From the NCBI RefSeq assembly GCF_900104805.1, contig NZ_LT629751.1:2151001-2215000 (forward strand): 64,000 nucleotides of DNA, given 5' to 3'. Position 1 is the stretch's first letter. The number at the start of each line of letters is the position of its first letter. The notes beneath the pieces were generated by a model. The model made no database searches. It saw nothing but the letters and a program-made list of their open reading frames with translations, and was not told the origin of the DNA. Position numbers and translations under genes: made by a program. This stretch comes from Pseudomonas oryzae (GTDB taxonomy: Bacteria; Pseudomonadota; Gammaproteobacteria; Pseudomonadales; Pseudomonadaceae). This document shows positions 1-64,000 of the stretch, one piece after another.

Positions 1-328
1 CCTGCACCTGGGCCAGCCGGCGATGCAGGCTGCCCAGCAGCGGGTGACGCACGCCCAGCGCCAGGCGCCGGCCACTGTAGTCGTCGCGCGCCCCCTCCTC
101 GCCCAGCTCGCGATAGCTGCCGGCGCTGGCGCCGCCGAACAGCTGCCAACCGGCCTCGGCGCGCCGCTGCGCGGTCGCCGCCTGCAGGGCCTCCAGCTCA
201 GCATCGCCCTGACGCAGGTCCGGCGCCCCGGCGGCCTGCGCCAGCAGCTCGGCCAGCGGCAACGGCTCGGCCCGCAGGGACAGCGCAGGCAGCAGGGTGA
301 CGAACAGCAGCAGAGTCGCGCGGATCAT
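1..328 (-). CDS. TolC-like outer membrane efflux protein, N-terminal part (cut by window edge)
   Basis: The visible 109 codons begin with a Sec-type signal peptide (MIRATLLLFVTLLPALSLRA) followed by a segment rich in Leu, Ala, Glu and Gln (LAELLAQAAGAPDLRQGDAE) of the kind that opens the alpha-helical barrel of outer-membrane efflux (OEP/TolC) proteins. The start ATG follows the glycosyltransferase stop codon directly (TGA then ATG), so it is very likely translated from the same message. The C-terminal part, which would settle the family, lies outside the window. Inference: an outer-membrane or periplasmic partner of the inner-membrane glycosyltransferase. It could instead be another secreted helical protein. 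Confidence 0.55.
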   Translation of the reverse strand, partial: MIRATLLLFVTLLPALSLRAEPLPLAELLAQAAGAPDLRQGDAELEALQAATAQRRAEAGWQLFGGASAGSYRELGEEGARDDYSGRRLALGVRHPLLGSLHRRLAQVQ

Positions 329-1657
329 TCAGAACCTTTTGGCCTTCTTCAGCACCCACCAGGGCGCCATGCTGCTTTCCTCGTGGCCACGACGCAGCAT
401 CTCGTTGAGGGTGGCCACCGCGCTCCAGCAGCGCATGAGCAGCATGCACAGCGGGAAGATCAGCACCACCGGCAGCAGGCGCAGATCCTGGCGGGGCCGT
501 TCGGAAACGGCCAGCAACAGCACCAGGTACAGCAGCAGGGTGCTGGCGAGATAGATCAGGTAGATCAGCCCGCCCAGCACCAGCAGCACAGGCCAGGGCA
601 GCAGGAGCAGGCCGAACAGGCAGTAGCCGAGAATGATGAAGGGCAGCACCAGCTGGAAGAACAGGCCGCCGAACAGGGTCATCAGGAAGTTCGGCCAGCC
701 CAGCAGGCGCGGCGACAGGCTGTGGCGGTGCTTGCGCACGTAGAGGAAGTACAGGTCGCCATCCCAGCGCAGGCGCTGCCGGAGCAGCTGCAGCAGGGTC
801 ACCGGCGCATCGGTGTGCCCGATCGCCCGCGGCTCGAAGGGAATGCGCAGGCCGTCGCGGGCGAAGTAGTTCTTGATGCGCAGGGTGATGTCCAGGTCTT
901 CCGCAGTGTGGGTGTCCCAGCCGCCGATCTTGTCGAGCACGCTGCGGCGGAACGCGCCGAAGGCCCCGGAGATGTTGTTGACCAGGTTCCACTCGCCGAG
1001 GCCGACCTTGGCCAGGTGGATGGACAGCAGGTACTCGAGGGCCTGCACCGCGGTGACCCACGAGCTGCCGGCGTTGCGCACGCGCAGGCTGCCGGCCACC
1101 GCCGGCACGCGCGGATCGGCGAAGTGGCGGACCATGGCGCCGACCATGTCGTTGTCGAACGAGGTGTCGCCATCCAGGGCCATGACGATTTCCCCGGTGG
1201 CGTAGACCAGCCCGGCGTTCAGCGAGGAGACCCGGCCACCGCGCTGCCACTTGGCGATCGGCCGCAGCAGGCGGCGCGGATGGCGCAGGAGATCGACGCG
1301 GAATTCGCGGATGGCGCGCAGGGTCTCCTGGTTCACCGCAGCCCCGTCGACCACCGGAATCATCTCGATATCGCCGGGGTAGACCTGCTCGCACAGGCTT
1401 TCCAGGGTCTTGCGCACATCCCGGCCTTCGCTGTAGCAGGTGATGATGCAGGAGACCCGCGGGCGATAGCTGCCCGAGTGCGGCTGAAGGAAGCGCTGGC
1501 GGGTGAACCAGCGCAGCACCCCGAGCAGGACCAGCAGGTTGAGCGGCACCTCGAGCAGCAAAAAGGCCGGGAACAGGCTGACCAGCAGCGCCGTCGCACC
1601 CCCCTCCCTGGCAACTTCCGCATACAGGCCGAAGGCTACGGCCATGACGTCATCCAT
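329..1657 (-). CDS. Processive family 2 glycosyltransferase, membrane-bound (polysaccharide synthase-like)
   Basis: This 442-aa protein has an N-terminal membrane helix (about residues 22-48), a GT2 catalytic domain and several C-terminal membrane helices (about 310-410). The hallmarks of cellulose/PgaC-type synthases are visible: VVDG near 102-105, the DGD metal/UDP site at 162-164 (LDGDTSFDN), the catalytic ED at 253-254 (TAEDLDITLR) and a QRLRW (QxxRW) signature at 294-298. It should polymerise a sugar chain from a nucleotide sugar at the inner membrane. It lies 3 nt after a zinc-ribbon/GGDEF-like gene and abuts a TolC-like gene, which suggests a c-di-GMP-linked envelope polysaccharide or glycoconjugate operon. 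The sugar cannot be told from sequence. Confidence 0.85.
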   Translation of the reverse strand: MDDVMAVAFGLYAEVAREGGATALLVSLFPAFLLLEVPLNLLVLLGVLRWFTRQRFLQPHSGSYRPRVSCIITCYSEGRDVRKTLESLCEQVYPGDIEMIPVVDGAAVNQETLRAIREFRVDLLRHPRRLLRPIAKWQRGGRVSSLNAGLVYATGEIVMALDGDTSFDNDMVGAMVRHFADPRVPAVAGSLRVRNAGSSWVTAVQALEYLLSIHLAKVGLGEWNLVNNISGAFGAFRRSVLDKIGGWDTHTAEDLDITLRIKNYFARDGLRIPFEPRAIGHTDAPVTLLQLLRQRLRWDGDLYFLYVRKHRHSLSPRLLGWPNFLMTLFGGLFFQLVLPFIILGYCLFGLLLLPWPVLLVLGGLIYLIYLASTLLLYLVLLLAVSERPRQDLRLLPVVLIFPLCMLLMRCWSAVATLNEMLRRGHEESSMAPWWVLKKAKRF

Positions 1658-1660
1658 GAC

Positions 1661-3241
1661 TCAGAGCAGTTCCCCCGCCAGTCGCGCCATCAGCAGCCGC
1701 CCGTCTTCCTGATCGAGCAGATCCTGCGGTGCAGTGAAACCCACGGTGCGCGGTTCGATGCCATGCGTGGCCAGCTCGGCGAGCTGCGCGCAGGAGCCGG
1801 CCAGGCGCTGCTGCAGGCTGGCCAGCCCTTCCTCGCCGGTGTGCGGCAGCAGCAACCAGAGCTGGTCTTCGCTGCTGCGGGTGCAACGGTCGGTCTCGCG
1901 CACCATCTCCACCAGACGCTCGACCAGGCTGTCGACCAGCGCATGCGCCTGGCGCTCGCCGAGCACTTCCAGGGTTCCGGTCAGATTGACCAGACGCAGG
2001 CCGAGCAGCGAGAAGGCCGGGCCGCCATAGCGGCGCACCAGCTCGATCTGCCAGCTGAGCAGTTCGGCGAACTCCTTGGTGCCGCGCAGGTTGAGCCGGG
2101 AGAAGGCCGCATCCACGTCGCTCTCCTGCAAGCCCTGGCGACAACGCAGACGTCCGGCCTCGGCCAGGCGATGATACCGGACCTCGCGCACCCGCAGCTT
2201 TTCCGGGGCGTGCACCTGGCCGCAGTCCAGGCAGCGTGCCTCCACCGCCGCGTCGATGAAGAATGCCTGACAACTGCGGCAGCTGTAGTTCTCCAGCGGA
2301 CGATCGTAGTCGCTGCCGATGTGACGCAGCCGCGTCAGGCAATTGGGGCAGAGCAACTGGCCGTCCTTGAGGAACTGCTCCTGCGGCCCGACGTTGCCGC
2401 AGGTGAAGCAGTGCAGCGACGGCTGCCGCGCGATGTCCAGCGCCCGGCACTCGGGGCAGACATCCACGTAGTTGAGCCGCCCGGAACCGCAGCCGGTGCA
2501 CAGGCGCAGGCGATCGACCAGCTCGCCGCTCTCCAGCCAGCCGCGTTGCACCATCATCTGCAACCAGACCGCGACGTTGACCTCGTCGTGATCGGCCAGG
2601 ACCTCGATCAGCGGATAGCGGTAGTGCTGGGGCACCGAGGTGTCACGCAGCACGCGGATCTCCGCCTGCGGGCGCAGCCACAGCCAGGCCAGCACCCGGC
2701 TGTCGAAGTGCTCCGGCGCGATGCCACGGTTGAACAGCGCCAGGCGCTCCTGCCACTGCCGCCACGGCAGGATCAACGCCGCGGTGCCCGATGGTGGCAG
2801 ACCGTCGCCCAGGGCACGGCACCAGTCATCCTGATCGCGGCAGCAGTAGATCGGGATGAAGCGGTAGGCCTCCAGGCGGCGCAGACGGAAAAGCAACGGC
2901 CCGGCCTCGGCTGCAGGGCAGTCGAGCAGCAGCACGTCCCAGTGGTCGCAGGCCAGCAGCTCGTCCAGGTCGCTGAAGTACTCGAAGTCCGGATAACGCT
3001 GCTCCAGCAGGCCCGGCGCGGCCAGCACGGCACCCCGCGGCGTGTCGCTGCGCTGGCTGGATTGGGACTTCGCTTGAGTGATGAATGTCACGGCTGGCTC
3101 GGCTTGAAAGAGTGGTTCGTCGAACGGCGGGTGGAACGGATGTCGGCGCCCGGCCGTCGCGAGTTCCGCGTGGCTTCCGGCGAGTGCGTCAACGAACTGC
3201 TCTCGCCATGGAGCGAATTCGCCATATTTTCGTCGAAACAC
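1661..3241 (-). CDS. Zinc-ribbon (TackOD1-like) protein with degenerate GGDEF domain
   Basis: The protein has an N-terminal receiver-like or sensor region, a central block of paired cysteines (CTGCG, CPEC, CFTCG, CPNC, CRSC, CLDCG; roughly residues 248-345) and a C-terminal domain with the layout of a diguanylate cyclase. In that last domain the GGDEF position reads SSEDQ (after ETDRCTR), so cyclase activity is unlikely. The Cys block resembles the TackOD1 output domain, which is known to sit with GGDEF modules. It is the first gene of a three-gene run with a GT2 synthase and a TolC-like protein, so a regulatory or scaffolding role is inferred. The start is uncertain: GTG at 3241 gives 526 aa and lacks a well-placed ribosome site; an internal GTG near 3092 is possible. 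Confidence 0.6.
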   Translation of the reverse strand: MFRRKYGEFAPWREQFVDALAGSHAELATAGRRHPFHPPFDEPLFQAEPAVTFITQAKSQSSQRSDTPRGAVLAAPGLLEQRYPDFEYFSDLDELLACDHWDVLLLDCPAAEAGPLLFRLRRLEAYRFIPIYCCRDQDDWCRALGDGLPPSGTAALILPWRQWQERLALFNRGIAPEHFDSRVLAWLWLRPQAEIRVLRDTSVPQHYRYPLIEVLADHDEVNVAVWLQMMVQRGWLESGELVDRLRLCTGCGSGRLNYVDVCPECRALDIARQPSLHCFTCGNVGPQEQFLKDGQLLCPNCLTRLRHIGSDYDRPLENYSCRSCQAFFIDAAVEARCLDCGQVHAPEKLRVREVRYHRLAEAGRLRCRQGLQESDVDAAFSRLNLRGTKEFAELLSWQIELVRRYGGPAFSLLGLRLVNLTGTLEVLGERQAHALVDSLVERLVEMVRETDRCTRSSEDQLWLLLPHTGEEGLASLQQRLAGSCAQLAELATHGIEPRTVGFTAPQDLLDQEDGRLLMARLAGELL

Positions 3242-3358
3242 GTCATAAAACCAACAACAATCCTCTTGCGCCAGATTTCCGTCCAGGGCTTGTGCGACGG
3301 CAGATCGTTACCGACTGCGGCGAGCCGGCGGGCAACACCCTCGCCGCGCAGTCAGGCC

Positions 3359-4120
3359 TCAGCGCCAGCCCGCCCGCGCGAGCAACGCCGGCAGCACCGC
3401 CCCCGCCGCACCGACCAGGGCGCATTCGCGCGCGGCGGTCGGCGGCATGGCCTGCGGGTTGATGTGGACGACCGTAGCTCCGGCCTGCAGGGCCAGACCG
3501 GGAATCCGCGCCGCCGGCCAGACCACGCCCGAGGTGCCGACCGACAGCAGCAGGTCGCACGCCTCGGCAGCGGCACAGGCCTGGCGCAGCGCCTGCTCCG
3601 GCAGCTCCTCGCCGAACCACACCACGCCCGGGCGCACCCACCCGCCACAGTGCGGGCAGCGCGGTGGCTCGAGGCGCCGGCCCTCGGCCGGCTCGGCGGG
3701 AGCATCGCTCAGCCCGGCGAACGGCCGCGCACAGTCGAAGCAGCGCGGCGCGTGCAGGCTGCCGTGCAGATGGATGACCGCCGTGCTGCCGGCGCGCTCG
3801 TGCAGGTCGTCGACGTTCTGGGTCACCAGGGTCAGCTTCGGCACATGGCGGGCCAGCGCGGCGATGGCGACATGCGCCGGATTGGGCTGCGCCGCCAGCA
3901 CCCGCGCCCGCCGCCACTCGTACCAGCCCCAGACCAGCGCCGGATCGCGGCGGAACGCCTCGGGCGTGACCAGCTCGGCCGGATCGAAGCGCTGCCACAG
4001 GCCGGTCAGCGCATCGCGGAAGGTCGGGATGCCGCTTTCCGCCGACACCCCGGCGCCGGTGAAGACCATCAGGTGCCGGGCCCCGCGCAGGGCCTCGGCG
4101 ACGCTTGGCAGATCGTTCAT
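3359..4120 (-). CDS. cobB: NAD-dependent protein deacylase, class III sirtuin
   Basis: This 253-aa sirtuin carries the NAD-binding GAGVSAESGIPTFRD, the TQNVDDLHERAG segment, the catalytic His in HLHGSLH, a zinc site of two cysteine pairs (CFDC and CPHC) and the VWFGE and VGTSG motifs. The WYEWRR helix keeps the Tyr-x-x-Arg pair that marks class III (SIRT5/CobB-like) enzymes, which prefer acidic acyl-lysines, so desuccinylation or demalonylation as well as deacetylation is expected. The start at 4120 follows GGAGA about 10 nt upstream, and an open frame extends further upstream without family resemblance. It lies between a bacteriohemerythrin and the glycosyltransferase operon, all on the minus strand. 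The symbol refers to the sirtuin, not to the cobalamin gene of the same name. Confidence 0.9.
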   Translation of the reverse strand: MNDLPSVAEALRGARHLMVFTGAGVSAESGIPTFRDALTGLWQRFDPAELVTPEAFRRDPALVWGWYEWRRARVLAAQPNPAHVAIAALARHVPKLTLVTQNVDDLHERAGSTAVIHLHGSLHAPRCFDCARPFAGLSDAPAEPAEGRRLEPPRCPHCGGWVRPGVVWFGEELPEQALRQACAAAEACDLLLSVGTSGVVWPAARIPGLALQAGATVVHINPQAMPPTAARECALVGAAGAVLPALLARAGWR

Positions 4121-4160
4121 GGGGACTGGTTCTCCAGGGCGATGGCCGGCGGCCGACGGC

Positions 4161-4607
4161 TCAGCCGAACAGACGGGCGAAGAAGCCCTTCGGCCGCGGC
4201 CGCAGCGTGCCGGCCAGGGCGACCTTGACGGTTTCGGCGTAGTCGGCGTCGTCACGCTTGATGTGGTTGATCAGCCAGGCGCGCAGCGTGGTGAGCAACT
4301 GGCGAGAGACATCCTCGCCCAGGTCGAAGCGGTACTGGAAGTCCGCGATCTTGCGATTGAACAGTTCGTGAACCTTCTTGTGCGCATGATGGAAGGGATA
4401 GCCGGCCTGCTCCTGCAGATCCTCCTCGAAGGCGAAGTGCGACATGGTGTACTCCACCAGTTGTTCGAGGACTTCGCCGACCTCCGCGCGGTTCTGGTTG
4501 TCGATGGCCTGATGCAGGTCGTTGATGTACTCGACGATGCGCAGGTGCTGGTTGTCGATGACCTCGATGCCAAGTTCCAGGTCACTGGTCCATTTCATGT
4601 AGCTCAT
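4161..4607 (-). CDS. Bacteriohemerythrin
   Basis: This 148-aa single-domain hemerythrin is expected to bind oxygen (or NO) at a non-heme di-iron site in the cytoplasm. The iron ligands are visible in order: His in IDNQH, His and Glu in SHFAFEED, the HHAHKKVHE cluster, and the final His/Asp pair in HIKRDDADY. The C-terminal FFARLFG is typical of pseudomonad members. The start was set at MSYMKW because the family begins right there; ATGs at 4619 (MDGP) and 4598 (MKW) are alternatives. It reads the same way as the sirtuin downstream, with a 40-nt gap, and follows recD by 144 nt, so it probably has its own promoter. Confidence 0.92.
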   Translation of the reverse strand: MSYMKWTSDLELGIEVIDNQHLRIVEYINDLHQAIDNQNRAEVGEVLEQLVEYTMSHFAFEEDLQEQAGYPFHHAHKKVHELFNRKIADFQYRFDLGEDVSRQLLTTLRAWLINHIKRDDADYAETVKVALAGTLRPRPKGFFARLFG

Positions 4608-4751
4608 AGGTCCGTCCATGGTGCTAGGTATGCACGACATTCTGACACCCAATGGCGAACAAGACCGGAACCAGTGCCGGAAAGTCAGAAAACCGTCCGA
4701 CCCGTCCTGCGGGATTCCGCCCCGGCACTCCGGAACGGAACCCCGCCACCG

Positions 4752-6839
4752 TCAGCGATCGCTCAGTGCCTCGACCAGGCCGCTGCGCCGCTCCACCTGG
4801 CGGCTCACCGCCTCGTCGAACACCCCGCCGCGGCTCTCGATCAGGCTGAACCAGTGCCGGGCGCGGGTGATACCGGTGTAGACCAGCTCCTTGGTCAGCA
4901 CCGGATTGAGCGTGTCGGGCAGGATCAGCGCGGTATGGGCGAACTCCGAGCCCTGCGACTTGTGCACGGTCATGGCGAACACCGTCTCTACCGCGCTGAG
5001 GCGGCTGGGCAGGATGTAGCGCAGCCCGCCGCTGCCGTCGTTGCGCGGGAACACCACGCGCAGCACGCTGCGCGCCGCCTCGCCCGGCCGCTCGGCCGGC
5101 TCGGGCAGGCGCAGGGCGATGCCGATGTCGCCGTTCATCAGCCCCAGGCTGTAGTCGTTGCGGGTCACCAGCACCGGGCGGCCCTCGTACCAGCCCTGGT
5201 CGCCCTCCAGCAGCCCGCGCCGCTGCAGGGCGCCGGCGATGCGCGGGTTGAGCCCCTCCACGCCCCACGGCCCCTTGCGCACGGCGCAGAGCAGCTGGAA
5301 CTCGTCGAAGGCGACCAGCACGCGCCGGGCCCAATCCGTCCACGCGGCGGAGTCCGGCGCGCACTCGGCCTCCGGGCGGGTGTCGCGCAACACCGTCAGG
5401 TAGTGGGCGTAGCCCTGCGGTCGACCGCACGCCGCGGCCGGCAGGCCGTCGAGCAGCAGGCGCTCCAGCGCCGCATCCTGCTCGCCGCGCAGGCGCAGCA
5501 CGTGCAGATCGGCGCCGCCCTCGGCGAGGATGCTCCGCGCCAGCGCCGGATCGCGGGCGTTGACCGCGCGCGCCAGGCGACCGATGCCCGAACCGCTGCC
5601 GAAGCGCCGCGAGTGGCGCAGCATCACGGTGCGCTGGGCCAGCGGCTGGCGTTCGGCATCGCCTTGGCGCAGCGCCGGATCGGCAAGCGTCTCGCCGCCG
5701 ATCTCCTCCAGCCATGCACGGGTCTCGGCGCTGTAGAAGCCGCCCTCGGCGTCGCGGCACAGGTCACCGAGCAAGGCGCCGGCCTCCACCGAGGCCAGCT
5801 GGTCCTTGTCGCCGAGCAGGACCAGCCGGGCATGGCGCGGCAGGGCGGCGAGCAGACAGGCCATCATCTCCAGATCGATCATCGACGCCTCGTCGACCAC
5901 CAGCACGTCAAGCGGCAGCGGGTTGCCGGCGTGGTGGCGGAAGTGGCGGCTGTCCGGCAGGCTGCCGAGCAGACGGTGCAGCGTGGTGACTTCGCTGGGG
6001 ATCTGCTCGCGCACCTGGTCCGCCACCGGCAGCGAGGCGACCTGCGCGCCGATCGACTCGGTGAGGCGCGCGGCAGCCTTGCCGGTGGGCGCGGCGAGGC
6101 GGATGCGCAGCGGCTGGCCGGCATCCAGCGCCGGCTCCTGCAGCAGCGCCAGCAGGCGCACCACCGTGGTGGTCTTGCCGGTGCCGGGGCCGCCGGTGAT
6201 CAGGCTGAAGCTGCCGCGCGCGGCCAGCGCGCAGGCCAGCTTCTGCCAGTCGGTGAGGCGCTCGCCGTCCCGCACCAGCGCTTCGGGGAACAGCCGGGCC
6301 AGGCGCGCCGGCAGCTCGGCCGGCAACGCCGGCGCGTCCTGCAGGCGCGCGCCTATGGCTGCCGCCACCGCGCGCTCGTAGTTCCAGTAGCGACGCAGGT
6401 ACAGGCGTTCGCCCTGCAGCACCAGCGGCGCCTCCTCCGCCACACCATCGACCGCCACCAGGCGGCTGCCGCGCAGGGCCGCCAGCCAGTCGGCGAGCGT
6501 CACCCCGGCGAGGATGGCGGAAGGCAGCTGGGTGGCGCGGGCGGCGTCCTCGCCCTCGGGCGGCAGGGACAGGGCGAAGTCCGGACTGGCCAGGGTCGCC
6601 GCCAGGTCCAGGCAGACGTGACCATGGCCGAGCTGGTGGCTGGCCAGCGCGGCGGCGAGCAGCGCCAGCGGCGGGCTGGCGCCGTCCAGTTCGTGGAAGA
6701 AGCCGACCAGCGCACGGTCCAGGGCGCGCAGCCAGCCGCGCTCGACCCAGGCGTCGAGCAGCGCCAGCAGGCCGGCGACGTCGCCCAGCTCGGCGGTCGG
6801 GTCAGGCGCGCCCATCGGCAGGCTCAGTTGTTCGCTCAT
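4752..6839 (-). CDS. recD: Exodeoxyribonuclease V alpha subunit (RecD helicase)
   Basis: This 695-aa SF1B 5'-3' helicase is the fast motor of RecBCD. The Walker A GGPGTGKTTT, the Walker B-type DEASMID, PTGKAAARL, and the C-terminal UvrD-like motifs (TVHKSQGSEF, YTGITRAR) are all present, and the length is normal. The start codon overlaps the recB stop in an ATGA, so the two are translationally coupled. It is the last gene of recC-recB-recD, which handles double-strand break repair and degradation of linear DNA. Confidence 0.97.
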   Translation of the reverse strand: MSEQLSLPMGAPDPTAELGDVAGLLALLDAWVERGWLRALDRALVGFFHELDGASPPLALLAAALASHQLGHGHVCLDLAATLASPDFALSLPPEGEDAARATQLPSAILAGVTLADWLAALRGSRLVAVDGVAEEAPLVLQGERLYLRRYWNYERAVAAAIGARLQDAPALPAELPARLARLFPEALVRDGERLTDWQKLACALAARGSFSLITGGPGTGKTTTVVRLLALLQEPALDAGQPLRIRLAAPTGKAAARLTESIGAQVASLPVADQVREQIPSEVTTLHRLLGSLPDSRHFRHHAGNPLPLDVLVVDEASMIDLEMMACLLAALPRHARLVLLGDKDQLASVEAGALLGDLCRDAEGGFYSAETRAWLEEIGGETLADPALRQGDAERQPLAQRTVMLRHSRRFGSGSGIGRLARAVNARDPALARSILAEGGADLHVLRLRGEQDAALERLLLDGLPAAACGRPQGYAHYLTVLRDTRPEAECAPDSAAWTDWARRVLVAFDEFQLLCAVRKGPWGVEGLNPRIAGALQRRGLLEGDQGWYEGRPVLVTRNDYSLGLMNGDIGIALRLPEPAERPGEAARSVLRVVFPRNDGSGGLRYILPSRLSAVETVFAMTVHKSQGSEFAHTALILPDTLNPVLTKELVYTGITRARHWFSLIESRGGVFDEAVSRQVERRSGLVEALSDR

Positions 6840-9800
6840 GCCATCTCCTCCACGGATTCACCCTTGAACAGCGCATCCAGCGCCTCGATCAGCGCACGCG
6901 GCGGGCGGGCATGGTGGATGCCCTGCCCCGGCGCCTGGCTGCCGCGCAGGAACAGGTAGAGCGCACCGCCGACATGCGTGTCGTAGTCGTAGTCCGGCAG
7001 GCGCAGCTGGAGCTGGCGGTGCAGCGCCAGCAGGTAGAGCACGTACTGCAGGTCGTAGCGGTGCTCGGCCACCGCGCTCGCCATCGCCTCGGCGGTGTAG
7101 GCGGCGTCGCTCTCGCCCAGCCAGTTGGACTTGTAGTCGACCACGTAGTAGCGGCCAGCGTGTTCGAACACCAGGTCGATGAAGCCCTTGAACATGCCGT
7201 TGAGACGATCCCGCGCCAGCGCCGGACGCGCCAGGCCGGGCAGCACGTGGCGCTGCACCAGGGCATCCAGGCGCAGCACATCGACCTTGCGCGCCTCGAA
7301 CCAGAACTCCAGCTCCGGCTGGTAGGCCTGCAGGTCGGCCAGCGCCGGTGCGCCCTCCTCACCCAGCACCAGCGGCGTGGTCAGCAGCGCCTGCAGCCAG
7401 TCGCCGAGCGGGACGATCCACTCGGTCAGGCCGCGCAACTGGCAGCGCCGGGCGATCTGGTCGCGCAGCCGCGCGGAGTCGCCGGCGAATTCGGCGAAGC
7501 CCTCGCGACCGGCCAGCTCCAGCAGGCCGTGCAGGAAGGTGCCGGGGTTGGGGCCGCGCGGGAAGCGGTGCAGGCTCGGCACATCGCTCGCGCGCAGCGG
7601 CACGACGACATTCTCGCGCTCGTCGTCGGCGGCCTTCTGCGCCGCCGGGCTGTCCGGCGCGGCGTCGTCAAAGCGGTTGACCGCGACCTCCTGGCTGTCG
7701 GCAGTGCGCAGCGCGCTGTAGGAGGCGATCCACCAGTGCTCGGCGGCCTTGCGCGCCGGGGTGCGCCACTGCGGCTCGGCCTCGCTGGCGGCCTGGGCGT
7801 CGTAGCGGTCATCCGTGGCTTCGGGCGCCGGCAGCACGACGCTGTCCCCGGGACTGGCCAGCGGCTGCAGCCACTGCGCCAGGGTCGCGCTGCCCTCCAG
7901 CGGCGCACCGCCGCCGAGCAGGTAGCCCAGTGCCGAGCGGTGCAGCCCGGAACTCTTGCTGCGGCCATCGCGGAGATCGGCGACGCCCAGCCAGCAGGCG
8001 TGACGGGCGCGGGTCAGCGCCACGTAGAGCAGGCGCAGCTCCTCGCCCAGACGCTCGCGGTCGGCGCGCTCGGCAACCTCGTCGTCGGCCTTGAGCACCA
8101 GCCGGCGCCGCTCGCCGTCGTGAACCGGCAGCGGCCGGGAACGGTCGACCGGGCGGAAGCCGCAGATGAACGGCAGGAACACCAGCGGGTATTCGAGGCC
8201 CTTGGACTTGTGGATGGTCACCACCCGCACCAGCGCGGCGTCGCTCTCCAGACGCAGGATCTGCTCGTCGGCGGCCTGGATCTCGCCGGCCTGCAGCTCG
8301 GCCAGATAGCGGATCAGCGCCTGCTCGCCGTCCAGCTCGGCGGCGGCCTGCTGCAGCAGCTCGGCCAGGTGCAGCAGGTTGGTCAGCGCGCGTTCGCCGT
8401 CGCCGCGGCTCATCAGCCGCTGCGGCAGGTCGAAGTCGTGCAGCAGCTGATGCAGCATCGGCAGCACGCCCTGGCGCTGCCAGCGCTGACGGTAGCCGCG
8501 GAACTGCATGACGCGCCGCTCCCAGATGCGCTCGTCCTGGTTGAGCTGCTCCAGCTCGACCAGCGCCAGGCCCAGGGTGCGACTGGCCAGCGCGGCGCGC
8601 AGCGGGCGGTCGACATCCGGCTCGGCGCAGGCGCGCAGCCACAACAGCAGGTCCCTGGCCTCCTGGCTGGCGAACACCGAGTCCTTGTCCGACAGGTAGA
8701 CGCTGCGCACCCCGCGCGCGCCGAGCTGGCGGCGGATCGCCTCGGCCTCGCGACCATTGCGCACCAGCACGGCGATATCGCTGGGCCGCAGCGGCGCGAG
8801 CTGGCCGTCTCTGGCGAAACCGGCGCGGTGCTGTTGGCCCAGGCCGAGCAGGCGGGCGATCTCGGTCGCGGCGCGGGCGGCCATCTCGCTCTGGTAGGCG
8901 CCGGCGGACAGCGGCTCCTCGCTGGCCAGTTGCCAGAGGCTCAGCGCTGGCGGCGTCTCGCCCGCCACCTGCCAGCGCTCCTGGCGACCGCTGGCGAGCA
9001 CCTCGACGAACGGCAGTTCGTCCTGGAACAGGAAGGCGCCCTGCCCGCCCGGGCGGCGCTCGGCCAGCGCGAACACCCGGTTGACCGCGGCTACCAGCGC
9101 CTGGTTGGAGCGGAAGTTGGTGTCCAGGTTCTCGTGGCGGCCCGCGGTGGCGCGGCGGGCACGCAGGTAGGTGTGGATGTCGGCGCCGCGGAAGGCGTAG
9201 ATCGCCTGCTTGGGATCGCCGATCAGGAAAAGGCCGCTGTCGGGGCTGTTCGTCTCGATCCGGTAGATGGCGTCGAAGATGCGGTACTGCAGGGGGTCGG
9301 TGTCCTGGAATTCGTCGATCAGCGCCACCGGGAACTGGGCGCGGATCACCCCGGCCAGTTGCGCGCCGTTGTCGCCCTGCAGGGCGGCATCCAGGCGGCT
9401 GAGCATGTCGTCGAAGCCCATCTCGGCGCGGCGCCGCTTCTCCTGCTCGAAGCGCTGGCGCACCCAGGCCGCGGCATGGCGCAGCGCCGGCTCGGCGGGG
9501 CCGGCCAGGGCCTGCAGGCGGCCCGGCAGCAGGAGCATGGCATCCAGCGCCGGATGCTGCGGCGGGCTGCCCTTCTTCCAGACCTCGGCCAGGCCGTCCG
9601 GGGTCAGCCGGGTGAAGCCGGTGCCGAGGTCCAGGGCCGCCTCGTCGCCGGCCGCCCACTCGCGCAGCTTGTTGAACCACGGCTGGTAGTAGCGCGCCTG
9701 GATCTTGCGTCCATCCACCGCCTTGTCCGCCACGGCGCCATCCAGCAGCGCCTCCAGCGCGTCGGCCCAGGCCGCCCAGGGCGCCTTGAGCGCGGCCAGC

Positions 9801-10489
9801 TCGCCAGCCTGCTCGGCCAGCACGCGCTCCAGCAGCGCGCCCAGCGGCTCACCCGAGACGGCATCCGCCTCGCCGAGCAACGGGCGCAACTGCTCCCGGA
9901 GCAGCCTGTCCGGGTGCTGCCAGTGGCCCATCACCCAGTCCAGCGCCGCGCCGGCCAGCGGGTAGCACTGCTGGCGCCAGTAGTCGCGCACCACCTCGGC
10001 CATCAGCTCGCCATGGTCGGTCTCCAGGGTCTGGGTGAACAGGCTGCCGCTGGCGAAGGCATGCTCGCGCAGCATGCGCTGGCACCAGCCGTGGATGGTC
10101 GACACCGCCGCCTCGTCCATCCACTGGGCGGCGATGTCCAGCCGATGGGCGCAGGCCGGCCACTGCTCGGGCGCGAAGTCGTCGCGCAGCTGCTGCAGCA
10201 GGTCGTCGCCCGCCTCCTCGCCACGGAACACCCGGGCCGCCTCGACCAGGCGCGCGCGGATGCGGTCGCGCAGCTCGCGGGTGGCGGCGTCGGTGAAGGT
10301 CACCACGAGGATTTCCGGCGGCAGCAGTTCGCGCCCGAAGCCGTCCGCGCCACCGTGACCGAGCACCAGGCGCAGGTACAGGGCGGAGATGGTGAAGGTC
10401 TTGCCGGTGCCGGCGCTGGCCTCGATCAGCCGACTGCCGTGCAACGGAAAACGCAGCGCCAGCGGGCGTTGCGGGTTCATCTGGCTCAT
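6836..10489 (-). CDS. recB: Exodeoxyribonuclease V beta subunit (RecB helicase-nuclease)
   Basis: This is a 1217-aa UvrD-like helicase with a C-terminal RecB nuclease. Visible: Walker A ASAGTGKTFT near residue 25, DEFQDTDP (Walker B), the TIHKSKGLEYP and ALTRAR helicase motifs, and the nuclease metal site YVVDYKSNWLG in the C-terminal domain. The open frame runs about 200 codons further upstream, but that part only mirrors recC in another frame. The start at MSQMNPQ is fixed by the ATGA overlap with the recC stop, and the stop overlaps the recD start the same way. The length fits the family. Confidence 0.97.
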   Translation of the reverse strand: MSQMNPQRPLALRFPLHGSRLIEASAGTGKTFTISALYLRLVLGHGGADGFGRELLPPEILVVTFTDAATRELRDRIRARLVEAARVFRGEEAGDDLLQQLRDDFAPEQWPACAHRLDIAAQWMDEAAVSTIHGWCQRMLREHAFASGSLFTQTLETDHGELMAEVVRDYWRQQCYPLAGAALDWVMGHWQHPDRLLREQLRPLLGEADAVSGEPLGALLERVLAEQAGELAALKAPWAAWADALEALLDGAVADKAVDGRKIQARYYQPWFNKLREWAAGDEAALDLGTGFTRLTPDGLAEVWKKGSPPQHPALDAMLLLPGRLQALAGPAEPALRHAAAWVRQRFEQEKRRRAEMGFDDMLSRLDAALQGDNGAQLAGVIRAQFPVALIDEFQDTDPLQYRIFDAIYRIETNSPDSGLFLIGDPKQAIYAFRGADIHTYLRARRATAGRHENLDTNFRSNQALVAAVNRVFALAERRPGGQGAFLFQDELPFVEVLASGRQERWQVAGETPPALSLWQLASEEPLSAGAYQSEMAARAATEIARLLGLGQQHRAGFARDGQLAPLRPSDIAVLVRNGREAEAIRRQLGARGVRSVYLSDKDSVFASQEARDLLLWLRACAEPDVDRPLRAALASRTLGLALVELEQLNQDERIWERRVMQFRGYRQRWQRQGVLPMLHQLLHDFDLPQRLMSRGDGERALTNLLHLAELLQQAAAELDGEQALIRYLAELQAGEIQAADEQILRLESDAALVRVVTIHKSKGLEYPLVFLPFICGFRPVDRSRPLPVHDGERRRLVLKADDEVAERADRERLGEELRLLYVALTRARHACWLGVADLRDGRSKSSGLHRSALGYLLGGGAPLEGSATLAQWLQPLASPGDSVVLPAPEATDDRYDAQAASEAEPQWRTPARKAAEHWWIASYSALRTADSQEVAVNRFDDAAPDSPAAQKAADDERENVVVPLRASDVPSLHRFPRGPNPGTFLHGLLELAGREGFAEFAGDSARLRDQIARRCQLRGLTEWIVPLGDWLQALLTTPLVLGEEGAPALADLQAYQPELEFWFEARKVDVLRLDALVQRHVLPGLARPALARDRLNGMFKGFIDLVFEHAGRYYVVDYKSNWLGESDAAYTAEAMASAVAEHRYDLQYVLYLLALHRQLQLRLPDYDYDTHVGGALYLFLRGSQAPGQGIHHARPPRALIEALDALFKGESVEEMA

Positions 10490-13400
10490 GCGCGGGCCTC
10501 CTCCCCGAGTACGTCGATCGGCGCCTGGAGCAGCGACTGATAGAGGTCGTGGCTCAACTGGTAGAACTCGCCGTCGGCGACCAGCGCGGCGAAATCCGGG
10601 TACTGGCGGGCCAGGCTGGCGCTGCGGCCGACCTCCCCCCGGTGGCTGAAGTCGTCGCCTTCGTAGGCCTTGCGGGCGGCCTCGGCGGCCTTGGTCTCGT
10701 CCTCGCCGCTCAGCCAGGCAATCGCGGTCTCCAGCGCCACCGGCAGCGGCGCATTCAGCCCATCCCGCCAGCCCTCCAGCCAGCGGCCGAGGATCTGCCG
10801 CGCCGGCTCCTGCCCGAGCGGCGGGAAGCCGAGGCCGACATCCTCGCCGACCAGCAGGGTGGTCAGCGGCAGGCCGCAGGCCGCGGCAGCGACATGCGCC
10901 ACCCAGGGGCGCAGCAGGCGATGCCACTTCCAGCTCTTGCCCTTGCTCAGATCGCCGGGCTGCAGCTCGATGCGCGCCAGCTCGGCACCGTCGCCGCGCG
11001 TGCGCAGGCCGCCCAGCCAGCCGTCCAGCACCACGCCGGCATGGGCGAACTGCAGGGGTCGGGGCGACTCCAGCCGCTCGGGCCACAGCGCGCAGAGCGC
11101 CTCGAACTGCTGCATCTGCAGCGGCAGCGGCGCCAGCACCTGCTCGCGCAGGCGCTCGCCGAAGCCGGCCAGCGGCAGGCGGCCGCTACGCTGCAGGCGC
11201 AGGGCGGTGGCCTGCAGCGCCGGCTCGACCTGCGCGGCACCCGCCTCCAGCGCCAGACTGGCGGCGCCGAGCAGCTCCTGGCGCAACTGGTGCAGCTGCA
11301 GGCCATCGAGGGCGAACGGCTCGTCGTCGAGCTGCGCCTGCGCCTCCTCGTCGAGGTGCACCTTGAGGCGCTGGGTGAAGAAGTGCCTGACCGGATCGCG
11401 CAGGAAGCCCTGCAGAGTCTCCAGCGCCAGCGGCGCGTCAGCCTGGAACGGCGGCAGCGCCTGCCCGGCCGGCGTAGCGCCGGCCGCACGGTGCAGCTCG
11501 GCCCACTCGCGGGCGTAGCTGAACAGCGCCGGATCGCTCCCGGCGAAGTACACGCGGCTGAACGGCTGCAGCGGGTGCTCGGTGGTCAGGGCGTGCAGCA
11601 GGTCGCCGCCGCCAGCCAGGGTCCAGCCGCTGGCCAGGTGGTCGCGCAGCTGGCCGACCAGCACCGAGGCCGGCCGCTCGCTGTTGTCGCGGATGCTGCG
11701 CCCCACCCAGCTGATGTACAGCTGTTCGCGGGCGGCGAGCAGCGCCTCGAGCAGCAGATAGCGGTCGTCCTCGCGACGCGAGCGGTCGCCGGGACGGTAG
11801 TCGCCGGCCATCAGGTCGAAGTCCAGCGGCGTCACGCTGCGCGGGTATTCGCCGTCGTGCATGCCGAGCAGGCAGACCATGCGGAACGGGATCGCGCGCA
11901 TCGGCATCAGGGTGCAGAAGTTCACCGCGCCGGCGAGGAAGCGCTGGCTCAGGCGGCCCTGGTCCAGCGCGCCGAGCCAGGCCTCGCGCACCACGGTGAG
12001 CGGCAGCGCCTCGACCAGCTCGACCGAGCCGCACAGCTCCAGCCAGCCCTCCAGGGCCTCGACCAGCTGGCCGAGCAGGGTCTCGTCGCGCTCGTTCTGC
12101 GCCTGGAAGAAGTCACCGAGCATGCCGTGCAGGGTGGCGCCCCACTCGGCCGGGCAGGCCGGGCGCGACAGGCGCCGGTGCAGAGTGTCCAGCGCATCCA
12201 GCAGCCTGACCAGCGGGCCGATCAGCGCGGCATCCAGGCCGCCGATCTCGTCATACGGCTCGATGCCGGCGCAGGCCGCACCGCTGCCCACCGCATAGCC
12301 GAGCAGCATGCGACGCAGGCCGAAGCGCCAGGTGTTCTGCTCCAGGCCGTCCGGCAGGCCGAGGGCGGCGCGGCGCTCGGCGTCCAGGCCCCAGCGGATG
12401 CCGGCGCCCTCGATCCAGCGGTGCAGGGTCGGCAGCTCGCTCTCGTCGATGCCGAAGCGCGCACGCAGCGTCGGCACGTCGAGCAGGTCGAGCACCTCGC
12501 TGACGGTGAGGCGGCCCTCGGGCAGCCTGAGCAGGTGCTCGACGGCGATCAGCAGCGGCTCGCAGCCGCGCTGGCCCTGGTCGGCCAGGGTGAAGGGAAC
12601 GAAGCGCGGATCGTCCTGGGCGTACTGGCCGAACACCGCCTGGATGTGCGGCGCGTAGGCGTTGACGTCGGGAACCATGACGATGATCTCGCGCGGGCGC
12701 AGCGTCAGGTCGGCGGAAAAGCGCGCCAGCAGCTGGTCGTGGAGAATCTCCACTTCGCGCTGGGCGCTGTGGGCGACGTGGAAGCGCAGCGAGCGGTCGC
12801 TCGCCGGATCGAGCGGCGGCCAGGTGGCGCGGGTCTCGGCGAGCGGGCGCAGCTCGAGGATGTCGTCCTGCAGCTGGCCGAGCAGGTGCGCGGGCGCAGG
12901 GCGCTCCTCGTCGTCGAACAGGTCGATGCGCTGGCCGAAGGCGGCGAAGCGCTGGCGGTAGTGCTCGGGGTCGTCGTGCCGGTCGAGCAGGTTGATGTAG
13001 TCGCGGCCCTGCTTGCCCCAGGAAGCCAGCAGCGGATGGGCGTGCTGGTGCAGCGCCTCGACGGACAACTCCGCCGCCATGCCGATCTTGCGCTGCTGGC
13101 GGCGGTACTGGTGGCGCAGCAGGTCCTGGTCGGGAACGATGTCGCCCCAGTGGTGCCGGCAGGGGTTGTGCACGCAGAGCAGCACCTGGCTGAAGCGCGC
13201 CAGGGCGGCCAGCGCCTCCAGCGTCTGCGCCGGCAGCGAGGAGATGCCGAACACGATGACCCGCCGCGGCAGGCCGCGCGGCCTGGCCTCCACGCCGCGC
13301 AGGCGCTCGACGAAGCGCGGGTGCACCCCGGCGCGGCTCTCGGCCAGCTGCTCGCCGCCGACATCCGCCAGCAGCGCGCGCCACAGCGCCGGCTGCCAGC

Positions 13401-13941
13401 GCGCCGCCTCGTCCAGGGGCCTCGCGCCATGGCGCGAGGTGTTCAGCTGATCGCGCCCGGCGGCCCAGTCGGCCAGCCAGTCGGCGCGGTACACCTGGTA
13501 CTGGTCGAACAGGTCGGCCAGGCGCTCGGCCAGTTGGTGGCGCTTGCGCAGGTCGCTGTCGTCGGCGAGGAAATGGCGCAGCGGCGCGAAGGCCTCGCCT
13601 TCCAGCAGGCCGGGCAGCAGGCGCATCAGCCGCCAGGTCAGCGGCGCCTTGTCCAGCGGCGACTCGCGGGGAATGCTGTCGCCCAGCACCGCCCGGTAGC
13701 TCTGCCAGAGGAAGCGCGCCGGCAGCTCGACCTGGATCGCCGCGGCGATGCCGCAGCTGTCCTGGCCGGCCAGCGCCAGCTTCAGCCACTGGGCGATGCC
13801 GTTGCTCTGCACCAGCACCACCTCGTTCTCCAGCGGCGCCAGCGGATGGCGCTGCATCCACGCCACCGCCAGCGCGCGCAGCTCCTCCAGGCGGTTGCCG
13901 TGCACCACCATCAATCCGGGTGTCAGCTCGTTGTCCCGCAT
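10486..13941 (-). CDS. recC: Exodeoxyribonuclease V gamma subunit (RecC)
   Basis: The 1151-aa RecC subunit recognises Chi and splits the DNA strands for RecB and RecD. It begins with the family-typical MVVHGNRLEELRALAV and VQSNGIAQWLK, and contains the inactive helicase-like fold with LLGMHDGEYPR and DRSRREDDRYLLLEAL. The length is normal. It is the first gene of the recCBD operon; the stop overlaps the recB start by 4 nt. Only 92 nt separate it from the divergent DUF3565 gene, so the operon promoter must lie there. Confidence 0.97.
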   Translation of the reverse strand: MRDNELTPGLMVVHGNRLEELRALAVAWMQRHPLAPLENEVVLVQSNGIAQWLKLALAGQDSCGIAAAIQVELPARFLWQSYRAVLGDSIPRESPLDKAPLTWRLMRLLPGLLEGEAFAPLRHFLADDSDLRKRHQLAERLADLFDQYQVYRADWLADWAAGRDQLNTSRHGARPLDEAARWQPALWRALLADVGGEQLAESRAGVHPRFVERLRGVEARPRGLPRRVIVFGISSLPAQTLEALAALARFSQVLLCVHNPCRHHWGDIVPDQDLLRHQYRRQQRKIGMAAELSVEALHQHAHPLLASWGKQGRDYINLLDRHDDPEHYRQRFAAFGQRIDLFDDEERPAPAHLLGQLQDDILELRPLAETRATWPPLDPASDRSLRFHVAHSAQREVEILHDQLLARFSADLTLRPREIIVMVPDVNAYAPHIQAVFGQYAQDDPRFVPFTLADQGQRGCEPLLIAVEHLLRLPEGRLTVSEVLDLLDVPTLRARFGIDESELPTLHRWIEGAGIRWGLDAERRAALGLPDGLEQNTWRFGLRRMLLGYAVGSGAACAGIEPYDEIGGLDAALIGPLVRLLDALDTLHRRLSRPACPAEWGATLHGMLGDFFQAQNERDETLLGQLVEALEGWLELCGSVELVEALPLTVVREAWLGALDQGRLSQRFLAGAVNFCTLMPMRAIPFRMVCLLGMHDGEYPRSVTPLDFDLMAGDYRPGDRSRREDDRYLLLEALLAAREQLYISWVGRSIRDNSERPASVLVGQLRDHLASGWTLAGGGDLLHALTTEHPLQPFSRVYFAGSDPALFSYAREWAELHRAAGATPAGQALPPFQADAPLALETLQGFLRDPVRHFFTQRLKVHLDEEAQAQLDDEPFALDGLQLHQLRQELLGAASLALEAGAAQVEPALQATALRLQRSGRLPLAGFGERLREQVLAPLPLQMQQFEALCALWPERLESPRPLQFAHAGVVLDGWLGGLRTRGDGAELARIELQPGDLSKGKSWKWHRLLRPWVAHVAAAACGLPLTTLLVGEDVGLGFPPLGQEPARQILGRWLEGWRDGLNAPLPVALETAIAWLSGEDETKAAEAARKAYEGDDFSHRGEVGRSASLARQYPDFAALVADGEFYQLSHDLYQSLLQAPIDVLGEEARA

Positions 13942-14033
13942 GTCCTGCTCCCTTCACCGACAGAACGCGCATTGTGCCACCCGGGTGCGACAATGGGTGT
14001 CGCGGGAGAACGGCCGGCTGCTACCCTGCGGCG

Positions 14034-14255
14034 ATGAAACAGCCGATCTGCGGATATCATCGCGACGAGGAAGACCACTGGGTCGCCGAGCTGGCCTGCG
14101 GGCACAACCAGCACGTGCGCCACAACCCGCCGTGGGTCTGCCGGCCGTGGGTGACCAGCATCGCGGGACGCACGCGGATGCTCGGCCACGCGCTGGAGTG
14201 CCGCAAGTGCGACGAGGGCGCGCCGCCCGACCGGCCACTGCCCCAGACGCTGTGA
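14034..14255 (+). CDS. DUF3565 family small protein
   Basis: This 73-aa protein with conserved Cys and His (CGYH, CGHNQHVRHNPPW, CRKCDEG) resembles the DUF3565 family of unknown function, and the spacing suggests a bound metal. The start at MKQPICGYHRDEEDHWVAEL follows the family pattern; a longer in-frame extension upstream has no resemblance and would overlap the recC start region. It diverges from recC, and a formate/nitrite-type channel follows 52 nt downstream. Confidence 0.75.
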   Translation: MKQPICGYHRDEEDHWVAELACGHNQHVRHNPPWVCRPWVTSIAGRTRMLGHALECRKCDEGAPPDRPLPQTL

Positions 14256-14307
14256 GCCAAGCCGCCGTCTAGACTTGCCGGCAGGGTTCCCGCACGGATG
14301 GCCGCCC

Positions 14308-15117
14308 ATGCCCAGAGCACACCTGTTCACCGACGCCTTCCAGCCGCGCCAGATCGCCGAGCGCGTGGCGCAGCTGGGCGTGGCCAAGGCGCGCGCCGAC
14401 GCCCTCACCCTGCTGGTGCTGGCGCTGCTCGCCGGCGCCTACATCTCCCTCGGCGCACTGTTCTTCACCGTGGTGGTGACCGGCAGCAAACTGGGCTTCG
14501 GCGTCACCCGCCTGCTCGGCGGGCTGAGTTTCTCGCTCGGTCTGGTGCTGGTGGTGATCGCCGGCGCCGAGCTGTTCACCGGCAACAACCTGCTGGCGAT
14601 GGCCTGGGCCAGCCGGCTGATCGGCACCCGCGCGCTGCTGCGCAACTGGCTGCTGGTCTATTTGGGCAACGTGCTCGGCTGCCTGGGCACCGTGGCCCTG
14701 GTGCTGTGGGCGGATACCGCCAGCCTCGGCGGCGGCGCGCTGGGCGAGACGGCACTGCAGATCGCCCGCGCCAAGGCCGAGCTGTCCTGGGGTGCGGCCT
14801 TCGCCCGCGGCATCCTGTGCAACGTCCTGGTGTGCCTGGCGGTATGGCTGGCGATGGGCGGCCACAGCGTGACCGACCGGATCCTCGCCATTCTCCTGCC
14901 GATCAGTGCCTTCGTCGCCCTCGGCTTCGAGCACTCGATCGCCAACTGGTTCTTCCTGCCGCTGGGCCTGGCGCTGGACGCACAGGGCACGCTGTCGACC
15001 CTGGATGCGGCGCGCAACCTGGCGGCGAGCACCGCCGGCAACCTGCTCGGCGGCAGCCTGCTGGTAGCCGGGGTGTACTGGCTGGCCTACCTGCGCCACG
15101 GGCGGCAGGACGCCTGA
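14308..15117 (+). CDS. Formate/nitrite transporter (FNT) family channel
   Basis: This 269-aa integral membrane protein has about six membrane helices. FNT landmarks include SLGALFFTVV, the first re-entrant region GAELFTGNNLL, NWLLVYLGNVLG, the second re-entrant region RGILCNVLVCLAVWLA and FEHSIANWFFLPL. The family moves small monovalent anions (formate, nitrite, hydrosulfide) across the inner membrane; which one cannot be told here. The start at 14308 was chosen because GGATGG lies 9 nt upstream and the family begins soon after. No denitrification or formate genes are adjacent to narrow the substrate. Confidence 0.88.
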   Translation: MPRAHLFTDAFQPRQIAERVAQLGVAKARADALTLLVLALLAGAYISLGALFFTVVVTGSKLGFGVTRLLGGLSFSLGLVLVVIAGAELFTGNNLLAMAWASRLIGTRALLRNWLLVYLGNVLGCLGTVALVLWADTASLGGGALGETALQIARAKAELSWGAAFARGILCNVLVCLAVWLAMGGHSVTDRILAILLPISAFVALGFEHSIANWFFLPLGLALDAQGTLSTLDAARNLAASTAGNLLGGSLLVAGVYWLAYLRHGRQDA

Positions 15118-15136
15118 AGCGCCCCGCCCGGAGACC

Positions 15137-15856
15137 TCAGCCCTCCGAATCCTTGCGCGCAGCGAGGATCGCCGCGACCCGCTGCGGCTTGCAGTTGAGG
15201 TAGGCGGAAGAGCGCATCCACTGGCGGTCGGGATACCAGGAGAACATGAACTGGCCGCCCTTGAGGCTGTCTACCACCATACGGGCCACTTCCGGACGCA
15301 CCGCCGGGCAGCCGTGGCTGCGGCCGAGGCGGCCGTGGCGCCGGATCCAGGTCGGGTGCACGTACTCGGCCGGATGGATAACGATGGCCCGCTCGCGCGC
15401 ACGATCGTTGATGCCGGGCTCGAGGCCGTCCATGCGCAGCGAGTAGCCGTGCTGGCCGACGTAGGTTTCCGAGGTGCGGAACAGACCGATGCTCGACTGG
15501 TGGCTGCCCTCGCGGTTGGAGAAGCGGGTGGCGAAGTTGTCGCCGGAACCCTGACCGTGGGCGACCAGCTCGCGCAGCAGCAGGGTCTGGCGCTCGAGGT
15601 CGAAGATCCACAGGCGACGCTCGGTGGAGGGCAGCGAGAAGTCGATCACCGCCAGGCGGTCGGCCGGCGCGGAGCCGTTGTTGACCGCGCACTGCATGGC
15701 CGCCAGGGCATGGCGCAGCACCTCGCGATCGAGGGTGGGCGCGGCCTTGGCCAGGCTGTCGAGCAGCGACGGCGCGCCGGGAGTATTCGCCAGCAGCGGA
15801 GAAGAGAAGGCCGCGAGACCTGCGGCCAGCCAGAGCGAGCGGAGCAGTCTGGTCAT
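15137..15856 (-). CDS. Secreted YkuD_2-type (murein L,D-transpeptidase catalytic domain) protein
   Basis: This 239-aa protein has an N-terminal signal peptide (MTRLLRSLWLAAGLAAFSSPLLA) and a C-terminal catalytic domain of the second YkuD type. The nucleophile motif is GRSHGCPAVR. FSNREGSHQSSIGLF and ERAIVIHPAEYV are typical of the family. It should act in the periplasm on peptidoglycan. It is divergent from an LdtD-like L,D-transpeptidase across about 210 nt, so two unrelated subfamilies of the same fold sit head to head. Confidence 0.85.
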   Translation of the reverse strand: MTRLLRSLWLAAGLAAFSSPLLANTPGAPSLLDSLAKAAPTLDREVLRHALAAMQCAVNNGSAPADRLAVIDFSLPSTERRLWIFDLERQTLLLRELVAHGQGSGDNFATRFSNREGSHQSSIGLFRTSETYVGQHGYSLRMDGLEPGINDRARERAIVIHPAEYVHPTWIRRHGRLGRSHGCPAVRPEVARMVVDSLKGGQFMFSWYPDRQWMRSSAYLNCKPQRVAAILAARKDSEG

Positions 15857-16068
15857 GGGAAAGGGGTCCTCTGTTGTCCTGGCCAAGCCTGGCAAGCCCG
15901 CGCCCACATTCATGTGCGCCGCGTCGCCACGCTGCAGCTGTCCTCGACGCCCTGTCGTTGATTCTGCCGTCCTGCATATGATCGGGCACGCACAACCGGA
16001 TCCCTGCCATGCCATTGCCCGCAAAGTCGGGCATTCTAGCAAGCATTGGGTGCACGGGAGTTGAGCGC

Positions 16069-18749
<2,681 letters not shown>

Positions 18750-18806
18750 CCGCGCCCGCCGGCGGATCTATGCTGTAACGGCCCACTCCCCCCGCGAGGT
18801 GCCGTC

Positions 18807-19373
18807 ATGCACAGCAAGCCCGCCGGCGAACGCTTCCGCCTGTATTCGCCGCTCCAGCTGGAGGCGGTGATCGAGACCATGGCCCGGCAGGCGGCGGCGC
18901 TGTTCGATGCGCGTCAGGAGGTGCTGCTGGTCGGCATCCTGCGCCGTGGCGAGCCGCTGGCGCAGCGCCTGCAGGACGCCCTGGCGGAACGCCATGGCCG
19001 GCCGCGCTGGCCGCTCTACCCGCTGCGGCTGAAGCGCTACGCCGACGACCTCAGCCTGCTGCACGCCGAGACCGCGCTGACCGAGAACCCCGAGCTGGCC
19101 GCCCGCGACCTGTCGCGCTGCAGCCTGCTGGTGGTCGACGACGTGCTCTACGAGGGGCACTCGCTGCTGCGCGCCTGCGCCTGGCTGGCCGGCCTGGGCG
19201 CCGCGGAAGTGCGCTCGGCGGTGCTGGTCGACCGCTGCGTCACCCGACAGCCGGTGCGCGCCGACATCACCGGCGTGCGCCTGCAGGTCGCGCCCACCGA
19301 CATCATCGAGTGCAACGTGCCGCCCTATGAGGAGGAGTTCTGCGTCGAACTCCTGCGCAGGGCACTGAATTGA
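18807..19373 (+). CDS. Phosphoribosyltransferase-fold protein
   Basis: The 188-aa protein has the PRPP-binding loop VVDDVLYEGHSLL near residues 111-123 and the PyrR/HPRT-type layout (VGILRRGEPLAQRL early, PTDIIECNVPPYEEEF late). The family either salvages a base with PRPP or, as in PyrR, binds pyrimidine nucleotides to regulate. It is co-directional with the adenine deaminase, suggesting a purine salvage partner, although the sequence does not name the base. The start ATG follows CGAGGTG. Confidence 0.75.
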   Translation: MHSKPAGERFRLYSPLQLEAVIETMARQAAALFDARQEVLLVGILRRGEPLAQRLQDALAERHGRPRWPLYPLRLKRYADDLSLLHAETALTENPELAARDLSRCSLLVVDDVLYEGHSLLRACAWLAGLGAAEVRSAVLVDRCVTRQPVRADITGVRLQVAPTDIIECNVPPYEEEFCVELLRRALN

Positions 19374-19414
19374 GGCAGAACTATTTGCCCTGCACCAGAG
19401 CAGACCATCTGCTA

Positions 19415-19443
19415 CTGGCAAGGACGCTTCACGGGCGTATAAT
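19415..19443 (+). promoter_or_regulatory. Sigma70-type promoter of the glycine riboswitch transcript
   Basis: A perfect -10 hexamer TATAAT (19438-19443) lies 17 nt after a -35-like CTGGCA (19415-19420). The predicted start near 19450 coincides with the first base of the P1 stem of the first glycine aptamer, which supports the assignment. Seen directly in the sequence; activity is inferred. Confidence 0.75.
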
Positions 19444-19449
19444 GTGTCA

Positions 19450-19642
19450 CTTCGCAGGAGAGTGAGCGCGACGGTGATCCCGGGCGCTCCGCCGAAGGCG
19501 CAAACTCCCATAATCGCTCAGGCTCAGGAACTGCGAAGTCACGATTGACGCCATCTGGAGAGAGGCTGCCGCGAGCAGTCCACCGAAGGGGCAAGCAGCC
19601 ACCGGCTGTGCAAACTCTCAGGTAAGCAGGACAGAGGGAGAG
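19450..19642 (+). ncRNA. Tandem glycine riboswitch (two aptamers)
   Basis: Two glycine aptamers lie in series. The first (19450-19538) is closed by a perfect 8-bp P1 stem, CTTCGCAG with CTGCGAAG, and holds AGGAGAG, CGCCGAAGGCGCAAACTCCC and GCTCAGG. The second (about 19548-19642) shows TGGAGAG, CACCGAAGGGGCAAGC, CTCTCAGGTAA and GGACAGAGGGAG. A short linker separates them, as in classic cooperative glycine riboswitches. The transcript continues into a TRIC/YadS membrane protein starting 26 nt later. The 3' strand of aptamer 2 (GAGAGG) could also pair with CCTCTC just before the start codon, which would offer a way to mask the ribosome site. Confidence 0.93.
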
Positions 19643-19667
19643 GCGATTCGGACTGAGGAGTCCTCTC

Positions 19668-20285
19668 TTGCTGATCTACATCTATCTCATCGCAATCACC
19701 GCCGAAGCCATGTCCGGAGCCCTCGCGGCCGGCCGTCGCAACATGGACATGTTCGGCGTGGCGATGATCGCCTTCATCACCGCCCTCGGCGGCGGTACCG
19801 TCCGCGACATGCTGCTCGGCAACTTCCCGGTCGGCTGGACTCAGCACCCCTCCTACATCTACCTGACCATCGGCGCCGGCCTGTTCACCATGCTGGTCGC
19901 GCGCTTCATGCACCATCTCTACAAGGTGTTCCTGATCCTCGACGCCATGGGCCTGATCGCCTTCACCGTGATCGGCTGCAACGTGGCCCTGCAGCTCGAC
20001 TACTCGCCGCCGGTCATCGTCATGGCCGGCATGATCACCGGCATCTTCGGCGGCATCCTGCGCGACATCCTCTGCCAGCGCGTGCCGGTGGTGCTGCGCC
20101 ACGAGCTGTACGCCAGCGTGTCGATGCTGGTGGCCATGCTCTACCTGACCCTGCACGACATGGGCGTCGACCAGGACATCACCCTGCTCGCCTCGTTCGG
20201 CTTCGGCCTGGCCCTGCGCCTGGCGGCGATCCGCTGGTCGTGGTCGCTGCCGGTGTTCTCCTACCAGCCGGGCCGCTGGGAATAA
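19668..20285 (+). CDS. TRIC/YadS (UPF0126) family membrane protein
   Basis: This 205-aa protein has seven predicted membrane helices in two related halves. The family motifs are visible: ALGGGTVRDMLLGNFP in the first half and GGILRDILCQRVPVVL in the second. The first codon is TTG at 19668, with GAGGAG 7 nt before it. The gene lies directly under a tandem glycine riboswitch, so expression should respond to glycine. TRIC-fold proteins are cation channels in animals; the bacterial family has been linked with small-molecule transport. Glycine (or a related amino acid) as substrate is inferred from the riboswitch. Confidence 0.88.
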   Translation: MLIYIYLIAITAEAMSGALAAGRRNMDMFGVAMIAFITALGGGTVRDMLLGNFPVGWTQHPSYIYLTIGAGLFTMLVARFMHHLYKVFLILDAMGLIAFTVIGCNVALQLDYSPPVIVMAGMITGIFGGILRDILCQRVPVVLRHELYASVSMLVAMLYLTLHDMGVDQDITLLASFGFGLALRLAAIRWSWSLPVFSYQPGRWE

Positions 20286-20291
20286 CCCGGA

Positions 20292-20963
20292 CTAGGCCGT
20301 CCGCTCCCAGGCCAGACGCAGCAGCTCCTGCACCTCGCGGTCGCTGGTCTGGCCGAAGTCGCGGTACCACTCGCCGATCGACGACAGCCAGTCCGGCACC
20401 AGCGGGCAGACGATCTCGTCGACCAGCGGCCTGAGGATGGCGAGGGCCTCGTGGGAGGCCACCGGCGCGATCAGCGCGATGCGCGCCGGCCCCCGCTGGC
20501 GCACCGCCTGTACCGCCGCGCGCATGGTCGAGCCGGTGGCCAGGCCGTCGTCGACCAGCAGCACCTGCCGATCGCGCAGCTCCGGCTGCGGCCGCTCGCC
20601 GCGATAGAGGCGGTCGCGGCGCTCCAGCTCGCGCTGCTCGCGCGCCGTCACCGCCTCCAGCGCCGCCGGGTCGATCCGGCTGAAGCGCAGCGCTTCCTCG
20701 TTGATCACCCGCACCCCGCCACTGGCGATGGCGCCCATGGCGTACTCCTCGTGCCCCGGCATGCCGAGCTTGCGCACCAGCAGCAGGTCGAGCGGCAAGG
20801 CCAGCTCGCGGGCGATCTCCCAGGCCACCGGCACGCCGCCGCGCGGCAGGGCCAGGACGATGGCGTCGGGTCGGTTGCGGTATGCCTCGAGCAGTCCGGC
20901 CAGGGTCTGGCCGGCCGCCACCCGGTCGGGAATCGGCACCTCGATCTGCGCTTTGTGCTTCAT
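20292..20963 (-). CDS. Phosphoribosyltransferase family protein
   Basis: This 223-aa protein has IVLALPRGGVPVAWEIARELALPLDLLLVRKLG near residue 35 and the PRPP loop VLLVDDGLATGSTM near 125. This is the subgroup found near stress and low-oxygen genes in many proteobacteria; no base substrate is established for it. The start at MKHKAQIEVPIPDRV has AGGAG 8 nt upstream; a longer frame adds unrelated sequence. It is divergent from a BCAM0308-family gene, and an Anr/Fnr-like box lies between them. Its stop is 6 nt from the stop of the TRIC gene (convergent). Confidence 0.8.
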   Translation of the reverse strand: MKHKAQIEVPIPDRVAAGQTLAGLLEAYRNRPDAIVLALPRGGVPVAWEIARELALPLDLLLVRKLGMPGHEEYAMGAIASGGVRVINEEALRFSRIDPAALEAVTAREQRELERRDRLYRGERPQPELRDRQVLLVDDGLATGSTMRAAVQAVRQRGPARIALIAPVASHEALAILRPLVDEIVCPLVPDWLSSIGEWYRDFGQTSDREVQELLRLAWERTA

Positions 20964-21111
20964 GGCGAACTCCTGCCGAAGGGCATGCACGAAGGGCTCG
21001 TCCTGCAAGCCTATACCCGCGGGGCGGACCTGCAAGAGCAGCCGTCGAGGACGAATCGCTATCTGAACCGGCGAACCAACAGCAAATGCGACTAAGGCTG
21101 GCGGAACAGGC

Positions 21112-21125
21112 TTGACCATAATCAA
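21112..21125. promoter_or_regulatory. Anr/Fnr/Dnr-type binding site
   Basis: TTGACCATAATCAA matches the consensus TTGAT-N4-ATCAA at nine of ten positions. It lies 95 nt before the BCAM0308-family start and 148 nt before the divergent phosphoribosyltransferase start. The spacing fits activation of at least the rightward gene under low oxygen. Which Fnr-type regulator binds cannot be told. Confidence 0.7.
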
Positions 21126-21220
21126 CCCGTCCCCCGCAGGGCTTTTCAAGACTGCAAGGGACATGCAACGGCCATGGGAGATCCATGGCCGGCCGAAGAA
21201 CCTTTCAGCGGGAGTCGGTT

Positions 21221-21709
21221 ATGGACAAGCACCAGCAGGGCCACAAAGAGACGCTGAACCAGCCTCAGCACCATGATCGCGACAAGGCCCACCAACACCT
21301 GGCGGGCAGCGCCCACTGCACCGGCTGCGACGCCTACTTCAACGCCGGACGCTGGTCATGGCAGCGCACGGCCGGCAGCCAGCCCGAAGACACCACCTGC
21401 CCGGCCTGCCAGCGCATCGCCGCCAACGACGCCGCCGGCAACGTGGTCCTGTCGGGGGCTTTCCTGCAGGCGCACCGCGAGGAAATCCTCAACCTGATCC
21501 GCAATACCGAGGAGATGGAGCGCAAGGAGCACGCCCTGGAGCGGTTGATCGGCATCAGCGAGGAAGACGGCAAGGTGATGGTCGGCACCACGGGCATCCA
21601 CCTGGCCAACCGCATCGGCCACGCCCTGGAAGCGGCCTACGACGGCAGCGTGAAGTACACCTACACCGAGAACGAAACCCACCTGGACGTGACCTGGGAA
21701 CGCAACTGA
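21221..21709 (+). CDS. BCAM0308 family protein
   Basis: This 162-aa soluble protein has a Gln/His-rich N-terminus, a zinc-ribbon-like CTGCDAYF ... CPACQRI pair (residues about 35-70) and a C-terminal alpha/beta part ending YTYTENETHLDVTWERN. It resembles the family named after BCAM0308, a gene in the low-oxygen-activated locus of Burkholderia cenocepacia; its biochemical role is unknown. The start at 21221 has GGGAG upstream; an earlier in-frame ATG at 21185 is less likely. The Anr/Fnr-type box upstream agrees with an oxygen-limited role. Confidence 0.75.
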   Translation: MDKHQQGHKETLNQPQHHDRDKAHQHLAGSAHCTGCDAYFNAGRWSWQRTAGSQPEDTTCPACQRIAANDAAGNVVLSGAFLQAHREEILNLIRNTEEMERKEHALERLIGISEEDGKVMVGTTGIHLANRIGHALEAAYDGSVKYTYTENETHLDVTWERN

Positions 21710-21728
21710 AGGAGCGGCCGGGCGGGTG

Positions 21729-22244
21729 TCAGGGCATGTGCGCCAGACGCTCCCCGGCCAGCACGCGGCGGGCGTCCAGATAGCGCTGTTGCCAGTAGCT
21801 GTCGTTGAGGCTGTCGAGCCGCACCGTACCGCCGCTGCTCGGCGCATGGACGAAGCGGTCCTCGCCGACATAGATGCCGGCATGACTGACCTGCCGGCCA
21901 CCGTTGGTGGCGAAGAACACCAGATCCCCCGAGCGCAGTTGCTGACGCGGCACCTGCGGCGCCGGCAGCGCGCTCATCTCGCGCGTGCTGCGCGGCAGCT
22001 GCAGTCCGGCGGCGTCGCGGTAGACGTAGCCGATCAGCCCGCTGCAGTCGAAGCCACTGTCCGGAGTATTGCCGCCCCAGCGATAGGGCGTGCCGACCAG
22101 ACCGATGGCGCGGAACAGCACATCCTCGGCCTGCGGCGACGGTGCGGGAACGGAAACACTGGGAGGGGGAAGCGGCGCCCGGGAAGAACAGGCGCCAAGA
22201 AAGAGTGCAGCGAGGATGCAGGCGAGACGAGCCGGGGCGGTCAT
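21729..22244 (-). CDS. NlpC/P60 family lipoprotein (C40 peptidase)
   Basis: This 171-aa lipoprotein has the lipobox LGAC, a proline-rich linker, then an NlpC/P60 domain with catalytic Cys in SGFDCSGLIGYVY, His in QVSHAGIYVG and the third residue in FVHAPSSG. It should cleave peptide stems of peptidoglycan while anchored in a membrane. The ATG at 22244 was used; the codon 9 nt upstream in frame is TTG. It stands next to a paralogue in the same orientation. Confidence 0.88.
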   Translation of the reverse strand: MTAPARLACILAALFLGACSSRAPLPPPSVSVPAPSPQAEDVLFRAIGLVGTPYRWGGNTPDSGFDCSGLIGYVYRDAAGLQLPRSTREMSALPAPQVPRQQLRSGDLVFFATNGGRQVSHAGIYVGEDRFVHAPSSGGTVRLDSLNDSYWQQRYLDARRVLAGERLAHMP

Positions 22245-22315
22245 GGTGGGCAAATCCCTGCGCTAAATACTCTGACCCTAGCTGCGCTGGTCGCCGTTAT
22301 GCAAGCTGCATGACG

Positions 22316-22339
22316 ACAAAGCGCCGCTTATAGCGGCGC
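22316..22339 (-). terminator. Rho-independent terminator after the upstream NlpC/P60 gene
   Basis: On the minus strand GCGCCGC-TATAA-GCGGCGC (22321-22339) is a perfect 7-bp stem with a 5-nt loop, followed by TTTGT. It lies 6 nt past the stop codon of the gene at 22345-22923, separating the two NlpC/P60 genes transcriptionally. Confidence 0.75.
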
Positions 22340-22344
22340 CCTGC

Positions 22345-22923
22345 TCAGTCGATGACCCGCTTGGCCATCAGGTAGTGGTTGTTCCAGTAGTCGGTGGACA
22401 GCTTGTCCACCCTCACCCCGCCGCTGCGGGTGCTGGACGAGTGGATGAACTCGCCATCGCCGATATAGATGCCGGCGTGGTTCACCCGACCGCGGCTGGC
22501 GAAGAAGATCAGATCGCCCGGCTGCAGATCGTGGCGGGCCACCTTGGGCGCCGGCAGCTTGACCATCTCGCGGGTCGAGCGCGGCAGCTTGATGCCGGCC
22601 TCCTCGCGGAACAGGTAGCCGATGAAGCCGCTGCAGTCGAAGCCGGTGCTGGTCGAGGTGCCGCCGAAGCGGTAGGGGGTGCCGATCAGCGAGAAGCCGC
22701 GCACGAGGATGGCGCTGAGCGCCGGCAGCTCGTAGGGCTTGTCGTCCAGCAGCTGTTCTTCGATGCTGGATTCCTGCGCCTTGGCGGCGGCCTCGGCATC
22801 CAGTTCGAAGGACAGGCTTTGCTGCGAGCCATCGTAGGCACTGTGCTGCTGGGAGGTGCTGGCACAGGCGGTCAACAGGAGGGCCAGGGTAATTGGCACG
22901 AGGGGTGCGAAGCGTTTGAGCAT
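22345..22923 (-). CDS. NlpC/P60 family lipoprotein, Spr/MepS-like (C40 peptidase)
   Basis: This 192-aa lipoprotein has the lipobox LTAC, an acidic Gln/Ser-rich linker, then the hydrolase domain with TGFDCSGFIGYLF (Cys), RVNHAGIYIGDGEF (His) and FIHSSSTRSGG. It is closer in length and motifs to MepS-type endopeptidases that cut peptidoglycan cross-links for wall growth. The start codon ATG at 22923 (MLKRFAP) was used; GTG at 22929 is an alternative. Its paralogue lies 100 nt downstream. The two share TPYR-GG, FDCSG, LPRSTREM and AGIY-G. Confidence 0.88.
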   Translation of the reverse strand: MLKRFAPLVPITLALLLTACASTSQQHSAYDGSQQSLSFELDAEAAAKAQESSIEEQLLDDKPYELPALSAILVRGFSLIGTPYRFGGTSTSTGFDCSGFIGYLFREEAGIKLPRSTREMVKLPAPKVARHDLQPGDLIFFASRGRVNHAGIYIGDGEFIHSSSTRSGGVRVDKLSTDYWNNHYLMAKRVID

Positions 22924-23221
22924 GGGCACGACCGTGTCGTTGTAAAGTTTTTGAAATTCGATGGTGGGCGACTATGCCGGCTATCAAGTCAATTTGCAAA
23001 TTTTATCGTGCGGGATGTGACTTTGTAGGCTAGCAGCGCCGTCTGGCCGTTTCCGCTGCTCTCGGCAGCCCTGAAACCCGCGAAATAGAAGGCTTGCGCT
23101 CATCGACCGTAGAACACCGTGCGTAGCACGGCACAGCCTACGGGGCGCAGATGACGCTCTGGTTGCAGCCCGCCCGGCTGCGACCGAGCGCCGCAGCGGA
23201 GGGCATGCGGCGGCGCCCCGC
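22924..23221. other. Intergenic region with an inverted repeat
   Basis: This stretch of about 300 nt holds an AT-rich segment just before the NlpC/P60 gene (likely its promoter: TTGCAAATTTTATC on the plus strand) and a nested inverted repeat at 23107-23143 (CCGTAG ... CTACGG enclosing CCGTGC ... GCACGG). No gene is supported here. Confidence 0.5.
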
Positions 23222-23893
23222 TCAGTGATTGACGGTAAAGGCCAGCATCGCCGACAGCTGGCACAGCGGGCGACCGCTCTGCGCCTGCCAGGTATTGAAG
23301 GCCGCCTGTACGGCGGCGAGATCGCGCTGGCTGCTCGGCGCCTTGTCGACGATGCCCTGGGCCTTGAGCGCGGCGACCACGTCGTCGGTGGGGATGAAGG
23401 TGTCCTTGCCGGCCATGCGCAGGAAGCGCGGCGCGGACAGGCCGCCCAGCTGGCAGCCGTGCTTGCCGATCTGACGCCACAGCCCGACGATGTCGTCCAC
23501 CGGCCAGGCGGCCAGCCAGGCGCCGAAGCTGCCGTGCTCGCGGGCCACGTCGAGGACGAACTGGGCATTGCGCGGCACGCTCTTGAGTTTGGCCAGGTGG
23601 CGAATCAGGCGCTCGTCCTGCATCAGCCGCTCGAGGTGTTCGGCGCCCATCAGCACCACCTTGTGCGGATCGAAGGCAAAGAACGCCGCCTCGAAGGCCG
23701 GCCACTTGGCGTCCACCAGGCTGTGCTTGAGGCCGGTGCGGAACACCCGCAGGCTGAGCAGCGACAGGTAGCGGTCGTCAGTGATCGCGCGCAGCTCGTC
23801 GGCGCTCTTCGGCACCGGCAGGCGCGCCTCCAGCTCGGCGGCCGAGCCGAAACGGTTCAGACAGTATTCGTGGAGCCATTGGTAGTCGCGCAT
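23222..23893 (-). CDS. tag: DNA-3-methyladenine glycosylase I (Tag-like)
   Basis: This 223-aa protein belongs to the Tag group that removes alkylated adenine from DNA. It begins MRDYQWLHEYCLNRFGS, as pseudomonad homologues do. It contains YLSLLSLRVFRTGLKHSLVDAKWPAFEAAF, in which the aromatic/Glu pattern corresponds to the base pocket. It is a single gene with inverted-repeat DNA on both sides. The start at 23893 was chosen from family alignment; the open frame extends upstream through the repeat at 24006-24064 but that is not coding. Confidence 0.88.
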   Translation of the reverse strand: MRDYQWLHEYCLNRFGSAAELEARLPVPKSADELRAITDDRYLSLLSLRVFRTGLKHSLVDAKWPAFEAAFFAFDPHKVVLMGAEHLERLMQDERLIRHLAKLKSVPRNAQFVLDVAREHGSFGAWLAAWPVDDIVGLWRQIGKHGCQLGGLSAPRFLRMAGKDTFIPTDDVVAALKAQGIVDKAPSSQRDLAAVQAAFNTWQAQSGRPLCQLSAMLAFTVNH

Positions 23894-24005
23894 CTGCCCG
23901 TCCTGGCATGAGTGGGTGCCGGCCCGCCGCCAACCGGGCCGGCCAATTGAGGGCAACAGGTTGCCCGGCAAGGGCGGCGCAAGGCAAGCGGAGTCGGTTT
24001 CACTC

Positions 24006-24064
24006 TGTAGGGGCGAATTCATTCGCCGGCGCGGCCTCGTCAGGCGAATAAATTCGCCCCTACA
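24006..24064. repeat. Inverted repeat, family A (first copy)
   Basis: The arms TGTAGGGGCGAATTCATTCG and its near-perfect complement (CGAATAAATTCGCCCCTACA) flank a 15-nt centre. The same arms recur at 26363-26420 and, decayed, at 26984-27030. Such short palindromic elements are common between genes in pseudomonads and probably move with a transposase encoded elsewhere. Confidence 0.85.
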
Positions 24065-24141
24065 GCGAATCGCCCTCGGCTGTCGCCGGACGCCGCGATC
24101 TGCAACACTGCCCCGCCCCCTCCCGGACACCCCCCGCTGCC

Positions 24142-24459
24142 ATGACCCCGGCCGTGCAAACCTTTCTCGACTGCTGCCAGCGCATCCTGCACGGCGACGC
24201 CGCCCTGATCGAGCAGCTGCGCGCCGCGGGCTTCGCCTGCACGCCGGCGAGCTGGACCTTCAGCCTGCCGGCCCTGCATGCCTTTCTCGCTCCGCGGCTG
24301 GCGACCGGCGAAACATTGGAGTACCGCGCCTTCGTCCGCCAGCTGTTCGCCAGCCGGATCAACCTGGAGCTACACGAGCGCGGCGCGGAAATCGCCATCG
24401 CCGACAACCGCGGCAAGGTCAGTGCGAGTCTGTACTGCCTGCGTCGCCGGCCCGCCTGA
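24142..24459 (+). CDS. Small protein of unknown function
   Basis: The 105-aa protein is soluble, with no clear domain: FLDCCQRILHGDAALIEQLRAAGF at the start and LELHERGAEIAIADNRGKVSASLYCLRRR at the end. Its 3' end overlaps the convergent cobM by 41 nt. Coding potential looks real (good codon choice, plausible length), but no function can be given. Confidence 0.55.
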   Translation: MTPAVQTFLDCCQRILHGDAALIEQLRAAGFACTPASWTFSLPALHAFLAPRLATGETLEYRAFVRQLFASRINLELHERGAEIAIADNRGKVSASLYCLRRRPA

Positions 24460-25195
24460 ACAGGTGGCGGGTGTCCTGGTGGTAGAGCGCCGAGTCGGCG
24501 AAGCCCTCGGCGCCGAGCACCCGGCCGACCAGGATCAGCGCCGTGCGGCGAAAGCCCTTGGCGCGCACCCGCTGCTCGATATCGGCGAGGGTGCCGCTGA
24601 CCCAGTCCTGATCCGGCCAGCTGGCGCGGTGCACCACGGCGATCGGGCAGTCGCTGCCGTAGTGCGGCAACAGCTCGGCGACGATCCGGCCGAGATGCTG
24701 GACACCCAGATGGATGGCCATGGTGGCGCGGTGGCGCGCCAAGTCCCCCAACTGCTCGCCCTCGGGCATGTTCGATTTGCTGGCGTATCGGGTGAGGATC
24801 ACCGTCTGCGCTACCTCCGGCAGGGTCAGCTCGCTTTCCAGCAGGGCCGCGCAGGCCGAGGTGGCGGTGACGCCGGGCACGATCTCGAAGGCGATGCCCA
24901 GCGCGCGCAGCTGACGGATCTGCTCGCCGATGGCGCCGTACAGGGACGGATCGCCGGAGTGCACGCGGGCCACGTCCTGGCCGCGCGCGTCGGCGGCGCT
25001 GATCAGCGCGATGATCTCGTCCAGATGCAGTTCGGCGGTGTTGACCACCAGCTCGGCGCTATGCCCCTGCAGCACCGCCTCGGGGACCAGCGAGCCGGCG
25101 TAGAGGATCACCGGGCAACTGCGCAGCAGACGCTGACCCTTGACGGTGATCAGCTCGGGGTCGCCGGGGCCGGCGCCGATGAAATAGACAGTCAT
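24419..25195 (-). CDS. cobM: Precorrin-4 C11-methyltransferase (CobM)
   Basis: This 258-aa SAM-dependent methyltransferase of the corrin family has the N-terminal [18 protein letters not shown] and the SAM-loop VHSGDPSLYGAIGEQ near residue 82, followed by VPGVTATSACAALLESELTLPEVAQTVILTR. It methylates C-11 in cobalamin synthesis. It is the last gene of the cbtB-cbtA-cobE-cobM run and should be under the cobalamin riboswitch before cbtB. It lies 14 nt after cobE. Confidence 0.93.
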   Translation of the reverse strand: MTVYFIGAGPGDPELITVKGQRLLRSCPVILYAGSLVPEAVLQGHSAELVVNTAELHLDEIIALISAADARGQDVARVHSGDPSLYGAIGEQIRQLRALGIAFEIVPGVTATSACAALLESELTLPEVAQTVILTRYASKSNMPEGEQLGDLARHRATMAIHLGVQHLGRIVAELLPHYGSDCPIAVVHRASWPDQDWVSGTLADIEQRVRAKGFRRTALILVGRVLGAEGFADSALYHQDTRHLFRRAGDAGSTDSH

Positions 25196-25209
25196 GGAGA
25201 CTCCAGGAA

Positions 25210-25605
25210 TCAGACTATGGCGATCGCCAGTGTGGCGCGGGCACTGCTGCTCCTGGCGCAGAGCAGCCTGGCCCGGCCCCCCGTGAGGGCCTCGGCCTGG
25301 GCCAGGGCGCTGGCCTCGGCCACCCCGGCGCTGCCGGTGATGCGCAGGGACAGGACGGAGTGCCGGCTCAGGCGCTCGTGGTAGCGGGCGAGCCGTGCAG
25401 CCGGCAGCAGCGCCAGCGGCAGGCCCAGGTGCTCGGCCAGCTCGCGCAGGCCGGCTTCGTCGGCCTTGTGCGCGCTGCTGGCCAGGCAGTCCAGGTCAGC
25501 CGCCTGCAGGCCCTGCTGGCGCAAGGTCTGCTCCAGCAGCTCCAGCAGCTCGCCCATCGAACAGCCGCGCCGACAGCCGAGGCCGACGACGTGCCGCACG
25601 CTCAT
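25210..25605 (-). CDS. cobE: CobE / CbiG C-terminal-domain protein
   Basis: This 131-aa protein matches CobE, equivalent to the C-terminal part of CbiG: VVGLGCRRGCSMGELLELLEQ at the start, a conserved SAHKADEAGLRELAEHLGLPL segment and TGSAGVAEASALA. It assists aerobic cobalamin synthesis. Its start overlaps the cbtA stop in an ATGA, so the pair is coupled. Confidence 0.88.
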   Translation of the reverse strand: MSVRHVVGLGCRRGCSMGELLELLEQTLRQQGLQAADLDCLASSAHKADEAGLRELAEHLGLPLALLPAARLARYHERLSRHSVLSLRITGSAGVAEASALAQAEALTGGRARLLCARSSSARATLAIAIV

Positions 25606-26309
25606 GCGCTGCGCGCGCGGCTGTGGAACCAGGCCGCGGCCAGGCCCAGGGCGGACCAGAACAGCGCGTTGGTCAGCAGCGAGGCGACGACGAACTCCTG
25701 CGCCAGGGCGGCCGGCGCCAGGCTCACGTGCACCTCCGGCTGCGGCGCGCCGACCAGGTGTGGCAGCGCCAGCAAGGGCACGCCGGCGAGGCGCCACGTC
25801 CAGTCGCGACCGAAGGCCAGCAGGCCCAGGCCGACGGCGGTCGCCGTGGCGGTACCGAGCCACCAGTACTGGCGCAGCAGCAGATCGGCAGCCTCGGTGC
25901 CCGGCAATTCCGGCGGCAGGCCGGCGGACGGCGCCAGCGAGAAGGTGGCGAAACCGCCGAGCCCCCACAGCAGCCCCTGCCAGCTGCGCCCCGGCGCGCG
26001 CAGGGTGAACAGGCCCGCCAGCATCAGGGCGAAGCCAACCGCCACCACCAGATTGCTCAGCCCGGTGGACAGCAGGCGCTGCCAGCCGTCCTCGGGCGCC
26101 CAGGCCTCTGCCCCGTGCTCGTGGCCGGCGGCATGCGCGTGGTCGTGAGCAGCCTCAGCAGCGGCAGGCTCGTGTCCGGCGCTCGCGCCGGTTTCGTAGG
26201 TTTCCGCCTGCAGGATCAGCGGGCTGACCCACAGGCTTTGCAGCAGGGTCAGCACGATGGCGGCGAACAGGCCGGCGAAACCGGCCGTTTGGGCGATGCG
26301 TTTGATCAT
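25602..26309 (-). CDS. cbtA: CbtA family predicted cobalt transporter
   Basis: This 235-aa membrane protein has about six helices and a long His-rich outer loop (HEPAAAEAAHDHAHAAGHEHG) between helices 1 and 2, suited to metal capture. The family is predicted to import cobalt and is usually under cobalamin riboswitches together with CbtB. Its start follows GAGAAG. A family A inverted repeat sits between it and cbtB. Confidence 0.9.
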   Translation of the reverse strand: MIKRIAQTAGFAGLFAAIVLTLLQSLWVSPLILQAETYETGASAGHEPAAAEAAHDHAHAAGHEHGAEAWAPEDGWQRLLSTGLSNLVVAVGFALMLAGLFTLRAPGRSWQGLLWGLGGFATFSLAPSAGLPPELPGTEAADLLLRQYWWLGTATATAVGLGLLAFGRDWTWRLAGVPLLALPHLVGAPQPEVHVSLAPAALAQEFVVASLLTNALFWSALGLAAAWFHSRARSA

Positions 26310-26362
26310 CGACAGAACTTCTCGAGGCTGGGGCGCGATGGCACAGAGCCACCACATGCGCC

Positions 26363-26420
26363 TGTAGGGGCGAATTCATTCGCCAAAATCCCCCGCGAAG
26401 GCGAATGAATTCGCCCCTAC
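26363..26420. repeat. Inverted repeat, family A (second copy)
   Basis: Arms TGTAGGGGCGAATTCATTCG and GCGAATGAATTCGCCCCTAC flank a 14-nt centre. It sits in the 127-nt gap between cbtB and cbtA, so in RNA it would form a long hairpin inside the operon message. Confidence 0.85.
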
Positions 26421-26436
26421 CGAGCGGGAGCATGGC

Positions 26437-26622
26437 TCAGTGGCAGGGAAACGCCGCGCTGTGCCGGGTGTCGTGGGCAGCGTTGTGCACCACTTCGAGG
26501 TGCGAGAAGCCGGCGACGAAGATCAGCGCCGCGCCGAGCAGGCAGCTGCCGACGGCGAGGAGCAGGCGTTGCGAGAGAGGGAGGGTGACGGAGGCGGAAG
26601 ACGATAGTGCGCTGCTGGACAT
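26437..26622 (-). CDS. cbtB: CbtB family predicted cobalt transporter subunit
   Basis: This 61-aa protein has a single membrane helix (LLLAVGSCLLGAALIFVAGF) and a C-terminal His-rich tail (VVHNAAHDTRHSAAFPCH) that marks CbtB. It partners CbtA. It is the first gene after the minus-strand cobalamin riboswitch. A start codon with AGAAGG upstream is present. Confidence 0.92.
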   Translation of the reverse strand: MSSSALSSSASVTLPLSQRLLLAVGSCLLGAALIFVAGFSHLEVVHNAAHDTRHSAAFPCH

Positions 26623-26731
26623 GAGCTGACCTTCTGATGAGGTGAAAAACGGCGCAGAAGGAACGCAGCACGAGCAGGCCCACAGGGCCAGATCCGGCGC
26701 GCACCCGCCCGCCGCGGGTTGCCAAACGAGG

Positions 26732-26918
26732 ATTCAGGCCGGTCTCCGGGCTTGCGACGCCTTTGCAGGAACCGGGTCGGCCTTCCCATGCACGAGGCAC
26801 AGTGGCGTGGATGACCCTTCGATCGCTTACCGTTGCGGGGGCAGCGCCGGACTCGTCTCGTCAGAGACCCACCGGCTTCCCGTTTCACCTCGCGCACGGC
26901 GGCGCGAGACACCTGAAA
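26732..26918 (-). ncRNA. Cobalamin riboswitch 1 (controls cbtB-cbtA-cobE-cobM)
   Basis: On the minus strand: P1 ends TTCAGG and CCTGAA close the element. The core GGGAAGCCGGTG, the B12 box GCTGCCCCCGCAACGGTAA and a later GTGCCTCGTGCATGGGAAGG are all present. It lies 110 nt before cbtB. When cobalamin is plentiful it should shut down cobalt uptake and the downstream cob genes. Confidence 0.93.
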
Positions 26919-26983
26919 CAGCTTTTTCTAGAACAGCACGCAGCCCCCGCCAGCGTCAACCGCGACGGTTGGCCGACCGGGAA

Positions 26984-27030
26984 TACAGGGGAGAATTCAC
27001 TCGCCTGCGCGCGGCCTTTAGACGAATGAA
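26984..27030. repeat. Decayed family A inverted repeat
   Basis: TACAGGGGAGAATTCACTCGCC resembles the left arm of the family A element with a few changes, and GACGAATGA is left of the right arm. The full right arm is gone. It lies between two divergent cobalamin riboswitches. Confidence 0.55.
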
Positions 27031-27052
27031 GCGGTTATGCCTGCGTGAGGCC

Positions 27053-27105
27053 GTAGGATGGGCTTCAGCCCACCAAAGGGCAGCGTGGGCTAAAGCCCAC
27101 CCTAC
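27053..27105. repeat. Inverted repeat, family B
   Basis: GTAGGATGGGCTTCAGCCCA and TGGGCTAAAGCCCACCCTAC are complementary arms around a short spacer. This is a type of intergenic palindrome widespread in pseudomonads. With the decayed family A element it fills the roughly 340 nt between the two divergent riboswitches, which otherwise hold only promoters. Confidence 0.8.
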
Positions 27106-27263
27106 GAGGCTGCCCACCCCAGCAAGATGCCTTGGCAAAAGTTTCCGGGCTCATAGCCGATGAATGCGCCTCTACGCGCCGCGAACCGGGCGCCCTACTG
27201 TTCATGCGCCTACCCCACCGCCACGGTTGACCTGCCCGCAGCCACTGCGTAGCCTTCGCGCCT

Positions 27264-27432
27264 TCGAGGTTCTCCGGCCCCCTCTGGCCGGAGCTAAGAG
27301 GGAACACGGTGAAGCCGTGGCTGCCCCCGCAACTGTGAACGGTCAACGCCCCTTCGATGGACCACTGCCTGCCGGCGGGAAGGTGAAGGGGATGCGCGAT
27401 GCGCCAGCCGTGAGCCAGGAGACCTGCCTCGC
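27264..27432 (+). ncRNA. Cobalamin riboswitch 2 (controls cobW-cobN)
   Basis: CGAGGT at 27265 pairs with GCCTCG at 27426 to close the element. The AGAGGGAACACGGTG core, GTGGCTGCCCCCGCAACTGT (B12 box) and GGGAAGGTGAAGGGG are canonical. The 3' end GAGCCAGGAGACCTGCC is the typical P1/P2 side. cobW starts 114 nt downstream. Confidence 0.95.
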
Positions 27433-27545
27433 AAGAACTTCAACTGTCCGGGCGGGGTGATCCGGTGGTGCTTGGCCTGCGCGTGCTCGACTGCGCGGCC
27501 CGCCCCTGCCCGTCCGTCACTCCCACCGACGCTCCGGGGCCCTCG

Positions 27546-28598
27546 ATGAAATCCCTCGCCAAACTTCCCGTCACCATCGTCACCGGCTTCCTCGGCGCCG
27601 GCAAAACCACCCTGCTGCGCCACATGCTCGGCCATGCCGAAGGCCGGCGCATCGCGGTGATCGTCAACGAGTTCGGCGAACTGGGCATCGACGGCGAAAT
27701 CCTCAAGCAATGCGCGATCGGCTGCTCGGAAGAGGAAGCCAGCGGTCGGGTCTTCGAGCTGGCCAACGGCTGCCTGTGCTGCACCGTGCAGGAAGAATTC
27801 TTCCCGGTGATGCGCGAGCTGGTCGCCCGCCGCGGCGAGCTCGACCACATCCTCATCGAGACCTCCGGCCTGGCCCTGCCCAAGCCGCTGGTGCAGGCCT
27901 TCAACTGGCCGGAAATCCGTAACGCCTGCACCGTCGACGCGGTGATCACCGTGGTCGACAGCCCGGCCGTGGCCGCCGGCACCTTCGCCGCCTTCCCCGA
28001 GCAGGTCGACGCCCAGCGCAAGCAGGACCCCAACCTCGACCACGAGTCGCCGCTGCACGAGCTGTTCGCCGACCAGCTGGCCAGCGCCGACCTGGTCATC
28101 CTCAACAAGGCCGACCTGCTCGACGCCGAGGCGCTGGCCGCGGTGCGCATGGAAGTCGCCGAGGAGCTGCCGCCGGCGGTCAAGGTCGTCGAGGCCCACG
28201 GCGGCGAGCTGCCGCTGGACGTGCTGCTCGGCCTCAACTGCGAGACCGAGCTGCACATCGACGGCCGCCGCACCCACCACGACGAGGAGGACGAGGACCA
28301 CGACCACGAGGAGTTCGACTCCTTCGCCGTGGAGCTGCCCGCGGCCGACGAGACGCGCCTGCTGCAAGCGCTGAAGGACGCGGTCGCCAGCCACGGCATC
28401 CTGCGCATCAAGGGCTTCGCCGCCATCCCCGGCAAGCCGATGCGCCTGCTGCTGCAGGGCGTTGGCCAGCGCTTCGACAAGCACTTCGACCGCGCCTGGC
28501 AGGCCGACGAGGCGCGCCTCACCCGCCTGGTGGTGATCGGCCAGGCGCTGGACCAGGCGGCCATCGCCGCCGAACTGCAGGCGGCGCTGGCCGGCTGA
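27546..28598 (+). CDS. cobW: Cobalamin synthesis GTPase/metallochaperone CobW
   Basis: This 350-aa G3E-family GTPase has Walker A VTGFLGAGKTTLLRH, the metal motif NGCLCCTVQ (CxCC), ETSGLALPKPL, NKADLLD and a His/Asp/Glu-rich metal stretch (HHDEEDEDHDHEEFD) in the linker. It is thought to deliver cobalt to the CobN chelatase. The ATG at 27546 lies at the expected distance before PVTIVTGF; an in-frame upstream extension overlaps the leader. cobN follows 6 nt later. Confidence 0.95.
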   Translation: MKSLAKLPVTIVTGFLGAGKTTLLRHMLGHAEGRRIAVIVNEFGELGIDGEILKQCAIGCSEEEASGRVFELANGCLCCTVQEEFFPVMRELVARRGELDHILIETSGLALPKPLVQAFNWPEIRNACTVDAVITVVDSPAVAAGTFAAFPEQVDAQRKQDPNLDHESPLHELFADQLASADLVILNKADLLDAEALAAVRMEVAEELPPAVKVVEAHGGELPLDVLLGLNCETELHIDGRRTHHDEEDEDHDHEEFDSFAVELPAADETRLLQALKDAVASHGILRIKGFAAIPGKPMRLLLQGVGQRFDKHFDRAWQADEARLTRLVVIGQALDQAAIAAELQAALAG

Positions 28599-28604
28599 TC
28601 TCCC

Positions 28605-31600
28605 ATGCACCTGCTGCGCACCCAGCCCGGCGTCCCGTTGCCGGCCGACAGCATCGCCGACCTCGGCCAGACGCCGGCCGAGCTGGCGATCCTCTGCACC
28701 GGCGACTCGCACCTGTCGTTGCTGGCCGCGGTCGCCCGCGAGCTGCCCGAGGACTACCCGAGCCTGCGCCTGGCCAGCCCGGCGCAGCTGCCCAACCACG
28801 CCTCGGTGGACTTCTACGTCGAGCAGGTGCTGCAGCACGCCAAGGTCATCCTGATTTCCGTGCATGGCGGCGTCAGCTACTGGCGCTACGGCATCGAGCG
28901 GCTGGTCGAGCTGGCCGCGCGCGGCGCCAAGCTGATCCTGGTGCCCGGCGACGACAGCCCCGATCCCGAGCTGAGCGGCCTGGGCAACGTCGCCGCGGCC
29001 GAGTCCGAGCGGCTCTGGCAGTACCTGCGCCAGGGCGGTGTCAACAACGCCCGCGCCTTCTTCCACTGCATCGCCAGCCTGTACCTGCAGCGCGACTACC
29101 CCTGGCGGGAGCCGCGCGCCCTGCCCCGCGTCGGCATCCATCACCCGCGCCACAGCGACGCCGCGCTCGATCACTGGCGCGCCGACTGGCAGGCGGACCG
29201 GCCGGTGGCGGCGCTGCTGTTCTACCGCACCCACGTGCAGGCGGCGAACACCGCCTTCGTCGACGCCTTTTGCGAACGCCTGCAGATGCAGGGCCTCAAC
29301 CCGCTGCCGATCGCCGTGGCCAGCCTCAAGGAAGCGGCGTGCCTCGCCCGGGTCGAGGACTGGCTGGACCAGGCCGGCGCCAGCGTGATCCTCAACACCA
29401 CCGGCTTTGCCATGAGCAACCCGGAAGCGCCGGGGCTGCGCCCCTTCCGCCGCGACGTGCCCGTCCTGCAGGCCCTCTGCGCCCTGGATAGCGAACAACA
29501 GTGGCAGGCCAGCGCCCAGGGCCTCGGCACGCGCGACCTGGCCATGCACGTCGCCCTGCCCGAGCTGGACGGCCGCCTGATCACCCGGCCGATCAGCTTC
29601 AAGGGCCTGGCCTGGCGCAGCGAGCGCAGCCAGAGCGACGTGGTCTGCTACCACGCCCACCTGCCGGGCATGGACTTCATCGCCGAGCTGGCGCGCCGCT
29701 GGTGCGAACTGGCGCGCCGGCCCAACGCCGCCAAGCGCGTCGCCCTGGTGCTGGCCAACTACCCGACCCGCGACGGACGCATCGGCAACGGCGTCGGCCT
29801 GGACACCCCGGCCGCCGCGCTGAACATCCTGCGCGCCCTCGAGCAGCAGGGTTACCCGGTCGAAGACCTGCCGGACAGCGGGACCGCGCTGATCCACCAG
29901 TTGCTCGGCGGGGTGACCAACGACCTGGACAACCTCGACCTGCGTCCCTGCGCGCAGAGCCTGGCGCTGGCCGACTACCAGCAGTTCTTCGATGAACTGC
30001 CGGCTGCCAACCGAGAAGCCGTGCTGCAGCGCTGGGGCGGCCCGCAGCAGGATCCGATGTTCCGCAGCGGCCGGCTGATGATCGCCGGCCTGCGCTTCGG
30101 CCAGACCTTCGTCGGCATCCAGCCGGCGCGCGGCTATCAACTCGACGCCGCCGCGGTCTACCACGACCCTGACCTGGTGCCGCCGCACGGCTACCTGGCC
30201 TTCTACTTCTGGCTACGCCGCACCTTCGCCGCCGACGCGGTGATCCACGTCGGCAAGCATGGCAACCTGGAGTGGCTGCCGGGCAAGAGCGTCGGCCTGT
30301 CCGAACAGTGCTGGCCCGGCGCGCTGCTCGGCCCGCTGCCAAACATCTACCCGTTCATCGTCAACGACCCCGGCGAAGGCGCCCAGGCCAAGCGGCGCAC
30401 CCAGGCGGTGATCGTCGACCACCTGATGCCGCCGCTGACCCGCGCCGAGAGCTACGGCCCGCTGCGCGACCTGGAGCGCCTGGCCGACGAATACTACGAG
30501 GCCAGCCAGCTCGACCCGCGCCGCGCCGTGGAACTGCGCGGCGAGATCCTGCGCAAGGTGCGCGAGACCAGCCTCGACCGCGAGCTGGGCCTGCAGCTCA
30601 ACGACGATGCGGACAGCTGGCTGCCGCAGCTGGACGCCTACCTGTGCGACCTCAAGGAATCGCAGATCCGCGACGGCCTGCACGTATTCGGCGAATCGCC
30701 GGCCGGCGCGCTGCGCCGCGACACCCTGCTGGCGCTGCTGCGCCTGCCCCGCGGCGACGGCCAGGGCGCCAACGCCAGCCTGCTGCGCGCGCTGGCCCGT
30801 GACCTGGCGTTGGACTTCGACCCGCTCGACTGCGCCATGGCCGAGCCTTGGACCGGCCCGCGCCCCGCCGCCCTGCTCGCGCTGAGCGAGGGTCCCTGGC
30901 GCACGGCCGGCGACACCCGCGAGCGCCTGGAACTGCTGGCCCTGCAGCTGATCGGCGGCCGCGAGGGCGCCGCCGTCGGCCCGGCCAGCGCGCTGGTTCT
31001 CGACGAGTTGCATGAGCGCATCGCCCCGCTGCTGGACGCCTGCGGTCCGGCGGAGATGGGCGGGCTGCTCGCCGCCCTCGCCGGCCGCTTCGTGCCCGCC
31101 GGGCCGAGCGGCGCGCCCAGCCGCGGGCGCCTCGACGTGCTGCCGACCGGGCGCAACTTCTATTCGGTGGACGTGCGCAACCTGCCCACCCCCACCGCCT
31201 GGCGCATCGCCGTGCTGGCCAGCGAGCGCCTGCTCGAACGCCACCTGCAGGACCACGGCGACCACCTGCGCCAGCTCGGCCTGTCGGTATGGGGCACGGC
31301 GACCATGCGCACCGGCGGCGACGACATCGCCCAGGCGCTCGCCCTGCTCGGCGTGCGCCCGGTGTGGCAGGCCGGCAGCCAGCGCGTCGAGCGCTTCGAG
31401 GTGCTGCCTTTGGAGCAGCTCGGCCGCCCGCGGGTGGACGTCACCCTGCGCGTCTCCGGCTTCTTCCGCGACGCCTTCGCCAACCTGATCCGCCTGTTCG
31501 ACGACGCCGTGCAGGCGGTCGCCGACCTCGACGAGCCGGAGGAGCTGAATCCGCTGTCGGCACGGGTCTGGCGCGAGGCGCTGCGCCTGGAGGATAGCGG

Positions 31601-32339
31601 CCTGGGCGAGGCCGAGGCACGCCGCCAGGCCGGCTGGCGCGTGTTCGGCGCCAAGCCCGGCGCCTACGGGGCCGGGGTGCAGAACGCCATCGAGGAACGC
31701 CTGTGGCAGACCCGCGCCGACCTGGCCGAGGTCTACCTGAACTGGGGCGGCTACGCCTACGGCAAGGGCGCCGAAGGCACCCCGGCACGCGCGCAGTTCG
31801 CCGAACGGCTGGAGCAGCTGCAGGCGGTGCTGCACAACCAAGACAACCGCGAGCACGACCTGCTCGACTCCAACGACTACTACCAGTTCCAGGGCGGCAT
31901 GCTGGCGGCGGTGGAAACCCTGCGCGGCGCCCGGGTCGCCAGCTACCACGGCGACAACAGCCAGCCGGACGCCCCGCGCATCCGCAGCCTGCAGCAGGAG
32001 CTGAGCCGCGTGGTGCGCGCCCGCGCCGCCAATCCCAAGTGGATCGAGGGCATGAAGCGCCACGGCTACAAGGGCGCCTTCGAGCTGGCGGCGACCGTCG
32101 ACTACCTGTTCGCCTTCGACGCCACCAGCGAACTGGTCGAGGATCACCAGTACGCCCTGCTGGCCGACGCCTACCTGCTCGACAGGGACACCCGCGACTT
32201 CATCCAGCGGCACAACCCCGGCGCCCTGCAGGACATCCTCGAACGCCTGCTGGAAGCCCAGCAACGCGGCCTCTGGGAGCACCCCGGCGAGTACCGCGCG
32301 GCGCTGGAGAACCTGCTGCTGGATGCGGAGGAAGGCTGA
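28605..32339 (+). CDS. cobN: Cobaltochelatase large subunit CobN
   Basis: This 1244-aa ATP-dependent chelatase subunit inserts cobalt into hydrogenobyrinate a,c-diamide. It shows VHGGVSYWRYGIERL, the HVGKHGNLEWLPGKSVGLS signature, GPLPNIYPFIVNDPGEG, LPTGRNFYSVDVRNLPT and LFDATSELVEDH-type C-terminal sequence. Length fits CobN. It is the second gene of the riboswitch-controlled cobW-cobN unit. CobS and CobT are absent from the window; ChlI-like and VWA proteins 1.5 kb downstream probably take their place. Confidence 0.96.
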   Translation: MHLLRTQPGVPLPADSIADLGQTPAELAILCTGDSHLSLLAAVARELPEDYPSLRLASPAQLPNHASVDFYVEQVLQHAKVILISVHGGVSYWRYGIERLVELAARGAKLILVPGDDSPDPELSGLGNVAAAESERLWQYLRQGGVNNARAFFHCIASLYLQRDYPWREPRALPRVGIHHPRHSDAALDHWRADWQADRPVAALLFYRTHVQAANTAFVDAFCERLQMQGLNPLPIAVASLKEAACLARVEDWLDQAGASVILNTTGFAMSNPEAPGLRPFRRDVPVLQALCALDSEQQWQASAQGLGTRDLAMHVALPELDGRLITRPISFKGLAWRSERSQSDVVCYHAHLPGMDFIAELARRWCELARRPNAAKRVALVLANYPTRDGRIGNGVGLDTPAAALNILRALEQQGYPVEDLPDSGTALIHQLLGGVTNDLDNLDLRPCAQSLALADYQQFFDELPAANREAVLQRWGGPQQDPMFRSGRLMIAGLRFGQTFVGIQPARGYQLDAAAVYHDPDLVPPHGYLAFYFWLRRTFAADAVIHVGKHGNLEWLPGKSVGLSEQCWPGALLGPLPNIYPFIVNDPGEGAQAKRRTQAVIVDHLMPPLTRAESYGPLRDLERLADEYYEASQLDPRRAVELRGEILRKVRETSLDRELGLQLNDDADSWLPQLDAYLCDLKESQIRDGLHVFGESPAGALRRDTLLALLRLPRGDGQGANASLLRALARDLALDFDPLDCAMAEPWTGPRPAALLALSEGPWRTAGDTRERLELLALQLIGGREGAAVGPASALVLDELHERIAPLLDACGPAEMGGLLAALAGRFVPAGPSGAPSRGRLDVLPTGRNFYSVDVRNLPTPTAWRIAVLASERLLERHLQDHGDHLRQLGLSVWGTATMRTGGDDIAQALALLGVRPVWQAGSQRVERFEVLPLEQLGRPRVDVTLRVSGFFRDAFANLIRLFDDAVQAVADLDEPEELNPLSARVWREALRLEDSGLGEAEARRQAGWRVFGAKPGAYGAGVQNAIEERLWQTRADLAEVYLNWGGYAYGKGAEGTPARAQFAERLEQLQAVLHNQDNREHDLLDSNDYYQFQGGMLAAVETLRGARVASYHGDNSQPDAPRIRSLQQELSRVVRARAANPKWIEGMKRHGYKGAFELAATVDYLFAFDATSELVEDHQYALLADAYLLDRDTRDFIQRHNPGALQDILERLLEAQQRGLWEHPGEYRAALENLLLDAEEG

Positions 32340-32347
32340 TGGCCGGC

Positions 32348-33421
32348 TCAGCCAGCGGCGCGCAAGCGCTGCGCCGCCTCGCGCAAAATTGCCTCGGTGC
32401 CGCTCCAGCCCAGGCAGCCGTCGGTGATCGACACGCCGTAGCGCAGCTCGGCGGACAGCGGCTGGCAGCCGTCTTCCAGGTGGCTCTCCAGCATCACCCC
32501 GCGCAAGGTGCCGTCGCCGGCCAGGCGCTGGTCGAGCACGCTGGCCAGCACCGCCGGCTGGCGCAGCGGGTCCTTGCCGCTGTTGGCGTGGCTGCAGTCG
32601 ACCATGATCCGCGCGGCGATGCCCTGCTTGGCCAGCCCCGCGCGTGCCACGGCGACGCTGGCGGCATCGAAGTTCGGCCCGCCGTGACCACCGCGCAGCA
32701 CCAGATGGGTATCCGGGTTGCCGTCGGTCTGCACCAGCGCCGGCCGGCCCAGGCCGTCCACGCCGAAGTGCTGGTGCGCGTGCGCCGCCGAGCGCATGGC
32801 ATCGCAGGCGATGCTCAGGCTGCCGTCGGTGCCGTTCTTGAAGCCCACCGGCAGATCCAGGCCGCTGATCAGCTCGCGGTGCACCTGCGATTCGCTGGTG
32901 CGCGCGCCGATGGCGGCCCAGCCCAGCAGGTCGTCGAAGTAACCGGCGACCAGCGGCTGCAGCAGTTCGGTGGCCAGCGGCAGGCCGCGTTCGAGCATGG
33001 CCAGCATCAGCCGGCGCGACAGCGCCAGGCCCTCCGCCATGTCGCCGCTGCCGTCCAGCTGCGGGTCGTACACCAGGCCCTTCCAGCCGATGGTGGTGCG
33101 CGGTTTCTCGACGTAGGCGCGCATCACCAGCAGCAGCTGGTCGCCGACCTGCGGCGCCAGCGCGGCCAGGCGGTCGGCGTATTCGAGGGCGGAAACGGGA
33201 TCGTGCAGGGAACAGGGGCCGACGACGACCAGCAGGCGCGGATCGCGGCCGTCGAGCACGGCGCGGATGGCCTCGCGCTGGGCCTGCACCTGGGCGGCGA
33301 GAGCGGCGGGCAGCGGCAGCTGCTGGCGCAGATCGGTGGGGCTCGGCAGCGGGGTTTCGCGGCGGCGAGTGGTGAGCGGCGGCACGGGCTGTGCGCGCAG
33401 AGCGGTAACGGAAGCATTCAT
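32348..33421 (-). CDS. Class I 3-deoxy-7-phosphoheptulonate (DAHP) synthase
   Basis: This 357-aa first enzyme of the shikimate pathway has VVVGPCSLHDPVSALEYA, MRAYVEKPRTTIGWKGL, ARTSESQVHRELISGLDLPVGFKNGTDG, GGHGGPNFDAA and MVDCSHANSGKDP. It makes DAHP from PEP and erythrose 4-phosphate. The start at 33421 (MNASVTAL) has GAGGA upstream. It lies convergent to cobN (8 nt apart) and behind a leader with aromatic-rich peptides and a terminator, which strongly suggests attenuation by an aromatic amino acid. P. aeruginosa has the same neighbour arrangement. Which aromatic end product inhibits the enzyme cannot be told. Confidence 0.92.
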   Translation of the reverse strand: MNASVTALRAQPVPPLTTRRRETPLPSPTDLRQQLPLPAALAAQVQAQREAIRAVLDGRDPRLLVVVGPCSLHDPVSALEYADRLAALAPQVGDQLLLVMRAYVEKPRTTIGWKGLVYDPQLDGSGDMAEGLALSRRLMLAMLERGLPLATELLQPLVAGYFDDLLGWAAIGARTSESQVHRELISGLDLPVGFKNGTDGSLSIACDAMRSAAHAHQHFGVDGLGRPALVQTDGNPDTHLVLRGGHGGPNFDAASVAVARAGLAKQGIAARIMVDCSHANSGKDPLRQPAVLASVLDQRLAGDGTLRGVMLESHLEDGCQPLSAELRYGVSITDGCLGWSGTEAILREAAQRLRAAG

Positions 33422-33466
33422 GGCGGTGGTCCTCGCCCGGCGTGGCCTCATGCCACGCGCGGCGCG

Positions 33467-33562
33467 CTATCTGAGTGTTCGACTGGAATCTCGGTGGTGC
33501 GCGGCAGCGCTGCTAAATCGCCAGGCGTAGGTGCGGTAATAGGTGCGGTAATGAGCAGTCAT
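33467..33562 (-). CDS. Second leader peptide (Tyr-rich) before the DAHP synthase
   Basis: A 31-codon reading frame starts ATG at 33562 with a strong ribosome site (GAGGAT, 6 nt spacing) and ends TAG. It reads MTAHYRTYYRTYAWRF at the start: five Tyr, one Trp and one Phe in 16 residues. It lies downstream of the terminator at 33604-33642, so it is made only when that terminator is passed, and 45 nt before the DAHP synthase start. A hairpin GCGTGGC-ATGA-GCCACGC follows its stop on the same strand (33439-33457 region). A regulatory rather than protein role is inferred. Confidence 0.65.
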   Translation of the reverse strand: MTAHYRTYYRTYAWRFSSAAAHHRDSSRTLR

Positions 33563-33603
33563 GTTGCGATCCTCTGTGTGCAGCGTGCTGGCCTTATGGG
33601 CCG

Positions 33604-33642
33604 GAAAAACAAAAACCCCGGTCGGGTGGCCGACCGGGGTTT
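33604..33642 (-). terminator. Attenuator terminator in the DAHP synthase leader
   Basis: On the minus strand a perfect 13-bp stem (AAACCCCGGTCGG with CCGACCGGGGTTT, loop CCAC) runs into TTTTTGTTTTT. It lies 49 nt after the stop of leader peptide 1 and 183 nt before the DAHP synthase start, as an intrinsic terminator would in an attenuator. Confidence 0.9.
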
Positions 33643-33691
33643 CGTGAAACTGGCTGGTGGCGACCCTTTGCTCTGGGGCGCCTGTGGGGTA

Positions 33692-33820
33692 TCAGGCGCG
33701 CCGTTGGCTAAACCAATACCCGTAAAAGAAATAACCGGCCGCCGCGACCTGCGCGCGCACGCCGGCCACGCCGACAGCGGCGGAGCGAACGAGGCGGTTC
33801 AGGGAAGGACGAGGCGACAT
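33692..33820 (-). CDS. Aromatic-rich leader peptide before the DAHP synthase
   Basis: A 42-codon frame starts ATG at 33820 behind GGAG (CGGAGATATCC) and ends TGA at 33692. Near its end it reads [14 protein letters not shown]: three Tyr, three Phe and one Trp in eight consecutive residues (YFFYGYWF). GCGCCTG at its end can pair with CAGGCGC 8 nt further on, a pause-type hairpin. The intrinsic terminator follows 49 nt after the stop. All parts of a ribosome-mediated attenuator are present; scarcity of charged Tyr/Phe/Trp tRNA should stall the ribosome and allow read-through. Confidence 0.82.
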
Positions 33821-33896
33821 GGATATCTCCGAAACTATGGCTGCCACGCTAACCGATCCCCCCGTGCCCTTTCAACCTTTGATCCGAGATAACGCC

Positions 33897-34898
33897 ATGC
33901 AGCCCCATTTCCCCCTGGCCGCCGTGGTGGCCGCCGACGACCTCAAACTGGCGCTGTGCCTGGCCGCCATCGATCCGGCCCTGGGCGGCGTGCTGATCGA
34001 AGGGCCGCGCGGCATGGCCAAGTCGACCCTGGCGCGCGGCGTGGCCGACCTGCTCGACGGCGGGCGCTTCGTCACCCTGCCGCTGGGCGCCAGCGAGGAA
34101 CGCATCGTCGGCACCCTCGACCTCGACGCCGCGCTCGGCGAGGGCCGCGCGCGCTTCTCCCCCGGCGTGCTGGCCAACGCCCACGGCGGGGTGCTCTACG
34201 TCGACGAGGTCAACCTGCTGCCCGACCACCTGGTCGACCTGCTGCTCGACGTGGCCGCCAGCGGCATCAACCACGTCGAGCGCGATGGCCTGTCGCACAG
34301 CCACCCGGCGCGCTTCGTGCTGATCGGCACCATGAACCCCGAGGAAGGCGAGCTGCGCCCGCAGTTGCTCGACCGCTTCGGCCTCAAGGTGCAGCTCGGC
34401 GGTACGCCCGAGCCCGCGCAGCGCGCCGAGATCGTCCGGCGCCGCCTGGCCTTCGACGAGGCGCCGCAGGCCTTCCTCGCCCGATGGCAGCGCGAGCAGG
34501 ACGCCCTGCGCCAGCGCTGCGCCGAGGCGCGCCGACGCCTGAGCGAAATCCCGCTGGACGACGCCAGCCTGGACGCCATCGCCCAGCGCTGCTTCGCCGC
34601 CGCCGTGGACGGCCTGCGCGCCGACCTGGTCTGGCTGCGCGGCGCCCGCGCCCACGCCGCCTGGCGCGGCGCGAGCCGGATCGAGGCGCAGGATATCGAC
34701 GCCCTGGAGCCCTTCGTCCTCGCCCATCGCCGCCGCGGGCAAACGCCACCCGCCGCCAGCCAGCCACCGGCACCGAACCAGTCGGAACAACAGCCCTCCC
34801 AACAGGAGCGGGGCGAAGGCCAGTGGGGCGCGCTGCCGCCGCAGGCCGTGGCGGTCGGCGAGCGCCGCGCGCCGCCGGCCTGGCCAAAAAAGCCCTGA
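33897..34898 (+). CDS. ChlI/BchI-like AAA+ chelatase subunit
   Basis: This 333-aa AAA+ ATPase has Walker [32 protein letters not shown], Walker [21 protein letters not shown] and the arginine-finger region [20 protein letters not shown], all typical of the magnesium-chelatase I subunit. Next to cobN it is the likely ATPase of the cobalt chelatase, in place of CobS. The C-terminus is Pro/Gln-rich, as in linkers that join to VWA domains. ATG at 33897 was chosen; an in-frame ATG at 33819 overlaps the DAHP leader. It overlaps the following gene by 73 nt in another frame. Confidence 0.9.
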
Positions 34899-35590
34899 GC
34901 ATCCGCCCGCGCCCGGCCACAGGCGCGGATGCCCTACCCCTCCCCGGCCAGGCCCCAGGCGGACGCAGCGGCGCCCGCGGCAACGGCGCGCCCACGCGCA
35001 TCGACTGGCCGGCGACCCTCGCCCACGGCCGCCCGCGCCGCCACGCCGATCTGCGCTGGCACGCCCGTCAGCTGCGCCCCGGCGAGCTGTGGCTGGTGAT
35101 CGTCGACGCCTCGGCCAGCACCCGCCGCCACGGCGCGCTGGCCCAGGCCAAGGGCCTGCTCGCGGAGCTGTTCGCCAGCGCCTACCGCCAGCGCGCGCGC
35201 CTGGCCGTGCTCGAAGCCGGCGGCGCCCAGCCGCGCTGGCTGTGGCAGGGACGGAAGGCTTCCAGCGAATTGCACAGCTGGCTGCAGCAACTCGGCGCCG
35301 GCGGCGGCACCCCGATCATCGAAGCCCTGCAACTGGCCACGCTCTGGCTGGTGCGCCGCCAGCGCTACAAGCCGGGCGAACGCCAGCGCCTGCTGCTGCT
35401 CACCGACGGCCGCCTGCGCGACTGGCCGCGCCTGGCCGCGCTGCCCTGCCCCGGCCTGCTGCTGGACATCGAGCGCGCGCCCATCCGCCTCGGCCGCGCC
35501 CGTCAGTTGGCCGCCGAGCTGGGCGCCGACTACCACCATATCGACGAACTGGCGCCGAGTCCCCGCGCGCCCACCTGGAACAGACCATGA
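34826..35590 (+). CDS. VWA-domain protein, ChlD-like chelatase partner
   Basis: The 254-aa product has a basic, Pro-rich N-terminus and a von Willebrand factor A domain: the MIDAS-type [10 protein letters not shown] (residues about 93-102), [16 protein letters not shown] and [13 protein letters not shown]. This matches the C-terminal half of ChlD. With the ChlI-like ATPase and CobN it completes a three-part chelatase. The GTG start at 34826 is the first plausible one in frame and is a weak choice; the true start may be further in. The stop overlaps the cobF start (ATGA). Confidence 0.75.
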
Positions 35591-36354
35591 AAGAACTGCT
35601 GCTGGTCGGCATCGGCGCCGGCGACCCGGACTACATCACCCAACAGGCGATCAACGCCCTGCGCCGCGCCGACGTGATCTTCCTGATGGACAAGGGCCCG
35701 GCCAAACACAAGCTCAACGCCCTGCGCCGTGAAATCTGCGCGCGCTTTCTGGATGGCCACAGCCCGCGCTTCGCCGAAGGCCAGCAGCCGGAGCGCGAAC
35801 GCGACGCCGCCGACTACCGCGCCAGCGTGGACGACCTGAACCGCGACAAGCAGGCGGTGTTCGAGCAACTGATCGACGAGCAGATGAGCGATGGCGAAGT
35901 CGCCGCCTTCATGGTCTGGGGCGACCCCTCGCTGTACGACAGCAGCATCCGCATCATCGAGGCCATCGCCGCCGCGCGCAGCGACCTCAGCTTTGATGTG
36001 ATCCCCGGCATCACCAGCCTGCAGGCCCTCACCGCCCGCCACCGCGTGCCGCTCAACAGCATCGGCCGCGCCGTGGAAATCACCACCGGCCGCCTGCTCG
36101 CCGAAGGCTGGCCGCAGGGCGTGGACAGCGTGGCGGTGATGCTCGATGCCAAGGACACCTACCTGCGTTTCGTCGGCCAGCGCCTGCATATCTATTGGGG
36201 GGCTTATGTGGGGACGGCGGACGAGATCCTGATCGCCGGGCCGCTGGACGAGGTGGCGGAACGCATCGCCGCGACCCGTGCGCGGGCGCGCGAGCGCAAC
36301 GGCTGGATCATGGACAGCTACTTGTTGCGCAATAGCGGGACGGCGCGGGAGTGA
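35587..36354 (+). CDS. cobF: Precorrin-6A synthase (deacetylating), CobF
   Basis: This 255-aa corrin methyltransferase methylates C-1 with loss of acetate, a step specific to the aerobic pathway. It shows LLVGIGAGDPDYITQQAINAL, MVWGDPSLYDSSIRI, VIPGITSLQALTARHRVPLN and MLDAKDTYLRFVGQRLHIYWGAYVG. The start codon overlaps the VWA stop by 4 nt, so chlI-VWA-cobF form a tight unit. A truncated relative of its 3' part follows at 36490. Confidence 0.94.
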   Translation: MKELLLVGIGAGDPDYITQQAINALRRADVIFLMDKGPAKHKLNALRREICARFLDGHSPRFAEGQQPERERDAADYRASVDDLNRDKQAVFEQLIDEQMSDGEVAAFMVWGDPSLYDSSIRIIEAIAAARSDLSFDVIPGITSLQALTARHRVPLNSIGRAVEITTGRLLAEGWPQGVDSVAVMLDAKDTYLRFVGQRLHIYWGAYVGTADEILIAGPLDEVAERIAATRARARERNGWIMDSYLLRNSGTARE

Positions 36355-36406
36355 GGCTGTCCGCCCGGGATTTCTATCAGGCCGCGCAGGCTTGATCGTT
36401 CCCTTT

Positions 36407-36486
36407 GATCGTTCCCACGCTTTGCGTCACAGAAGCGGACGCGGAGCGTCCGGTGATGAGCTCCCACGCAGAGCGTGGGAGCGATC
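36407..36486. repeat. Inverted repeat, family C, at the cobF remnant boundary
   Basis: GATCGTTCCCACGCTTTGCGT and its complement ACGCAGAGCGTGGGAGCGATC form arms of about 20 nt around a GC-rich centre that itself holds GGACGC-GGA-GCGTCC. It ends 4 nt before the homology between the second cobF copy and cobF begins, so it may mark the break point. Confidence 0.8.
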
Positions 36487-36489
36487 ACA

Positions 36490-36785
36490 ACATCGGCCAG
36501 GCCTTCCAGGTCACCCCGGCGCGGCGCCTGGCCGAAGTCTTCCCCGCGGGCCTGAACAGCGTGCTGGTGATGCTCGACGCCAAGGACAGCTACCAGCGCT
36601 TCGCCGACCAGGACATGCACATCTACTGGGGCGCCTACGTCGGCACTCCCGACGAGGTGCTGGTGGCCGGCAAACTCGGCGAAGTCGCCGACGACATCCA
36701 GCGCCTGCGCGCCGAACTGCGCGAGCGGCATGGGTGGATCATGGATAGCTATTTGTTGCGGAGGAATGGGGAGGGGCGGAACTAA
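36490..36785 (+). pseudogene. 5'-truncated second cobF
   Basis: The last roughly 97 codons of a CobF-type protein are left: IGQAFQVTPARRLAEVFPAG, then LNSVLVMLDAKDSYQRFADQ, DMHIYWGAYVGTPDEVLVAG and RERHGWIMDSYLLRRN. Intact cobF 130 nt upstream has the matching MLDAKDTYLRFVGQRLHIYW and RERNGWIMDSYLLRNS, but many residues differ, so this is not a fresh duplication. The SAM-binding N-terminal domain is missing, and the inverted repeat at 36407-36486 lies where the rest should be. An in-frame ATG at 36405 exists but runs through the repeat. A functional product is unlikely. Confidence 0.85.
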
Positions 36786-36792
36786 GGTGGCG

Positions 36793-36859
36793 AACCGCTG
36801 TGGCAAGATCGCCGTGAAATAGCGCAGCTTACGCCGGCATCACACTGCCACCAGCGGTT
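36793..36859. repeat. Imperfect inverted repeat at the left edge of the AT-rich island
   Basis: AACCGCTGTGGC (36793-36804) and GCCACCAGCGGTT (36847-36859) are complementary with one extra base. The size (67 nt) is that of an attC site, but no GTTRRRY core is present at either end. It may be a decayed site bounding the cassette-like island, or an unrelated palindrome. No gene is seen from 36786 to 36975. Confidence 0.4.
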
Positions 36860-36975
36860 TATAAAAATCAAAAAAGTGAACCCATCGGTGCGCTTTCAGA
36901 GGTTTTTTCAAACCGCAGCCTGTCCAGACAAATGGCACAGCCCGGACTGCACTCAGTTTTTGCCGTCGCCCATAA

Positions 36976-37404
36976 TCAAATGCACACTATCAGTCGTGAC
37001 CATAGATCCCCCCGAACTATGAGCCCACCGAGAAACGCAAACAGCATGGACACAAGACCTGCGAGCAGCGCCGAAAAACCAAAGTAACGTGCGGTTGAAT
37101 CGTCTTGGAAGCGATGCCAATTTGTCGCCAATTTGAGCGCCAACCAAGCAACCATAGTTGTCGCCACATCAGAAACTGCGAAGGCGACCAGAACCGTAAA
37201 AAAGAGCCGCTCAGTCATGCCGGTTAGCCATGGAGGAGCACTCAAAAAACCAAACCCATTCGGTGCGCTCGATTTTTCTCCCAGCTTCATTATTTTCCGT
37301 AGGAATTCAAGAAAAAGGCGAGTGACAACCCCACCTATAACAAGGGAAAATATTAGACTAACAACCCAATGCCTAGCGTCCATAGCCCTATCCATTCCAT
37401 TCAA
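36976..37404 (-). CDS. Small membrane protein of unknown function (cassette-like gene)
   Basis: This protein of up to 142 aa has three or four membrane helices (VVSLIFSLVIGGVVTRLFLEFL, then FFTVLVAFAVSDVATTMVAWLAL, then a last pair near the C-terminus with FSALLAGLVSMLFAFLGGLIV). No family was recognised. Three in-frame ATGs (37404, 37395, 37383) are possible; the last, MDARHW, has the best upstream purines. Codon use is plainly more AT-rich than in the flanking cob genes. It is the last of the minus-strand genes in the island. Confidence 0.6.
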   Translation of the reverse strand: MNGMDRAMDARHWVVSLIFSLVIGGVVTRLFLEFLRKIMKLGEKSSAPNGFGFLSAPPWLTGMTERLFFTVLVAFAVSDVATTMVAWLALKLATNWHRFQDDSTARYFGFSALLAGLVSMLFAFLGGLIVRGDLWSRLIVCI

Positions 37405-37484
37405 ATTTACATATCAAAATAACTGGCGCGCAAAGCGTAGCCTTTATGACTCCAGCGAGCAGTGTTGAGCGCATCTTTATATAC

Positions 37485-37967
37485 CTACAACCGAAGCCGA
37501 GAATAAACACCCTCAACCATACATTGATTTCCATCTATGTGCAGGGTTCCATAACCTCCTGCCATTATGGTGAGCACTGCTTCTGTTCCTAGCGCCAAAC
37601 TGATGCAAGTATTTGTTTTTACATAAAGGCCTTGGCCAAAAATTTCGTACCAGTCATCATCTTCACGACTGACGGTGACCACAAAGTTACCAGGCACTTG
37701 CTCTGATTTGCCATACACAGCCTTGACTTGGCATGTAGCGCCAGCCTCAGTGAATATTATTTCACCAACCATACCTTTCATTTTTAAAATAGACGATTCG
37801 CCATAAACATATTCGTAACAGTACTTAGTATGAATGAATATGTCCTTGATGTCTATTTTGTATAGATTGCTGCCTTTTCTTGTTACACTAATTTCATAGT
37901 TTTCCGCCGTGGCCGCAGATGAAAATGCTAGCAAAGCCATGATTAATCTGTACGAGATGTATTTCAC
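37485..37967 (-). CDS. Secreted protein of unknown function (cassette gene)
   Basis: The 160-aa protein has a signal peptide (KYISYRLIMALLAFSSAATA) and a beta-rich mature part with three Cys-containing stretches (YCYEYVYGES, ATCQVKAVYG, NQCMVEGVY). No family recognised. The GTG start at 37967 was chosen because AAGGAG stands 9 nt upstream and the signal peptide begins there; the frame upstream runs through an attC-like site. Base composition is AT-rich relative to the flanks. Preceded by the attC-like site at 37986-38079. Confidence 0.65.
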   Translation of the reverse strand: MKYISYRLIMALLAFSSAATAENYEISVTRKGSNLYKIDIKDIFIHTKYCYEYVYGESSILKMKGMVGEIIFTEAGATCQVKAVYGKSEQVPGNFVVTVSREDDDWYEIFGQGLYVKTNTCISLALGTEAVLTIMAGGYGTLHIDGNQCMVEGVYSRLRL

Positions 37968-37985
37968 TGCAGGCTGCTCCTTGAC

Positions 37986-38079
37986 ATATAGCGTAGAGGT
38001 TAGAGGCGACCAGCGCGCGAAGCGCGGAGGGAACCCAAAAGCGCAGCTCTTGGGCCGCCCTCTCAACCGCCTGTTAGGA
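37986..38079 (-). other. attC-like recombination site A
   Basis: Read on the minus strand, the site starts with TCCTAAC (R''-type) and AGGCGGTTGAGAGGG (L''-type), has a hairpin-rich middle, then CGCCTCTAACC (L'-type) and a poor R' (GCTATAT instead of GTTRRRY). Its length, 94 nt, equals that of site B. It lies between the stop of the gene at 38094 and the start of the gene at 37967, where an attC should be. The degraded R' means it may no longer recombine. Confidence 0.55.
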
Positions 38080-38093
38080 GTAACAGTCATTAT

Positions 38094-38321
38094 CTAGCTA
38101 AGCAACTTATCAATGCTGAGTTTGGCTTCGGCCAAGGCCGCAGCAATCGCCACCTCTCTCGTATCAAAAACACCGGGAAGCGTCCCTTGGGTTATAGCAC
38201 GGCACGAACTGTTGGGCTCGACTCTCCAAGCCGAAAAGGAAGCAACAAATGGTCCACTGATAACACCTGAAGCATGGCAAAATATGGTGTGTCCGCGGTG
38301 ATCGTTTACAAGATCATTCAT
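38094..38321 (-). CDS. Small protein of unknown function (cassette gene)
   Basis: The 75-aa frame reads MNDLVNDHRGHTIFCHASGV, then AWRVEPNSSCRAITQG and TREVAIAAALAEAKLSIDKL. The layout (short beta region, then a single C-terminal helix) recalls small proteins often found in cassettes, but no family is assigned. A longer version from TTG at 38357 would overlap the end of the upstream gene. The stop is 14 nt before attC-like site A. Confidence 0.5.
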   Translation of the reverse strand: MNDLVNDHRGHTIFCHASGVISGPFVASFSAWRVEPNSSCRAITQGTLPGVFDTREVAIAAALAEAKLSIDKLLS

Positions 38322-38343
38322 GGCTCGCTCAATTTGACGTGGT

Positions 38344-38673
38344 TTACTTGAAAACAAGATAAAGAACCATTAAACCAACGACCAGCCAAATCACTTTTTT
38401 CATTGATCCATCTTCCCGAGATCTTCCAAGCTGGAACGACAGCTCTTCATCGGTCGGCGGTGCCTTGCTCTTAAAGAAAGGTGTATTCGAGCCGTCAACG
38501 TATGCCTCATAGAAAACGTCCTTTGCAGTGCTTTCTGCTGCAAATGTCCTTTTGAACAATTCGTCAGGATCGAAGTCTCCGCAGTCATCAACGGTAGGAG
38601 AACCACACTCGTAGACGGTGATCTTTGTGCCAGAAATCTCGGGCATGCTGTAGAGAACTTTTACGGGCTCCAT
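38344..38673 (-). CDS. Tail-anchored small protein of unknown function (cassette gene)
   Basis: This 109-aa protein has an acidic soluble part (VYECGSPTVDDCGDFDPDELF) and one C-terminal membrane helix (VIWLVVGLMVLYLVF). No family recognised. ATG at 38673 lies 5 nt after AGGAG; this purine run is the end of the attC core GTTAGGAG of site B, so the recombination site itself supplies the ribosome site. Confidence 0.65.
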   Translation of the reverse strand: MEPVKVLYSMPEISGTKITVYECGSPTVDDCGDFDPDELFKRTFAAESTAKDVFYEAYVDGSNTPFFKSKAPPTDEELSFQLGRSREDGSMKKVIWLVVGLMVLYLVFK

Positions 38674-38679
38674 ACTAAC

Positions 38680-38773
38680 TCCTAACACTGGCGTTTGGCG
38701 GCGCCGAGTGAGCGAGGCGGACGAGGGAAGCCCGAGCGCAACGAGGACCATCCGCTGGAGCGCCTGGTAGGGC
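38680..38773 (-). other. attC-like recombination site B
   Basis: On the minus strand it begins GCCCTACCAGGCGCTCCAGCG (R''/L''), contains CGCCTCGCTCACTCGGCG and ends GCCAAACGCCAGTGTTAGGA, a classic L'-spacer-R' with GTTAGGA fitting GTTRRRY. Its two ends are imperfectly complementary. It shares the CCTCGCTCACT block with site C. It lies 2 nt after the stop of the gene at 38775 and directly before the next start. Confidence 0.8.
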
Positions 38774-38774
38774 T

Positions 38775-39179
38775 TCATTGTTTCAATCTGGTTGCTTTAC
38801 CCACGAAGGCGCCGACTAAGTCTGGAGCTCCGGGGATCAGACTGCTGGTTCCAATTCTGCTTTTGGTAAATAAGACTTTGCCGTTTACGCGGTCGATCTG
38901 GTAGACCTCAAAGAGCTCGATGTCCTTGTTTGCACCCCAACCCGCTAGAGTCGATTTCCCAAAGCGCGTCAGCTGCGTGTCATCACCAGAAACACTTCCT
39001 TTGTCTTCATCAAAGCAGAGCACCATCGGATTGGAGAACCCGTCGGATTGAAAGGCATACCCGTTAGTTGACGGCGCGATTTGACCTTTCAGATCTGTCA
39101 AGGCCCAGCACTCTTTTGCATAGATGGCTTGCGGCACAAGCACTCCGCACACGACCAAGGCTGCTATTCGGTAGACCAT
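38775..39179 (-). CDS. Secreted protein of unknown function (cassette gene)
   Basis: The 134-aa protein has a signal peptide (MVYRIAALVVCGVLVPQAIYA) and a mature domain starting KECWALTDLKGQIAPSTNGY with later GKSTLAGWGANKDIELFEVYQ. Proteins opening with the same KECW-V/A-DLKG pattern are a recurrent hypothetical family in gammaproteobacteria. The ATG at 39179 has GGGAG 9 nt upstream; starts before it lie within attC-like site C. Confidence 0.65.
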   Translation of the reverse strand: MVYRIAALVVCGVLVPQAIYAKECWALTDLKGQIAPSTNGYAFQSDGFSNPMVLCFDEDKGSVSGDDTQLTRFGKSTLAGWGANKDIELFEVYQIDRVNGKVLFTKSRIGTSSLIPGAPDLVGAFVGKATRLKQ

Positions 39180-39197
39180 TGAATTTCTCCCTATGAA

Positions 39198-39272
39198 GCC
39201 CAACGCTTGGCTAAGTGGGGGCTTTAGCCCGTCCCAGTGAGCGAGGCGAACGATTTGAACCGTTTGTCAGGA
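39198..39272 (-). other. attC-like recombination site C
   Basis: On the minus strand it starts TCCTGAC (R''), then GGTTCAAATCGTTCGCCTCG (L''), a central CTCACTGGGACGGGCTAAAG, and ends TTAGCCAAGCGTTGGGC, where GTTGGGC is a perfect GTTRRRY core. This is the most convincing attC in the window. R'' overlaps the stop codon of the gene before it. Confidence 0.85.
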
Positions 39273-39788
39273 CTTTTTGATTGATGTGCGACATGGGGAT
39301 TTTTCCTCACCACCGTCAGTCGAGAAGCCACATTCATATTCGAGATATTCGACATCTGTATCAACTTCCCGACCACTAATGTAACCATATATCGTATGAG
39401 TGCCGCGCGACACCAAGGGAGCCTTACATTTTGGGCAGACTAGTTCACTATCCTCAATAAGCTCATTCAGCACAGTGAGTTGTTTTTGTAGCCGATGAAG
39501 CTGATTTTCTTTTTCACGAACCTCAACCTGGTGACTATCTCAATCCTCTTTGAGTCGCAACATCTCTGCCTTGGCTATTTCAACTCTGGCAGAAAGCGCG
39601 GTTATTAATACATCTGGCGACTGGGACTCTGCGTCCTTTAGTTTGCGATTAAGGGGCTCAATCTCTTGCTTGAGAAGATCGACTAAAGAATCTTTCTGAG
39701 CAACGAGGACTTTATAAGGAACAAAGAGAGCGATGATGAACGCGATTGCTGAGCCAATTTGCGTATAGAAGATAATGTCGATGCTCAT
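39267..39788 (-). pseudogene. Membrane-anchored coiled-coil/zinc-ribbon protein interrupted by an in-frame TGA
   Basis: One reading frame gives a membrane anchor (IIFYTQIGSAIAFIIALFVPYK), a coiled coil (LVDLLKQEIEPLNRKLKDAE), and AKAEMLRLKED, then a TGA at 39540-39542. After it the same frame continues the coiled coil (DSHQVEVREKENQLHRLQKQ) and ends in a zinc-ribbon (CPKCKAPLVSRG with CGF later). The join is what an intact protein of about 173 aa would look like. Either the gene is broken by one base change, or the halves are made separately (GTG at 39473 could restart). The start MSIDIIFYT follows the attC-type core at 39802-39809. Confidence 0.7.
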
Positions 39789-39801
39789 CGTATTTTCCAT
39801 A

Positions 39802-39942
39802 GCCCTAACTATTATTAGGCACCAGACGGTGTATAATACCCCAAACCGAGATTGGCGGATAAAACTCCAGGACATCCGCAAAAAAACCGCTTTGCAATGC
39901 AGATTTCGCGCAAGCGGCAGAGGTAAAAAGCTGTTATACACC
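39802..39942 (-). other. Possible attC/attI-type boundary at the right edge of the island
   Basis: A GTTAGGGC core on the minus strand (39802-39809) lies just before the first island gene, preceded by TGGTGCCTAATAATA. Upstream, GGTGTATAA (39828-39836) and TTATACACC (39934-39942) form an inverted repeat about 100 nt apart. No matching R'' was found, so the site could be a decayed attC or the attI-like end of the array. From here to 40162 no gene is seen. Confidence 0.4.
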
Positions 39943-40162
39943 ATGACGGAAAGTCCTTTTTTCCAGTATTCGCCATGTTTTGAGGGTAGTCCGGGGTACG
40001 AGCAAAGACAAACCAGACAGCAACCATGATCTCGGGGCTTGAAGTGCAAAGGCGAGCTGCTGCTTTCTGGCCGGGCTCCAGCCAATAGCGCGTCAGCCAC
40101 ACTACCACTCCACAACCGGCCAGCCCCCTCGCCGCTCCCTGGCAAGGACAAGGACCGGCCTT

Positions 40163-41839
40163 TTAGCCCTCCTGCGGATACCACCTCGGCGTATACACCC
40201 ACTCCCCGTCCCCGGCGCGGGGGAAGCGGCGGGTCTGGCTGGAGCCGATGATCACCAGGGTGCGCATGTCCACTTGCTCCGGTGTGAGTTCGCCCAGGGT
40301 CAGCACGCGCAGGCTTTCGGCCGGGCGGCCGATGTCGCGGCCGAGTACCACCAGGGTGTGCGGTGTGCGGTGCTGGCGGACGATGTCCAGGGCGCGGCCA
40401 AGTTGCCAGGGGCGCGACTTGGAGATCGGGTTGTAGAAGGCCATGGCGAGGTCGGCGGCGGCGGCGTGGTCGAGGCGTTTTTCGATCACCGTCCAGGGCT
40501 TGAGGTTGTCCGACAGCGACAGCAGGCAGAAGTCGTGGCCCAGCGGCGCGCCGGCTTTGGCGGCGGTGGCCAGGGCGGCGGAGATGCCGGGCAGCACTTC
40601 CAGCTCCACGCCGTGCCAGCGCGGGTCGCTCGAGGCTTCCAGCGCCTCCAGCACCGCGGCGGCCATGGCGAACACGCCGGGGTCGCCGGAGGAAACCATG
40701 ACCACCCGCCGTCCCTGCGCGGCCAGTTCGAAGGCATGGGCGGCGCGCTGCAGTTCCTCGCGGTTGTCGCTGCCGTGCAGCACCTGTCCGGCGCGGAAGG
40801 GGCCGGCCATGTTGACGTAGGTGTCGTAGCCGAGCACGTCCTCGGCCGTATCCAGCGCGTGGCGCACGGCCGGGGCCATCAGCTCGGCCGCGCCGGGGCC
40901 GAGGCCGGCCACGCTGAGCCGGCCGCGCGGCTGGCCGAGGCTCGCCGCCGCCTGCGGGCTGGCCGCCAGGTGCAGGCTGAGGCCGGGCTCTTCGTGCACG
41001 GCGACGGGCAGCGCGGCGTCGGCAGCAACGAAGCGCAGCGGCACGCCCAGTTCGGCCGCCGCGGCGGCCAGCTGCGGACTGGCGATGTCGGCCGGGTCGG
41101 CCAGTACGGCGGCGAGCGCCGCCTCGGCCAAGTCCGCGTGCTGCAACGCAGCGCGCACGGCTGCAGGCAGGTCGTCTTGCTCTGCGCTACAGCGGGCCAG
41201 CACCAGGCGCGGGTGGATCAGCAGCTCGTCGGCGCAGCCCTGACGCTGCGGGCTGACGCGGATGCACCGCTCGGCCTGCTCGTCCAGCGGCAGGCGCGCC
41301 GCGTCCAGCCAGGGCGCCTCGCCGTCGACGCGCACCGGCTGGCCGCCGAGCAGGTCGCTGACCAGCCGCTTGCCCTGCTCCAGGTCGGCCAGCACGTAGC
41401 CGGGCGGCGGGTTGAGCACGCAGGTGCCGAAGCGCAGTTCGCCGCTGGTGGTGATCGCCGGCGCCACCGCGAGGAGCGCGGCGATCTCGCGGGCCAGCAG
41501 GTTCACCCCGGCCAGGCCACCGAGCAGCGGCACCACGGCGCTGCCGTCCTCGGCCACTGCCAGCACCGGCGGTTCGGCGCCCTTCTCGGCCAGCAGCGGC
41601 GCCAGGCTGCGGATGACGATGCCGGCGGCGCACAGGGCGATGATCGGCCGGCCGGCCTGGTACAGCGCACGCAGGGTCTCACCGAAGTCGTCATAGGGCT
41701 GCTCGACGTCGTCGACCCGCGCGCGCAGGCCGTGGATCGCGGCCTGCGGATAGAGGCCCTGCAAGCGCCGCGCGGTGGCCAGGGCGGAGGGGCCGAGGAT
41801 GACGATGGCCGGCGGCCGTTGACGGTCGAGTTCAGCCAC
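40163..41839 (-). CDS. cobJ: CbiG-like / precorrin-3B C17-methyltransferase fusion (CobJ)
   Basis: The 558-aa protein joins an N-terminal CbiG-type domain (about residues 1-290; [42 protein letters not shown]) to a C-terminal CobJ methyltransferase (about 305-558; [54 protein letters not shown]). It carries out ring contraction and C-17 methylation in the aerobic route. Such fusions are usual in pseudomonads. It overlaps cobI by 8 nt and is the last gene of cobG-H-I-J. The cassette-like island starts about 350 nt downstream. Confidence 0.93.
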
Positions 41840-42575
41840 GCCACTTCTCCCCGGGCACCAGGATCATCGAGAAGTACGGCGAGGACATCGGCTCCACCTC
41901 GTCCAGCGGCACGATGCGCTGGTTGTCCATGGTCGCCCGCTCGACGTAGTGGGCACGCTGGTCGAGGCCGAGCTGCTGCAGCACCCGGCGCACCTTGTCG
42001 AAGTTGCGGCCGAGCTTCATCACCACGGCGGCCTCGGCGCCCTGCAGGCGGCGCTTCAATTCCTCCTCGGGCAGCACGCCGGAGAGCACCGAGAGGCTCT
42101 GGTTGCGGTACACCAGCGGGGTGCCGAGCACCGAGGCGCAGCCGAGCATGGAGCACACGCCGGGGACCACCTCGACCTCGTAGTGCGCGGCCAGGCGGTC
42201 GTGCAGGTACATGTAGGAGCCGTAGAAGAACGGGTCGCCCTCGCAGATCACCGCCACGTCGCGGCCGGCGTCCAGGTGCGCGGCGATCTGCACCGCGCAG
42301 GTGTCATAGAAGTCGGCGATCACATCCTCGTAGGACAGCGGCGGCGCCAGCTTCTCGGTGGTCACCGGGTAGACCAGCGGCAGGCGCTGCTGGGCGTCGG
42401 TGAGGTGCTCCTCGATGATGCCGAAGGCGTTGCCGCCCTGGCCCTTGCTGGCCTTGGCCTTGGCCACGAAGTAGCCGACCACCGGCGCCGACTGCAGCAA
42501 GCGCAGGGCCTTGAGGGTGATCAGTTCGGGGTCGCCGGGGCCGACGCCGAGGCCGAGCAAACGTCCCTTGCGCAT
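41832..42575 (-). CDS. cobI: Precorrin-2 C20-methyltransferase (CobI)
   Basis: The 247-aa SAM-dependent methyltransferase has [44 protein letters not shown] and [21 protein letters not shown]. It methylates C-20 of precorrin-2. The ATG shares one base with the cobH stop (TAATG). Length and motifs are normal. Confidence 0.95.
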
Positions 42576-43201
42576 TATTCCACCTCCGTGGCCAGAGCGT
42601 TGACCGCCGCGGCGGCCATGGCGCTGCCGCCACGGCGGCCGCGCACGATGACGTAGGGCACGCCGCGGCTGTCGGCGGCGAGCATCTCCTTCGACTCGGC
42701 GGCGCCGATGAAGCCCACCGGCATGCCGAGGATCAGCGCCGGCTTCGGCGCGCCGGCGTCGAGCATTTCCAGCAGGTAGAACAGCGCGGTCGGCGCGTTG
42801 CCGATTACCACCACGCTACCCGCCAGCCGCTCGCGCCAGCGCTCCAGCGCCACCGCCGAGCGGGTGTTGCCCAGTTCGCGGGCCAGTTCCGCCACGCCGG
42901 CGTCGTGCAGGGTGCAGATCACCTCGTTGCCCGCCGGCAGGCGCGCGCGGGTGATGCCCTCGGCGACCATCCGCGCATCGCAGAGGATCGGCGCACCGGC
43001 GGCCAGCGCGGCGCGGCCGGCGGCGCCGGCGCCCGTTGAGAAGCGCAGATCCTGCACCACGTCGACCATGCCGCAGGCGTGGATCAGGCGGACGGCGAGC
43101 TTTTCCAGGTCGGCCGGGATGGCCGACAGGTCCGCCTCGGCGCGAATGGTGGCGAACGACTGGCGGTAGATTTCCTGCCCGTCGCGGATGTAGTCGATCA
43201 T
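42575..43201 (-). CDS. cobH: Precorrin-8X methylmutase (CobH)
   Basis: This 208-aa enzyme moves the C-11 methyl to C-12 to make hydrogenobyrinate. It shows [20 protein letters not shown] (with the catalytic His), [30 protein letters not shown] and [16 protein letters not shown]. Start overlaps the cobG stop by 4 nt. Confidence 0.95.
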
Positions 43202-44544
43202 GCGGAGATTCCTGATGCGGACGGCGCGGCGAGCCAGGCGCCGGCCTCGTCGATGCTGAGGGACGGCGCCAGCAGGCGGCCGAAACCGCGCTGGCCGGCG
43301 ACGCGCCGGTAAAGCTGATACTCCCCGCCGGGCTGGGCCAGCAGGGTGAAGGGGGCGACATGAGCGGCGGCGCAGGAGCGCGGACAGCCGCTGAGGTGCA
43401 CCTGCGGGCGCACGCCGGCGCTGCGCAGCCGCTCGGCCAGGCGCCGGGCATCGGCCTTGGTGTCGGCCAGGCCCCGGGCGCAGGCCGCGGCGCCGGTGCA
43501 GGCCACCAGCTGGCCGAGCGGCTCGGCCGCATCGGTCAGCAGGCCCAGCGCCGCCAGCTCGTGCCGCACGCTGGCGGCGTATTGCGCCGGGATGTCCGGC
43601 AGCAGTACGCCCTGCCAGGGGGTCAGGCGCAGGCCGGCGGCGCCGTACCGATCGGCCAGCGCGGCCAGCCCGGCCAGCTGCGCGGCGTCGAGGCGCCCGA
43701 GCGGGGCGGCGGCGACGATCATCTGCCGGCCGGCCTGGCGCTGGGCATGGACGCCGAGCGGTACGCCTGCGGCCACAGCGGGACGCCGCCAGCCCAGCAC
43801 GACCTCGTCGCGGCGCAGGGGGAACGGCAGGCGCGCCTGCAGACGTTGCAGAAACTCGCTGACCGGCAGTGCGGCCAGCAGCTGGCGCATGCGGCTGTGT
43901 TCGCCACCGGCCAGGTCGAGGAAGAGGCGCAGCACGGTACTCACCAAGGCTACGGCCTGCGCCGGTTCGACGGCGGCTAGCGGCGCGTCGCCCGGGCAGC
44001 CGGCCAGACCGAAGGTCAGCAGCGGCGCGTCGCCGGGCATGGCGCTCAGCCAGAGGTCGTGGGGGTGTTCGAGCATGGCCAGGGCTTCGCCGCCATCGAG
44101 TTGCAGGGCGAACTTGGCCGACAGGGCGTGGAATGCGGGAGTGTCCTGCAGCAGGTCGAGCAGTTGCCCGGCCAGCGGCCGCACGTCGAGCAGCGCGGCG
44201 GGATCGAGACCGGCGGCGGGGCTGAGCAGCAGGTTGCGCACGTCGTCGGCGGCGGGCGTGCGCGGACCGAGGCCGGCGGCCAGCAGCGCGGCGATCAGCT
44301 CGTCCTGGCGCTCGGCACGCACGCCTCGGATCTGCAGGTTGCTACGGTTGGTCAGCTCCAGCACGCCGCTGGCGCAGGCCGCAGCGGCGGCGGCGATGGC
44401 GCGCGCCTGGGCGCTGGACAGCTGGCCGCCGGCCAGCTTGACCCGGCAGATGCCGCCGTCCAGCGCGGCGACGATGCGCAGCAGGCCGGGGCACGCGGAA
44501 GGGCGTGGCCCGGATGGATCCGGGAAGGGGGAAGGGTCGCGCAC
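43198..44544 (-). CDS. cobG: Precorrin-3B synthase (CobG)
   Basis: This protein of about 448 aa belongs to the sulfite/nitrite reductase-like group; it uses an Fe-S cluster and O2 to hydroxylate precorrin-3A, and marks the aerobic pathway. Visible: ELTNRSNLQIRGV, CTGAAACARGLADTKADARRLA and VHLSGCPRSCAAAHVAPFTL, which hold the cluster cysteines. The start is uncertain: GTG at 44544 has AGGTG 6 nt upstream, and GTG at 44553 is possible; a longer frame runs through the riboswitch and is not coding. First gene of cobG-H-I-J. Confidence 0.92.
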   Translation of the reverse strand: MRDPSPFPDPSGPRPSACPGLLRIVAALDGGICRVKLAGGQLSSAQARAIAAAAAACASGVLELTNRSNLQIRGVRAERQDELIAALLAAGLGPRTPAADDVRNLLLSPAAGLDPAALLDVRPLAGQLLDLLQDTPAFHALSAKFALQLDGGEALAMLEHPHDLWLSAMPGDAPLLTFGLAGCPGDAPLAAVEPAQAVALVSTVLRLFLDLAGGEHSRMRQLLAALPVSEFLQRLQARLPFPLRRDEVVLGWRRPAVAAGVPLGVHAQRQAGRQMIVAAAPLGRLDAAQLAGLAALADRYGAAGLRLTPWQGVLLPDIPAQYAASVRHELAALGLLTDAAEPLGQLVACTGAAACARGLADTKADARRLAERLRSAGVRPQVHLSGCPRSCAAAHVAPFTLLAQPGGEYQLYRRVAGQRGFGRLLAPSLSIDEAGAWLAAPSASGISA

Positions 44545-44652
44545 GAGGGTCACCTGAAACGAAGACGCGGCGACCGGACCAGACGAATCCCGCCCACGGC
44601 AGGACTCTACGGCATCGGTACACCCCGCCCGATGTTGGCACTCGCGACCAGC

Positions 44653-44815
44653 GTCGTCGGCAGGTCTCCTGGCTGGCAGGTCGGCATCGGTCGCGGCCTT
44701 CCCGGTTTCCCAGTGGCATTCGGGCGACAGACTCGCTGCGTACAGTTGCGGGGGCAGCCACGGTGGTCCGTGTTCCCTCTTAGGCCGATGGGCAAGCCCA
44801 TCAGGCACCGACGAA
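44653..44815 (-). ncRNA. Cobalamin riboswitch 3 (controls cobG-H-I-J)
   Basis: On the minus strand: GTCGG and CCGAC close the element. AGAGGGAACACGG, GTGGCTGCCCCCGCAACTGT (B12 box), AATGCCACTGGGAAACCGGG and the 3' GCCAGGAGACCTGCCGAC are canonical. It lies about 110 nt before cobG. The plus-strand cobL start is only 77 nt from its 5' end, so the promoters of the two units are back to back. Confidence 0.95.
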
Positions 44816-44891
44816 GGCGCTATTATGCCCGCTTTGCGCGGCGCCGCGACATGCCCCCGTCGGGCCGCATGACAACAGGCAGGACGGATTC

Positions 44892-46094
44892 ATGACGCAG
44901 TGGCTGACGGTGGTGGGAATCGGTGAGGACGGCTATGCCGGGCTGGGCGAGGCGGCGCGTCGGGCGCTGCTGGCGGCCGAGCGGATCGTCGGCGCGCGGC
45001 GCCAGCTCGAACTGCTGCCGGCGGAGATCCGCGCCACGCGGCACAGCTGGCCGAGCCCGTTCAGCCTGGCGCCGGTGCTGGAGCGGCGCGGCACGCCACT
45101 GTGCGTGCTGGCCAGCGGCGATCCCATGCTGTTCGGCGTCGGCGCCAGCCTGGCGCGCCAGGTGGCGGCGGACGAGCTGCGGGTGCTGCCGGCGCCCTCC
45201 TCCTGCTCGCTGGCCGCCGCGCGCCTCGGCTGGCCGCTGCAGGAGACCACCGTGCTGTCGGTGGTGGCGCGGCCGCTGGCGGCGCTCAACCTGCACATCC
45301 ATGCCGGCCAGCGCCTGCTGATCCTGTGCAACGACGGACGCAGCCCGGCGGCCATCGCCGCCCTGCTGCGCGAGCGCGGCTTCGGCCCCAGCCGGCTGAG
45401 CGTGCTGGAGCACCTGGGCGGCGCGCAGGAGCGACGCCTCGACGGCCTGGCGGAAAGCTGGGCGGTGGACGAGGTCGCCGACCTCAACCTGCTGGCGGTG
45501 GAATGCGTCGCCGGCGTGGACGCCCGGCGCCTGCCGCTGACCTGCGGCCTGCCGGACGACGCCTACCGCCACGACGGCCAACTGACCAAGCGCGACGTGC
45601 GCGCCATCACCCTCGCCCGCCTGGCACCGATGCCGGGCGAACTGCTGTGGGACGTCGGCGCCGGTTGCGGCTCGATCGGCATCGAGTGGCTGCGCGCCCA
45701 CCCCAGCTGTCGGGCCATCGCCATCGAGGCGGACGCCGGACGCCAGCTGCTGATCGCCCACAACCGCGACGCCCTCGGCGTGCCCGGCCTGCAGCTGGTG
45801 GCCGGCGCCGCGCCCGAGGCGCTGGACGGACTGGAGGCGCCAGATGCGATCTTCATCGGCGGCGGGGTTACCGTCCCCGGCGTGCTGGAACAGTGCTGGC
45901 AGGCGCTCAAGCCCGGCGGCCGGCTGATCGCCAATGCGGTGACCCTGCAGAGCGAGGCGACCCTGGTGGCCTGGCGCGAACGACACGGCGGCGAGCTGAC
46001 CCGCATCGCCGTGGCCCAAGCGCAGCCGCTCGGCGGCTTCGACACCTGGCGCAGCGCCCTGCCGATCACCCTGCTGCAGGTGCGCAAGCCGTGA
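44892..46094 (+). CDS. cobL: Precorrin-6Y C5,15-methyltransferase (decarboxylating), CobL
   Basis: The 400-aa bifunctional enzyme has an N-terminal CbiE-type domain ([40 protein letters not shown]) and a C-terminal CbiT-type domain ([40 protein letters not shown]). It methylates C-5 and C-15 and removes the acetate carboxyl. It overlaps cobK by 4 nt (GTGA). Confidence 0.95.
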
Positions 46095-46819
46095 GCCGGC
46101 GCATCCTGCTGCTCGGCGGCGTCGGCGACGCCCTGGCCATCGCCCGGCGCCTCGGTCCGGAACACGTCTACAGCCTGGCCGGGCTGGGCAAGGTGCCGCA
46201 GGACCTAGCCTGCCAGGTGCGGGTCGGCGGCTTCGGCGGTGCCGAGGGCCTGGCGCGTTTCATCGCCGAGGCAGGCATCGACCTGCTGCTCGACGTCACC
46301 CATCCCTACGCGGCGCGGATCAGCGCCAACGCGGCCCAGGCCGCGCAGCTCGCCGGCATTCCCTGCTGGGCGCTGCGCCGTCCCGGCTGGCAGGCCGGCG
46401 CGGGCGACGACTGGCGCGAGGTGGCCGACTGGCGCGCGCTGAGCGTGGCGCTGGAGTCCTTCCACCGGCCGTTCTTCACCCTCGGCCGCGAACCGCTGGC
46501 GCACCTCGACGCCATTCCCGCCGGGCAGTTCTGGACCGTGCGGGTGCTCGACGCGCATCCGGGCAACGCCCGCGCACGGGTGATCGCCACCCGCGGCCCG
46601 TTCGACCTGGAGGCCGAGCGCGCGCTGTTCGCGGCGGAAGGTTTCGATGTGCTGGTGAGCAAGAACAGCGGCGGCGCGGCCACCGAGGCCAAGCTGCAGG
46701 TGGCCCGCGAACGCGGCCTGCCGGTGCTGATCCTCGCGCGCCCGACGCTGCCGGCGGTGGAGCGCGAGTTCGCCGGCGTCGAGGCGCTATGGCAGGCCTT
46801 GCAGCCGCTGCTCGCGTAG
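46091..46819 (+). CDS. cobK: Precorrin-6A reductase (CobK)
   Basis: This 242-aa NADPH-dependent reductase has [57 protein letters not shown] and [20 protein letters not shown]. The start is GTG at 46091, overlapping the cobL stop. The last gene of cobL-cobK on the plus strand. Confidence 0.93.
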
Positions 46820-46830
46820 AGCTGGCCGGC

Positions 46831-46908
46831 GGTGCGCAGGGAGCACCCTACGAGAGCGGCACGGCGGCGATCAGGTGCTGACCGCCCGTAGGGTGCGCTG
46901 TGCGCACC
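46831..46908. repeat. Inverted repeat, family D
   Basis: GGTGCGCAGGGAGCACCCTA and TAGGGTGCGCTGTGCGCACC are near-complementary arms around a 38-nt centre. It lies between the convergent cobK and ttcA and could help end both transcripts. Confidence 0.75.
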
Positions 46909-46947
46909 GATGCATTTGGCGTGCGCGGAGGTGCGCAGGGCGTCGGC

Positions 46948-47772
46948 TCAGAGGCTCATCACGTCGATGAAGCGCGGCGTGGCGTCGTTGTCGATTCTCA
47001 GGCTCTGGAAGTCGAACAGGTTGCGGTCGGCCAGTTGCGAGGGCACCACGTTCTGCAGGGCGCGGAACATGATCTCGGTACGGCCCGGCGACTTGCGCTC
47101 CCACTCCTGGAGCATCTCCTTGACCACCTGACGCTGCAGGTTCTCCTGCGAGCCGCACAGGTTGCACGGGATGATCGGGAATTCCTTGAGCTTGGCGTAG
47201 GCCTCGATGTCCGCCTCGCTGCAGTAGGCCAGCGGGCGGATCACCACGTTGCGGCCGTCGTCGGAGAGCAGCTTGGGCGGCATGGCCTTGAGGGTGCCGC
47301 CGTAGAACATGTTGAGGAAGAAGGTCTCGACGATGTCGTCGCGATGGTGGCCGAGGGCCATCTTGGTCGCGCCGATCTGGTCGGCGAAGGTGTACAGGGT
47401 GCCGCGGCGCAGGCGCGAGCACAGCGAGCAGGTGGTCTTGCCCTCGGGGATCTTCTCCTTGACCACCGAGTAGGTGTCCTTCTCGATGATGTGGTACTCG
47501 ACACCGATCGACTTGAGGTACTCGGGCAGCACGTGCTCGGGGAAGCCCGGCTGCTTCTGGTCCATGTTCACCGCCACGATCTCGAACTTGATCGGCGCGA
47601 CCTTCTGCAGGTAGAGCAGCACGTCGAGCATGGTGTAGCTGTCCTTGCCGCCGGACAGGCAGACCATGACCTTGTCGCCGTCCTCGATCATGTTGAAGTC
47701 GGTGACGGCTTCGCCGGCCAGGCGACGCAGGCGTTTCTGCAGCTTGTTCTGGTTGACCGAAAGGGTGCCCAT
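46948..47772 (-). CDS. ttcA: tRNA 2-thiocytidine biosynthesis protein TtcA
   Basis: The 274-aa enzyme has the PP-loop motif [36 protein letters not shown] (CxxC), [19 protein letters not shown] and [15 protein letters not shown] (CxxC) expected of TtcA, which holds a [4Fe-4S] cluster and thiolates C32 of some tRNAs. The start at 47772 ([17 protein letters not shown]) follows family alignment; 17 further codons upstream are in frame. Confidence 0.95.
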
Positions 47773-47951
47773 GGTGGTGTGGAATCCGGGGATCTGCGAA
47801 AAGGGAGTACGAAAACCTGCCATTTTACGCGCAAACGCCCGCGCGCCCCAGCCCCATCGTCGCCACGCCGCCCGCCCCGCGCTGAGAGGCGGTTCACGCG
47901 CGGAACCGCCGCTACACAGGTGCCGCCGGGGCCCGTGCTAGCCTTGCCGGC

Positions 47952-48545
47952 ATGAACACGCCCTTCGATCCCGCCGCCGACCTCACCGAGCAGCTGCTCG
48001 CCCTGCTGCGCCAGGCGCCCGCCGGCCTCGGCGAGCACCAGCTCATCCGCCAGCTCAGGGATGGGCATTGCACCCATATCCCCAACCTGCCGCTGAGCGA
48101 CAAGCTGGTGCTGTTCCGCACCCACTTCCTGCTGTTCAACGCCCTCTACCGCCTGCGCGACCGCCTCTGGCAGGAGGGCAGCGCGCACCTGGAGATCGCG
48201 CCCCTGCTGATCCGCCTGGGCCCCTGGCGGGAGGGCGAGCAGGCGCTGACCGGGCACGATCCGCTGCGCGACTACTATCTGGACGAAACCCGCTTGCGCG
48301 ACACCAGCGAAGCCGACGTCGCCCAGCTGCTGCAGAGCTTCTGGACGCGCATGCACGGCGGCGAGGAGCGCGCGGCGGCGCTCGAGCTGTTCGGCCTCGA
48401 CGCGCACGCCGACTACCCGGCGATCCGTCTGCGCTACCGCCAGCTGGTCAGCCAGCACCACCCCGATCGCGGCGGCAGCACCACCCGCCTGCAGTCGATC
48501 AACAAGGCCATGGAAATTCTCGATCGCTATTACAAGCCGGCCTGA
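47952..48545 (+). CDS. J-domain protein (DnaJ-related)
   Basis: The 197-aa protein has an N-terminal DnaJ-related domain (LLALLRQAPAGLGEHQLIRQ, FRTHFLLFNALYRLRDRLW) and a C-terminal J domain with YRQLVSQHHPDRGG, where HPD is the Hsp70-stimulating motif. It should act as a co-chaperone. The frame begins at an ATG at 47952; ttcA is divergent upstream. Confidence 0.88.
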   Translation: MNTPFDPAADLTEQLLALLRQAPAGLGEHQLIRQLRDGHCTHIPNLPLSDKLVLFRTHFLLFNALYRLRDRLWQEGSAHLEIAPLLIRLGPWREGEQALTGHDPLRDYYLDETRLRDTSEADVAQLLQSFWTRMHGGEERAAALELFGLDAHADYPAIRLRYRQLVSQHHPDRGGSTTRLQSINKAMEILDRYYKPA

Positions 48546-48626
48546 GGGACCAAATCGCTCTACTGCACAGCGGGCATCCAGGCCTGCGGCGCCTATACTG
48601 CGTCATAAGGTCGCAGATAGCGGTCT

Positions 48627-48663
48627 GGCACCGGAGGGCACTGGGCCACGTGCCTCCGGCGCC
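48627..48663 (+). other. Strong hairpin before the Yip1-family gene
   Basis: GGCACCGGAGGGCAC and GTGCCTCCGGCGCC pair almost fully around an 8-nt loop, without a following U run. It lies 45 nt before the Yip1-family start, with TATACT about 35 nt further upstream as a possible -10. It may be a terminator for the J-domain gene or a structured 5' leader. Confidence 0.5.
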
Positions 48664-48707
48664 TCGTTGGGGTCGATTCGCATATAACGAAGAAGAGGTG
48701 TCCTATC

Positions 48708-49307
48708 ATGATTCACCACGTCTGGGGGCTCTTCACCCATCCTGATCAAGAATGGCAAGAGATTCGTGGCGACAAAGAAACCATCAGTCACATGTATCTG
48801 AGCCATGTACTCATCCTGGCGGCCATTCCTGTCGTATCCGCCTATATCGGTACCACCCAGGTCGGCTGGTCGATCGCCGGCGGCGAAGCGGTACGCCTGA
48901 CCCAGGCGAGCGCGCTGCAGATGACCGTGCTGTCCTACCTGGCCATGCTGGCCGGCGTCGCCGTGATGGGCGCGTTCATCCACTGGATGTCGCGCACCTA
49001 CGATGCCAGCCCCAGCCTGACCGACTCGATCGTGTTTGCCGCCTACTGCGCCACGCCCCTGTTCATCGGCGGCCTGGCGGCGCTCTACCCCAATCTGTGG
49101 CTGGCCATGGCGGTGGGGACGGTGGCGGTGTGCTACACGGCTTATCTGCTGTACGTCGGCATCCCCGCCTTCATGAACATTCCCAAGGACGAGGGCTTCA
49201 TGTTCTCCAGCTCGGTGCTGGCGGTGGGTCTGGTGGTGCTGGTGGCGATGATGGCCATCTCGGTGGTGCTGTGGGGCTTCGGTGTCGGCCCCGTGTACGC
49301 CAGCTAG
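48708..49307 (+). CDS. Yip1 family inner membrane protein
   Basis: The 199-aa protein has a short N-terminal cytoplasmic part (VWGLFTHPDQEWQEIRGD) and five membrane helices, matching the Yip1-domain family of bacteria. Its role is not established. The start codon has AAGAAGAGG upstream, and a terminator follows. Confidence 0.82.
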   Translation: MIHHVWGLFTHPDQEWQEIRGDKETISHMYLSHVLILAAIPVVSAYIGTTQVGWSIAGGEAVRLTQASALQMTVLSYLAMLAGVAVMGAFIHWMSRTYDASPSLTDSIVFAAYCATPLFIGGLAALYPNLWLAMAVGTVAVCYTAYLLYVGIPAFMNIPKDEGFMFSSSVLAVGLVVLVAMMAISVVLWGFGVGPVYAS

Positions 49308-49363
49308 ACGAACAGATGGCGTAGGTCCGGTCGAGCGTAAAACAATCTCGGACCAACATAACT

Positions 49364-49393
49364 GGGCCGCCTGCGGGCGGCCCTGCTGTTTGT
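49364..49393 (+). terminator. Terminator after the Yip1-family gene
   Basis: GGGCCGCC-TGCG-GGCGGCCC is a perfect 8-bp stem (49364-49383), followed by the U-rich TGCTGTTTGT. It lies 57 nt after the stop codon. Confidence 0.75.
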
Positions 49394-49442
49394 GGCGCAC
49401 GCACTTGGCATAATCGCGCCACACCCCCTGCCCCGTCCGATC

Positions 49443-49934
49443 ATGCCCGAACAGCTGCTCGCCCGCGTCGAGGCCTGCTACCAGCAGGCCGAAGCCTTCT
49501 TCGCCCGCCGCTTCCCGCGCCCCGAGGTCAGCCTGCGCCTGCGCGGTCTCAAGGCCGGCGTCGCCCACCTCACGGAGAATCGCCTGCGCTTCAACGCCCA
49601 GCTGTATCGGGAGAATCGCGAGCACTTCCTGCGTCAGACGGTGGCCCACGAGGTGGCCCATCTGGTCGCCCACCAGCTGTTCGGCGCCGGCATCCGCCCG
49701 CATGGCGAGGAGTGGCAACGGATCATGGGCAAGGTCTACGGCCTGCCGGCCGAGCGCTGCCATACCTATGAAGTGAAACGCCGGCAGCGGCACTATCTGT
49801 ACCACTGCCGGTGTCCGGATGGAGAATTTCCCTTCACCCCGCAGCGCCATGCGCTGGTGCTGCGGGGGCGCCGTTACCTGTGCCGACGCTGCAGGGCGAC
49901 GCTGGTGTTCAGCGGCGAGATGCGTCAGCCGTGA
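49443..49934 (+). CDS. sprT: SprT family zinc metalloprotease-like protein
   Basis: The 163-aa protein has the zinc site HEVAHLVAHQLFG (HExxH) and a second His in PHGEEWQRIM, then a C-terminal zinc ribbon (YHCRCPDGEF, CRRCRATLVFSG). It belongs to the SprT/Spartan domain group. The ATG at 49443 was chosen; upstream in-frame ATG at 49392 falls in the terminator. Its 3' end overlaps the decayed transporter tail on the other strand. Confidence 0.9.
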   Translation: MPEQLLARVEACYQQAEAFFARRFPRPEVSLRLRGLKAGVAHLTENRLRFNAQLYRENREHFLRQTVAHEVAHLVAHQLFGAGIRPHGEEWQRIMGKVYGLPAERCHTYEVKRRQRHYLYHCRCPDGEFPFTPQRHALVLRGRRYLCRRCRATLVFSGEMRQP

Positions 49935-50070
49935 GCACCGGCTCGGCCACCAGCGGCAGCTCCACCGCCGTGCGGCTCGGGCTGGCCAGCTCGCGCTGCA
50001 GCTGCTCGTTGTCCAGCTGACCGCACCAGCGGGCCACCACCACGCTGGCCACGCCGTTGCCGATAGCCCC
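49909..50070 (-). pseudogene. C-terminal remnant of a dicarboxylate/glutamate symporter (DctA/GltP-like)
   Basis: The only open part, ending TGA at 49909, reads AIGNGVASVVVARWCGQLDN, EQLQRELASPSRTAVELPLV and AEPVLTADASRR. GNGVASVVVARW matches the last membrane segment of cation:dicarboxylate symporters (GN-x2-A-x-VVVA-x-W). Nothing before codon 1 of the remnant (about 50070) resembles the family, so all of the transport domain is lost. It shares 26 nt with the sprT 3' end. A deletion between this point and the dienelactone hydrolase region is inferred. Confidence 0.8.
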
Positions 50071-50156
50071 GCGCCAATCACCAAAACCCGATAACCCCCT
50101 TGTATTTCAGCCATTTGCGGACGAATCGCGGCGTTCGGCGCGGTACGCTCCGGCGG

Positions 50157-50182
50157 AATCCCGCCGCCCGGGCGGCGGGATT
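50157..50182. repeat. Perfect 26-nt palindrome
   Basis: AATCCCGCCGCCC and its exact complement stand back to back without a spacer. It lies in the 208-nt gap between the transporter remnant and the dienelactone hydrolase, and could act as a bidirectional terminator although no U run is present. The rest of the gap has no gene. Confidence 0.7.
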
Positions 50183-50278
50183 CTCGCCAGTCCTCGCAGC
50201 GTCCGCCCGGGACGCCCATTTCACAGGGGATGAGCCAGCGGCTAGGCTTGGACTCTGTTCGCCCACCGGAGACCTGCC

Positions 50279-51067
50279 ATGCGTACCCTCCTGCTCGGCG
50301 TGCTGCTGGCCTGCAGCAGCCTCGGCCATGCCGCGATCCAGACCCGGGAAATCTCCTACCAGAGCGCCGACGGCACGCGCCTGCTCGGCTACCACACCTG
50401 GGATGACACCGTGCAGGGGCCGCGTCCCGGCGTGGTGGTGGTACACGAGTGGTGGGGGCTGAACGACTACGCCAAGCGTCGCGCCCGCGACCTCGCCGCC
50501 CTCGGCTACAGCGCCCTGGCCATCGACATGTACGGCGGGGGCCGCAACACCGAACACCCGGAAGACGCCAAGGCCTTCATGCAGGCGGCCACCGCCAGCG
50601 CCGAGGTGTCGCGCCAGCGCTTCCTCGCCGGCCTCGATCTGCTCCGCCAGCAGCCACAGACCGACCCGGCGCGGCTGGCCGCCATCGGCTACTGCTTCGG
50701 CGGCCGGGTGGTACTGGACATGGCCCGCCAGGGCGTGCCGCTGGCCGGGGTGATGAGCTTCCACGGCGCGCTCGCCACCACCACCCCGGCCACCCCGGGC
50801 TCGGTGAAGGCGCGCGTGGTGGTGGCCCACGGCGAGGCCGACAGTTTCATCAGCGAACAGACGGTCGCCGACTTCAAGCAGGAGATGCAGCGCGCCGGAG
50901 CGAACTACCGCTTCATCAGCTATCCGGGCGCCAAGCACAGCTTCACCAACCCGGACGCCGGCAGTCACGCCGCCCACGGCCTGGACGTGGCCTACGACAA
51001 GGAGGCCGACCAGCGCTCCTGGGCCGACATGCAGGCGTTCTTCAAGGAGCTGTTCCCTCAGCCCTGA
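50279..51067 (+). CDS. Secreted dienelactone hydrolase family protein
   Basis: The 262-aa alpha/beta hydrolase has a signal peptide (MRTLLLGVLLACSSLGHA), VVVVHEWWGLNDYAKRRA, the Cys nucleophile in AIGYCFGGRVVLDMA, Asp in HGEADSFI and His in YPGAKHSFTNPDA. A periplasmic esterase or lactonase is expected; the substrate is unknown. It overlaps the convergent glycosyltransferase by 10 nt. Confidence 0.9.
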   Translation: MRTLLLGVLLACSSLGHAAIQTREISYQSADGTRLLGYHTWDDTVQGPRPGVVVVHEWWGLNDYAKRRARDLAALGYSALAIDMYGGGRNTEHPEDAKAFMQAATASAEVSRQRFLAGLDLLRQQPQTDPARLAAIGYCFGGRVVLDMARQGVPLAGVMSFHGALATTTPATPGSVKARVVVAHGEADSFISEQTVADFKQEMQRAGANYRFISYPGAKHSFTNPDAGSHAAHGLDVAYDKEADQRSWADMQAFFKELFPQP

Positions 51068-52086
51068 GCAGCCTCGGCACCGCCACAGGGCGCGCCATCC
51101 AGCCTGGGCTGGTGGGCGAGGAATTCCTGCGCCGAAGCCTGCCACGACTGGCGCTGCGCCTCGCCCAGGCAGGCGCGGCGGTCCAGCGTCAGCGCGGCCA
51201 GACAGGCGCGCTGCAGGTCCTCGTCCATCACCCCGCTGACGCCCTGGCGCAGCACGTCCAGCGGGCCGGCGACCGGAAAGGCCGCCACCGGCGTACCGCA
51301 GGCCAGCGCCTCGAGCATCACCAGCCCCAGGGTGTCGGTGCGCGAGGGGAACACCAGCACGCTGGCGCGACGGTAGGCCGCGGCCAGCTGCTCGGCCGGC
51401 AGGTAGCCGTGGAAACGCACCTGCGGATAGCGGCGCTGCAGCTCCTCGCGCAGCGGGCCGTCGCCGACCACCTCCCGGGTGCCCGGCAGATCGAGGTCGA
51501 GGAACGCCTCGAGGTTCTTCTCCGGCGCCAGCCGCCCGGCATAGAGGAACAGCGGTTCGCCCTCCCCCCTTTGCAGACGCGGCTGGAACTGGCGCAGGTC
51601 GACGCCCTTGCGCCACAGCGCCAGATGGGCGAAGCCGCGGCTGCCGAACTCGTCCAGCAGGCGTTCGGTGCTGACCAGCACCGCGCGGCTCGGCCGGTGG
51701 AAGGCGCGCAGCCAGGCGTAGCCCCAGTCCAGCGGCAGCCACGGCCAGCGCCCGCTCACGTACTCGGGGAAGCGGGTGTGGATCGCCGTGGAGAACGCCA
51801 GCCCCTCGCGCCGCAGCCAGCGCCGCGCCGCCCAGCCGAGCGGTCCCTCGGTGGCCAGGTGCACGGCATCCGGGGCGAAGGCGCGGATCTGCGCCGCCAC
51901 CTTCCAGACATTCCAGGCCAGCGGAATGGCGGCGTAGCCCGGGCACGGCAGGGTACGGAAGTCCTGCGGCGACAACACGCCGACCGTGTGCCCCAGGCGC
52001 TCCAGCTCCTCGATCAGCGCGCGCAGGCTGGTGACCACGCCGTTGACCTGCGGCGCCCAGGCGTCGGTGACGATCAGCAGCCTCAT
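51058..52086 (-). CDS. GT4 glycosyltransferase, Agt-like (lipid glycosylation)
   Basis: This 342-aa GT-B enzyme has MRLLIVTDAWAPQVNGVVTSL at the start, LATEGPLGWAARRW, FLYAGRLAPEKNLEAFLDLD, VVGDGPLREELQ and FPSRTDTLGLVMLEALACGTP (EX7E type). It overlaps the phosphoesterase stop by 4 nt. A metallophosphoesterase plus GT4 pair is the layout of PlcP-Agt, which turns phospholipids into glycolipids under phosphate shortage; a PHO box before the pair supports this. Diacylglycerol as acceptor is inferred. A paralogue lies at 54763-55806. Confidence 0.82.
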   Translation of the reverse strand: MRLLIVTDAWAPQVNGVVTSLRALIEELERLGHTVGVLSPQDFRTLPCPGYAAIPLAWNVWKVAAQIRAFAPDAVHLATEGPLGWAARRWLRREGLAFSTAIHTRFPEYVSGRWPWLPLDWGYAWLRAFHRPSRAVLVSTERLLDEFGSRGFAHLALWRKGVDLRQFQPRLQRGEGEPLFLYAGRLAPEKNLEAFLDLDLPGTREVVGDGPLREELQRRYPQVRFHGYLPAEQLAAAYRRASVLVFPSRTDTLGLVMLEALACGTPVAAFPVAGPLDVLRQGVSGVMDEDLQRACLAALTLDRRACLGEAQRQSWQASAQEFLAHQPRLDGAPCGGAEAAQG

Positions 52087-52895
52087 GCGCGCACCTCCGC
52101 CTCGGCCGCGGGCAGCCGGTCGCACTGCCGATCGGCGGCCAACCGATACAGCTCGATGCGCCCGTCGACGTGCTCGATCAGCGCCGTGCACGACTCCACC
52201 CAGTCGCCGCAGTTGAGGTACTCGATGGCGCCGATGCGACGGATCTCGGCATGGTGGATGTGCCCGCAGACCACGCCATGGAAGCCGCGGCGGGTGCACT
52301 CGTGGGCCAGGGCGTCCTCGAACTCGCTGATGTAGCTGACCGCGCCCTTGACCTTGTGCTTGAGCCAGGCCGACAGCGACCAGTAGCCGTAGCCCCAGCG
52401 CTGTCGCCAGTGGTTGAGCCAGCGGTTGAGGGTCAGGGTGACCTCGTAGGCCGAGTCGCCGAGGAACGCCAGCCAGCGGTGGTAGCGGGTGATCACGTCG
52501 AACTGGTCGCCGTGCAGCACCAGCAGGCGGCGGCCGTCGGCGGTCAGGTGCTCGGCCTCGTCGACCAGGCGGATATTGCCGAGCACCAGCTCGGCGTAGC
52601 GGCGCAGGCATTCGTCGTGGTTGCCGGTGACGTAGATCACCTCGGTGCCGCGCCGGCTCATGTCGATCAGCCGGCGGATCACGTTGGTGTGGCTCTGCGG
52701 CCAGTACACGCCGCTGCGCAGCTTCCAGCCGTCGATGATGTCGCCGACCAGGTACACCCGGTCGGGCCGGTAGCGCTTGAGGAAGGCATCCAGGCGCTCG
52801 GCCTGGCAGTCGCGGGTCCCCAGGTGCACGTCGGAGATCCACAGGGTGCGCACGTACTGCTTGCGCTTGGGAGTAAACGGCTGGGCACTGGTCAT
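52083..52895 (-). CDS. PlcP-like metallophosphoesterase (UDP-diacylglucosamine pyrophosphatase family)
   Basis: This 270-aa calcineurin-like phosphoesterase has TLWISDVHLGTRDCQAERL, LVGDIIDGWKL, VIYVTGNHDECLRR, LLVLHGDQFDVI and VVCGHIHHAEIRRI, the five metal-site motifs. The family is commonly labelled UDP-2,3-diacylglucosamine diphosphatase, but the Agt-like partner and the PHO box argue for PlcP, a phospholipase C that frees diacylglycerol. A good GGAGG precedes the start. Coupled to the glycosyltransferase by an ATGA overlap. Confidence 0.8.
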   Translation of the reverse strand: MTSAQPFTPKRKQYVRTLWISDVHLGTRDCQAERLDAFLKRYRPDRVYLVGDIIDGWKLRSGVYWPQSHTNVIRRLIDMSRRGTEVIYVTGNHDECLRRYAELVLGNIRLVDEAEHLTADGRRLLVLHGDQFDVITRYHRWLAFLGDSAYEVTLTLNRWLNHWRQRWGYGYWSLSAWLKHKVKGAVSYISEFEDALAHECTRRGFHGVVCGHIHHAEIRRIGAIEYLNCGDWVESCTALIEHVDGRIELYRLAADRQCDRLPAAEAEVRA

Positions 52896-52948
52896 CGACG
52901 GCCTCCGGCGGATTTGCCTCGATGCTGCGGCCATGGCGTTTAACCGGC

Positions 52949-52977
52949 ATGACAGGACGGCGGCAGGGCGATGACAG
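52949..52977 (-). promoter_or_regulatory. PHO box before the PlcP-like gene
   Basis: On the minus strand CTGTCAT, CTGCCGC and CTGTCAT follow one another with exactly 11-nt periodicity (starts at 52977, 52966 and 52955). The PhoB site is built of such 7-nt half-repeats with 4-nt spacers; the outer two are perfect. It ends 53 nt before the start codon, where a PhoB site replacing the -35 would be. Confidence 0.75.
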
Positions 52978-53022
52978 GCGATGCCCGGCGGGTAAACTGG
53001 CGGCCTGTCCGAGGAACCCGCC

Positions 53023-53772
53023 ATGTCCACCATCCTGACCCTGCGCCACTACCGCGACGAACTGCTGGCGCACAGCCACGCCTACGGGCAGCTGGTGTTC
53101 GGCCTGTCCGGCTGCCTGGAACTGGCGGTGGGCGGCCGGACCGCGCGGATCGAGCGGCAGGACCTCACCGTGGTGCCTCCCGAGGAACACCATGCCTGCG
53201 CCAGCCACCACGGCAGCCACTGTCTGGTGCTCGACGTGCCGGACGAGGACTGGCTGCGCGACAGCCTCGGCGCGCACTTCGACGCCGGGCGCCGCCTGCT
53301 GGAGCGGCCCGGGCGGGTCGAACTGGCCCCGGTGCAGAGCCAGCTGGTCGGCTGGATCGCCAGCGCGCCGCTGACCGATGCGCTGATCGCCGAGCAGTCC
53401 GCCCGCCTGCTGCTGGCCAGCCTCGCGGTGCCGGCGACGCCGCTCGCAGCGAGCGAGCTGCCGCTGGCGGCGCTCGACGCGCACATCGACCGCCAGCTCG
53501 CCCACCCGCTGCAGGTGGCCGACCTGGCGCGGCTCAGCGGCCTGTCGGTGGCGCACTTCCACAGCCGCTTCCTCGCCGCCACCGGGCAGACGCCGATGGA
53601 CTACGTGCGCCGCCGGCGTCTGCGCCAGGGCCGCCAGCTGCTGCTGGAGAGCACGCTCGGCGTCGGCGAGATCGCCGCGCGGGTCGGCTACAGCTCGCAG
53701 AGCGCCTTCACCGCCGCCCTCGCCCGCGAGTTCGGCGTCACCCCGCGCGAGCTGCGCCGCCGGGGCGAGTAG
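53023..53772 (+). CDS. AraC family transcriptional regulator
   Basis: The 249-aa protein has an N-terminal cupin-like sensor part (LRHYRDELLAHSHAYGQLVF, VVPPEEHHACASHHGSHCLV) and a C-terminal double helix-turn-helix (LQVADLARLSGLSVAHFHSR, LGVGEIAARVGYSSQSAFTA, then AREFGVTPRELRRRG). An EamA exporter follows 134 nt downstream and may be a target. It is divergent from the PlcP-like gene. Confidence 0.9.
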   Translation: MSTILTLRHYRDELLAHSHAYGQLVFGLSGCLELAVGGRTARIERQDLTVVPPEEHHACASHHGSHCLVLDVPDEDWLRDSLGAHFDAGRRLLERPGRVELAPVQSQLVGWIASAPLTDALIAEQSARLLLASLAVPATPLAASELPLAALDAHIDRQLAHPLQVADLARLSGLSVAHFHSRFLAATGQTPMDYVRRRRLRQGRQLLLESTLGVGEIAARVGYSSQSAFTAALAREFGVTPRELRRRGE

Positions 53773-53906
53773 CGCGACAAAGGCCGCGAGGCGCGCGACA
53801 GACACGGGCGCGTGCGCCATCTAGACTGCGCGCAACCTCCAGAAAAGACCTCGCCCATGCGCTTCGCCATCCGCTTCCGGCGCCCGGACCTCGGGACACG
53901 CCCGTC

Positions 53907-54758
53907 ATGACTCCGCGCAACGCCCTGCTCGCCGTGCATCTCGGCGCCCTGCTGTTCGGCCTGACCGGCGTGCTCGGCAAACTGGCAGCCGCCACGCCGC
54001 TGCTGATCACCGGCGGCCGCGCCGCCTTCGCCGTGCTCGCCCTCGGCCTGTGCGCCGCCCTGCTGCGCAACGGCGGCCATACCCGCCCCGGCCCGCGCCA
54101 GCTGGGGCTGCTGATCCTCGGTGGCGTGCTGCTCGGCGCGCACTGGCTGACCTTCTTCCAGGCGGTCAAGGTCGGCGGCGTGGCCATCGCCACCCTCGGC
54201 TTCGCCAGCTTCCCGGCCTTCACCCTGCTGCTGGAGGGGCTGCTGTTCCGCGAGCGTCTGCACGCCGGCGAATACGGCGTGGTCGCGCTGGTCTGCCTCG
54301 GTCTGCTGCTGGTCACCCCGCAGTTCGAGCTGGCCGGCCAGGCCACCCAGGGCCTGCTGTGGGCGGTGCTGTCCGGCCTGCTGTTCGCCCTGCTGTCGCT
54401 GACCAACCGGCTCAGCGCCCGCGGCATCAGCCCGGTGCAGGCGGCGCTGTGGCAGAACCTGACCATCGCCCTGTGCCTGCTGCCGTGGGTCGCGCCGCAG
54501 CTGCCCACGCTGGCCGCGCTCGACTGGCTGTGGCTGGCCCTGCTCGGCGTGCTCTGCACCGGCCTGGCCCACAGCCTGTTCGTCTCCAGCCTGCGCGTGC
54601 TCAAGGCGCGTACCGCCGCGGTGGTGTTCGCCATGGAGCCGGTCTACGGGATCTGCTTCGCCTGGCTGCTGTTCGCCGAGGTGCCCGGCCTGCGTACCCT
54701 CGGCGGCGGCGCGCTGATCGTGCTGGCCACCTTCCTGAGCGCGCGCCTGGGACGCTGA
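53907..54758 (+). CDS. EamA/DMT family exporter
   Basis: The 283-aa membrane protein has ten predicted helices in two EamA repeats (first from LAVHLGALLFGLTGVLGKLA, second from GLLWAVLSGLLFALLSLTNR). Substrate unknown; members export amino acids or metabolites. Start ATG at 53907; the frame upstream is not coding. It ends 4 nt from the convergent glycosyltransferase stop. Confidence 0.88.
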   Translation: MTPRNALLAVHLGALLFGLTGVLGKLAAATPLLITGGRAAFAVLALGLCAALLRNGGHTRPGPRQLGLLILGGVLLGAHWLTFFQAVKVGGVAIATLGFASFPAFTLLLEGLLFRERLHAGEYGVVALVCLGLLLVTPQFELAGQATQGLLWAVLSGLLFALLSLTNRLSARGISPVQAALWQNLTIALCLLPWVAPQLPTLAALDWLWLALLGVLCTGLAHSLFVSSLRVLKARTAAVVFAMEPVYGICFAWLLFAEVPGLRTLGGGALIVLATFLSARLGR

Positions 54759-54762
54759 GCGC

Positions 54763-55806
54763 TCAGTGCGTGGCGCGCTCCGCGCCGAGCGGCCCGGCCG
54801 GCAGGCAGGGCGCCCCGTCCAGGCGCGGCTGACGGGCGAGGAACTCCAGCGCCGAATGGCGCCACGACTGGCGCCGCGCCTCGGCCGCGCACAGGCGGCG
54901 ATCCAGGTGCAGCGCCTGCAGGGCGGCGCTGCGCAGATTCTCGTCCATCACCCCGCTGACGCCCTGACGCAGCACGTCCAGCGGCCCGCTGACCGGAAAG
55001 GCCGCCACCGGCGTACCGCAGGCCATGGCCTCGAGCATCACCAGGCCGAGGGTGTCGGTGCGCGAGGGGAACACCAGCACGCTGGCGCCCCGGTAGGCCT
55101 CGACCAGCGCCTCGCCGCGCAGGTAGCCGAGAAAGCGCACCTGCCGATAGCCGCGCTCCAGCTCGTCGCGCAGCGGGCCGTCGCCGACCACCTGCTTCTC
55201 GCCCGGCAGATCGAGGTCGAGGAACTCCTCGAGGGTCTTCTCCGGCGCCAGGCGGCCGACATACAGGAACACCGGCGCGCCCTGCAGCGGCTCGAGGCGC
55301 GGCCGGAAGCGGCGGATGTCGACGCCCTTGCGCCACAGCGCCAGGCGGGCGAACCCCTGCCCGGCGAACTCGGCCTGCATGCGCACGGTGCTGACCAGCA
55401 CGGCGTCGCTGCTGCGGTGGAAGGCGCGCATCCAGGCATAACCGAGGCCGAGCGGAATCACCGGCCAGCGGGCATGCACGAACTCGGGGAAGCGCGTGTG
55501 CATGGCGGTGGAGAAGGCCAGGCCGCGACTGCGCAGCCAGTGCCGCGCCGCCCAGCCGAGCGGCCCCTCGGTGGCCAGGTGCACGGCATCCGGGGCGAAT
55601 TCGGCGATCTTCTCCGCGACATGCCAGACGTCCCACACCACGGCGATTTCCGGGTAGCCCGGACAGGGCAGCGTGTGGAACTCCAGCGGCGACAGCACGC
55701 GCACATCGTGGCCGAGCGCCTCCAGCTCGTCGACCAGCGCGCGCAGGCAGGTGACCACGCCGCTGACCCGCGGCTCCCAGGTGTCGCTGACGATCAGCAG
55801 CCGCAT
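54763..55806 (-). CDS. GT4 glycosyltransferase, second Agt-like paralogue
   Basis: This 347-aa GT-B enzyme is clearly a paralogue of the one at 51058-52086: MRLLIVSDTWEPRVSGVVTC, LATEGPLGWAARHW, FLYVGRLAPEKTLEEFLDLD, VVGDGPLRDELE and FPSRTDTLGLVMLEAMACGT. The two probably add different sugars to the same kind of lipid. Start at 55806 matches its paralogue; longer in-frame starts (55965) would overlap the PHO-like boxes. Not next to a phosphoesterase. Confidence 0.82.
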   Translation of the reverse strand: MRLLIVSDTWEPRVSGVVTCLRALVDELEALGHDVRVLSPLEFHTLPCPGYPEIAVVWDVWHVAEKIAEFAPDAVHLATEGPLGWAARHWLRSRGLAFSTAMHTRFPEFVHARWPVIPLGLGYAWMRAFHRSSDAVLVSTVRMQAEFAGQGFARLALWRKGVDIRRFRPRLEPLQGAPVFLYVGRLAPEKTLEEFLDLDLPGEKQVVGDGPLRDELERGYRQVRFLGYLRGEALVEAYRGASVLVFPSRTDTLGLVMLEAMACGTPVAAFPVSGPLDVLRQGVSGVMDENLRSAALQALHLDRRLCAAEARRQSWRHSALEFLARQPRLDGAPCLPAGPLGAERATH

Positions 55807-55911
55807 GCCGACGGCTCGCAGCGCACGCCGCGGTGCGCCCACACGACAACGGACCATGGCCAGCAGCCGGCAGGCGCCAAGCGCGCCGCCGCGCAACATG
55901 GGTGACACATC

Positions 55912-55929
55912 ATCGACAGCCTCCAGCGC
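55912..55929 (-). promoter_or_regulatory. PHO-like box 1 before the second glycosyltransferase
   Basis: On the minus strand CTGTCGA and GTGTCAC stand 11 nt apart (4-nt spacer), similar to PhoB half-sites CTGTCAT/CTGTCAC with one or two changes each. It lies 106 nt before the start codon. Confidence 0.5.
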
Positions 55930-55952
55930 GATTGACTCGGACGTCGGCAGTG

Positions 55953-55970
55953 ATGAAGGCGACATGACAA
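55953..55970 (-). promoter_or_regulatory. PHO-like box 2 before the second glycosyltransferase
   Basis: On the minus strand TTGTCAT and CCTTCAT stand 11 nt apart with a 4-nt spacer. Each differs from CTGTCAT by one or two bases. With box 1 it makes four half-sites within 60 nt. Confidence 0.5.
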
Positions 55971-56073
55971 TCCATCGGCGGTGACGCGCCGAACCGGTAC
56001 TACAGCCCTGACCGGCCTCCAATTCGCAGCATAGCAAAGGCCTTGCCGGACGCCGGCCGGAGCAACCGGCGGC

Positions 56074-56367
56074 TCACGGGGTGGGCGGGCGGTCGCTGTG
56101 GCCCAGATCGCGCTGCGGATCGATGCGGTCGCGCACCCGCTGCTTGAGCACCTTGGCCTCGGGGAAGCCGCCGTCGGCCTTGCGCTCCCAGATCTCCACG
56201 CCGTCGCAGGTGATGCGGAACACGCCGCCGGTGCCCGGCTCCAGGCTGACCCGACCGAGATCGTCGGCGAAGGTGGACAGCAGCTCCTGGGCCAGCCAGG
56301 CGGCACGCAGCAGCCACTGGCACTGGGTGCAGTAGGTGATCACGACTTCGGGTTTGCCTGTGTGCAT
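56074..56367 (-). CDS. SelT/SelW/SelH family (Rdx-type) protein
   Basis: The 97-aa thioredoxin-like protein has the CxxC redox motif early (VVITYCTQCQWLLRAAWLAQ) and the later GVEIWERKADGGFPEAKVLK typical of the selenoprotein W-like family. Cys replaces Sec here. Role in redox signalling is inferred only. Between a glycosyltransferase and an MFS exporter with no clear link. Confidence 0.85.
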   Translation of the reverse strand: MHTGKPEVVITYCTQCQWLLRAAWLAQELLSTFADDLGRVSLEPGTGGVFRITCDGVEIWERKADGGFPEAKVLKQRVRDRIDPQRDLGHSDRPPTP

Positions 56368-56423
56368 GGCGGGGTCCTGAACGGCAACGAGCGGGACGCC
56401 ATGATAGCGCCCCGCCCGCCGCC

Positions 56424-57824
56424 TCAGCGATTGTCGCGCAGGCGCCAGGCCGGCACGATCGCCAGGGCGAACAGCACGGCCAGCAGCCAGAAGCTCTGCT
56501 CGAAGGCCAGTGCATTGCCCAGGGCATCGCCGCCTTCGGCCTCGTGGCGCCACTCGAGGAAGAAGGTCAGCAGGTTGATGCCCAGCGCGCCACCGAGCTG
56601 GCGCATGAAGGTGGTGGCGCCGGTGGCGCGCGACAGCTCCTCGGCGGGCAGGTCCTGCACCGCCGCCGTGCTCACGCCGGGCATGATGCCCCCCACGCCG
56701 ATGCGGCCGAGCGAAGCCCAGGCGCAGATGGCCCAGAACCCGCCGTCGTCGCCCAGCAGCCCCTGGCCGGCGGCGGACAGGGCCAGCAGCGCCAGACCGC
56801 CGACCTGCAGCCAGCGCGCCGCCACGCGGTCGCTCAGCCAGCCGCCGAGGAACACCGCCACGCCCAGCACCAGGCCGGTGGGCAGCAGGACCAGGCCGGC
56901 ATCGGAGGCGCTGTAGTGCTGCACGGTCTGCGCATACAGCGGCACCAGGTAGGTGACGCCGAACAGGCCGAGGCCCAGCGCCATCGCCACCCAGCTGGTG
57001 CGCCGGAAGCTGGCGTTGCGCCACAGGCGCAGCGGCAGCAGCGGCGCCTCGTGCCGGCTGCAGCGCCAGAGGAAGGCCGCCAGGCTGGCCAGGCCGATGC
57101 CGCCCGGCAGCCAGCTCACCATGGCCAGCCAGCCGAAGCGCTGCGCCTCGGCCAGCCCGCCGAGGATGCCGAACAGCGCCAGGTTGAGCAGGGCGAAGCC
57201 CGGCAGGTCGAGACGCGGTGGGGTCAGCGAACGGAAGCTCGGCAGCAGCAGGGCTCCGCCGATCACGCTGACGATGCAGATCGGCGCCGGCAGCCAGAAG
57301 ATCGAGCTCCAGCCGAAGTGATCGACCAGGTAGCCGGCCAGGCTCGGCCCCAGCGCCGGAGCCATCATCGCGCCGAGACCGAACAGGCCGAGCGCCAGGC
57401 CGCGGCCCCGATCGGGGAAGGCACGGAAGATCAGCACGATGGCCAGCGGCTGGACGATGCCGGCGCAGAAGCCCTGGACGATGCGCAGGGCGATCAACTG
57501 CCAGATCGACGCCGCCAGCGGCGCGATCAGCGAGGTGGCGAGGAACAGGGCGAAGGTGCCGAGCAGGGTGTGCCGGGCACCGAAGCGCGCCTGCGCCCAG
57601 GAGGACAGCAGCAGACCCGAGGTCATGGCGGCGAGGAAGCCGGTGATCAGCCACTGGGCCAGCGGTCGGCCGATGGCGAAGTCGGCCATGATCGCCGGCA
57701 GGGCGACGTTGATGCTGGTGGACGCCAGCACCAGGGTCATGGTGGAGAGGATCAGCAGGGCCAGCAGCCAGCCCGGATAGCGGCCGCCGAAGCGCGCGCG
57801 CAGAGCGTCGAGGTCATGCCCCAT
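56424..57824 (-). CDS. MFS multidrug exporter (EmrB/QacA type)
   Basis: The 466-aa transporter has about 14 helices, LASTSINVALPAIMADFAIG (motif D1), ALRIVQGFCAGIVQPLAIVL, GPSLAGYLVDHFGWSSIFWL (motif C). It should export drugs by proton antiport. The start overlaps the marR stop by 4 nt, so the two are co-expressed and probably autoregulated by the MarR protein. Confidence 0.92.
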   Translation of the reverse strand: MGHDLDALRARFGGRYPGWLLALLILSTMTLVLASTSINVALPAIMADFAIGRPLAQWLITGFLAAMTSGLLLSSWAQARFGARHTLLGTFALFLATSLIAPLAASIWQLIALRIVQGFCAGIVQPLAIVLIFRAFPDRGRGLALGLFGLGAMMAPALGPSLAGYLVDHFGWSSIFWLPAPICIVSVIGGALLLPSFRSLTPPRLDLPGFALLNLALFGILGGLAEAQRFGWLAMVSWLPGGIGLASLAAFLWRCSRHEAPLLPLRLWRNASFRRTSWVAMALGLGLFGVTYLVPLYAQTVQHYSASDAGLVLLPTGLVLGVAVFLGGWLSDRVAARWLQVGGLALLALSAAGQGLLGDDGGFWAICAWASLGRIGVGGIMPGVSTAAVQDLPAEELSRATGATTFMRQLGGALGINLLTFFLEWRHEAEGGDALGNALAFEQSFWLLAVLFALAIVPAWRLRDNR

Positions 57825-58255
57825 CAGAGCCGCTCCAGATTGGCCAGCATCCGTCCGAGCACCCGCTGGAAGACCTCCAGCTCGCCCTGCTCGATGTCGA
57901 CGAGGATCTCCATGCGCAACTGCTCGGCGATCGCCTCGATGTCGGCGATGACGCCGGCGGTCTGCGGCAGCAGCTCGATGCGCTTGGCGCGGCGATCCTC
58001 CGCCACCGTCACCCGGCGCACCAGCTGCTGGGCCTCGAGGCCGTCGAGCAGACGCGCCAGGGTCGGGCACTCGACGCCGACCAGCTGCGCCAGCTCGCTC
58101 TGGGTCGGCGGCTCGGCGCGGCGGGCCAGGTGCAGCAGCACCAGCCAGCGCGCCTGCGACAGCCCCAGGTGGCTGAGCCGGCGATCCAGCTCGGCGCGCC
58201 AGGTGCGGGCCAGCTGGGCGACTTCGGCGCCCAGGCGGTGATCGGTATGGGCCAT
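57824..58255 (-). CDS. MarR family transcriptional regulator
   Basis: The 143-aa winged-helix protein has SELAQLVGVECPTLARLLDG (recognition helix) and RRVTVAEDRRAKRIELLPQ (wing). It lies directly before the MFS exporter it should control, and two perfect 13-nt palindromes lie 28-55 nt before its start codon. The ATG at 58255 was chosen because an upstream extension runs through the operators. Confidence 0.92.
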   Translation of the reverse strand: MAHTDHRLGAEVAQLARTWRAELDRRLSHLGLSQARWLVLLHLARRAEPPTQSELAQLVGVECPTLARLLDGLEAQQLVRRVTVAEDRRAKRIELLPQTAGVIADIEAIAEQLRMEILVDIEQGELEVFQRVLGRMLANLERL

Positions 58256-58282
58256 GGCTGGACTCTCCAGAAAAATTAATAA

Positions 58283-58310
58283 GCTAATTATTAGCGCGCT
58301 AATTATTAGC
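58283..58310. promoter_or_regulatory. Two perfect palindromic operators before marR
   Basis: GCTAATTATTAGC occurs twice (58283-58295 and 58298-58310), each a perfect 13-nt palindrome, with centres 15 nt apart. The stretch is AT-rich in a GC-rich context and also the likely promoter. It lies between marR and the end of recQ. Confidence 0.85.
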
Positions 58311-58400
58311 CTGCAATTATTTTCTGCCGCGCATGATGGAAGGTCAGCCAAGGGGGAATGCGCCGCCGGCCCATGCCGGCGCCAGGCGGCGCGCTGGAAC

Positions 58401-60542
<2,142 letters not shown>

Positions 60543-60667
60543 GGGGCCTCCGGATGAAGCCGGGCATTATACGCCAGCCGCGGGTGGCCACCGTGCGCTG
60601 TTCGCCTAGCGGCACTACCCCGGCTCGTCTACAATCCGGCTCGCATACGTCCTGAGGTAGTATCCCG

Positions 60668-61255
60668 ATGTCCTTCGCCGAGCAACTGTCCCGCCTGCAA
60701 GCCTTTCTCGATGCCGATGACCTGCACGAGGAAGCCCTGGACTACGTGGCTGCCCACGGTTACCTGACCGCCCTGTCCATCTGCCCGGTGCAGGTACCCG
60801 AGCGCGAGTGGATCGATGCCCTGTTCGCCGAGCCGCCGCACTATCGCAGCGAGGCCGAGAAGGCCGAGATCGAGGAGTCCCTGATCCAGCTCAAGGCGCA
60901 CATCGGCCACCAGCTGGCCAGCGACGAGGACATGGAGCTGCCCTGCGACCTCGACCTCGGCGACGAGCCGGACGACTCCGACCTGCGCGGCTGGTGCATC
61001 GGCTTCATGGAAGGCGTGTTCCTGCGCGAGAGCGTGTGGTTCGAGGATGCCGAGGAAGAGGTCAGCGAGCTGCTGCTGCCGATCATGGTCGGCTCGGGCC
61101 TGTTCGACGAGCAGCCGGAGTTCGACGAAATCGCCCGCGACCGCGATCTGGTCGACGACATGGTCGAGCAGATCCCCGAGCTGCTCACCGCGCTGTTCCT
61201 GCTCTGCCAGGCGCCCGAAGAGAAGCCCTCGCTGCTCAAGCCGCGCCAGCACTGA
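60668..61255 (+). CDS. YecA/UPF0149 family protein
   Basis: The 195-aa acidic protein matches the YecA (UPF0149) family: LQAFLDADDLHEEALDYVAA, LTALSICPVQVPEREWIDAL and GWCIGFMEGVFLRE. Function is not established. AGGTAG precedes the start. A DUF454 gene follows 10 nt after its stop, so they are probably co-transcribed. Confidence 0.85.
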   Translation: MSFAEQLSRLQAFLDADDLHEEALDYVAAHGYLTALSICPVQVPEREWIDALFAEPPHYRSEAEKAEIEESLIQLKAHIGHQLASDEDMELPCDLDLGDEPDDSDLRGWCIGFMEGVFLRESVWFEDAEEEVSELLLPIMVGSGLFDEQPEFDEIARDRDLVDDMVEQIPELLTALFLLCQAPEEKPSLLKPRQH

Positions 61256-61265
61256 GCCCGCGCCT

Positions 61266-61667
61266 ATGGCGCCACGCGAACCCGAAGAGATCCGCCGTCC
61301 CTGGCTGCGCCTGTTGCTGGTCGGGGTCGGCTGTCTGAGCGTGGCGCTCGGCGTGCTCGGCATCTTCCTGCCGGTGCTGCCGACCACCCCCTTCCTCCTC
61401 CTCGCCGCTGCCTGCTTCCTGCGCAGCTCGCGACGCCTCTATCACTGGCTGGTCGGCCATCCGCGCCTCGGCCCCTGGGTGTGCGACTACCTCGAAGGCC
61501 AGGGCATCCCGCTCAAGGGCAAGGTCTGGGCCATCGGCCTGATGTGGGCCAGCATCCTGCTGTCCTGCTACCTGGTGCCGCTGCTCTATGCCCGCCTGTT
61601 CATGCTGACCAGCGCGGTATTCGTCACCATCTACATACTCCGCCAGAAAACCCTGTACCGTCAGTGA
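61266..61667 (+). CDS. DUF454 (YbaN) family membrane protein
   Basis: The 133-aa protein has three or four membrane helices, the family signature LGIFLPVLPTTPFLLLAAAC and an intervening SRRLYHWLVGHPRLGPWVCD. Function unknown. Start ATG at 61266, a few bases after the UPF0149 stop. Confidence 0.88.
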   Translation: MAPREPEEIRRPWLRLLLVGVGCLSVALGVLGIFLPVLPTTPFLLLAAACFLRSSRRLYHWLVGHPRLGPWVCDYLEGQGIPLKGKVWAIGLMWASILLSCYLVPLLYARLFMLTSAVFVTIYILRQKTLYRQ

Positions 61668-61757
61668 CTTCCGCCGGGCGGCAAGCGCCCGGGTTTGTGC
61701 CTAGACTCAACGGGAATGCAGCGAGGCATCGCGATGGAGCAGCGGCAAGGGAATCCC

Positions 61758-62438
61758 ATGCAGGCGCGCAGGGGCCGGCGGCTCATGGTCGTCGCCTGCC
61801 TGCTCGCCAGCCTGCTGCTGGGCTTGCAGGTACAGGCACGCTGGGATTTCTCGCGGATCATTCGCCTCGCCGAGCAGCGCTACGGCGACCTCGGCTCCGG
61901 CAAGGTGCGCCTGCAGGAGTGGGCCGCGCTGATCGAGCAGGGCGGCAAGATGAGCGAGGAGCAGCAGCTGCGCGCGGTGAACGCCTTCTTCAACCGTTCC
62001 CTGCTGTTCATCGACGATGAGCGCAACTGGCGGCAGGTCGACTACTGGGCGACCCCGGTGGAGGCGCTGGTCAAGGGCGCCGGCGACTGCGAGGACTATG
62101 CCATCGCCAAGTACCTCACCCTGCGTCGCCTCGGCGTCGACAACGAGCGCCTGCGCATCACCTACGTCAAGGCGCTGGAGCTGAACCAGGCCCACATGGT
62201 GCTGACCTGGTACGCCACACCGACCAGCGACCCGCTGGTGCTGGACAACCTGACCATCGATATCCGCCCCGCCTCGCAACGCCGCGACCTGCTGCCGGTG
62301 TACGCCTTCAATGCCGAAGGCCTCTGGCTGCCAGGCCCCGGCGGCGGCCGGCGCTCGGGCGACAGCAAGAACCTGTCGCGCTGGCAGGACCTGCTGAAAA
62401 AGATGCGTGCCGAAGGCTTCGCCCCGACCGAGGGCTAG
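61758..62438 (+). CDS. lapG: Periplasmic cysteine protease LapG
   Basis: The 226-aa transglutaminase-like protease has a signal anchor (LMVVACLLASLLLGLQVQA) and the triad Cys in VKGAGDCEDYAIAKYL, His in NQAHMVLTWY and Asp in PLVLDNLTI. It cuts large adhesins off the cell surface when LapD releases it at low c-di-GMP. The ATG at 61758 has AAGGG 7 nt before it. lapD follows 9 nt downstream. Confidence 0.94.
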   Translation: MQARRGRRLMVVACLLASLLLGLQVQARWDFSRIIRLAEQRYGDLGSGKVRLQEWAALIEQGGKMSEEQQLRAVNAFFNRSLLFIDDERNWRQVDYWATPVEALVKGAGDCEDYAIAKYLTLRRLGVDNERLRITYVKALELNQAHMVLTWYATPTSDPLVLDNLTIDIRPASQRRDLLPVYAFNAEGLWLPGPGGGRRSGDSKNLSRWQDLLKKMRAEGFAPTEG

Positions 62439-62447
62439 GAGGGCTCC

Positions 62448-64000
62448 ATGTCACTGCTCAAGCAACTGTTCCTGGCCATCTGCCTGTTCCTGCTGCTGGC
62501 CTTCACCGGCAGCTTCGTCACCAGCCTGGAAGCCTCGCGCACGCAGATGATCGCCCAGCTGCGCTCGCACGCCCAGGATGCCGCCACCGCGCTGGGCCTG
62601 TCGCTCACCCCGCACATCGACGATCCGGCGATGGTGGAGCTGATGGTCAGCTCGATCTTCGACAGCGGCTACTTCTCCAGCATCCGCGTGCTACAGGTCG
62701 AGGGCGACAAGGTGCTGGCCGAGCGCCGGATGAGCCCGGACAACGGCAAGGTGCCCGGCTGGTTCTCCCGCCTGGTCGACCTCCATCCCGAAGGCGGCGA
62801 GGCGCTGGTGATGCGCGGCTGGGAGCAGGCCGCGCGGGTCGAGGTGGTCAGCCACCCGCAGTTCGCCCTCGCCCGCCTGTGGGACAGTGCGCTGGGCAGC
62901 CTGACCTGGCTGCTGCTCTGCGGCCTGCTCAGCGCCGCCCTCGGCGGCTGGCTGCTGCGCGTGCAGCTGCGTCCGCTGGACAGCATGGTGCAGCAGGCCG
63001 AAGCCATCAGCCGCCGCGAGTTCCACAGCCTGCCGCAGGTGCCGCGCACCCCGGAGCTGCGCCGGGTGGTGCTGGCGATGAACCAGATGGTGGAGAAGCT
63101 GCGCAGCCTGTTCGCCGAGGAAGCCAGGCGCAGTGAAACGCTGCGCAGCGAAGCCTATCAGGACAGCCTCACCGGCCTGGCCAACCGCCGCCAGTTCGAT
63201 ATCCGCCTGAACGCCCAGCTGGTCGCCAGCGAACAGCACACTTCGGGCTATCTGCTGCTGCTGCGCATCAACGACCTGATCGGCCTCAACCAGCGCCTCG
63301 GCGCCGCACGCAGCGACGAGCTGATCCAGGCCATCGCCGGCCTGCTGCACCGTCAGGTCGCCCAACATGGCCACGCCGACTGGCTGGCCGCACGCATCCG
63401 CGGCGGCGACTTCGCCCTGCTCGCCCCCGGACTGTCCGCCGGCGAAGCCGACGCACTCGCCGCCAGCCTCGGCGAGGAATGCGAAAACCTGCGCAGCACC
63501 GACGCCAGCGACTGTGTGCCGGTGGCCTGCATCGGCCTGACCCTGTTCCAGCCCGGCGAAAGCGAACAGCAGCTGCTGACACGCGCCGACCAGGCCCTGG
63601 CCCAGGCCGAACAGCGGCCGGACAAGCCCTGGGAGCGCCTCGACAGCTACGAAGCCGGCAACGGCCGCGACCATCACGAATGGCATCAGTGGCTGGACCA
63701 GGCCCTGCTGCAGGGCAAGCTGCAGCTGTACTTCCAGCCGGTGGCGCGCAGCACCGACCATGCGGCGATCCTCCAGCACAAGGTGCTCGCCCGCCTGCTC
63801 GACCCGCAGGGCCAGGCCATCCCCGCCGGGCTGTTCCTGCCCTGGATCGCCCGCCTCGGCTGGTCGGCGCGTCTCGACCAGCTGATGCTCGAGCACGCCC
63901 TCGAGCACGTCCGCCAGTATCGCCAGCCGCTGGCCCTCAGCCTGTCCGGCGCCACGCTGCAGGACCAGGTCAGCATGGCGATGATCCTGCACACCCTGCG
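62448..64000 (+). CDS. lapD: c-di-GMP effector LapD (cut by window edge)
   Basis: The visible 517 codons give an inner-membrane protein: helix 1 (LFLAICLFLLLAFTGSFVTS), a periplasmic LapG-binding domain (about 25-150), helix 2 (LTWLLLCGLLSAALGGWLL), HAMP, a degenerate GGDEF domain (RIRGGDFALL) and the start of a degenerate EAL domain (HKVLARLLDP instead of EALxR). Both domains are expected to be catalytically dead, with EAL binding c-di-GMP. A good GGAGG precedes the ATG. Couples c-di-GMP to adhesin retention via LapG. Confidence 0.94.
   Translation, partial: MSLLKQLFLAICLFLLLAFTGSFVTSLEASRTQMIAQLRSHAQDAATALGLSLTPHIDDPAMVELMVSSIFDSGYFSSIRVLQVEGDKVLAERRMSPDNGKVPGWFSRLVDLHPEGGEALVMRGWEQAARVEVVSHPQFALARLWDSALGSLTWLLLCGLLSAALGGWLLRVQLRPLDSMVQQAEAISRREFHSLPQVPRTPELRRVVLAMNQMVEKLRSLFAEEARRSETLRSEAYQDSLTGLANRRQFDIRLNAQLVASEQHTSGYLLLLRINDLIGLNQRLGAARSDELIQAIAGLLHRQVAQHGHADWLAARIRGGDFALLAPGLSAGEADALAASLGEECENLRSTDASDCVPVACIGLTLFQPGESEQQLLTRADQALAQAEQRPDKPWERLDSYEAGNGRDHHEWHQWLDQALLQGKLQLYFQPVARSTDHAAILQHKVLARLLDPQGQAIPAGLFLPWIARLGWSARLDQLMLEHALEHVRQYRQPLALSLSGATLQDQVSMAMILHTL

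Follow-up and report, generated by a model that had tools for sequence, protein, structure and literature searches.

In Pseudomonas oryzae, the AT-rich block that separates cobF from cobJ most probably is a chromosomal integron without an integrase, in which an orphan attI is followed by four to five minus-strand cassettes; of their attC sites, one is intact and three are decayed. The cassettes would have been inserted by an integron integrase (IntI), and the array now appears to be frozen. The homology of the attI and attC sites, their order and orientation, the lack of intI at this place, and the truncated state of the IntI that is the genome's sole integron integrase were observed directly. 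The block was analyzed as part of a window, which here denotes the whole 64-kb stretch of DNA under study. The block itself is of lesser value, being an ageing array of small genes of unknown function.

Gene content and attC sites of the block

The G + C content is 0.41–0.53 over about 36.8–40.0 kb compared with 0.64–0.79 in the flanks shown, which bears out the AT-richer block described in the initial annotation. The left neighbor is cobF (35587–36354, plus strand), whose protein is 96% identical in the congener G003. The right neighbor (40163–41839, minus strand), which following that annotation we take to be cobJ, has a syntenic gene in the same congener. The cassette 1 gene (39267–39800; minus strand, as are all genes of the block listed here) encodes a membrane helix, a coiled-coil-like stretch, and a CxxC motif, and contains one in-frame TGA at 39540–39542. 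Secreted-looking proteins are encoded by cassette 2 (38775–39179) and cassette 4 (37485–37967). Cassette 3 comprises a first gene with a hydrophobic helix at its end (38344–38673) and a second ORF (38094–38357), and a membrane protein is encoded at 36976–37404, either by cassette 5 or by the first gene past the array. None of the block genes matched a Pfam or NCBIfam family at the curated cut-off or a PADLOC entry at E up to 1; they are short and on the minus strand, as described earlier. The signal peptides and membrane helices noted at that stage were seen again when the translations were read by eye, with signal-peptide-like N-termini in the products of cassettes 2 and 4 and hydrophobic helices in translations of the block.

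A covariance model was built from 21 attCs (20 taken from six congeners plus one found at a different locus in the same genome, none from the window); its E-values are rough. Its structure of 22 pairs, drawn by hand on one congener attC, replaced that of a first model, for which RNAalifold had given only 4 pairs. Changes on both sides occur in 9 of the 22 pairs, which is not above shuffles (mean 7.6); the covariation score does exceed shuffles. Other approaches were rejected: in the same genome a fixed attC consensus pattern hit nothing but a single 66-bp stretch in five identical copies, a strict arm-pairing scan recovered no more than two of the sites that were later used, and unconstrained DNA folding gave z = 0.37 for a sure congener attC and z = 0.63 for the best site of the window.

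Three attC sites had been named initially. The first (attC 1, 39198–39272, minus strand) is intact and beyond doubt (66.6 bits, E 3.3e-19), and recurs with 82–93% identity over 29–75 bp in six of seven other genus members, G001 being the exception. The site at 37986–38079 (attC 3, minus strand) has the second-best score in the whole 64 kb and is borderline (14.3 bits, E 0.15); its R'' core TCCTAAC at the 5' side is retained, and R' is lost, with GCTATAT in place of the 3' GTT. The remaining one (attC 2, 38680–38773, minus strand), which was read from the sequence with R' GTTAGGA retained and R'' altered, was not recovered whole by the covariance model, which gave only a partial match of 10.1 bits at 38663–38724; its GTTAGGA, described as a good GTTRRRY core, is a fair but inexact one. 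A fourth, degenerate site of a longer type known from congeners lies at 37409–37482 (attC 4, minus strand; 12.5 bits, E 0.57 at 37417–37482) and matches a congener attC in BLAST over 40 bp (E 0.002). Core bases are changed or lost in three of the four sites. In a scan of the same genome with the covariance model, for which 150 of 1371 first-look candidates were scored, three matches had an E of 10 or less: attC 1 and, in genome coordinates, 719710–719797 and 1307147–1307234.

At the far end of the block (36789–36914, minus strand) a strong inverted repeat (36789–36860) overlaps a sequence that shares 77% identity with a pglZ leader. As a candidate for a last attC this repeat folds well (z -3.2), yet it was not reported by the covariance model and was rejected. 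The weakness of two of the three initially named sites in the covariance model might suggest an ordinary AT-rich genomic island with attC-like sites arisen by chance, but this is extremely improbable in view of attC 1 (E 3e-19), the attI described below, the gene orientation, and the start codons just after the sites.

The orphan attI and the missing integrase

The attI of the window has a length of 138 bp (39806–39943, minus strand), with the core at 39806–39866, a distal inverted box GTTATACACCA at 39933–39943, and the cassettes on its low-coordinate side. Four attIs of the genus that are linked to intI can be aligned with it; in these the distal box overlaps the intI start codon. The stretch from 39793 to 39868 (76 bp, 77%) matches the immediate upstream region of intI in G003, and 39802–39945 is 73% identical to an orphan attI in G004. 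At the junction with cassette 1 the minus strand reads TAATAGTTAGGGC, which contains a GTT core, and the ATG of cassette 1 is found within 10 bp. The element was classified as attI by its homology to an intI-adjacent attI of the same genus and its position adjoining the first cassette. Relative to the family of units described in the next section it agrees at 38 of 53 core positions; the distal box (11/11) and the length of 138 bp place it among the stand-alone attIs of 136 bp. It is one of the more diverged copies, as expected of a relic, like its attCs, three of four of which are decayed. The initial annotation had overlooked this attI, which is sited where the integrase should begin.

No integron integrase was found in the window, all TIGR02249 matches of the genome being located elsewhere, and a tblastn search with the genome's own truncated IntI against 39001–41000 gave nothing below E 3.9, as anticipated from the earlier description of cassettes without a local integrase. 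The search elsewhere in the genome, which is complete, revealed a single integron IntI 1.47 Mb away that lacks the C-terminal catalytic part. This protein of 207 aa is 96% identical to residues 1–197 of a 321-aa congener IntI and then contains only the last residues of the latter; judged from this alignment, it is the product of an internal deletion, 114 residues shorter in the C-terminal half. Since the only integron integrase of the genome lacks its catalytic part, the array in the window is probably frozen. The claim that the cargo is mobile is unsupported at present, given the truncated IntI, the altered cores of three of four attCs, and the in-frame stop in cassette 1. The genes and their spacing are not conserved in all relatives either: a good cobF match occurs in only two of eight genus members (G002 and G004 have weak ones, 28–32% identity). 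In the second of the two, G003, norB and norR, among others, stand between cobF and cobJ, and an attC was not found there at E 0.05.

The cassettes may have been inserted at the window attI by an IntI, encoded either by an intI gene once located beside the attI or by one elsewhere in the genome that acted in trans. Once the resident IntI was broken, the array would have become frozen and started to age. Compared with a complete integron, attI and attC are present and intI is absent. The proposed classification as CALIN holds insofar as the cassettes have no adjacent integron integrase; for the at least two attCs of a CALIN the window offers sites with E 3e-19, E 0.15, and E 0.57. The cluster is more than the usual CALIN definition covers, because its own attI is located at its start. 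There is nearly an even chance that it is an ordinary decayed integron (CALIN) whose intI was lost beside the attI, and that the attI is a passive left-over in the window and throughout the family, its fixed length reflecting common descent with few indels. The attC decay and the in-frame stop in the window favor this explanation, which also matches the view of CALINs as degraded integrons expressed in part of the published literature (PMC9024848).

Conservation of the attI unit in the Pseudomonadaceae

In this family the attI unit has about 136 bp and is made up of a core of 61 bp, the box TCTAG, and, at an almost constant distance, the inverted box GTTATACACCA. We examined 88 distinct units: in 25 of them intI follows, either complete or in fragments, and the other 63 are orphans without it. 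On the cassette side of 51 orphans an attC with an E of 0.05 or less lies no more than 1.7 kb away; a script identified 50 of these, and L100 (read as L067) is the other one. The query of the family search was an orphan copy and may favor orphans; the core is common to both kinds. At most two candidates were scored per genome in the family and order searches, so that the numbers of genomes are minimum values: in the order, at least six of 390 genomes contained the unit, all within the family. Contig-end artefacts were ruled out as a source of orphans by contig counts and right-flank lengths, as 16 of the 63 are in genomes recorded with no more than two contigs, and a right flank of less than 1 kb was seen in a single orphan (L145).

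The distal box agrees at 9 or more of 11 positions in 53 of the 63 orphans, 42 of which measure 134–138 bp, 7 124–126 bp, 3 119–121 bp, and 1 139 bp; in shuffled flanks, such a box occurred at 134–138 bp in 2 of 1880 cases. For orphans of 136 bp that differ in their right flanks, 213 pairs were compared; conservation was 0.825 in the core, 0.888 in the distal box, 0.427 in the interior (shuffled 0.257), and 0.358 in the right flank (shuffled 0.330). Orphans whose right flanks look unlike may still belong to one locus, and the number of loci is therefore at most that of the clusters (38); L104 and L125 belong to different clusters, yet share a gene further out. The persistence of the length and the conserved ends where intI is absent suggests that the unit went on being used, either as a docking site for an IntI supplied in trans or as a promoter region of the cassettes.

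The frequency and spacing of the distal box argue against the attI as a passive left-over, as does a locus common to four species, where two distant pairs of equal length show 0.77–0.79 in the core and 0.43–0.48 in the interior. Pairs with G128, which is one base shorter and was compared without gaps, show 0.82–0.87 and 0.15–0.31, and the closest pair 0.93 and 0.95, respectively. Other observations agree with simple decay. Short intI fragments are the best match beside some attIs, for example L132, L140, L158, and L171, which indicates that plain intI loss makes orphans. Among close relatives, core and interior diverge at similar speed, the core being only slightly better kept (higher in 9 of 11 clusters, equal in 1, lower in 1). 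In a search for an empty site, the right flank of one orphan was matched in 8 of 56 genomes of its genus; the element is present at L187, L188, L191, and L194, and was not found at L189, L190, L192, and L193. No clean empty site was obtained among these eight loci, and L192 and L193, the two that were read, have other genes on that side.

A TIGR02249 match at E 1e-70 is absent in 20 of 46 orphan-bearing genomes, and core conservation is the same in genomes without and with such a match (45.7 and 45.8 of 53 positions); a resident IntI therefore does not explain the conservation. This would fit a unit that is maintained because it acts for the cassettes as promoter or regulator-binding site instead of as a site of recombination, as would the TCTAG box, where the intI-linked consensus is the -10-like TCTAGGCT and which persists in orphans even though their consensus has lost the -35-like TTGTCA. 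Such a role seems rather unlikely, however, because the core does not differ from that of intI-linked attIs and abuts the cassettes, and a crude scan reported no sigma-70-type promoter in the window element. We tentatively propose that the Pseudomonadaceae attI may be a two-ended, helically phased, stand-alone platform of about 136 bp composed of the core, a middle box, and the distal inverted box as an integrase site, that one IntI, resident or transferred, could serve several orphans per genome in trans, and that many CALINs might be working satellite integrons instead of debris.

Comparison with known integron systems

Integrase-less cassette clusters are usually taken for wreckage. The attI units that lack intI, being constrained in their ends and spacing, make the composition of a chromosomal attI directly testable, and the same family makes it testable whether integrase-less arrays gain and express cassettes with an integrase from elsewhere. 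For pseudomonad chromosomal integrons an attI description was reportedly published by Holmes in 2003. These integrons resemble the block in the IntI family and, by inference, in having the kinds of attI and attC found in this host family, but the window attI has no adjacent intI; strains carrying them include P. stutzeri Q and BAM, P. alcaligenes, and P. mendocina (PMC3108266). In IntegronFinder 2.0, attI detection is limited to class 1; outside this class attI is poorly described and not sought by standard software (PMC9024848). No report of orphan attIs was found in the open-licence literature, a scope that leaves out most subscription journals.

Like a CALIN, the block contains attC cassettes without adjoining intI, far from the intI of the genome; unlike a CALIN, it starts with its own attI and has only one full-strength attC. 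The CALINs at fixed loci of Xanthomonas likewise consist of cassettes clustered in several places apart from intI, whereas the passages cited on these clusters mention no attI (PMC12444791). The attI1 of class 1 integrons, for which the direct repeats DR1 and DR2 are described (PMC8946536), also combines a core with direct repeats resembling extra integrase sites, but the Pseudomonadaceae unit has a further inverted box about 136 bp off, a near-fixed spacing, and stand-alone copies. The orphans may also be compared with the delta-attI-type cassettes of class 1 integrons, whose attI-derived sequence differs from the integron's own attI and still recombines; these sites belong to single resistance cassettes of mobile integrons, whereas the orphans are whole attI units heading chromosomal arrays (PMC12901181).

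The cassette array between cobF and cobJ

The GC profile of the window showed that the block at about 36.79-39.95 kb is AT-richer than either flank. It is bordered on the left by cobF (35587-36354, plus strand) and on the right by cobJ (40163-41839, minus strand), and its genes are short and located on the minus strand, so that base composition and gene reading bear out the initial description of this region. None of the block proteins reached a curated cut-off of Pfam or NCBIfam, and none was matched by the defence-gene profiles of PADLOC. Elsewhere the window contains the Pseudomonas sRNA P15 (33615-33734, 96.6 bits) and a cobalamin riboswitch (44642-44827, 110.7 bits).

An attC covariance model with 22 pairs, based on 21 sites (20 from six congeneric genomes, one from the other integron of P. 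oryzae), was used to scan the whole window without filters. Of the three attC sites proposed in the initial annotation, 39198-39272 scored strongly (66.6 bits, E 3.3e-19), 37986-38079 was recovered at exactly these coordinates as the second best match in the window but was weak (14.3 bits, E 0.15), and 38680-38773 was not recovered as a whole site. An additional match absent from that annotation, 37417-37482 (12.5 bits, E 0.57), was slightly outscored by an unrelated position at 27051 (12.7 bits, E 0.51). Within the P. oryzae genome, a single contig of 4.64 Mb, the model reported three attC sites: the one in the block, 719710-719797, and 1307147-1307234. On these scores the interpretation of the block as integron cassettes is therefore right, but only one of its attC sites is intact. 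Six attC sites of other genus members (L060 14070; L065 8752 and 10279; L069 9043 and 11976; L072 518) share the same end, CCATTACAGCA, in place of the 5' arm, and this end resembles the terminus of a group IIC-attC intron. A 66-bp stretch present five times in identical form in the P. oryzae genome (L002-L006), possibly rRNA operons, also fits a loose attC consensus.

The array is arranged in the usual integron order: attI, gene 1, attC 1, gene 2, attC 2, genes 3a and 3b, attC 3, gene 4, attC 4, and gene 5. Since cassettes enter integrons at attI, cassette 1 should be the youngest, in agreement with attC 1 being the sole intact attC. Gene 1 carries an in-frame stop, which together with the decayed attC sites indicates that some time has passed since the array was last renewed.

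A good cobF match was found in only two of eight genus genomes. The same genes and spacing, which would have pointed to ordinary chromosomal genes, are not conserved across relatives: in G003, where cobF is 96% identical, cobF and cobJ are about 9.9 kb apart, with other genes and no attC at E 0.05 between them. Judging from translations, these genes (L084 14000-16300) encode a membrane protein and a short HTH-like protein and stand next to norB, a DnrN-like gene, and norR. In P. oryzae the cobF side of the block carries, just downstream of cobF, a second, diverged version of the 3' end of this gene (36490-36785; C-terminal 40%, TIGR02434 positions 158-250, 61% identical to the intact copy), which is preceded by a REP-like inverted repeat (36406-36487). 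A further stretch on this side, 36824-36914 (about 91 bp), shares 77% identity with a pglZ leader in G001 (L076 8160-8252; PADLOC PglZ, E 2e-221) and ends in an ATG followed by an early stop. It is overlapped by a strong inverted repeat (36789-36860, fold z -3.2), which was absent from the attC matches of the window scan. The interval thus appears to have been rearranged more than once.

An attI without an adjoining integrase gene

A BLAST comparison with eight genus genomes revealed that 39793-39868, part of the right end of the block, is similar to the sequence immediately preceding the integron integrase gene in G003. The window copy was aligned with four intI-linked attI copies, one of them beside the broken intI of P. 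oryzae itself. The linked copies have a conserved 61-bp core beside the first cassette, and the start codon of the integrase gene overlaps with an inverted box, GTTATACACCA. This alignment places the start of the window core at 39806 and the distal box at 39933-39943, with the cobJ end 220 bp beyond it; contigs of Pseudomonas linyingensis and P. sagittaria carry the same element. Searches with the integron integrase profile TIGR02249 and tblastn found no integrase next to the window attI, confirming that the cluster lacks one.

An integrase elsewhere in the genome, as suggested for follow-up, is present but defective. The sole TIGR02249 match above cut-off (720596-721174, model positions 1-193) is 1.47 Mb from the block and encodes 207 amino acids, in which residues 1-197 of a 321-aa IntI from a congener are joined directly to the last residues of that protein. 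This in-frame internal deletion of 114 residues removes the part that in tyrosine recombinases contains the second half of the catalytic site. The truncated gene adjoins its own attI and an attC; it also lies beside a gene whose translation resembles the terminal portion of a B12-dependent ribonucleotide reductase (L059, G000:C1 ~720.58-721.20 kb). A second orphan attI, i.e., a unit without intI beside it, was located at 1306550-1306767 with an attC nearby (L090 6551-7235; G000:C1 1306.5-1307.2 kb).

Distribution and conservation of orphan attI units

With no more than two candidates scored in each genome, the attI unit was detected in at least 64 of 398 family genomes and at least 8 of 19 genera; in an order-level sample scored likewise, at least 6 of 390 genomes matched, and the 6 all belong to the same family. 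The family search listed 91 places, 87 of which covered the core. Fifteen of these had a TIGR02249 match (E 1e-70) no more than 1.5 kb away; the other 72 were distributed over 53 genomes, 24 of which had no such match at all. The 103 loci examined yielded 94 units, or 88 after removal of duplicates, of which 25 had an IntI-like stretch (tblastn E 1e-4), in some cases just a fragment, within about 1.3 kb downstream and 63 had none. Based on gene names read from translations, the orphans of the genus occur beside fabI or glycerate kinase, cobJ, a hydroxyacid dehydrogenase, a metal ATPase, a LysR regulator, and at one further locus. A motif like GCAAGTCCYTTTGC directly behind the distal box was observed in several orphans from more than one genus (L063, L085, L067, L090, L121, L142, L143) and in a looser form in the window (39944-39975), but in none of six intI-linked copies compared, which could point to a single ancient lineage of orphans.

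The orphans look constrained in their retained distal box, near-fixed length, and conserved core. The box was kept at no fewer than 9 of 11 positions in 53 of 63 orphans (42 of 134-138 bp, seven of 124-126, three of 119-121, and one of 139) and in 24 of 25 intI-linked units, all 24 at 134-138 bp; with shuffled flanks, a box of this quality at 134-138 arose twice in 1880 trials. The 124-126 class is about one helix turn shorter, which suggests helical phasing. Among 22 orphans of exactly 136 bp (231 pairs), the 213 pairs with unlike right flanks had mean identities of 0.91 at positions 1-19, 0.77-0.82 at 20-61, 0.29-0.32 at 62-80, 0.58 at 81-90 (the TCTAG box), 0.36-0.51 at 91-122, and 0.89 at 126-136, compared with 0.358 in the right flank (0.330 shuffled). 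The interior as a whole reached 0.427 vs. 0.257 when shuffled and therefore is not random. At one locus common to four species of another genus, core and interior identities were 0.93 and 0.95 in the closest pair, 0.77-0.79 and 0.43-0.48 in two distant pairs of equal length, and 0.82-0.87 and 0.15-0.31 in pairs with G128, whose unit is one base shorter and was aligned here without gaps.

Relic or functional site

These patterns suggest that the unit remained in use, possibly by an IntI supplied in trans; alternatively, orphan attI sites could be passive relics of intI loss, as in an ordinary decayed CALIN. The latter is kept as the main rival because several results do not fit a simple service in trans. 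Mean core scores (out of 53) were 45.7 for the 27 orphans in genomes without an IntI match vs. 45.8 for the 36 others, and distal boxes at 10 or more positions were found in 19 of 27 vs. 29 of 36. In close relatives the core was only little better conserved than the interior, exceeding it in 9 of 11 clusters, matching it in one, and falling below it in one. The number of right-flank clusters (38) overestimates that of loci, as is evident from L104 and L125. Ten of the 63 orphans have a distal box below 9 of 11, two cores at the fabI locus of the genus (L099, L100) are visibly decaying, and the window copy itself is diverged. The finding is real, and the family is more interesting than its representative in the window.

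No description of stand-alone attI units was found in the open literature searched, a scope outside which the original P. stutzeri integron description (Holmes, 2003) falls. The nearest parallel to a compound attI is attI1, in which a pair of additional direct repeats bound by the integrase may serve as topological filters (PMC8946536).
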